Origin: Ignavibacteria bacterium GWF2_33_9
Lineage (GTDB): Bacteria > Bacteroidota > Ignavibacteria > Kapaibacteriales > UBA2268
Assembly: GCA_001804565.1 (NCBI GenBank)
Contig: MHAC01000055.1
Span: 8,909 to 44,518 of the forward strand
Direction: 5' to 3'
Length of the DNA stretch: 35,610 nucleotides
In this document: positions 1 through 35,610 of the stretch, in pieces
Numbering within the stretch: the first letter of the stretch is position 1
Layout: every line of letters begins with the position of its first letter
The notes under the pieces: generated by a model
The model's input: the letters and a program-made list of their open reading frames with translations, nothing else
What the model was told of the DNA's origin: nothing
Databases searched by the model: none
Program-made: the position numbers and the translations under genes

Positions 1-49
1 ATATTTTTTCATTTCTCTAATTTTCAGTCAGTTGATTTTTTTATCTCAA

Positions 50-754
50 TTATTTAACGATTCCAACATATAAATACGCCACTCCAAATGTTAATTTCCG
101 ATAATATGTTTTGGAAAATTGTCCAGTTGAATTCATTATATCCAGGAAATTTTCGGCAGCAGGGAATTTAGACGCAGTAACTGGTAAATATGTGTAAGCG
201 CTTTTATCGCTTGCAAAAAGTTTGCCAAGCTGAGGCATAATGTATTTGCTGTATATTTTATATGGAACTGCAAAAAGTCCATTTGGCTGCCCGAATTCCA
301 GAATTAATACTTTACCGCCCGGCTTAACAACTCTTGCAAGTTCAGAAACTCCTCTTTTAGGGTCATCAACATTGCGTATTCCGAAGGAAATTGAAGAAAT
401 ATCGAAAGTGTCACTTTCGTATTGCAAACTCATTACATCCGCAAATTCAAATTTAACAGCATTGCCGATTTTTTCATTTTTTTCATGTGCATAAATCATC
501 ATATCTTCGCAAAAATCTGTTCCAATAACCTGATTTGGTAATGTATCTGTAATTTTATTCAATCTTTCCCAAAATGCAAAAGCCAAATCACCGGTCCCGG
601 TAGCACAATCCAGAACTCTTTGTCCGGATTGAAGATTTGCTTCATTCACCGTTACTTTTCTCCAGCGATGATGAATCCCGAAGGATAGTATGGAATTCAT
701 TTTATCATAATTCCCCGAAATCGAGGCAAACATATTTCTTACTTCTTCACTCAT
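50..754 (-). CDS. ubiE: Demethylmenaquinone/ubiquinone methyltransferase (UbiE/MenG family)
   Basis: VRNMFASISGNYDKMNSILSFGIHHRWRK start, VLDCATGTGDLAF SAM motif, ISFGIRNVDD and ELARVVKPGGKVLILEFGQP motifs typical of UbiE. Confidence 0.95.
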   Translation of the reverse strand: MSEEVRNMFASISGNYDKMNSILSFGIHHRWRKVTVNEANLQSGQRVLDCATGTGDLAFAFWERLNKITDTLPNQVIGTDFCEDMMIYAHEKNEKIGNAVKFEFADVMSLQYESDTFDISSISFGIRNVDDPKRGVSELARVVKPGGKVLILEFGQPNGLFAVPYKIYSKYIMPQLGKLFASDKSAYTYLPVTASKFPAAENFLDIMNSTGQFSKTYYRKLTFGVAYLYVGIVK

Positions 755-767
755 ATTCTTATTTAAT

Positions 768-1535
768 TTATTTTTGCTTCATACATGGACAAATTTGCTG
801 ACGAATTGAATCAGGAATTGATATATCCGGAAATGGTTTAAATGTTTTTACTTGATTTTTTACTCCCTCGTAACCTTTATTCACTCCATCTGTATTTTGC
901 AGCCAGTATTGATAAGCCGATTCATTGCTGAATTTACAGAATTGCATTAATATTGCTGCAGAAACGTACCCTGATTGGTGCCATCCATTCCAACAATGCA
1001 GATAAATCGGTCCTTTTGCAGGATTATTTATTACATCCAACACATCCTGCATAATATTTCTCATATCCTTTCGTGCATTTCCGGAATTATTCAGATAATG
1101 CAAAGTATCGGATTTATCTTTGCTCACCCATAGCTTTTTGGCGTCTTTGTAATTCGTAGCATAAAGATAGTATACATCACTGAAACCTTCTGAAAGAAGA
1201 TGCTCAAGTCCGTCTTCAGGCAGTGGATTATGATTATCTCTTTTATTCAATTTATGGTAATAATTATTCGCCCCGCCACGATAGGCAATTCCATACAGGA
1301 TTGTTCTCATATTTCTTGTACCGTATAGTGCATCAAATCCATCACCATGATTATTAGTGATTTTTTCGTCTAAGCACTTTACTCCATAACGATCTTTGTA
1401 ATATTCAACCTTATCAGTTAGTGAGTTGAATTCCTTCGCATCATTTACTTTTGCAAAAGTGGAGATATCACATACAGACAAGAACAAAAGTAATACTGCA
1501 AAGTGAAAACAATATCTTATAATAATATTTTTCAT
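768..1535 (-). CDS. Secreted tyrosine/dual-specificity phosphatase-like protein with atypical P-loop
   Basis: N-terminal signal peptide; PIYLHCWNGWHQSGYVSAAIL resembles the HCX5R phosphatase loop but has Q at the Arg position. Confidence 0.6.
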   Translation of the reverse strand: MKNIIIRYCFHFAVLLLFLSVCDISTFAKVNDAKEFNSLTDKVEYYKDRYGVKCLDEKITNNHGDGFDALYGTRNMRTILYGIAYRGGANNYYHKLNKRDNHNPLPEDGLEHLLSEGFSDVYYLYATNYKDAKKLWVSKDKSDTLHYLNNSGNARKDMRNIMQDVLDVINNPAKGPIYLHCWNGWHQSGYVSAAILMQFCKFSNESAYQYWLQNTDGVNKGYEGVKNQVKTFKPFPDISIPDSIRQQICPCMKQK

Positions 1536-1624
1536 AAAAATTTACTTTTTATTTAGGAAACTGAAAATTAATTCAAAGTTTTTTGATAATTTTGAAATTA
1601 ATTTAAAACAAAATTAGGTATAAA

Positions 1625-4030
1625 ATGCTTAAAAATACATTTACTATTTTACTTGTATTGTTTTTTGCATTTCAATTAAGAGCTGAAATGTTTTCAGGTA
1701 AAGTTGTTTCTGATGAAAATCAGGCTCCTCTAAAAAACGTAAAAGTGTTTGTGGAAGAACTTAAATCTACATTTGAAACAAATTCTGAAGGGCTTTTTGA
1801 ATTCGACGTGCAAAATTTTAAATCAATAAATTTAGTTATTACAGCACTTAAATATCAAACCAAAAAAATTGCTTTCCAAAGTTCAGACTTTCAACAAACA
1901 AATTTAATTTCACTATCACCGAAACTTTATCTTTTCGATGATGTGGTTATTTACAGTGCAACTCGTCAACCACAAAAGATTACTGAATCACCTGCTGCTG
2001 TTTACCATCAGTCTCCTGACGAAATACGAATCAGTTCACGTACAGGACAAATTGCACAAGTATTTCAGGAATATGCCGGAGTTGATGTGCTGCAAAGCGG
2101 TGCTTCCGATTTCATCGTCAATTCCCGTGGATTTAATGGTGGGCTGAACAGACGTGTATTGGTTTTGCAAGATGGACGTGAAACCTCAATGCCTCTTCTA
2201 GGTGCTCAGGAATGGAATTCTTTTTCAGTACCTTTGGATGAATTTGCTCGTGTGGAATTTGTGAGAGGTCCTGCTGCTTCACTTTATGGTGCCAATGCTT
2301 ACAATGGTGTTTTAAATCTTACTTCCTTTGCTCCAAAAGATGTGCTTGGACCAAAAGCAAGTGTTCTTTTTGGTGACTTTAAAACTCTGCGTTTGGATAC
2401 ACGATTTGCACAGCAATTCGGGAAATTGTCCTATAAATTTACTCTTGGTCATTCTGAAAGACTTAATTGGTCTAAATCCAGAAATACACCTGCTGAACTC
2501 GAATATGCAGGTTTGCCGCTGGAAAAGAAAATCCTGGAGGAAAGCGATAGAATGACTACCGCAAATTACGGGACTTTCCGTTTGGATTATGATATTAAAT
2601 CCGACTTGATTGCAACTGCTGAAGCCGGATATTCCAGAAATAAAAATGAAATGTTCGTTTTCGGATTAGGCAGAACTTTCGTGAAAGATGTAGAACGTCC
2701 TTATGCACGACTTGCTCTAAATTCACCTAATTTCCATTTCCAGGCAAGTTATATGAAACGTTCTGTGCCTGACACTATGTGGTTGATGGTTCCGGGTGCA
2801 CCTCTTCTCGATAATTCTGATGACTTGTTTTTGGAAGCTCAGTATAATTTCCAATTGAATGATAATGTAGGATTCATTTTTGGCGGAAGTCAGGATTTCC
2901 AAAGAATTCGAACTTCAGGCACATCAATTCCTGATGACGTAAATGCTTCTTATACAGGTGTTTACGGTCAATTTGATTATAAGATATTGCATAATCTGGA
3001 ATTTGTAACTTCTGCAAGAGTTGATTTGGCAAGCATTCACGAAACTCAGTTTTCTCCGAGAGTAGCTTTTGTCTATCATCCGGCAACTAATCAAAAATTC
3101 AGAATTTCAGTTGGCCGTTCTTTCCAAAGACCAAATTATTCCGAACTTTACAGAGTAACCCCTGATGCTCCTGCTTTTGATAAATACATCGGTGCACCTG
3201 TGAATTTCGCTGCTTTACAGCAGAAAGTGAATGATACACTTGCTGCAATTACCGGCACTAATCCAAATCTGAATTTCGGACTGAGTGCTTTCAATGCAAA
3301 GGCTATCGGAAATGAAAAATTACAGGTTGAAAAAAATCTTGGATTTGAACTTGGTTATGAAGGTATTTACTTCGAAAGATTCCGTTTATCGGCAGATGTA
3401 TATTATAATCAATTGAGTGATTTTATCACGAACTTTTTGCCGGCTGTCAATTCCGATATTCCACAGTGGAATCCTAATTTGCCTGCAAATCTGCAGCAAT
3501 ATCAGGCATTGGTGAAAGAAATTCTAACAAGCAAACTCACCGCAAGAGATATTGCCCGTTTGTCAGATTATAAGGGTGTTCCAACTTTTATTGTATCAAA
3601 TACTAATGTTGGCGAAGTGGATCAATGGGGTGTTGAATTGAATATGGAATATTATTTCTCAAGAGAATTCCATTTTGATTTCGGCTATTCACATTATGAT
3701 TTCAATATTGTTAAAGCTGATGCGAATCAGGAATTACTGCCTAATACTTCACCGAATAAATATAGAATTGCGGCTAATTACGAAAAAGCTAAAGTTTTCG
3801 ATGCTCAAATTAGTTTCGATTATACTCAAGGGTATGATTGGCTTGCGGGTACTTATGTAGGTTATGTGCCTGATTACGGAGTACTTAATTTCACTGCAGG
3901 ATATTACCTTGCAGATAATCTCGAATTATCTGTTAATGTATATAATGCTCTAAACAGAAAACATTATGAAATCTTCGGTGGAACTTATATCCCAAGATAT
4001 ACTACCTTCAGATTAAATTTTGTTTTGTAA
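1625..4030 (+). CDS. TonB-dependent outer-membrane receptor with N-terminal carboxypeptidase-regulatory-like domain
   Basis: Signal peptide, CarboxypepD_reg-like repeat (SGKVVSDENQAPLKNVKVFVEE), plug domain (VFQEYAGVDVLQSGASDFIVNSRGFNGGLNRRVLVLQDGRE, VEFVRGPAASLYGANAYNGVLNL), C-terminal beta-barrel ending in F-V-L. Confidence 0.92.
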   Translation: MLKNTFTILLVLFFAFQLRAEMFSGKVVSDENQAPLKNVKVFVEELKSTFETNSEGLFEFDVQNFKSINLVITALKYQTKKIAFQSSDFQQTNLISLSPKLYLFDDVVIYSATRQPQKITESPAAVYHQSPDEIRISSRTGQIAQVFQEYAGVDVLQSGASDFIVNSRGFNGGLNRRVLVLQDGRETSMPLLGAQEWNSFSVPLDEFARVEFVRGPAASLYGANAYNGVLNLTSFAPKDVLGPKASVLFGDFKTLRLDTRFAQQFGKLSYKFTLGHSERLNWSKSRNTPAELEYAGLPLEKKILEESDRMTTANYGTFRLDYDIKSDLIATAEAGYSRNKNEMFVFGLGRTFVKDVERPYARLALNSPNFHFQASYMKRSVPDTMWLMVPGAPLLDNSDDLFLEAQYNFQLNDNVGFIFGGSQDFQRIRTSGTSIPDDVNASYTGVYGQFDYKILHNLEFVTSARVDLASIHETQFSPRVAFVYHPATNQKFRISVGRSFQRPNYSELYRVTPDAPAFDKYIGAPVNFAALQQKVNDTLAAITGTNPNLNFGLSAFNAKAIGNEKLQVEKNLGFELGYEGIYFERFRLSADVYYNQLSDFITNFLPAVNSDIPQWNPNLPANLQQYQALVKEILTSKLTARDIARLSDYKGVPTFIVSNTNVGEVDQWGVELNMEYYFSREFHFDFGYSHYDFNIVKADANQELLPNTSPNKYRIAANYEKAKVFDAQISFDYTQGYDWLAGTYVGYVPDYGVLNFTAGYYLADNLELSVNVYNALNRKHYEIFGGTYIPRYTTFRLNFVL

Positions 4031-4052
4031 AAAAATATCAATAAATACTCAA

Positions 4053-4078
4053 GAGGCGGGATTTCCCGCCTTTTTTTT
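4053..4078 (+). terminator. Rho-independent terminator after TonB receptor
   Basis: AGGCGGGATTTCCCGCCT stem followed by T8. Confidence 0.85.
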
Positions 4079-4087
4079 ATGACAATG

Positions 4088-4250
4088 TGATGGTGCAAGG
4101 GAACGCAGTCCCTGTCATTCTGAGCGAAGCGAAAATTCCTAGTAATCGGCTGTTCCATTCAAAATTCAAAATTTTCTTAATTCCTTTTTAATTTGTAATT
4201 ATTCGACATTATTTTTGTAATTTTAAAGTAATTTAAAAAGCAATTGCGTG
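4088..4250. repeat. 163-bp direct repeat, copy 1 (upstream of Fic gene)
   Basis: Aligns without indels to 5511-5673; I count 7 mismatches in 163 bp. Confidence 0.9.
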
Positions 4251-4352
4251 TATAAATGAGTTCATCAAGATTCGCTTCGCTCATCTTGAAAGTTGATATA
4301 AAATTGTAAATTTACTACTTTTAAAAGAAAAGACTTAAGACAAAATCTGAAA

Positions 4353-5372
4353 ATGGATAATTTTGAAGAATATTTACGGCAAGGTGAACCAAACAAAGCA
4401 GAAAAAGCTAAAGTTTGGAAAACCGCTATCGGATTGCAACTAGTTGATGGATTAATAACTTCTGATTATTTGATAGCAACTGCCAAAAAGAATATTGAAG
4501 GCGATATTACCATTGATAAAGTAAAAAAGTTAATTGACAGTTATTATAAACAACATCCTCTAAAAGATACCGAAAACCGCACCGAAGAAGCAGACAAAGT
4601 ATCAGCACAGATTGCTGAAATATTAAGCGAGCAAACCTTTACATTTTCACCTGCCGAATATCTTACCATTCATCGCAGGTTGTTTCAAGGTGTTTACAGC
4701 GATGCAGGCAAAATACGTGATTATAACATTACAAAACAAGAATGGGTTTTAAACGGTGAAACGGTTTTATATGCGAGTGCCGAAAGTTTGAGAGCTACTT
4801 TAGATTACGATTTCGAGCAAGAGAAAAAATTTAACTACAAAGGTTTAAGCCCACTAGAAATTATAGAACACTTAGCACATTTTATTAGCGACTTGTGGCA
4901 GATTCACATATTTGGCGAGGGCAACACACGGACAACTGCAATTTTTTTAATAAAATATCTACGAAAACTTGGTGTTAAAGAGGTAAATAATAACTTATTT
5001 GCTGAACATTCTTGGTATTTCCGAAATGCACTTGTGCGAGCAAACTACGAAGATTTATCTAAGGGTATCCACAAAACAAAAAGGCATCTTATTCACTTTC
5101 TCGCAAATTTATTGCTGGGAGAAAATCATTTGCTTATAAATCGAGAATTGCATATTCAATCCATTGACACTGTAAAAGTTGATAATGACACTGTAATTGA
5201 CACTGTATTTTATTTGATAAAGCAAAATAATAAAATAATAGCCGCTGAAATTAGCGAAAGATTAAAGATAAGTTTGAGCACAGTAAAACGGAAAATAAAA
5301 GAACTTAAAGCTAGTGGAAAAATTGAACGCATAGGAAGCGATAAAACAGGCTATTGGAAAATTATTTCGTGA
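4353..5372 (+). CDS. Fic family protein with N-terminal VbhA-antitoxin-like segment and C-terminal HTH
   Basis: Fic motif HIFGEGNTRTTAIFLIKYLRKLG; N-terminal GLQLVDGLITSDYLIATAKKNIEGDIT resembles VbhA-like domains; C-terminal IIAAEISERLKISLSTVKRKIKELKASGKIERIG winged HTH. Confidence 0.9.
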   Translation: MDNFEEYLRQGEPNKAEKAKVWKTAIGLQLVDGLITSDYLIATAKKNIEGDITIDKVKKLIDSYYKQHPLKDTENRTEEADKVSAQIAEILSEQTFTFSPAEYLTIHRRLFQGVYSDAGKIRDYNITKQEWVLNGETVLYASAESLRATLDYDFEQEKKFNYKGLSPLEIIEHLAHFISDLWQIHIFGEGNTRTTAIFLIKYLRKLGVKEVNNNLFAEHSWYFRNALVRANYEDLSKGIHKTKRHLIHFLANLLLGENHLLINRELHIQSIDTVKVDNDTVIDTVFYLIKQNNKIIAAEISERLKISLSTVKRKIKELKASGKIERIGSDKTGYWKIIS

Positions 5373-5510
5373 TGAAATCACACCACACACTTATGCAATA
5401 CAAAAGACCTTGCCGCAAGAATAATTATTGAAATACATAATTCTGTTTGTTAGTATTAATATTCTTGAAAATCAAAGCCAAACTTGTGATTTGAAACCAT
5501 TTGAAGATGT

Positions 5511-5673
5511 TGATGGTGCAAGCGAACAAAATCCCTGTCATTCTGAGCGAAGCGAAAATTCCTAGTAATCAGCTGTTCCATTCAAAATTCAAAATTTTCT
5601 TAATTCATTTTTAATTTGTAATTATTCGACATTATTTTTGTAATTTGAAAGTAATTTAAAAAGCAATTGCGTG
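5511..5673. repeat. 163-bp direct repeat, copy 2 (between Fic gene and RMS gene)
   Basis: Same sequence and orientation as 4088-4250, about 96% identical by eye. Confidence 0.9.
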
Positions 5674-5725
5674 AATAATTGTGCTGTGCGTTAGTGTAAA
5701 AAGCCAACCGCAGACAGACGACAAT

Positions 5726-8700
5726 ATGAAATTGAAGAAAACGGAAATAAAAGAACTGATTACCCTTCTTGGCTTTAAACAGCAAGACGGAGAAAAGGAC
5801 ATTTATTACAAGACTTATAAAAAGCACAAGGACTACATTCTCAAAGTAAATTTTGAGAAAGAAAATATTGAATACGGAACCAAAATTAAACTTGGCGACC
5901 TGACGACCAGCAACTTTGAAAACAGCGAAAATTTTGTTGTGTTGGAGTGTGTGGACAGAGTTTTAGAAAAAGGTTATCCGCCTGACAGACTTTCATTGGA
6001 ACACAAGTGGCCAATGGGAAGAAAAGAAAAAGGCAAGTTGGACATTTTAATCACTGACAAGGAAGACAAAGCCTATTTGATGATTGAGTGCAAAACTTGG
6101 GGCGGTGAATACGAGAACGAGAAAAAGAAAATGCAGCGTGACGGTGGACAGCTTTTTTCTTATTTCCAACAAGACAAAGCAGCCCAATACTTATGCCTTT
6201 ACGCTTCACGACTTAACAAAGGAGCAATTGAATATGTAAACGACATTGTTCAAGTGGACGAGCAATGGGCAACATTGAGCAACCAAAAAGAAATTTTTGA
6301 CCATTGGAATAAAAACTACAAAGACAACGGAATTTTTGAAGATTGGGCAAACGCCTATGATGTAGAAATAAAAGCACTTACAAGGGGCAGACTAAAAGAA
6401 CTGACCGAAGAAGATAGCGGACGAATTTTTAATCAGTTTGCGGAAATCCTACGCCACAATGTTGTTTCAGACAAGCCAAACGCTTTCAACAAAATTTTCA
6501 ATTTATTCCTTTGCAAAATCGTAGACGAAGATCGCAAACCAGACGAAGAATTAAAATTTCAATGGTTAGAGACCGATAATGACGAAGATTTGCAAAAACG
6601 GCTTTCAGACCTTTACAAACAAGGAATGAAAGAGTATTTAACCAAAGACGTTACCGATTACAACGACAAAGAAGTTGAAGACAAACTCTATGCTCTTGAT
6701 GCAGCAGTTAGAGACCAAATCAGGGAAATGTTTACCAAAGTACGTTTGCACAAAAACAACGAGTTTGCGTTCAAAGAAGTATTTGACGAAAAATCATTCA
6801 GAGAAAATGCAATAGTAGTTCGTGAAGTAGTTGAATTGCTTCAACCTTATCAAATTCGTTACGGACACAAACAACAATTTTTAGGCGACTTCTTTGAATT
6901 GCTTTTAAGCACAGGTATCAAGCAAGAAGCAGGTCAATTTTTTACACCTGTTCCAGTTGCCAAGTTTATTATTTCGTCTTTGCCAATTCGTGAACTCATT
7001 GAAAAGAAAATCCAAAATGACGAAACGAACTTTTTGCCTTACATAATTGACTATGCAGCAGGAAGCGGGCATTTCTTGACCGAAGCAATGGACGAAGTGC
7101 AAAATATTATTGAAAGCATTGACCCAAGCAAACAAAAACCCTCTGTAAATTCAAAACTCAAAAGTTGGAAAGAAAGCTCATTTGATTGGGCTTACGATTA
7201 TGTTTATGGCGTTGAAGCCGATTACCGATTAGTAAAAACAGCAAAAGTAAGTTGCTTCTTAAATGGTGACGGTTTGGCAAATGTTATTCACGCTGACGGC
7301 TTAGACCATTTTCAAAAAAGCATTGACTACAAAGGCAAACTAAAAGAAGTTAGTGCAGACGACACCAAAGACAACGGACAGTTTGATATTTTGGTGGCAA
7401 ACCCACCCTATTCGGTTTCAGCTTTCAAAAACACATTGAAAAACGGTGATGAAAGTTTTGAACTCTTTAACCGATTAACTGATGACAGCAGCGAAATTGA
7501 ATGTTTGTTTATTGAACGCACCAAACAGCTTTTAAAAGTTGGTGGTTGGGCAGGTGTGATTTTGCCAAGTTCAATTTTGAGTAATTCAGGCATTTACACA
7601 GATGCAAGAGAAATAATACTCAAATACTTTGACCTAAAAGCCATTACCGAGTTTGGCTCAAATACATTTATGGCAACAGGCACAAACACAGTTACACTGT
7701 TTTTGGAACGCAAACCGAACAACGATTGGAAAAAGATTGAAAACGCTATAAAAAACTTCTTTGACAAACCGAAAGAAGCAACTGTAAACGGCATTGAAAA
7801 AGCATTTAGCAAATATGTTTCAACCGTATTTGAAGGCTTAGAACTTGCCGACTACATTTCGTTGGTAAGCAAGAAACCAAATGAAAACATACAGAAACAA
7901 GAACTTTACAACGACTATAAAACTTGGTTTGCTTCACTCACCGAAGTAAAACAACTGAAAGAAAAGAAAGCATTTAAAGACAAAACCAAAGCAGAGCAGC
8001 AAGCCGAGTTGGATAAACTTTTCTATGAAAAGGTATTTGCCAAAGAGCAAGACAAAATGCTTTACTACTTTTTGGTTTACCCACAGCAAACTGTTTTAAT
8101 CAAGGTTGGTGAGAAACAAGCAGAGAAAGATTTTATCGGTTACGAGTTTAGCAGTCGCAGGGGACACGAAGGAATAAAAATGTATCGTGATGAAAACGGG
8201 AAATCCACAACCAAACTTTATGACGAAGAAAATCCTTTGAACTCCGAAAAGGCGAATAGCTATGTTTACCGCTCATTTTTAGGTAAGAAATTCATTATAG
8301 AAAAGCCTTTAGCAGAAAACATTAGCAAAATAGACACATTAGATTTGATTGATTTTACCAAGCTGGCATTTGAAAAATCCGTGTCTTTAAATGCTAAAAA
8401 AAAAGTTCAACTAAAATCTAAATGGGAACTAATTCCAATAGGGAAAATATGTGAAACAGGTTCAGGTGGAACGCCTTTAACTACCAATCAAGAGTATTAC
8501 AGAAATGGAACTATTCCTTGGGTGAATAGCGGTGAAGTTAGAAATGGAATTATATATGATACGGAAAATAAGATAACAAAAATTGGTTTAGAAAATTCGT
8601 CAGCAAAATTGTTTCCTAAAAACACTGTGTTGGTTGCAATGTATGGAGCAACAACTGGTCAAGTTGGAATTTTAGGGATTGAAGCCTCAACAAATCAAGC

Positions 8701-9493
8701 AGTCTGTGGAATTTTACCATCTGAAAAGATAAACTCATTTTATTTGTATCATTTTCTATCAACTCAACTAGATAACTTTTTAAATCTTAGAAGTGGTGTT
8801 GCTCGTCTTAATATTTCACAAGACATAATTAAGTCTTTCAAAATCCCACTTCCACCAAAACTCATTCAAGAAAAGATAATCAAGGAAATTTCAGCTGTTG
8901 AGCAGAGAGAGAAAGCAGGAAGAGAGAAAACGGAGAAACTAAAAAAACAAATTGACGAACTTTTTGCTTCTGAAAATTTAAAAGGTGCAACCAAAAAACT
9001 TGAAGAAGTTTGTGAAATGAAAGCAGGTAAGTTCAAATCACCTTCTAACATTTTACCAAACAATGTCGAAGAACTTTATCCTTGCTACGGTGGCAACGGT
9101 TTCAGGGGCTACACCAAAACATTCACTCATATTGGCAAATATCCATTGGTTGGCAGACAAGGTGCTTTATGTGGCAATGTTCATTTAGTTGACGGACAAT
9201 TTCACGCTACAGAACACGCCTTAGTCGTGACTGCTTTGAAAGATATTAATGTTGATTGGCTTTACTACTTGCTAAAAAGTATGAACCTTAACAAATATGC
9301 GACAGGGACAGCACAACCAGGACTTTCAGTAAAGAACATAAATCCTTTGCCAGTAAAAGTTCCGACACTCAAAGACCAAGAAAAACTGATTGACAAAATC
9401 AAGAAACTTGAAACAGAAATCAAAGCCATAGAAGCGGACTTAGCCAACATAGACAACGAGAAAGAACAGATATTGAAAAAACATTTAGAATGA
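5726..9493 (+). CDS. Single-chain restriction-modification-specificity protein (nuclease + N6-adenine methylase + HsdS-like two-TRD region; type IIG-like)
   Basis: N-terminal LDILITDKEDKAYLMIECK (PD-(D/E)xK-like), DYAAGSGHFLTEAM SAM motif, ILVANPPYSVSAF catalytic NPPY, two C-terminal HsdS-type segments (WELIPIGKICETGSGGTP...; LEEVCEMKAGKFKSPS...YGGNGFRGYTKTF). ORF track opens at 5681; ATG at 5726 (MKLKKTEIKEL) looks the more likely start. Confidence 0.88.
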   Translation: MKLKKTEIKELITLLGFKQQDGEKDIYYKTYKKHKDYILKVNFEKENIEYGTKIKLGDLTTSNFENSENFVVLECVDRVLEKGYPPDRLSLEHKWPMGRKEKGKLDILITDKEDKAYLMIECKTWGGEYENEKKKMQRDGGQLFSYFQQDKAAQYLCLYASRLNKGAIEYVNDIVQVDEQWATLSNQKEIFDHWNKNYKDNGIFEDWANAYDVEIKALTRGRLKELTEEDSGRIFNQFAEILRHNVVSDKPNAFNKIFNLFLCKIVDEDRKPDEELKFQWLETDNDEDLQKRLSDLYKQGMKEYLTKDVTDYNDKEVEDKLYALDAAVRDQIREMFTKVRLHKNNEFAFKEVFDEKSFRENAIVVREVVELLQPYQIRYGHKQQFLGDFFELLLSTGIKQEAGQFFTPVPVAKFIISSLPIRELIEKKIQNDETNFLPYIIDYAAGSGHFLTEAMDEVQNIIESIDPSKQKPSVNSKLKSWKESSFDWAYDYVYGVEADYRLVKTAKVSCFLNGDGLANVIHADGLDHFQKSIDYKGKLKEVSADDTKDNGQFDILVANPPYSVSAFKNTLKNGDESFELFNRLTDDSSEIECLFIERTKQLLKVGGWAGVILPSSILSNSGIYTDAREIILKYFDLKAITEFGSNTFMATGTNTVTLFLERKPNNDWKKIENAIKNFFDKPKEATVNGIEKAFSKYVSTVFEGLELADYISLVSKKPNENIQKQELYNDYKTWFASLTEVKQLKEKKAFKDKTKAEQQAELDKLFYEKVFAKEQDKMLYYFLVYPQQTVLIKVGEKQAEKDFIGYEFSSRRGHEGIKMYRDENGKSTTKLYDEENPLNSEKANSYVYRSFLGKKFIIEKPLAENISKIDTLDLIDFTKLAFEKSVSLNAKKKVQLKSKWELIPIGKICETGSGGTPLTTNQEYYRNGTIPWVNSGEVRNGIIYDTENKITKIGLENSSAKLFPKNTVLVAMYGATTGQVGILGIEASTNQAVCGILPSEKINSFYLYHFLSTQLDNFLNLRSGVARLNISQDIIKSFKIPLPPKLIQEKIIKEISAVEQREKAGREKTEKLKKQIDELFASENLKGATKKLEEVCEMKAGKFKSPSNILPNNVEELYPCYGGNGFRGYTKTFTHIGKYPLVGRQGALCGNVHLVDGQFHATEHALVVTALKDINVDWLYYLLKSMNLNKYATGTAQPGLSVKNINPLPVKVPTLKDQEKLIDKIKKLETEIKAIEADLANIDNEKEQILKKHLE

Positions 9494-9703
9494 CACAAGC
9501 CCTCGCTTCACAGCCACACACATTAACATACCTCAACCTTTATAGTTCTTTAAAAATGCAGTCACATATGATAGAATTATATAAGAAATGAACACTCTTG
9601 CGTGTTCCAAACAAAAATCAGGGCAATTCATAAATAGCACTTACGAATGCACATTCCTCAATTTCCTTCAGGTGTTTATCTTATTCAAAGTTGAAAAAAA
9701 TGC

Positions 9704-9739
9704 AGAGGCAGGGTTACCCTTTTTGGTTACCCTGTCTCT
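9704..9739. repeat. Imperfect inverted repeat between convergent genes
   Basis: AGAGGCAGGGTTACCctttttGGTTACCCTGTCTCT, 15-nt arms with two mismatches. Confidence 0.6.
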
Positions 9740-9771
9740 ACGAATTTACATTTTTAGATGCGATATTCAAT

Positions 9772-12609
9772 TTAGAAAGGACGGATATAATAAGTAAGAG
9801 TTAATAATCCGTATCTTTTGAGAGCGAGCGTATTAATATCTTCGAAATAAGAATCTGTAACATTACGGGAAATACTCTTTGTTTGGTCGAAAATATCAAA
9901 AACCTGGAATTTCAAATCGAAATTATTTTTATATAAAGCACGATTACCCAAGCCAAAGTTCGTGATGAACAAATCCTGATTATATCCATCGGAATAACCG
10001 GTTGTATAAAGATAATTGAAGTCAAGATTAACGAAAAATCCTGCAAAGAGAGTCAAATTGAATCTCGCAAAGGATGTTAAACTGTAGTAAGTGGAATTCA
10101 GTGCTTGCTGAACGGTATTGGATACATCGTTGATAGTTCCGCTAATTCCAATAGAAAAGTCCAAATTTTCCGAAATATTACTATTCAAATCCAAACCGCT
10201 TGTGTAAGCATAATTTTCAGTAGTATTTTCCATATGATTTACCAAACCGGGAGTTTCAGTATAAGTGAATCCAAGATTTGTGTTCAAAGTACTTTTGATG
10301 AAATCAAGAGGCATACTGAAAGTGGAATAAGTACGGCTTGTAAGTTGTCTTCCGAAGTTACCCGGGATGATAATTTGAGCCCCTTTCATCACTTCATAAC
10401 CATTAATGGTCATTGGACCTTGTGCAATAAAAGTTTGATTGGAAATATAATTATCGGTATAAGATAAATAAGTCATCAAGAAGAATGAATTTCTATTATC
10501 ATTAAAAATTGTGAATAATCGGGAAAACAAAGTATAAGAAAGTTGTTGCTCCAACTCAGGATTACCCGTTGTAATCTGCAATGGATTGGAATTATCCACA
10601 ACAGAACTCAACTGCGAAATTGACGGTATTTGAGTGCTGGTGTAAAAGTGCATTCTCAAGTCGGTAGCTTTGCTGAATTTATAGCTCATTCTCACATAAG
10701 GCAGGAAATTATTATAATCTCTATTAATCAGCAAAGGATTTATATCAGTTTTATCATTTTCAAAATTAGTGAACTGATAATTCAATGTAGTATTAAGTTC
10801 GAATTTTCCAATGTCCAATCTGTACCCTAAACCAACTTTTTGATTAATTGTCTTTGAAACAGCAAAATTGGTAAGTGCAGAATCAATTTTATCGTATAAT
10901 CCGGTTAATTCATTGTAAGAAAAGAGAGAACGATCTTCATTGTCCCTGCTGTATTCGGCATAATAAGAAAGAGATAATTGCGACATATCTCCCAAAGGCT
11001 CAGTGAACATTGCCCTTCCGGAATGTGAATACCCGTGAGTTAAATTATTATTCAATTGCTGAACTGAATCATAAAGCACATATTGGTTGAAATAATCTGA
11101 AGTGAGCGAATTTAAATAAGTATCTCCGGAATTATCATTGAAAGCATTATTGTATTCAAAAGAAAAAGTTCTGCCTTTTTCTGCAAACTTATGTCTATAA
11201 AGCACTTCGTTAGAAATATTATATCCGGAATAATCTGAATTTGTTTTGGAATTTGCACTATTCAAACTATCAGTTGTCATATCTATTAATGTCTGACCTA
11301 AATTAGTCCCAGTCTGATTATAAATATAATCGGTAGATTGGATATTAGCCCTTGGACGGATTATGAAAGAATTGCTCGAATCCAAATCCCAAGTGATTTT
11401 TCCATTAATTCTTTGATTTAAGTTATGAGTTAAATTATCGCTGATTTGTCTGTAAAAGAAGTTTGTATCACCTTCAATATAATACTGTCTGTTCAAATCT
11501 TCCTGATTATTATTATCAGTATAATTCACAAAATAACTACCTGTAATTTCGAATTTTTCACCCCATTTATCAGAATAATTTATTCCTGTTGCATGAGTAG
11601 TAGTGAGGCCGCCTAAATTACCTACGAAGAAACTGCCGAATGAAGACCATGGACCATGCGAAGGTCTTTGCACAAAAGTTGAACTTGTTGAACTAATTCT
11701 TTGGAACATGCTTCTTCTGCCTGCACTCATTCTTCCACCGGAACCGAAAAGTCCGATAATATCCTGAAAATTGAAATTCTGCTGATTAATATTATTCGAC
11801 ATTCCAAGAATTGAAAGTCGCATATCTCCTTTCATCATAGTGTAAGATCCGCCTGCTGTATATTTATCTTGATAACCATAACCACCGTAAATTTTGCCAT
11901 ATCCTAAAGTTCCGCCTTTTGTGAGTAAATTCATGGCTTTGTAACGAGTACCATCGTCAAATCCTGAAAATTCGGCCTGGTCACTCATTTTGTCGAAAAT
12001 TTGAACTTTATCAATAACTTCCGCAGGAATATTACGCATAGCCATCATCGGGTCATCTCCGAAATACTGGCGACCATTCACCAGCACTTCCTTCACGTCT
12101 TCACCATGTGCTTTAATGTTGCCGGAGCTTTCCACCTGAACACCGGGAATTTTCTTAACGAGTTCTTCAGTAACTGCATTTGGTTGAGTTTTGATAGCTC
12201 CGGAATTGAATTCTGTGGTATCGCCCTTGATTTCTGCTCGTATCATATTATCAACAACTTCCACTGATTTCATCTTTACCGCATCCGGTTCGATTTCAAT
12301 AGTACCTAATTCAATAATTTCACTGCCTGCAGGCATAATATTCTTGTAAATCGTGATATATCCTACAAAAGTGATTTTGAGATTATATCCTCCCATCGGG
12401 AGATTTTCAATTTTGAACTTACCATCTTTGTCTGTGTATTCACCACGAATCAAAGTTGTATCACGTTTGGACTGTACACTTATGGAAGCACTTTTCAAAG
12501 GTTTATTTGTTGATTTATCAATAACTTTACCTGTTACGGTGAAATCCTTGGCAAAAGAAAAACTTGCACTAAAAACAAGCATTAATAAAAGGATTAGTAT
12601 TCTTTTCAT
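9772..12609 (-). CDS. Outer-membrane beta-barrel protein with carboxypeptidase-regulatory-like N-terminus
   Basis: Signal peptide, FTVTGKVIDKSTNKPLKSASISVQS domain, VTEELVKKIPGVQVESSGNIKAHGEDVKEVLVNGRQYFGDDP plug-like segment, long beta-barrel. Confidence 0.88.
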   Translation of the reverse strand: MKRILILLLMLVFSASFSFAKDFTVTGKVIDKSTNKPLKSASISVQSKRDTTLIRGEYTDKDGKFKIENLPMGGYNLKITFVGYITIYKNIMPAGSEIIELGTIEIEPDAVKMKSVEVVDNMIRAEIKGDTTEFNSGAIKTQPNAVTEELVKKIPGVQVESSGNIKAHGEDVKEVLVNGRQYFGDDPMMAMRNIPAEVIDKVQIFDKMSDQAEFSGFDDGTRYKAMNLLTKGGTLGYGKIYGGYGYQDKYTAGGSYTMMKGDMRLSILGMSNNINQQNFNFQDIIGLFGSGGRMSAGRRSMFQRISSTSSTFVQRPSHGPWSSFGSFFVGNLGGLTTTHATGINYSDKWGEKFEITGSYFVNYTDNNNQEDLNRQYYIEGDTNFFYRQISDNLTHNLNQRINGKITWDLDSSNSFIIRPRANIQSTDYIYNQTGTNLGQTLIDMTTDSLNSANSKTNSDYSGYNISNEVLYRHKFAEKGRTFSFEYNNAFNDNSGDTYLNSLTSDYFNQYVLYDSVQQLNNNLTHGYSHSGRAMFTEPLGDMSQLSLSYYAEYSRDNEDRSLFSYNELTGLYDKIDSALTNFAVSKTINQKVGLGYRLDIGKFELNTTLNYQFTNFENDKTDINPLLINRDYNNFLPYVRMSYKFSKATDLRMHFYTSTQIPSISQLSSVVDNSNPLQITTGNPELEQQLSYTLFSRLFTIFNDNRNSFFLMTYLSYTDNYISNQTFIAQGPMTINGYEVMKGAQIIIPGNFGRQLTSRTYSTFSMPLDFIKSTLNTNLGFTYTETPGLVNHMENTTENYAYTSGLDLNSNISENLDFSIGISGTINDVSNTVQQALNSTYYSLTSFARFNLTLFAGFFVNLDFNYLYTTGYSDGYNQDLFITNFGLGNRALYKNNFDLKFQVFDIFDQTKSISRNVTDSYFEDINTLALKRYGLLTLTYYIRPF

Positions 12610-12746
12610 ATTTAAATTTATTTGACGTGTTTAAAATTCCACAATTAGACGTTAAAATGGATTTCAAAGTTTAATCAAATTTCAAACGATTTGTTCGTCT
12701 TATTATAAATCAATTTAGTAAATAATATTAATTAAGAACTTAAGAA

Positions 12747-14060
12747 ATGGAAAATTTGGTTAATATACCCCTTTGGGCGGGGATTCCTTTTGTGCTTATG
12801 CTTGCTTCGATTGCAGTCTTACCTCTTGCCGCTCACGAATTTTGGGAACATAATAAAAACAAACTAATTATATCTTTGGTACTTGGTATTCCAACAGCTA
12901 TCTGGTTAATTGCCGGCGGCTTGATACACGAATTGGAACATTCCATTCTATTCGATTATGTGCCATTTGTGATATTGCTTGGTGCACTTTTTGTTATTAC
13001 CGGAGGAATTTTTGTCGATGGAGATATAGAAGCAACTCCAAGGAATAATGTGATTTTACTGGCGATTGGAGGTGTTCTTGCATCATTCATGGGAACCACC
13101 GGTGCTGCAATGCTTTTGATACGTCCATTGCTGAAAATAAATTTTGAACGAGAAAACAAAGTGCACTCAGTTCTGTTTTTTATTGCAATAGTTGCAAATG
13201 CAGGCGGACTTCTCACTCCAATTGGCGATCCACCGCTTTTTATGCTTTATTTGCGTGGTGTTCCTTTCGATTGGTTTTTCCATCTTTTACCGGAATGGTT
13301 ATTCACAAATTTGGTTCTTCTCATAATTTACTATATATACGATACTTTGCAATATCACAAAGAACCGCCAGTGTTAATTGAATTTGACAAAGCAAATATA
13401 ACTCCTTTGAGTATTAAAGGTAATCTGAATTTTCTCTGGTTAATTGGTGTTGTGCTCTCAGTAGCATTTATTAATAAAAATATGATACCTGAACTTGGTG
13501 CAAATAAAATATATGAATTTTCACGTGAAATTGTAATCTTATTAATGGTTACATTTTCTTTGATTTTCACTAAAAAATCTATACATATATCAAATAAATT
13601 TACCTGGGAACCAATTAAAGAAGTTGCGTACTTATTCTTGGGAATATTCATCACAATGGTTCCAGTATTGCTTTATCTTGAAGAAAATGCAGCTCAATTA
13701 GGAGTGAATCATCCGGTTCAATTTTATTATGCATCCGGTTTCCTGAGTTCATTCCTCGATAATACTCCGACAGCTGTAACATTTTATTCGCTTGGCGTTG
13801 GTTTAGTACACAAAATGCCTCAATTATTCGAAGGATTACCGCTAATTGCAGGTGTGCCGGAACATTTGCTGGCAGCAATTTCAACTGCTTCAGTTATTTT
13901 TGGTGCAATGACTTATATTGGAAATGGGCCGAATTTCATGGTAAAATCTATTGCTGAAGAACAAAAAATCAATATGCCGCATTTTTTCCAGTATATGTAT
14001 AAGTTTTCTTTGATTGTTCTGCTCCCGATTTATATTATAATTCAACTTCTTTTCATATAG
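12747..14060 (+). CDS. NhaD-type Na+/H+ antiporter (ion transporter superfamily)
   Basis: Multiple TM segments; ATPRNNVILLAIGGVLASFMGTTGAAMLLIRPLL, NAGGLLTPIGDPPLFMLYLRGVPF, FLDNTPTAVTFY, GAMTYIGNGPNFMVKSIAE. Confidence 0.85.
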   Translation: MENLVNIPLWAGIPFVLMLASIAVLPLAAHEFWEHNKNKLIISLVLGIPTAIWLIAGGLIHELEHSILFDYVPFVILLGALFVITGGIFVDGDIEATPRNNVILLAIGGVLASFMGTTGAAMLLIRPLLKINFERENKVHSVLFFIAIVANAGGLLTPIGDPPLFMLYLRGVPFDWFFHLLPEWLFTNLVLLIIYYIYDTLQYHKEPPVLIEFDKANITPLSIKGNLNFLWLIGVVLSVAFINKNMIPELGANKIYEFSREIVILLMVTFSLIFTKKSIHISNKFTWEPIKEVAYLFLGIFITMVPVLLYLEENAAQLGVNHPVQFYYASGFLSSFLDNTPTAVTFYSLGVGLVHKMPQLFEGLPLIAGVPEHLLAAISTASVIFGAMTYIGNGPNFMVKSIAEEQKINMPHFFQYMYKFSLIVLLPIYIIIQLLFI

Positions 14061-14068
14061 GTGATTTA

Positions 14069-15211
14069 ATGCAATATCCAATTACACTCGGAGTTTTAGG
14101 TGGTGGTCAATTAGCGAAAATGCTTGCTTCCGAAGCATATCGTATGGGTATGAATATATCAATAATTGAAAATGGATATAATTCCCCGGCAGGTGAAATG
14201 ACCAAATCGGACTTTGGACTCGGCTGGAATAATCGTGAAGAATTGGATAAATTCATTGATTCAGCAGACTTAATTACTTTGGAAAATGAATTTATAGACC
14301 CTGATATATTGGAATATATTGAACAATCTAAACCTGTTTTTCCATCAGCAAAAACATTAAGGCAAATTCAAGATAAATTTATTCAGAAAACTGTCTTCAG
14401 CTCTGCTGGTGTAGCAGTTCCCGAATTCGAGAAATTAGACACTTTGGAAGATACATTTCTTTTTGGTGAAAAACATGGTTTTCCTTATGTAATCAAATCC
14501 CGCAAAATGGGATATGACGGATACGGCAATGCAACAATATATAATAATGATGATGCAAAAGAAGCATGGGATAAATTTAAAGCAACTTCTAACCGCAGCG
14601 ACCTTTATGCAGAAGAATTTGTAGATTTCACAACAGAACTTGCAGTTATGATTGCACGAAATCAATCCGGTGAAGTGGAAGTATATCCCGTTGTGGAAAC
14701 GATACAGAGAAATCATATATGCAATGAAGTAATTGCTCCTGCTAGAATTCCTGAAAGTGCCAAAGAACAAGCAATTCAATTTGCTAAAAAATGTGTTGAA
14801 ACAATTGACGGAATCGGAATTTTCGGTATTGAATTTTTCCTAACAAATGATAATCAGATTTTAGTGAATGAAATTGCCCCTCGTCCGCATAATACAGGTC
14901 ACTACACAATCGAAGCATGCGAAACATCGCAATATGAAAATGCTATTCGTGCAGTTGCGAACTTACCATTAGGCAGTTCAAAAATGATTCGACCAGGAGC
15001 AGCAATGGTAAATCTGCTGGGAACACGCTCCGGTTCTTCAGCTCCAAGTGAAGTAAATGAGCTTTTTGCAATGCGGAATGTGAGTTTGCACCTCTATCAT
15101 AAAAAGGATTGCAGAGTCGGAAGAAAAATGGGACATATCACTGTATTAGGTGATTCCCCTGATGAAGCATACTCCAGGGCAATGGAAGCATTCGGAAAAT
15201 TCCAATTCTAA
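14069..15211 (+). CDS. purK: 5-(carboxyamino)imidazole ribonucleotide synthase
   Basis: LGVLGGGQLAKMLASEAYRMG start, ATP-grasp features, NEIAPRPHNTGHYTIEACETSQYENAIRAV. Confidence 0.95.
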   Translation: MQYPITLGVLGGGQLAKMLASEAYRMGMNISIIENGYNSPAGEMTKSDFGLGWNNREELDKFIDSADLITLENEFIDPDILEYIEQSKPVFPSAKTLRQIQDKFIQKTVFSSAGVAVPEFEKLDTLEDTFLFGEKHGFPYVIKSRKMGYDGYGNATIYNNDDAKEAWDKFKATSNRSDLYAEEFVDFTTELAVMIARNQSGEVEVYPVVETIQRNHICNEVIAPARIPESAKEQAIQFAKKCVETIDGIGIFGIEFFLTNDNQILVNEIAPRPHNTGHYTIEACETSQYENAIRAVANLPLGSSKMIRPGAAMVNLLGTRSGSSAPSEVNELFAMRNVSLHLYHKKDCRVGRKMGHITVLGDSPDEAYSRAMEAFGKFQF

Positions 15212-15305
15212 ATTATCTTTGTTGATAATTAAGTGGAAAACTGAATAAATATCGTAGAAAAGCAAGTGAATTATATCAGGAAAACTATTAATATTTGTGG
15301 AAATC

Positions 15306-15752
15306 TTAATCCCATTTTTGAATTTCTATAATATTTCCTTCAGGGTCAGCAACATAAGTAAATGTAAGTATGCCGACTCCTTCCACTTCATGACTGACTA
15401 TTTCTCCAACTTCCCTACCGCCATTTTGCAGGACTTTTTCAACAAGAGAATTAACATCATCAGTCAAGAAAGCAATATGCCGTAAGCCTTTTTTATTAGC
15501 TGTCATAAATGGTTCTGGTGTGGTCGAATTATATGTATAAATTTCTAATGTTGGACCATTAATATCAGAACCCGGCAAACGCAAGTGGCATCCATGCAAA
15601 TGCGCATCAGCAATACCAACACCTTCAGAAATCCATTCACCCGTTATATCCCTTTCGGGGGGAACAAATTTGCAGTCGAAAACATTGATATAAAATTGAG
15701 CGATTTTCTTCCAATCCACTGCTATTATATTTGTGTGAACGTATTTAATCAT
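15306..15752 (-). CDS. VOC (glyoxalase/bleomycin resistance) family protein
   Basis: IAVDWKKIAQFYINVFDCKFV... GLRHIAFLTDDVNSLVEKVLQNGG... YVADPEGNIIEIQ. Confidence 0.88.
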   Translation of the reverse strand: MIKYVHTNIIAVDWKKIAQFYINVFDCKFVPPERDITGEWISEGVGIADAHLHGCHLRLPGSDINGPTLEIYTYNSTTPEPFMTANKKGLRHIAFLTDDVNSLVEKVLQNGGREVGEIVSHEVEGVGILTFTYVADPEGNIIEIQKWD

Positions 15753-15941
15753 TTTGTTTTAATAATTTAATTGTTAATTTTTCATTGTTTACAAAAATGT
15801 GGAAAATACTGAAATTTCAGTTGATAATCCAGTTAAGTCAACGTTGAAAATATGTATTTGTTGTGTATAATTAAATTATATTAGTCGAAAACTATATGGA
15901 AAAAAGATGGAAAAGTGAATTTCCAAAGTGGATAATTCACC

Positions 15942-16544
15942 TTAGTCCAGGGTAATCTTACCTTCAATAATTAACTGAATAGTTTCCGCATATATTTTAT
16001 GCTCTTCTGCGAGTACTCTTTCCGCAAGTGATTCAGGTGTATCGTCAGGCATAACCGGGATTTTTCTTTGGAGCAGAATTTTTCCATTATCGTAGATCTC
16101 ATCAACAATATGCACAGTCGGTCCGGATTCAGTTTCGCCTGCAGCTATCACAGCATTATGTACATTCATTCCAAACATACCTTTTCCCCCGAATTTTGGA
16201 AGTAAGGCAGGATGAATATTCAAAATCCTGTTACGATAAGCCTTTATAATTTCCAAAGGAATCATTTTCATATATCCAGCCAAAATAATTAAATCAACAG
16301 AATATAATTTTAATGTTTTGAGAATTTCATTAATGTAGTCAGATTCATTTTCAAATAATTTTTGGCTGATATGAATTCCGGGAATGCCTTCATTTATCGC
16401 TCTCTGGAGCGCCATTGAGTCGGAATTATTCGAGATTATGCACACTACTTCTGCAGCTAAATTGCCGCTTTTTGATGCTTCAATAATTGATTGCATATTG
16501 GAACCACCATGTGAAGCAAATACTGCAAGTTTCAATTTATTCAT
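15942..16544 (-). CDS. purN: Phosphoribosylglycinamide formyltransferase
   Basis: LAVFASHGGSNMQSIIEA, LIILAGYMKMIP, ILNIHPALLPKFGGKGMFGMNVHNAVIAAGETESGPTVHIVDEIYDNG. Confidence 0.95.
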   Translation of the reverse strand: MNKLKLAVFASHGGSNMQSIIEASKSGNLAAEVVCIISNNSDSMALQRAINEGIPGIHISQKLFENESDYINEILKTLKLYSVDLIILAGYMKMIPLEIIKAYRNRILNIHPALLPKFGGKGMFGMNVHNAVIAAGETESGPTVHIVDEIYDNGKILLQRKIPVMPDDTPESLAERVLAEEHKIYAETIQLIIEGKITLD

Positions 16545-16639
16545 AATTTTGTATTCCGATAATTTATATTTGTCAATTTTACTAAAAGCTAAATTAATAT
16601 TTTTTACAATATATTTTACTCAAAAAAGATAATTAATCA

Positions 16640-17239
16640 ATGGAAAAAAACATAAACTTATTGAATATAAACAAGGAATTAGTTCTTGCTTCTGCTTCTC
16701 CAAGAAGACAAAAGCTGCTTAAACTTTTTGGAGTGGACTTCAAAATTTCACCTGCAGAAATTGATGAGGATAATTTTTCATCAACTTTACCAAACGAAAT
16801 TGTAATGGAATTATCTTCAAAAAAAGCATTAGCAGTTGCCGAAAAATTTGATGATGCAATTATTATAGGTTCAGACACGATAGTATGGCTGGATGGAAAA
16901 TTGCTTTCCAAACCTGCTGATGAAGCAGATGCTTTCCGAATCTTATCTGAATTAAGCGGACGCACACATAAAGTATTCACCGGAATTACAGTATTGGATT
17001 CAAAAAGTGCGAAGATCTTAAATGATTTTACAGAGACTGAAGTAACTTTTCGTGAAATATCGGATGAAGAAAAGCTCGCATATATTGCAACAGGTTCACC
17101 AATGGATAAAGCCGGAGCATACGGTATTCAGGATGATTTCGGAGCAGTTTTTGTAAAAAAAATAACCGGCTGTTACTATAATATAGTTGGACTGCCGGTT
17201 TCTCAGCTTTATGATTTATTAAAAGAAATTATAAGTTAA
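16640..17239 (+). CDS. maf: Maf family nucleotide pyrophosphatase
   Basis: LVLASASPRRQKLLKLFG, IIGSDTIVWLDGKLLSKP, SGRTHKVFTGITV, GAYGIQ. Confidence 0.93.
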   Translation: MEKNINLLNINKELVLASASPRRQKLLKLFGVDFKISPAEIDEDNFSSTLPNEIVMELSSKKALAVAEKFDDAIIIGSDTIVWLDGKLLSKPADEADAFRILSELSGRTHKVFTGITVLDSKSAKILNDFTETEVTFREISDEEKLAYIATGSPMDKAGAYGIQDDFGAVFVKKITGCYYNIVGLPVSQLYDLLKEIIS

Positions 17240-17240
17240 T

Positions 17241-17771
17241 TTATTTGCTTTCCTTTTCCTTTTCGAGCAAATCTTTAATTTGTTTATATATTTCTACTTC
17301 GCCACCTTCAGCATAACCGCTATGTTCCCAAACGATTTCGCCCTTTGAGTTTACCAGAAATGTATGCGGCGGATTGGTCACATTCATTGCTCTTTTCAAT
17401 TCCGAATTTTCATCAAGGTAAAATTCAAAAGTCCACTTACGACCTTTCACGAAAGGTGCAACTTTTTTGGAAGTTCTTGTATCATCAATAGAGATAGCGA
17501 TGAGTTTCACACCGGTTTCTTCTTGCCATTTCGGATATACTTTATCCAAATTGGTTAATTCTCTAACACAAGGCACACACCAAGTTGCCCAAAAGTCTAT
17601 CAGTATAGGTTTCCCATCGTTATTGAATTCATTTGCATTGATCTTTTTCCCTAATAAATCAGTGACTGTAACTTTAGGGAGTTCTTTTGCGTTTATTGTA
17701 TATGTATTTTGGATATTTATTACTAATAGTAATATAATAACAGAAATTGATATGTTTAAGAATTTTTTCAT
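17241..17771 (-). CDS. TlpA/ResA-like thioredoxin-fold protein
   Basis: Signal peptide; KPILIDFWATWCVPCVREL CXXC motif; LVNSKGEIVWEHSGY. Confidence 0.9.
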   Translation of the reverse strand: MKKFLNISISVIILLLVINIQNTYTINAKELPKVTVTDLLGKKINANEFNNDGKPILIDFWATWCVPCVRELTNLDKVYPKWQEETGVKLIAISIDDTRTSKKVAPFVKGRKWTFEFYLDENSELKRAMNVTNPPHTFLVNSKGEIVWEHSGYAEGGEVEIYKQIKDLLEKEKESK

Positions 17772-17815
17772 AAATTTACATTTTTAAAAAAACAAAATTA
17801 ATAAAATCGGAGTTA

Positions 17816-18553
17816 ATGATGAAAAAAATATACATCATATTAAGTTCATTACTTGTAATTTTCCTTTTTTCCGGGACGATTCAAGCACAAAATTTATATA
17901 TTTCAGGTGAAAATGAACTATCTTCTTCAAAAGATATTAATGAAGATTGGGAAATTATATTGTATTCTTCAATTGGGAACCAATCAAGCAGTGATATTAC
18001 TTCAAAAGTTAAAATTCACGTTGAAGAAATGACGACCGGTCATAATTATGCTATATGCTGGGGTATTAATTGCTTGCCTTCAACATCGGATTTTGATTGG
18101 GATAAAAGTGACGAATTTGTTATTAATGCAAATTCTATAACTTCAATGGGTACTTTTTCTGCACATTATTATTGTACCGATTATGTCAGCGACCCTATTC
18201 CCGGAAAAGGTGTTCTTGTTTTTACTTTTTATAATGTAAATAATCCCGATGATAATTGTACTTTAAAAGGTACTTTCATCTTCACTGATGGAGGTTCTGT
18301 TTCCGAAACTTACTCAATTCCTTCTGTAAATGTGAATTATACAAATGATAATATTCTTTCTGTTTCAGCAGAAAATTCAGATAATTATCAATTAAGTATT
18401 TTTGATCTAAATGGTGTTCAAGTTGCAAATGCTAATTTCAGCACTTCTTATTCAGGGAATTTCAATAATTTACAAAAAGGTGTATATTTCTATACAATCT
18501 TGGATTCCCAAGGCAAATTTGCTGCAAAAGGTAAAATCCTTACTGAAAAATAA
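17816..18553 (+). CDS. Secreted protein with T9SS type A-like C-terminal sorting domain
   Basis: Signal peptide; C-terminus YQLSIFDLNGVQVANANFSTSYSGNFNNLQKGVYFYTILDSQGKFAAKGKIL. Confidence 0.75.
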   Translation: MMKKIYIILSSLLVIFLFSGTIQAQNLYISGENELSSSKDINEDWEIILYSSIGNQSSSDITSKVKIHVEEMTTGHNYAICWGINCLPSTSDFDWDKSDEFVINANSITSMGTFSAHYYCTDYVSDPIPGKGVLVFTFYNVNNPDDNCTLKGTFIFTDGGSVSETYSIPSVNVNYTNDNILSVSAENSDNYQLSIFDLNGVQVANANFSTSYSGNFNNLQKGVYFYTILDSQGKFAAKGKILTEK

Positions 18554-18583
18554 GTTTTTTACTGATAACAAATATCTAAAAAT

Positions 18584-18618
18584 TACCGGTTAAGTCAAAT
18601 TAATCGGTATTTTTTTTC
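18584..18618 (+). terminator. Rho-independent terminator
   Basis: TACCGGTTAA/TTAATCGGTA stem (one G-T) followed by T-run. Confidence 0.7.
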
Positions 18619-18649
18619 TTAATTTAGCATATATAATAGGTGCAATATT

Positions 18650-19342
18650 ATGAAGAAAGTAATTTCATTAATTTTGATTTCAATCAGTTTCTTCTTTCTT
18701 TCCTGCGATTCAATCTTCGCACCCGAAGAACCTAATGAACTTAATGGCGATACAAATACTAAAATTGGCGAAGTTGGCAATACTTTTACTCTTGGGATTA
18801 ATGTTGATGGTAAATATATTCCGACAAATGAAAATTGCTATGTGAAAGATAATGATAAAGGAATTTGCACAATTCATCTTGAAATAAATATTAATGAAAT
18901 CTCAGCCAATAATAAGAATATTATACCTTTAATCGAAGAGATGATTAAATTCAATCCCAAAATTACAATGGATGACTCCGGCAATGTAGCGGCTGATTTC
19001 AAAGTAAAAATCACTTCCGAAGGTCTTCAGGATTTCTTTTTTAGTGAAAAAGGTAATGCCTTCACTTTAGTGAAATATAATTGCGAAAAAGGTGATGAGT
19101 ACATTATAGAGCAATCTGGCGGTAATAAAATTACTCGTAGAGTAACAGAAGTGTCAGAGGAAGATACTTTCCAGTATGGATTTTGGTTAATTAAAATATT
19201 CAGAATTGAACAAGATTTAGGTATTCCGGGAGTAAGCAAGATATTATATGATGCAAATAATAAATTCGGACTAGTTCATGTGAAATTTATTTTCGATGAT
19301 GACTCATACTTCGAAAGTTTCATTTTTCCGGAAAAATACTAA
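18650..19342 (+). CDS. Hypothetical lipoprotein
   Basis: Lipobox-like SISFFFLSCDS signal; remainder not recognised. Confidence 0.65.
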   Translation: MKKVISLILISISFFFLSCDSIFAPEEPNELNGDTNTKIGEVGNTFTLGINVDGKYIPTNENCYVKDNDKGICTIHLEININEISANNKNIIPLIEEMIKFNPKITMDDSGNVAADFKVKITSEGLQDFFFSEKGNAFTLVKYNCEKGDEYIIEQSGGNKITRRVTEVSEEDTFQYGFWLIKIFRIEQDLGIPGVSKILYDANNKFGLVHVKFIFDDDSYFESFIFPEKY

Positions 19343-19412
19343 TTGGAAGAATATTTATATATAATATGATTGATTTTATTATGAACTTTTTTCTGTATTT
19401 TTTTTACTTTTA

Positions 19413-20693
19413 TTACTCTATCTTCATAAACTTTATAGGTTTTGACTGATTATTAAATTTCAGGAAATAAATTCCTGCTGGTAAAAATGAGACGTCAATA
19501 TTTTGTAGAGAAGATTCATGCATTATCTCTACGGATAAAACTCTATTTCCAAAAATATCGAATATCTCGAATTTCACAGAGCCTTCAGGAATTTGAGAAA
19601 GCGAAAATGTCGAAAAAACAGGATTTGGGTAAAATTGTAAATCGGAATTATAATTGGAAATTATATCTTTCACACCAACCACACCACCTTTTCGATACAC
19701 AGCTAATCCTCCTCCGTATGTTCCTATCCATTTATTTCCATAATTATCAATTGCTAATGAATATACATTATCATTAGGCAATGGTGAATTCAATGTATCT
19801 ATCCCGGTCCAATTAATTAAATCACTTGAATATGCTAATCCACCCATTGGTACCTCAAGAGATAACCAAATATTATTATTAATATCAAAATCAATATCCA
19901 TAATATCTCTTGTATAAAATGAATTATCCTTATATACTGTCCAAGTTGTGTCTCTATCAAAAGTGAATAATTTTGTAAGTCCTAAATATACAAATCCGTT
20001 TTTATCTATTTTCAGGGAATTCAAAAATTTATTCTTTGGTAATAGAGAATTTGAAGAATTGTATAATTGCCAGGAATCTTGTCCATAAACTTTAATTAAT
20101 TCTGACGTTGTGGTTATCCATGTATTACCATCAATGTCAAAATCAATACCTGTAATATATTGACTTTTCATTGGACAATATGTGGAGTCATAGGTTACCC
20201 AATTTGAATAATCATCGAATTTACTTACACCTCCAAATTTTGTGCCTATATAGATATTATCATTTTTGTCTATCGAGATAATAGAAGTTTGATTATCACA
20301 TAATTGAGAATTACTAGTATTGTAATAAGTCCAATTTTGGTCATCTAACTTTGCCAAACCTTTTGTATAAAATCCAATCCATTTATTGTTTTTACTGTCT
20401 ATTGCGATTGTTTTTACAGAACTTGATGGTAAACCTGCATTTTCTTTTGTATAAATAGTCCATGTTGTACCACCATCAAATTTTGCAAGTCCGTCTCCAG
20501 TTGCGATCCATTTATTTCCTGTACTATCAATTTCTACATCCCAAATGAAATTGCTTGGTAATGGAGAATTCTCAGTATTATATAATATCCATTCAGGATT
20601 CTCAGCTTTTGAATTAACAATGGACGCAAACAAAAATAATATTACCCACGAAGTAAATCGTGGGTTTTTAATTTTATTTTTCACACTTATCAT
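19413..20693 (-). CDS. Secreted beta-propeller (two-component-regulator-propeller type) protein with T9SS sorting domain
   Basis: Repeated NKWIATGDGLAKFDG / NKWIGFYTKGLAKLDD / NKWIGTYGGGLAVY repeats; C-terminal FYPNPVFSTFSLSQIPEGSVKFEIFDIFGNRVLS...GIYFLKF. ORF track opens at 20780; internal Met (MISVKNKIKNPRF..., signal peptide) at 20693 more likely. Confidence 0.8.
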   Translation of the reverse strand: MISVKNKIKNPRFTSWVILFLFASIVNSKAENPEWILYNTENSPLPSNFIWDVEIDSTGNKWIATGDGLAKFDGGTTWTIYTKENAGLPSSSVKTIAIDSKNNKWIGFYTKGLAKLDDQNWTYYNTSNSQLCDNQTSIISIDKNDNIYIGTKFGGVSKFDDYSNWVTYDSTYCPMKSQYITGIDFDIDGNTWITTTSELIKVYGQDSWQLYNSSNSLLPKNKFLNSLKIDKNGFVYLGLTKLFTFDRDTTWTVYKDNSFYTRDIMDIDFDINNNIWLSLEVPMGGLAYSSDLINWTGIDTLNSPLPNDNVYSLAIDNYGNKWIGTYGGGLAVYRKGGVVGVKDIISNYNSDLQFYPNPVFSTFSLSQIPEGSVKFEIFDIFGNRVLSVEIMHESSLQNIDVSFLPAGIYFLKFNNQSKPIKFMKIE

Positions 20694-20753
20694 TTTAACT
20701 TCTTCAATTAATAAATATAAGGGCATTTTCACATTTATGCCCAGTATTGAGGT

Positions 20754-20847
20754 ATCGCCAAACACCCTTCTAAGAAACATAAAGGAAAATACCCCGATTC
20801 ATCGGAGCATTGCCTCACTTCGTTTCTTAGTTCTGAAAATTGGCGAT
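20754..20847 (-). promoter_or_regulatory. Nested inverted-repeat (structured) element upstream of propeller gene
   Basis: ATCGCCA(20754-20760)/TGGCGAT(20841-20847), CTAAGAAAC(20770-20778)/GTTTCTTAG(20822-20830), CCGAT/ATCGG(20794-20805). Confidence 0.5.
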
Positions 20848-21103
20848 TTTCACAGACAAACGATAGTAAGCTATGCTTACAAATATTTCAATTTTCATGG
20901 AATTGCTCTCAATTCCACTTGCAAAGTACAAAATACTTTCAAATAAATATCAATTACTTGAAATTTTTTATTAATTAATCAACTTTTTTTAAGTATTACT
21001 TTTCGCAAAATTGAATATAAAGAAGTAAATACAATTATGAAGTGTGTTTTAAAATGTTACAAATAAAACGTTTTCATTATTGTAATAAAAAATTTATTAT
21101 ACC

Positions 21104-21439
21104 TTACATCATCCCAAGGATAAGTTTTGCCTCATCTGAGAGCAAACTTGGGTCCCATGGCGGATCGAAAGTAAGGATTACTTTTGCATCTTTCACTTCG
21201 GGAACTTGTTTGATGGACGTTTCCACATCAGCGGGTAAACCTCCCGCAACAGGACACGTCGGGGCAGTAAGTGTCATCAGTACAACTGCTTCGCTGTCTT
21301 CGGTTATCTTAATATCATAAATCAAGCCTAAATCATATACGTTCACCGGGATTTCCGGATCGTAAACCAATTTAATAGCTTCGATAATCTTTTGTTCTAA
21401 TTCTACTGCACTGATTTTTTCAATTGTAGTTTCTGCCAT
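21104..21439 (-). CDS. SufT-like / MIP18 (DUF59) metal-sulfur cluster assembly protein
   Basis: IIEAIKLVYDPEIPVNVYDLGLIYDI, MTLTAPTCPVAGGLP; adjacent to sufU and sufS. Confidence 0.9.
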   Translation of the reverse strand: MAETTIEKISAVELEQKIIEAIKLVYDPEIPVNVYDLGLIYDIKITEDSEAVVLMTLTAPTCPVAGGLPADVETSIKQVPEVKDAKVILTFDPPWDPSLLSDEAKLILGMM

Positions 21440-21440
21440 A

Positions 21441-21866
21441 TTAAACCTTGTTTAGAGCATCTACGAGTGTATGCCAGGCAAGTGTCGCACATTTCACTCT
21501 GGTAGGATATTCTTTTACCCCGCAAAATACTTCCAGATTAATTTCGGTTGGTTCATGATCCTCGCAACCGTGAGTAACAATTTGATGAAACTCATCGTAA
21601 AGTGCTTTCACTTCTTCGAAGTTTTTTCCTTTAATCAAAGCAGACATAATCGAAGCTGATGCCTTGGAAATTGCGCATCCGTTTGCTTCAAATTTGACAT
21701 CTTTGATTGTTTTTCCTTCAACATTCAGGAATAAATCAATATGGTCTCCGCAAAGTGGATTGAATCCTTCCGAATGATTGGAACAATTATCTATATGACC
21801 CCAGTTACGGGGATTTTTATTATGGTCTAAGATTACTTCCTGGTATAAATCGCTTAATTCGCTCAT
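21441..21866 (-). CDS. sufU: SUF system Fe-S scaffold/sulfurtransferase SufU
   Basis: LYQEVILDHNKNPRNWG, NPLCGDHIDLFLNVEG, FEANGCAISKASASIMS. Confidence 0.93.
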   Translation of the reverse strand: MSELSDLYQEVILDHNKNPRNWGHIDNCSNHSEGFNPLCGDHIDLFLNVEGKTIKDVKFEANGCAISKASASIMSALIKGKNFEEVKALYDEFHQIVTHGCEDHEPTEINLEVFCGVKEYPTRVKCATLAWHTLVDALNKV

Positions 21867-23104
21867 ACGTTAAATGTTTGTATAACTGTTTTCAAACCTT
21901 TAATTAAAACGTTTATATCCTCTTCGGTATTGTAAAAAGCGAGTGATGCTCTTGCTGTTGCAGGGATGCCGAAACATTTCATCACAGGTTGTGTGCAGTG
22001 CTGTCCTGTACGGATTGCAATTCCTTGTTTGTCCAAAATTGTTCCGATATCATGAGGGTGAATATCTTCCAAAATGAAGGAAATTATGCTTGCTTTTTTC
22101 TCTGCTGTTCCAATGATTTTCACTTCTGGGATTTCCATTATTTTTTCTGTTGCGTAATTCAACAAATGATTTTCATATTCCAAAATTCTGTCAATTCCTA
22201 ATGATTGGAAATAAATCACTGCTGCTGCGAGTCCGATTGCACCTTCAATGTTTTGCGTGCCTGCTTCGAATCTTTCCGGCAAATCTGCAAATATAGTCTT
22301 TTCTAATGTAACGGACTTAATCATATCGCCGCCTGTTTTGAAAGGTACCATTTTGTCCAGCAGATCAAACTTGCCGTATAAAACTCCAATCCCGGTTGGT
22401 CCGTAAAGTTTATGTCCTGAAAAAGCAAGAAAATCACAATCCAGGTCCTGCACGTCTATTTGCGTATGTTGAATTGACTGCGAAGCATCGAGACACGTTA
22501 CAACTCCAACCTTTTTTGCTTTTGCAAAGATTTCCTTTACGGGATTTATTGTTCCAAGTGAATTGGATATATGCACCAAAGAGACAATTTTCGTTCTTGG
22601 AGAAAGCAATTTTGCGTATTCTTCCCAAACCAATTCGCCTCGTTCATTTATCGGTATATATTTCAATATAAGATTCTTTTCCTTTGCTAATTGCTGCCAT
22701 GGAACAATGTTAGCATGATGCTCCATTTCTGTTATAATTATCTCATCTCCTTCCTGCAAATTGAATCTTGCATATGAATATGCTATTAGATTAAGCGATT
22801 CAGTTGCACCACTGGTGAATATAATTTCCTCAAAACGGTTTGCATTTATGAATTTACGGATTATTTCACGTGCATTTTCGTATCTCTCTGTGCTGAGCTG
22901 CGAATAGTGATAAACGCTGCGATGAATATTTGAATAGTAATTTGTGTATAAATCGGTAATCGCATCAATCACAACCTTAGGTTTTTGAGTGGATGCAGCA
23001 CTATCCAAATAAATGAAGGGCTTTCCGTTCATTTTTGTTTGCAGAATCGGGAAATCATTTCTGATTTGTGCAATTTCTTGTGGATTATTTATAAGAGAAT
23101 TCAT
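21863..23104 (-). CDS. sufS: Cysteine desulfurase SufS
   Basis: FIYLDSAASTQKP, ITEMEHHANIVPWQ, DFLAFSGHKLYGPTGIGVLYGK, RTGQHCTQPVM; ATGA overlap with sufU. Confidence 0.95.
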   Translation of the reverse strand: MNSLINNPQEIAQIRNDFPILQTKMNGKPFIYLDSAASTQKPKVVIDAITDLYTNYYSNIHRSVYHYSQLSTERYENAREIIRKFINANRFEEIIFTSGATESLNLIAYSYARFNLQEGDEIIITEMEHHANIVPWQQLAKEKNLILKYIPINERGELVWEEYAKLLSPRTKIVSLVHISNSLGTINPVKEIFAKAKKVGVVTCLDASQSIQHTQIDVQDLDCDFLAFSGHKLYGPTGIGVLYGKFDLLDKMVPFKTGGDMIKSVTLEKTIFADLPERFEAGTQNIEGAIGLAAAVIYFQSLGIDRILEYENHLLNYATEKIMEIPEVKIIGTAEKKASIISFILEDIHPHDIGTILDKQGIAIRTGQHCTQPVMKCFGIPATARASLAFYNTEEDINVLIKGLKTVIQTFNV

Positions 23105-23225
23105 TTTTTCATTTTATTAAATTTGAATAATTTAAAAACGGATTAAAAGATTATCTATTTATTATTTAAACTATTCCTTTATATTTGTTAAATTTGAAAT
23201 TAATGAAAACAGAAAACAAAGATTT

Positions 23226-23978
23226 ATGGATTATTCAGTAAATACCACAATTAAAAATTCCATTCTGGAAATTGAATTTTACAATCGCAGGGCAAATTCA
23301 CTCAATTCTGATATGCTCAAACAATTAACAGAGATATTTGATGATGCAGGCAAAAATGATGAAATTCTCGCAATCATTTTCCGTAGTAAAGGCGAAAAGG
23401 TCTTTTCTGCTGGAGCTAGTTTCGACGAAATGATGGCTATTGAAGATTTTCAGATTGCAAAGCAGTTTTTCCTTGGATTTGCAAAATTAATTTGGTCGAT
23501 GGTGAATTGTCCGAAATTCGTTATCACTCTCATTCAGGGTAAAGCAATTGGGGGTTCGGTTGGACTTACTGCAGCTTCCGATTACGTCATTGCCACCGAA
23601 AATGCTGAATTCCGACTTAGTGAATATAGCGTTGGGATTGGTCCTTTCGTTATTGCTCCTGCAATCGAAAAGAAAATTGGCTTGTCGCCTCTTATGGAAA
23701 TGACTATCGATACTGAATATCGCTCTGTGGAATGGGCATTGAGAAAAGGTCTTGTGTATAAAGTATTTCCTGATATTGAGCAAGTGAATGAATTCACTTA
23801 TAAACTTGCAGCGGATATTGCCAAACATAATCCAAAAGCAGTGGAAGAACTTAAAACAATTTTCTGGGAAAAAGAAAGGACTGATTTCAGCCATTATGAA
23901 GAAAGAGCAGAAAAAAGCGCCCGCTTGCTCCTCACTGACTTCACAAAGGCATTCCTAAGAGATTTCAAAGGTGGATAA
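23226..23978 (+). CDS. Enoyl-CoA hydratase/isomerase family protein
   Basis: KVFSAGASFDEM, CPKFVITLIQGKAIGGSVGLTAASDYVIATENAEFRLSEYSVGIGP crotonase motifs. Confidence 0.88.
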   Translation: MDYSVNTTIKNSILEIEFYNRRANSLNSDMLKQLTEIFDDAGKNDEILAIIFRSKGEKVFSAGASFDEMMAIEDFQIAKQFFLGFAKLIWSMVNCPKFVITLIQGKAIGGSVGLTAASDYVIATENAEFRLSEYSVGIGPFVIAPAIEKKIGLSPLMEMTIDTEYRSVEWALRKGLVYKVFPDIEQVNEFTYKLAADIAKHNPKAVEELKTIFWEKERTDFSHYEERAEKSARLLLTDFTKAFLRDFKGG

Positions 23979-24042
23979 ATTGAATATCTATTGCTTTGGT
24001 AATTTCTTTTTCTTTAATTTGATTTTTTAAAGAGGTTATTTC

Positions 24043-24684
24043 TTGGAAACTAAATTTACTATTCAATCATTTTCTACCAAAAAGTTTAATCTTATCTTTT
24101 TTATTGCTTTTATCATTATTGTTGCCTTAACCATTTTTATTACATTAGAAGTTGCGGAATATTTGGTGGCTGCAATTTTTATTTTGCTTATTCCGATAAT
24201 TTTATTATCCCGAAAACTTGCAATTAAAAATCTCGAACTTACTGTTGGAACCGGTTTCCTCAAAATTAACGACAAAACAATTGATTTAAAGTCAGTGAAA
24301 GGCTATCATTTTTATGAAAAAGTTGCATTGATTATTTCCTTCGATATCCTTTATAATGAGAAGAATACTCTAACTATTCCGTGCTTGAATACCAAAGCAA
24401 ATTCTGCAAAATTTCACGAATTTATGAAAACATTCATAAATGAATGCAATAGAGTAAATCCTGATGCAGTGCCGATGAATTATCAGGAAGTGCACGTTAA
24501 AGAAATTTATATTTTGCGGCCAATTATAATTCTAGGTTTAGTGTTGATTGGTATTCTGGATTTATACATGATTTATGGTTTATTTTTCGGTGGAGTCTTC
24601 CTCTGGGGAATTCTTTTGATGAATATATTAATCTTGTCTTTCATCCCATATTTAAAGAAAAAGAAGAAAAATCCTCAAGAATAA
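24043..24684 (+). CDS. Hypothetical membrane protein (TTG start)
   Basis: Long ORF with two hydrophobic hairpins; AGAGG upstream of TTG. Confidence 0.55.
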   Translation: METKFTIQSFSTKKFNLIFFIAFIIIVALTIFITLEVAEYLVAAIFILLIPIILLSRKLAIKNLELTVGTGFLKINDKTIDLKSVKGYHFYEKVALIISFDILYNEKNTLTIPCLNTKANSAKFHEFMKTFINECNRVNPDAVPMNYQEVHVKEIYILRPIIILGLVLIGILDLYMIYGLFFGGVFLWGILLMNILILSFIPYLKKKKKNPQE

Positions 24685-24810
24685 ACAAATGGACCTCATT
24701 GGTCGCTTAAGTGCTTAATTTTGCAGAAAGCACATGAGATTGGTTATTAGAAAATAATCAATTAATATTTCTTGCTTTTTTGTAATTTGCAATTGTTAAA
24801 GTAGCAATCT

Positions 24811-25788
24811 ATGGAAAATAAAAGTTTGAACAAAAATTTGCATTCCGCAAAGAACGCTAAAAAAGATGAATTCTATACGCAACTCCCCGATATAGAACGT
24901 GAACTGAGGCACTATAAAGACCATTTTAAGGGTAAAACCGTTTTCTGCAACTGCGATGACCCCCGAGTGAGTAACTTCTTTAATTATTTCGCTTTGAACT
25001 TCGAGCCGCTCGGTCTGAAGAAACTCATCACCACCTGCTACAAAAGCCAAAATGCCGACCTTTTCAGTACGAACGATTCCGAAAGTGCTGTTTATCTGGA
25101 ATATTACGGCGATAAAAACGACAATAAAGTGCCCGACCCCGAGGAAATCGGAATTAAAAAGCTAAGCGGGGACGGCGACTTCCGCAGTAAAGAAAGCATA
25201 AAACTGCTCAAGCAAGCCGACATCGTGGTAACAAATCCCCCATTTTCCCTATTCCGTGAGTATGTCGCTCAATTAATGGAATACGATAAAAAGTTTGTAA
25301 TAATAGGACACCAAAATTCTATTACATATAAAGAAATTTTCAAGTTGATTAAAGAAAATAAGATATGGTTGGGATATGGCTTTAAACGGAATTGTGCACA
25401 TTTCATTAACAGTCATTATGTTGATTATGCTTCAGACGCAGACCATAAAGAAGGAATGATTAGAGTTTCCGGAATAGTATGGTTTACAAATCTTGATATT
25501 CAAAAAAGACACGAAGACCTGATTTTATTCAAAAAATACACACCTGAAGAATACCCAAAATATGATAATTACGATGCTATAAACGTAGATAAAACAAAGG
25601 AAATCCCAATGGATTATGATGGAGCAATGGGCGTTCCAATCACCTTCCTCGATAAATACAATCCCGAGCAGTTTGAGATTTTGGGACAAATGGTAACAAC
25701 TACAATTGATGATTTTAATTTTGGATATCCATACGTAAATGGGAAAAAAATTTACGCACGAATATTAATAAGGAATAAGCGGATATGA
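24811..25788 (+). CDS. EcoRI-family adenine-specific DNA methyltransferase
   Basis: LHSAKNAKKDEFYTQLPDIERELRHYKDHFKGKTVFCNCDDPRVSNFFNYFALNFEPLGLKKLITTCY and IVVTNPPFSLFREYVAQL. Confidence 0.92.
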   Translation: MENKSLNKNLHSAKNAKKDEFYTQLPDIERELRHYKDHFKGKTVFCNCDDPRVSNFFNYFALNFEPLGLKKLITTCYKSQNADLFSTNDSESAVYLEYYGDKNDNKVPDPEEIGIKKLSGDGDFRSKESIKLLKQADIVVTNPPFSLFREYVAQLMEYDKKFVIIGHQNSITYKEIFKLIKENKIWLGYGFKRNCAHFINSHYVDYASDADHKEGMIRVSGIVWFTNLDIQKRHEDLILFKKYTPEEYPKYDNYDAINVDKTKEIPMDYDGAMGVPITFLDKYNPEQFEILGQMVTTTIDDFNFGYPYVNGKKIYARILIRNKRI

Positions 25789-25856
25789 GAGAGATGAGAA
25801 TATGTGGAAAAAAAATCTTTTCCTAAGTCGTAATATTTATTTATTTTTGTTATGAA

Positions 25857-25879
25857 GATTTAACAATAATTGTTAAATC
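25857..25879. promoter_or_regulatory. Perfect 23-nt palindrome, candidate operator of the MltR-OLD operon
   Basis: GATTTAACAAT-A-ATTGTTAAATC, about 33 bp before the ATG at 25912. Confidence 0.6.
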
Positions 25880-25902
25880 ATATATTTTAAAACAAAATAG
25901 GG

Positions 25903-26502
25903 GTGGAGAGAATGATGCTGCCAGTTCATGTTGAAGAACAAAAAAATAATTCTAAAGCAAAATCAAAAAAAAGTAAGGACAGTAATTGGGAATTACATTT
26001 TCTTATTGAACAATTTCAAAAGGAGAGCGACCGAGCAGCAGTTATATTAATAACTTCAATTTTAGATGAACTATTATTGAAATTATTAAAATGTTTTCTT
26101 GTTCCAATTTCTTCTTCAGAAGATAATCTTTTTGATAATGCAAATAGTCCACTTTCTAATTTTAGTTCTAAAATTGATATTTCATTTAGATTAGGACTTA
26201 TAAGTAATAAATTTTCCAGAGATTTACATTTAATCCGCAAAATTCGTAATTCATTTGCTCATGATATATTTAACTGCAATTTCGAAAATGGAGCAGTTAA
26301 ATCTAGAATTGATGAATTGGAAAAATCTATTATTCACTCACAGAAAATTGATAATATACCGAGGCAAGACGATTTACTTAAAGGCTCAAGGGGTATGTTC
26401 TTATATTTAGCTGGGTTTATGATATGGCAAATAAAAAAGAATATTAATAATATTAATGAACTTAGCAGTTGTTTACCAGAGTCCCTATATATCGGGGAAT
26501 AG
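25903..26502 (+). CDS. MltR-like domain protein
   Basis: FQKESDRAAVILITSILDELLLKLLKCFLVP...LFDNANSPLSNFSSKIDISFRLGLIS...DLHLIRKIRNSFAHD. ORF opens with GTG at 25903; ATG at 25912 also possible with GGAGAG as RBS. Confidence 0.82.
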   Translation: MERMMLPVHVEEQKNNSKAKSKKSKDSNWELHFLIEQFQKESDRAAVILITSILDELLLKLLKCFLVPISSSEDNLFDNANSPLSNFSSKIDISFRLGLISNKFSRDLHLIRKIRNSFAHDIFNCNFENGAVKSRIDELEKSIIHSQKIDNIPRQDDLLKGSRGMFLYLAGFMIWQIKKNINNINELSSCLPESLYIGE

Positions 26503-26510
26503 AATAAAAT

Positions 26511-28319
26511 ATGAAGATTAAATCGCTTAAAATTAGTAATTGGAGATCAATAAACTATATTGAATTAGATTTGCAAAATCTTATGATATTTATTGGTCAG
26601 AATAATCATGGTAAGTCAAATGTCTTATCATCTTTGCTTTTCTTTTTTGGTGAATTAAATTGTAATGATTTAGATTACAAAGACGGTACTGATGAGTTAT
26701 ATGTTGAAATTGAATTTGAAAATTTAGATGATATTGACAAATCAACTTTTAAAAAGTATTTGACAGCGGATAATCATATAAAAGTCAGAAAATCAGCTAC
26801 TAAAGGTAATAAAGTAGAATATCATGGATATTTAGAAATTGCAACTGAAGAATGGCTTAAAGATGGAGCAGAAAAACAATTTACTGATTTAAAAAGTGCC
26901 AAGGAATTACCATTAGGACATTATTTACCTGATTCTGGCAAATTAACACAAAAAGCGTATAAGGAAGCAAGGGATAAGTATATTGAAGAAAATAGAAATG
27001 AGATAAATTTTCAATATCAACTTGAAAACGATCCATTTTTAGGATTAACAAATGTTGCATCAGGCATTTTTGGAGATGTGTTTTATATCCCTTCTGTTAA
27101 GGATGCTAATTCTGAATTAAAATTGGGTACAAATAGTAGTTCTATTTTCAATAAACTTTATTCAAGAGTAATAAATCAGATATCGGAATCCAATCCTGAT
27201 TATAAAGAAGCTAAAGATAAAATGTCCGCTCTAATGAAAATCTTAAATAAAGAAACAGTTGAAGGAACGAAAAATGAACAAAGGCCAGAAGAACTTAATG
27301 TTCTTGAATCAAGTATTGCTGATGAATTGAAAAGTTGGCAAACAACAATTGATATTGAAATAACTCCACCAAATATTGACGATATATTTAAAGTAGGGGC
27401 TTCTGTTTGGATTAATGATGGAATTAAAACAGATATAACAAGAAAAGGTCATGGACTTCAAAGGGCAGTAATCTTTGCTTTAGTTAAATCATGGGCAAAA
27501 TTGTTAATGAATGAAAAACAAAAACAAGAAGAAACATCTGAAAATACTGAAGCTGAAGATAACACAAAAAAGAGCAAGAGAAAATCTTCCAGTTCTGTTT
27601 ATTTCATTATTGAAGAACCAGAACTTTATTTGCATCCTCAGGCTCAACGAGAATTGTTTTCTACACTTGTTGATTTATCTAAAACGGATAATCAAGTTTT
27701 GCTCTGTACTCATTCAAGTTCTTTTATTAATTTAGAAAATTACAAATCAATTTGCATAATCAAAAAAGATAATCAAGAGGAAGGAACAAAAGTCTTTCAA
27801 TATCTTGATGAATTATTTATTGATCCTGAGATAATCAAACAATTTAATCTTTCTTATTGGGTAAACCCTGATAGAAGCGAATTATTTTTTGCAACAAAAG
27901 TAATTCTTGTAGAAGGGCAAACTGAAAAGATAATACTACCTTTTTTAGCAAAAAAATTATTAATTCATAAGTTTGATTATTCAATTATAGACTGTGAAAG
28001 TAAGGATAAAATGATTCCTTATATTGAATTGCTAAATAAATTCAAAATAAAATATATTACTGTTTATGATTTAGATCATCAAACTGGAAAATCGCTTGAT
28101 GCTATTAATTGTGCTGATAAATCCAGCACCTTAATCAATAGTAAAATTGATTCATCATTGGGTCAATACATTATTTTTGAAAATGATATAGAAGAAGAAA
28201 TAGGTATAACTGAAAAAGATAATAAAAATAAACCGTACAAAGCATTAACAACTGTAAATGATGATGCTTTTAATATTAGTGATTCGCTTAAGGAAAAAAT
28301 AAAAAAAATATTTGAATAA
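26511..28319 (+). CDS. OLD-family ATP-dependent endonuclease (ABC ATPase + TOPRIM)
   Basis: Walker A FIGQNNHGKSNVL; Walker B VYFIIEEPELYLHPQAQREL; TOPRIM ILVEGQTEKIILPFLAKKL and YITVYDLDHQTGKS; 8 bp after the MltR-like ORF. Confidence 0.9.
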   Translation: MKIKSLKISNWRSINYIELDLQNLMIFIGQNNHGKSNVLSSLLFFFGELNCNDLDYKDGTDELYVEIEFENLDDIDKSTFKKYLTADNHIKVRKSATKGNKVEYHGYLEIATEEWLKDGAEKQFTDLKSAKELPLGHYLPDSGKLTQKAYKEARDKYIEENRNEINFQYQLENDPFLGLTNVASGIFGDVFYIPSVKDANSELKLGTNSSSIFNKLYSRVINQISESNPDYKEAKDKMSALMKILNKETVEGTKNEQRPEELNVLESSIADELKSWQTTIDIEITPPNIDDIFKVGASVWINDGIKTDITRKGHGLQRAVIFALVKSWAKLLMNEKQKQEETSENTEAEDNTKKSKRKSSSSVYFIIEEPELYLHPQAQRELFSTLVDLSKTDNQVLLCTHSSSFINLENYKSICIIKKDNQEEGTKVFQYLDELFIDPEIIKQFNLSYWVNPDRSELFFATKVILVEGQTEKIILPFLAKKLLIHKFDYSIIDCESKDKMIPYIELLNKFKIKYITVYDLDHQTGKSLDAINCADKSSTLINSKIDSSLGQYIIFENDIEEEIGITEKDNKNKPYKALTTVNDDAFNISDSLKEKIKKIFE

Positions 28320-28341
28320 AAACACAATAAAAATATAGTTC

Positions 28342-28740
28342 TTTGATTTTTGTATCCCGCCGCCTCTCCTCCCCCTCTAACAAGAGGGAGCTGGGGGCGT
28401 GTCAGGAGGCAGGAGGGAGGAGGGAGTTGGGGTGTTCCTGTGTTACCATAGTATAATCACTACGTGATAAAAAATACAAGAACCGTAGAAAAGAAATCAC
28501 ATAGTGATTTCATTAAGGTAACCAAACAAAGAATGAACAGATAGATATCACGTAGTGATTTGATTTTTGTATCCCGCCGCCTCTCCTCCCCCTCTAACAA
28601 GAGGGGGCTGGGGGGTGTGTCAGGAGACAGGAGGGAGGAGAGAAGAGGGAGGAGGGAGTTGAGGTGTTCCTGTGTTACCAAAGTAATATCACTATGTGAT
28701 AAAAAATGCAAGAACCGTAGAAAAAATATCACGTAGTGAT
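28342..28740. repeat. Imperfect tandem duplication, unit about 217 bp
   Basis: TTTGATTTTTGTATCCCGCCGCCTCTCCTCCCCCTCTAACAAGAGGG... at 28342 and again at 28559, each carrying the C/G-rich palindrome, a GTTACC box and two hairpins. Confidence 0.85.
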
Positions 28741-28994
28741 TGTACTTAGGTAACCAGTCTAAGGAAGGATAAAAAATATCACGTAGTGATTGTATTAAGG
28801 TAACCAAACAAAGCAAGAACAGATAGATATCACGTAGTGATTGTACTTAGGTAACCAGTCTAAGGAAGGATAAAAAATATCACGTAGTGATTGTATTAAG
28901 GTAACCAATCAAAGCAAGAACAGATAGATATCACGTAGTGATTAAATTAAGGTAACCAAACAGAAGCAAGAACAGATAGATATCACGTAGTGAT
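28456..28994. repeat. Upstream REP-like hairpin array (10 copies)
   Basis: ATCAC-GTA-GTGAT or its reverse form at 28456, 28496, 28547, 28688, 28728, 28778, 28829, 28879, 28930, 28982 (13 nt each; variants at 28496 and 28688). Confidence 0.92.
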
Positions 28995-29018
28995 TGTATT
29001 ATAAAAAAGGAAGAACTT

Positions 29019-29492
29019 ATGGCAAACACTTATACACAAATTTTCATACAAGTCGTCTTTGTTGTGAAAGCCAGACAAAACCTAATTCCTCAAGAAAAAA
29101 AGGAAGAGCTTTTCAAGTATATTGCCGGCATAATAAAAGAAAAGGGTCATAAATTATATATAGTAAACGGGATGTCTGACCATGTGCATATTCTTCTGGG
29201 TTATAATCCGGTAGAAGCACTTTCTGATTTGGTAAAAGAAGTAAAACGGTGTTCTTCAATTTATATAAACAACAATAAATGGGTGAAAGGGAAATTCGAA
29301 TGGCAACCTGGTTACGGTGGTTTTTCCTATTCAAAATCCCAAACTAATGCTGTTTATAAATATATAGAAAATCAGGAAAAGCATCATAAAAAGAAAACTT
29401 TCCGTGAAGAGTATGTAGAATTTCTCAAGAAGTACGAAGTAGATTATGACGAGAGATATATCTTTGAGGAAGTACTTAATACCTTAGTTTAA
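29019..29492 (+). CDS. IS200/IS605-like Y1 transposase, REP-associated tyrosine transposase (RAYT) type
   Basis: YTQIFIQVVFVVKARQNLI, GMSDHVHILLGYNP (HxH), QTNAVYKYIENQEKHHKKKTFREEY (catalytic Tyr region). Confidence 0.9.
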   Translation: MANTYTQIFIQVVFVVKARQNLIPQEKKEELFKYIAGIIKEKGHKLYIVNGMSDHVHILLGYNPVEALSDLVKEVKRCSSIYINNNKWVKGKFEWQPGYGGFSYSKSQTNAVYKYIENQEKHHKKKTFREEYVEFLKKYEVDYDERYIFEEVLNTLV

Positions 29493-29503
29493 AACATAGT
29501 GTA

Positions 29504-29628
29504 ATCACTACGTGATAACTGAGGAGGGTTGTATAGTTGCGGTTACCAAAGTATAATCACTACGTGATTATTGGGTGATGTGGTTTAGATTCTGTTACTA
29601 TGTTACTAAAATATTATCACTACGTGAT
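29504..29628. repeat. Downstream REP-like hairpins (3 copies, inverted orientation)
   Basis: ATCACTACGTGAT at 29504-29516, 29556-29568, 29616-29628. Confidence 0.92.
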
Positions 29629-29640
29629 AAACTGTGCAAT

Positions 29641-29700
29641 TAAGAAAATCCAAGATAAAAAGGATTCCACTAAATGAAAATAGCACTTAAAGAAATTTCA
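29641..29700 (+). pseudogene. Relic of a second dinD/DUF262-HNH gene junction
   Basis: Aligns to 31005-31064 at about 51/60 identities; encodes KKIQDKKDSTK* overlapping MKIALKEIS, matching [12 protein letters not shown] / MKIELKEIT. Confidence 0.75.
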
Positions 29701-29712
29701 ATTTGCAAAAAT

Positions 29713-29785
29713 GGGGCTGTAGCTCAAATGGAAGAGCATTTCGTTCGCAACGAAAAGCTTGAGGGTTCGAGTCCCTTCAGCTCCA
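29713..29785 (+). tRNA. tRNA-Ala (anticodon CGC)
   Basis: Acceptor GGGGCTG/CAGCTCC with G3-U70, D-arm GCTC/GAGC, anticodon arm TTTCG-TTCGCAA-CGAAA, T-arm GAGGG-TTCGAGT-CCCTT, discriminator A. Confidence 0.92.
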
Positions 29786-29873
29786 CTACTAACAAGAGGG
29801 GGCTGGGGGGGGGTGTCAGGAGGCAGGAGGGAGGAAAGAAGAGGGAGGAATAAAAAGGAACACACCCCTAAAT

Positions 29874-29891
29874 CCCCTCTTAATAGAGGGG
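29874..29891. repeat. Dispersed C/G-rich palindrome
   Basis: CCCCTCT-taat-AGAGGGG; same family as 28373-28388, 28590-28605, 34983-35002. Confidence 0.75.
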
Positions 29892-29902
29892 ACTTTGAAT
29901 AA

Positions 29903-29926
29903 AATTACCCTGAATTCGGGGTAATT
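29903..29926. promoter_or_regulatory. GAATTC-centred palindrome upstream of KilA-N ORF
   Basis: AATTACCCTGAATTCGGGGTAATT, one T/G mispair, 21 bp before the ATG at 29948. Confidence 0.55.
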
Positions 29927-29947
29927 AAAATGATTTAAAGGTAACTT

Positions 29948-30169
29948 ATGGCAAAAATAAATGTAAAACAAACAAGCATTTCAATTCTTCAACTTAATGA
30001 AGTTGATTATGTTTCATTAACAGATATTGCCAGATACAAAAGTGATGAACCAACAGCGGTTATAGCTAATTGGTTGCGAAATAGAAATACTCTTGAATAT
30101 CTGGGTATTTGGGAAACTTTATATAATCCGGCTTTTAAACTCCTCGAATTCGAGGGGTTTAAAAATTAA
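29948..30169 (+). pseudogene. Truncated KilA-N domain protein
   Basis: [54 protein letters not shown] is the N-terminal part of a KilA-N domain; stops at 73 aa. Confidence 0.7.
30133..30164. repeat. 32-nt GAATTC-centred palindrome at the 3' end of the KilA-N ORF
   Basis: TTTTAAACTCCTCGAATTCGAGGGGTTTAAAA, one T/G mispair. Confidence 0.8.
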
Positions 30170-30180
30170 ATAATATAATT

Positions 30181-31041
30181 ATGAAAAGAGAATTAATAAC
30201 AGAATTATTTGAAAAGTTTGAAGATGCCTGCTATCTATATCAAGGAATTGAGTGCTGGAGTGCTAGGGAACTTCAAAGTATTTTGGGTTATGCTCAATGG
30301 CGAAATTTTGAAAACGCAATAGAAAAAGCCAAAACAGCTTGCCAAAATGCAGGTGAATTTATTCAAAACCATTTTGCTGATATCAGCAAAATGGTAGATA
30401 TAGGGAGTGGTGCTCAGAAACCTATAGATGATATAGCATTAACACGATATGCCTGCTATTTGATTGCACAAAATGGCGATTATACAAAATCACAAATTGC
30501 TTTTGCTCAGACGTATTTTGCGGTTCAAACAAGAAAGCAGGAAATTATTGAAAAAAGATTGCTGGACGTGGCGAGAGTTAATGCCCGAGAAAAACTAACA
30601 CAATCTGAAAAGAAATTATCAGGAATTATATTTGAAAGAGGTGTGGATAATCGAAGTTTTGCAAATATTCGCTCAAAAGGCGACCAAGCTTTGTTCGGTG
30701 GTAGAACAACTAATGATATGAAACGAATTTTGAATGTTCCGAATAATCGACCTCTTGCAGATTTTTTACCTACCCTTACAATCAAGGCAAAAGATTTTGC
30801 AACTGAATTGACAAGTCATAATGTTGTAGAAAAGAATTTAAGTGGTGATGCCCAAATTACCGATGAACACGTAGAGAATAATCTCGCAGTTAGGAAAATG
30901 CTACGAGAACGAGGAGTCAAGCCGGAACAACTCCCACCTGCCGAAGATGTGAAAAAAGTAGAAAGAAGATTGGAAAGCGATGAGAAAAAGATATTGAAAG
31001 GAAATAAGAAAATCCAAGAAAAAAAGGATTCTAAAAAATGA
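30181..31041 (+). CDS. dinD: DNA damage-inducible protein D
   Basis: [101 protein letters not shown]. Confidence 0.92.
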
Positions 31042-32120
31042 AAATTGAACTGAAAGAAATTACTGTTAGAGAGCTGGCGAACGGTTACAAAGACAATGCA
31101 GAAGAAGGCGTTATCGGCTATGGCGGCAAATTGGATATACGCCCGCCTTACCAAAGAGAATTTATCTACAAAGATAAGCAAAGAGATGCCGTAATAACTA
31201 CAATCCGCAAGAACTTTCCGCTGAACGTGATGTATTGGGCAGTTCGTGAGGACGGCAATTACGAAATTATAGACGGTCAGCAGAGGACAATTTCCGTCTG
31301 CCAATACTTAATCGGCGACTTTTCCTATTATAATTTATATTTTCATAATCTGCAGGACGACGAGCAAGAGCAAATCCTGAACTATAAACTGATGATTTAC
31401 CTTTGCAGCGGCACCGACAGCGAAAGATTGGAATGGTTCCGAACGATTAATATTGCAGGCGAAAAACTGACCGACCAGGAATTGCGGAATGCAGTTTATT
31501 CCGGCTCTTGGGTAACTGACGCAAAAAGATATTTCAGCAAAAACGGTTGTGCCGCATACAGCATTGGGCATAATTACTTGACCGGCTCTCCAATTCGCCA
31601 GGAATATCTGGAAACAGCAATTGATTGGATTACGGACGGTAAAATCGAAGTATATATGTCCAAACATCAGCATGACCCAAATGCGACTGCACTTTGGATG
31701 TACTTCCAATCGGTAATTACCTGGGTACAGGCAACATTCCCTGTTTATCGTAAAGAAATGAAAGGAATCGACTGGGGCAGATTATATAATAAATATAAAG
31801 ATAAAATTTACGATACGAAGCAATTAGAAAGCGAAATACTGAAATTAATTGATGATGACGATGTGCAGAGCATAAAAGGGATTTATTTATATATATTGAC
31901 AGGAGAAGAAAAACACTTAAACCTACGCCAATTCGATGAAAAAACCAAAAGAAAAGTTTACGAACAGCAAGAAGGAATTTGCACGCAGTGCAAAAAGCAT
32001 TTTGAGATAACCGAGATGGAAGCCGACCATATTTTACCGTGGCATAGAGGCGGCAAAACAATAATCGAAAATTGCCAAATGCTCTGCAAACTCGACAATA
32101 GAACTAAATCCGGGAAATAA
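31038..32120 (+). CDS. DUF262 (ParB-like) + C-terminal HNH endonuclease protein
   Basis: [32 protein letters not shown] (DGQQR), [53 protein letters not shown] overlap with dinD stop. Confidence 0.9.
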
Positions 32121-32282
32121 AGATTTACAAAGCATTTCTCTAATGAAGATAGGTCAATCTCCGAGGACCTTATTCCTTGTTGAAAATATGATAATCGAAA
32201 AACCGGAAATACATAAATTGATAAGCCTTACACTACAAATCACCACTTATACGGTCATTAAGGAGAGTCACTTAATTTCACT

Positions 32283-32864
32283 ATGATAATGAAAGAACAT
32301 AATAAGATGATGTATTATTTCCGGAAGTGGGCGACTATTACTGAAGAGGATGAAGCTCGTATCAGATCTGCTTTCGAGCCGATATCGATAAAGAAGAAAA
32401 AAGACCTTTTGGTAAAAGACCAGGTTTGCGAATATAACTATTTCATCGTGAAAGGATGTATGCGTACATTTTTTATAGATAAAAAGGGTAATGAACAAAT
32501 TTTCCAGATAAGGATGGATAATAATTGGATAGCCGACCTGGAAAGTTTTTTCTCGCAAAAACCTTCTAAATATAATATTGAAGCGCTAGAAAATTCCAGC
32601 TTACTTAGGATTTCTTACAAAAATTTCGAACATCTGCTGGCTGATATTCCTGCACTCGAAAAGTATTTCCGTGTTCTGTTTCAGAAAGCTTATGTCAATA
32701 CTTTGAACCGTCTTACTGCCACAATGTGGGAATCAGCAATGGACAGGTACAATGAAATGCTCAAAGAAAATCCGGAAATTTTTCAGCGTGTACCACTCAT
32801 TTATATTGCATCCTTTTTGGGAATAACACCCGAAAGCCTTAGCAGGATTAGAAAACAGATTTAA
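32283..32864 (+). CDS. Crp/Fnr family transcriptional regulator
   Basis: cNMP-binding-like region (YFIVKGCMRTFFIDKKGNEQIFQI) and short C-terminal HTH (RVPLIYIASFLGITPESLSRIRKQI). Confidence 0.88.
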   Translation: MIMKEHNKMMYYFRKWATITEEDEARIRSAFEPISIKKKKDLLVKDQVCEYNYFIVKGCMRTFFIDKKGNEQIFQIRMDNNWIADLESFFSQKPSKYNIEALENSSLLRISYKNFEHLLADIPALEKYFRVLFQKAYVNTLNRLTATMWESAMDRYNEMLKENPEIFQRVPLIYIASFLGITPESLSRIRKQI

Positions 32865-33000
32865 CTTGAAAACTCTCCTGGTGAATTTCTTAACATACAT
32901 CAATTTAATTTCTTATCATAGGTCAAGTGCAAATAGGTATCTGATGCCTTATTTTTGTACTTGTAAATTTATTCAAAAAACAAATTAAAAGGTAAACGAT

Positions 33001-33594
33001 ATGAAAACATTAAAAATATTAATAGTTCTTTTCTTAGTAGGAACTTTCACAGCATTTGCACAAAACAGTGATGTTGACTTAAACAAATCCACAGTGAAAT
33101 GGACCGGAAATAAAATCGGCGGTTCTCACAATGGTGATATAAAGGTAAAAAGCGGTTCATTTGTATTGGATGCAGGTAATATAGTTAGCGGCAACGTAGT
33201 AATTGATATGAATACAATTACAAATGCTGACCTTACTGATGAAACATATAATCAAAAGCTTGTTGGTCATTTGAAATCCGATGACTTCTTTGGTGTAGAG
33301 AAATTCCCAACTGCAAGTTTTAAAGTAACTAAAGCAAGTAAATTTAAAAACGGCAAAGCGAAATTAACAGGAACTTTAACTATTAAAGGCAAGTCCGATA
33401 AAATTACTTTTGAAATAACCAAAAAAGGCGACACATACTCAACTCAATTAAAGGTTGACCGTTCAAAATTTGACGTAAGATATGGTTCTAAGTCATTTTT
33501 TAACAACTTAGCCGACAAAGCTATTGATGACATCTTTATTCTCGATATTCAGCTCGTTTTTAACGAACAAACTAAAACTGATAATAATTCTTAG
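33001..33594 (+). CDS. YceI family secreted protein
   Basis: Signal peptide; DLNKSTVKWTGNKIGGSHNGDIKVKSGSF, HLKSDDFFGVEKFPTASFKVT, TIKGKSDKITFEI. Confidence 0.92.
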   Translation: MKTLKILIVLFLVGTFTAFAQNSDVDLNKSTVKWTGNKIGGSHNGDIKVKSGSFVLDAGNIVSGNVVIDMNTITNADLTDETYNQKLVGHLKSDDFFGVEKFPTASFKVTKASKFKNGKAKLTGTLTIKGKSDKITFEITKKGDTYSTQLKVDRSKFDVRYGSKSFFNNLADKAIDDIFILDIQLVFNEQTKTDNNS

Positions 33595-33647
33595 TCAAAT
33601 TTTTCGGTTGATAAGTTAAATACTTTGAAAAAGTAAAACGATTAAAA

Positions 33648-34535
33648 ATGAACAGGAAGACTTTTATAACATCACTTTTGACAATAACTGCCGGAATAAC
33701 ATTCGGCACAAAACTAAATGCGGTAAAAATCATTAAAGAATCAATGAAGAATACACCAAAAATGCCTGTACTTTTCTTAGGTCACGGAAGTCCAATGAAT
33801 GCCATTGAGGAAAATGAATTTGTGCAAGGCTTTAGAAATATTTCTTCGGAAATAGAATCGCCAAAGGCAATCATAGTTGTTTCTGCTCACTGGGAAACTA
33901 AAGGAACGCAGGTAACAGCAATGGAAAGTCCGAGGACAATTCATGATTTTGTCGGATTTCCCAAAGAACTTTTTGAAGTTCAATATCCTGCTCCGGGCAT
34001 GCCGCAATTAGCAAAAGATGTTAAAAATATTGCCGCAAGTACCAATGTAACATTAGATGAAAAGTGGGGTTTAGATCATGGTGCCTGGACTGTTATCAGG
34101 CACATGTACCCCAAGGCGGACATTCCTGTTATACAGTTGAGTCTGGATTATAACAAAAAGCCCGAGCAACATTACGAGTTAGCTAAAGAACTTTATGAAT
34201 TACGAAATAAAGGTATACTAATAGTTGGAAGCGGCAATATGGTACATAATCTTGGTATGGTTCACTGGCCAAAGCTTAACGAAAACTTTGGTTATGAATG
34301 GGCAAATGAAGCTAACGAAAAGATGAAACACTTCATATTGGATGGTAATCATCAGGCTTTAATTAACTATTCACAACAAGGTAAGTCTTTTGACTTGTCC
34401 ATACCAACACCCGAACATTATTTACCTTTACTTTATGCACTTGCATTACAGGATAGTAAGGATGAAATTAAAATCTTCAATGATGAACCTGTTGCCGGAT
34501 CATTAACAATGACTTCTGTAAAAATCGGGAAATAA
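33648..34535 (+). CDS. ygiD: 4,5-DOPA dioxygenase extradiol-type (DODA/YgiD) class III dioxygenase
   Basis: MPVLFLGHGSPMNAIEENEFVQ, IIVVSAHWETKGTQVTA, WGLDHGAWTVIRHMYPKADIPVIQLSLD, LIVGSGNMVHNLG; N-terminal twin-signal-like extension. Confidence 0.92.
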   Translation: MNRKTFITSLLTITAGITFGTKLNAVKIIKESMKNTPKMPVLFLGHGSPMNAIEENEFVQGFRNISSEIESPKAIIVVSAHWETKGTQVTAMESPRTIHDFVGFPKELFEVQYPAPGMPQLAKDVKNIAASTNVTLDEKWGLDHGAWTVIRHMYPKADIPVIQLSLDYNKKPEQHYELAKELYELRNKGILIVGSGNMVHNLGMVHWPKLNENFGYEWANEANEKMKHFILDGNHQALINYSQQGKSFDLSIPTPEHYLPLLYALALQDSKDEIKIFNDEPVAGSLTMTSVKIGK

Positions 34536-34562
34536 TTGAAGAGATATATAACGATTATTCCG

Positions 34563-34590
34563 AGACACAGCTTGCTGTGTCTTTTTTTTT
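34563..34590 (+). terminator. Rho-independent terminator
   Basis: AGACACAGC-TT-GCTGTGTCT followed by T-run. Confidence 0.88.
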
Positions 34591-34732
34591 GCAATAAAGT
34601 GAATGTGAAAGTGAATGTGAATGTGAAAGATGACGAAACACCTATTATCTCCTGCTGTCCCTGAATCTATGTATTGTTCCTCCTTTTTATTACAAGGGGC
34701 TAGGGGGTTTCTGAATTCGACCTCTCCCTAAA

Positions 34733-35002
34733 TCCCTCTCCTCAAGGAGAGGGACTTTGATTTGGCTGTCATTCTGAGCGTTAGCGAAGAAATCGGGGCT
34801 GTTCAATCTTTGTAAATAAATTCGACCACCCCGTCCCGATTGCATCGGGACACCCCTCCGGAGGAGGGGAATTATTCGTTCTCTCTCTTTGAGGTGGCTT
34901 GGGGGTATTCTGCTGGGATTACTTCCCACGGGTTTTCACCCGTGGCTACTGTTATTGTACCACTCGTGGTTCTCTGCTGTTTCCCCCTCTATTAAGAGGG
35001 GG
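34733..35002. repeat. Cluster of dispersed palindromic repeats
   Basis: TCCCTCTCCT/AGGAGAGGGA (34733-34754), GTCCCGAT/ATCGGGAC (34833-34851), CCCCTCC/GGAGGGG (34853-34869), CCACGGGT/ACCCGTGG (about 34926-34945), CCCCCTCT/AGAGGGGG (34983-35002). Confidence 0.75.
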
Positions 35003-35143
35003 CCAGGGGGGGGTGTCATTCAAAATTTAAAATTTTTTTGCCCCAATTTGTTACATTTTTTCTTTTCATGTGTTATTCTTGTTAGGTGAAGTTGCAAATT
35101 GCAATTTTTTGTTTAAATTTGCTTATTCTGAATGGTCCAAATT

Positions 35144-35610
35144 ATGAAAACATTATATTTCACAATATTTTTCTGGCTGGTTGTACTGCTCACCTCCGGC
35201 AGTACACAAAACGCACAAGCACAATTCGGACTCTTTGATACAGTGTGGACTATGAATGGATTACCACAGGATTATGAGGTTAGAGTTTCTCCAAATGATA
35301 GTCTATTCCTATTATGGACATTGGAAAAACCCCAAAATGGTGTTGAATATGTTCAAAGAACTAGATTATTTAAAACTCTAACTCAAGAACTTATTTGGGA
35401 TACTACTGGTATTTCCTTCCCTGCAATTCTTTCAGACAATAAGACCGTAATTTCTTGGGATTCAAATAAAATAATTTTAAGAGATTTGATAACATTAGAG
35501 CCATTAAGTTCAGTTATACATCAAAATATTCCAATTAATGGTGCTAAATACTATTGGCAGGGAGTTTCAGAAATTGATACCTCGCAATACATATCTGGAT
35601 ATATAAATTA
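35144..35610 (+). CDS. Secreted protein, truncated by window end
   Basis: Open frame from ATG 35144 (or in-frame ATG 35132) to window end: MKTLYFTIFFWLVVLLTSGSTQNAQAQFGLFDTVWTMNGLPQDYEVRVSPND...; signal peptide. Absent from the supplied ORF list, apparently because it has no stop. Confidence 0.7.
   Translation, partial: MKTLYFTIFFWLVVLLTSGSTQNAQAQFGLFDTVWTMNGLPQDYEVRVSPNDSLFLLWTLEKPQNGVEYVQRTRLFKTLTQELIWDTTGISFPAILSDNKTVISWDSNKIILRDLITLEPLSSVIHQNIPINGAKYYWQGVSEIDTSQYISGYIN

Follow-up and report, generated by a model that had tools for sequence, protein, structure and literature searches.

The window, meaning the whole stretch of 35,610 nucleotides analysed here, contains a gene for a Y1 HUH transposase, tnpA, set within an array of 13 short hairpins at positions 28456-29628. 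Ten of the hairpins lie upstream of the Y1 ORF and three downstream (Table 1). Each reads ATCAC-GTA-GTGAT or the reverse complement; 11 of the 13 are exact, and the other two (28496 and 28688) have a single mismatch, in the loop. A scan of the window allowing up to two mismatches returned 14 matches, compared to 0.62 expected in dinucleotide shuffles and a shuffle maximum of 3. The fourteenth match, at 17983, is unrelated, and the count of ten and three in the preliminary description is confirmed. The density it called unusually high is well above that of the shuffles in the window, but two relatives, L108 and L023, have similar counts.

All three downstream hairpins read ATCACTACGTGAT (the TAC orientation), and eight of the upstream hairpins are in the GTA orientation, including the six closest to the gene. 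The other two upstream hairpins, at 28456 and at 28688 (the latter with a TAT loop), are TAC. The change of orientation around the gene is strong, yet imperfect, and the flip at the gene that was first described holds for the nearest six upstream and all of the downstream hairpins, but not as a single flip through the whole array.

Upstream of the gene the units have a period of 50–52 nt. Two duplications are visible in this part of the array (Table 1): the one of two units, at 99% identity, represents recent growth of the array, and in the older one (82%) a C-rich repeat and a TAC-GTA pair were copied as one block. The first two hairpins form an inverted pair that folds better than 200 of 200 shuffles on both strands. 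An Rfam search of the array gave no matching family.

Table 1. Coordinates of the gene, hairpins and repeated blocks at the tnpA locus
Feature	Position	Strand	Description
tnpA	29019..29492	+	predicted Y1 HUH transposase, assigned to TnpAY1 subclass 1.2, 157 aa; PF01797 1.9e-25
Hairpin 1	28456..28468	+	TAC orientation; TTAC at -13 (28443-28446)
Hairpin 2	28496..28508	-	GTA orientation, loop ATA; TTAC at -13 on - strand (28518-28521)
Minimal inverted pair	28442..28523	.	GTTACC-N-hairpin(TAC) ... hairpin(GTA/ATA)-N-GGTAACC; 82-bp near-palindrome
Hairpin 3	28547..28559	-	GTA orientation; no YTAY at -13 (ATAC); adjoins C-rich repeat
Hairpin 4	28688..28700	+	TAC orientation, loop TAT; TTAC at -13
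Hairpin 5	28728..28740	-	GTA orientation; TTAC at -13
Hairpin 6	28778..28790	-	GTA orientation; TTAC at -13
Hairpin 7	28829..28841	-	GTA orientation; TTAC at -13
Hairpin 8	28879..28891	-	GTA orientation; TTAC at -13
Hairpin 9	28930..28942	-	GTA orientation; TTAC at -13
Hairpin 10	28982..28994	-	GTA orientation; gene-facing, 24 nt before start codon; no YTAY
Hairpin 11	29504..29516	+	TAC orientation; gene-facing, 12 nt past stop codon; no YTAY
Hairpin 12	29556..29568	+	TAC orientation; TTAC at -13
Hairpin 13	29616..29628	+	TAC orientation; TTAC at -13
Tandem duplication, 101-bp two-unit block	28726..28927	.	28726-28826 = 28827-28927, 99% identity
Older block duplication	28336..28791	.	28336-28560 with 28553-28791, 82%

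The array is interspersed with a hairpin repeat rich in C and G, CCCCCTCT-AACA/ATCA-AGAGGG (28336-28435, 28553-28660 and 29781-29890). This repeat has 12 copies in the genome at up to two mismatches, and is a different dispersed repeat, outside the tnpA system. The locus is surrounded by a defence-like gene cluster (24811-32120, beside a tRNA-Ala) that encodes an EcoRI-type methylase, an OLD/retron-Eco8-like AAA-TOPRIM nuclease, DinD and a GmrSD-HNH protein. Elsewhere in the window, 5681-9493 encodes a single-chain restriction-modification protein, with a methylase and two specificity domains.

The tnpA protein

The protein encoded by tnpA has an HUH motif (54-DHVH-57), W95-Q96, Y115, Q119, H122-H123 and a C-terminal extension at 128-150. 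Across 20 relatives, H55, H57, W95, Q96, Y115, H122 and H123 are invariant, and Q119 is conserved. The PF01797-type core match ends near residue 120, and beyond it are a conserved helix (128-138) and a tail. An AlphaFold2 model (pLDDT 88.9) is nearest to the ISDra2 and IS608 transposases among PDB structures, with the E. coli RAYT 4ER8 next. There is one copy of tnpA in the genome, in which two other Y1_Tnp matches look unrelated. In comparison to L021, an 84% relative from another assembly, pN/pS is 0.11, with synonymous sites saturated, which points to purifying selection on the gene.

Quentin et al. 2018 (PMC6006769) described TnpAY1 subclass 1.2 as IS200-related but without IS properties: proteins of about 148-150 aa with the motifs Y---Q--HH, DH[IV]H and WQ and a C-terminal domain of their own, present in low copy number in Bacteroidetes and lacking typical IS200 ends. 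The window protein shares these motifs, a length of about 150 aa, the C-terminal domain and the low copy number, and its motifs, length and C-terminal extension all indicate that it belongs to this subclass. It passed the NCBIfam IS200/IS605 profile NF033573 (70.5 bits vs a cut-off of 55) and failed NF047646, REP_Tyr_transpos (24.5 bits vs 80). The preliminary description had called it a RAYT, a name that these scores, the Y motif (YIENQEKHH, of the class 1 type and not Y...NP) and the lack of GTAG at the hairpin foot do not support. The locus is not classed as a RAYT because two defining features fail, the class of the protein and the GTAG foot.

Hairpins around the gene in relatives

The flanks of the gene were compared in a family set of 120 distinct relatives, in which hairpins were scanned within 600 bp of the gene. 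A scan for the ATCAC hairpin found it in L021 only, and by itself would suggest a private array, while a loop-based scan for any hairpin reveals a rule of the family. The hairpin closest to the start codon is GTA in 94 of 103 relatives, and the hairpin closest to the stop codon is TAC in 72 of 76. Where there are hairpins on both sides, the order is GTA..TAC in 65 and TAC..GTA in 1. The statistics from relatives share ancestry, with kinship handled only by 70% clustering in the orientation and density test; one member from each of 53 clusters (<70% identity) gave 35 GTA vs 7 upstream (p=1.5e-5) and 31 TAC vs 1 downstream (p=1.5e-8). The arrangement of GTA upstream and TAC downstream is a conserved rule of this protein family, seen across Bacteroidota-type bacteria.

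TAC-triloop hairpins occur at 2.11/kb near the gene (up to 600 bp) vs 0.012/kb past 1.5 kb, which is about 180 times denser, and 155 of 196 spacings between neighbours in the family are 48–54 nt. Twelve of the 120 relatives have no TAC-triloop hairpins within 600 bp of the gene. The stems differ by lineage – GCTCC and GCCTC in Chryseobacterium; GTCCC, GTTCC and ATTCC in Flavobacterium; TTCAC, ATCGC, ACTGC and others – and three paralogs in a single genome (L108, L023 and L208 in G046) bear three different stems. Stem type tracks the protein tree, with 40 changes compared to 51–57 in 200 shuffles. L021 has the hairpin of the window, oriented as it is there, and its array includes ATCTC-TAC-GAGAT, in which a change to the stem is compensated on both sides.

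A second signal lies beside the hairpins. On the TAC strand, exactly 13 nt before the foot of the stem, YTAY is present in 190 of 358 family hairpins vs about 8 expected per position, and in the window TTAC is found there in 10 of 13. The 5'-flank consensus is YTAYYAAYATDTM, immediately before the 5-bp stem, with GTAG absent at the foot. YTAY is rare at the hairpins that face the gene (16 of 128) and common at the next ones (174 of 212). Likewise, in the dispersed elements of F. defluvii and Emticicia it is found at 2 of 35 outermost hairpins and 29 of 42 inner ones. Since gene-facing hairpins and outermost hairpins are alike in lacking YTAY, the gene appears to sit between the ends of elements, not inside an element.

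Copies away from the gene

No further tnpA-type unit was found outside the locus in the genome of the window, which is 94% complete in 87 contigs. The 13-mer has one other exact copy, at the start of a contig (C54:33-45), and near copies at C50:15339 and C65:13316. These were considered as a dispersed REP population and rejected, being within a different C-rich repeat and without YTAY at -13. That dispersed repeat, ccaccccgtc-ATCAC(TAC/TTC)GTGAT-g(c/a)cacccctc..gagggg, has a palindrome of its own that gives the 13-mer or a near copy, and is seen in the same form in another genome (G014, C380:1280). The preliminary description held that a lack of further copies elsewhere in the genome would mean a local array only, and this is the outcome: what the genome has is one array at one locus, enlarged by tandem duplication, with no sign that the enzyme has spread its units. 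The neighbourhood of the locus is not kept in genomes of the same genus, where synteny is too poor for an empty-site comparison.

The same description had suggested a comparison with related strains, and in relatives cognate hairpins are dispersed in some genomes and their copy number follows tnpA. Certain genomes of Flavobacterium and Emticicia hold 5–43 dispersed copies, most of them in inverted elements of several hairpins, for which the commonest order is TAC,TAC,GTA,GTA. Exact copies of GTCCCTACGGGAC number 43 in Emticicia, 33 in F. defluvii and 31 in F. panici, vs 0–1 for reversed-pattern controls. Among 121 Flavobacterium genomes, all 9 with at least 5 copies fall among the 43 with a strong tnpA match (p=5e-5, with no phylogenetic correction); the mean is 4.1 copies with a strong match vs 0.15 without. 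Among the relatives of the window, at least two ATCACTACGTGAT were found in 10 of 149 genomes, each of which also has a tnpA match.

Two intergenic sites hold an element in some species but not in others. Both are filled in G168/G248; the first is empty in the congeners G218, G232, G161 and others, and the second in the congener G221. At both sites the exact ends of the element and the target junctions are blurred by divergence.

Other arrangements were also seen. Chryseobacterium piscicola (L227, G153:C6) and Epilithonimonas tenax (L228, G158:C30) have tandem arrays of 10–15 units of GCTCC-TAC-GGAGC at an exact 51-nt spacing, all in a single orientation and with no tnpA match in the stretch examined. 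In L217 (G019:C48), pairs of TAC-TAC hairpins are found 3' of genes and in gene orientation, following, for example, an ADP-ribosylglycohydrolase and a toxin-antitoxin-like pair, with YTAY at the second hairpin and not the first.

Interpretation and known systems

The locus is likely to be a REPtron-like system of an IS200-class (TnpAY1 subclass 1.2) HUH endonuclease. IS200-type enzymes bind single-stranded DNA hairpins and choose their cut sites via guide sequences 5' of the palindromes, and RAYTs cut near GTAG-tagged REPs (PMC8266576). For the subclass 1.2 enzyme, we infer from the hairpins and their flanks that its target is most likely the short hairpin with a TAC triloop, in single-stranded form, and that cleavage would occur at or near YTAY, 13 nt upstream of the TAC hairpin. 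Inverted units (TAC...GTA), in pairs or groups, would then be non-autonomous miniature elements that the enzyme multiplies or moves, and that could be processed from either strand. The gene itself would stay put between the ends of elements, unable to leave because the hairpins facing it are without YTAY.

An ordinary insertion sequence of the IS200/IS605 type, with the hairpins as its ends and the whole of the gene and array mobile, is improbable here. The class 1 HUH/Y1 protein does score above the NCBIfam IS200 cut-off, its nearest solved structures are those of ISDra2 and IS608, and the genes next to it are not the same in the window and L021. However, the hairpins on the two sides are inverted throughout the family rather than in the same orientation, the genome has a single copy, and relatives hold diverged paralogs and not recent copies. 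The inner hairpins also lack YTAY on the gene side, so no unit of cut site, hairpin, gene, hairpin and cut site can be formed on one strand. The first reading of the layout as REPIN-like, and not as IS200 ends, is borne out by the family-wide rule and by the dispersed inverted elements in relatives.

The single copy and apparent purifying selection would also suit domestication of the enzyme for auto-regulation or a host role, in which the array titrates TnpA or controls expression of tnpA, and the dispersed copies are sites of host action that do not move. The closeness of the hairpins to the start and stop codons, at conserved gene-facing positions, would fit as well. We consider this unlikely: the presence and absence of elements at orthologous sites and the long tandem arrays in G153 and G158, which lack the gene, look like proliferation, and the signal for a promoter or terminator role of the hairpins was no stronger than in shuffles. 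It is very improbable that the array is a tandem-repeat artefact, either a local satellite grown by slippage next to an unrelated transposase or a misassembly. The genome has no other copies and a 101-bp block is doubled at 99%, and the array copy number in this genome could be off, but L021, assembled separately, is flanked by the identical hairpin and orientation, and the rule is seen in 120 loci from many assemblies. These two observations refute an artefact as the full account.

The proposed REPtron-like system resembles several known ones in part. With the RAYT/TnpA-REP systems of class 2 (E. coli 4ER8, Stenotrophomonas, Marinomonas; PMC8266576, PMC3116915) it shares a stationary, single-copy Y1 gene, inverted flanking hairpins, a hairpin family specific to the enzyme and cognate hairpins dispersed as inverted pairs, the last in relatives only. 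It differs from them in its class 1 protein, TAC loop, YTAY at -13 and tandem units of about 51 nt, and in its stem of 5 bp rather than at least 7 bp, with no GTAG/GTGG 0–2 nt 5' of the foot. From IS200/IS605 elements (IS608, ISDra2), which have the same protein class, fold and catalytic residues and a left end (cut site, then hairpin) that resembles the tetranucleotide upstream of the hairpin here, it differs in that it has no same-orientation ends and is not an autonomous, multi-copy IS. TIRYTs/TIRtrons (Di Nocera et al. 2013, PMC3733652) likewise have a Y1 gene between inverted, possibly dispersed repeats, but TIRYTs belong to class 2 (subclass 2.1 for the most part) and are marked by long HTH domains at the C-terminus and GGGG[AT][CG]A[CG] repeats, none of which were seen here.

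The survey of subclass 1.2 (PMC6006769) left the group with no partner or function and with the table entry "REP: no", whereas the members described here have flanking TAC-triloop hairpins and, in relatives, dispersed elements. Such hairpins were probably overlooked because the earlier motif search was restricted to stems of 7 bp or more with a GTAG/GTGG tag, neither of which is found here. The subclass appears to have a hairpin system of its own, seemingly a new one; a full-text literature search, with subscription journals and preprints outside its scope, found no description of it.

Descriptions of REPs and RAYTs have concerned class 2 enzymes, chiefly those of Proteobacteria. We tentatively suggest, as a possibility that falls a little short of probable, that a RAYT-REP-like system arose a second time, independently, in subclass 1.2: an IS200-class enzyme that is no longer mobile itself but maintains and spreads a distinct class of miniature elements, with a TAC triloop and a YTAY at -13 that resembles a cut site, in Bacteroidota as well as other phyla, each paralog with its own type of stem. 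A partner repeat with a simple grammar – a 5-bp stem, a TAC loop and YTAY at -13 – would make a system of an orphan group of proteins, and would account for a set of repeats between genes that carry no annotation in Flavobacterium, Chryseobacterium, Emticicia and their relatives. It may also offer an independent comparison for how transposases turn into resident genes with dependent miniature elements.
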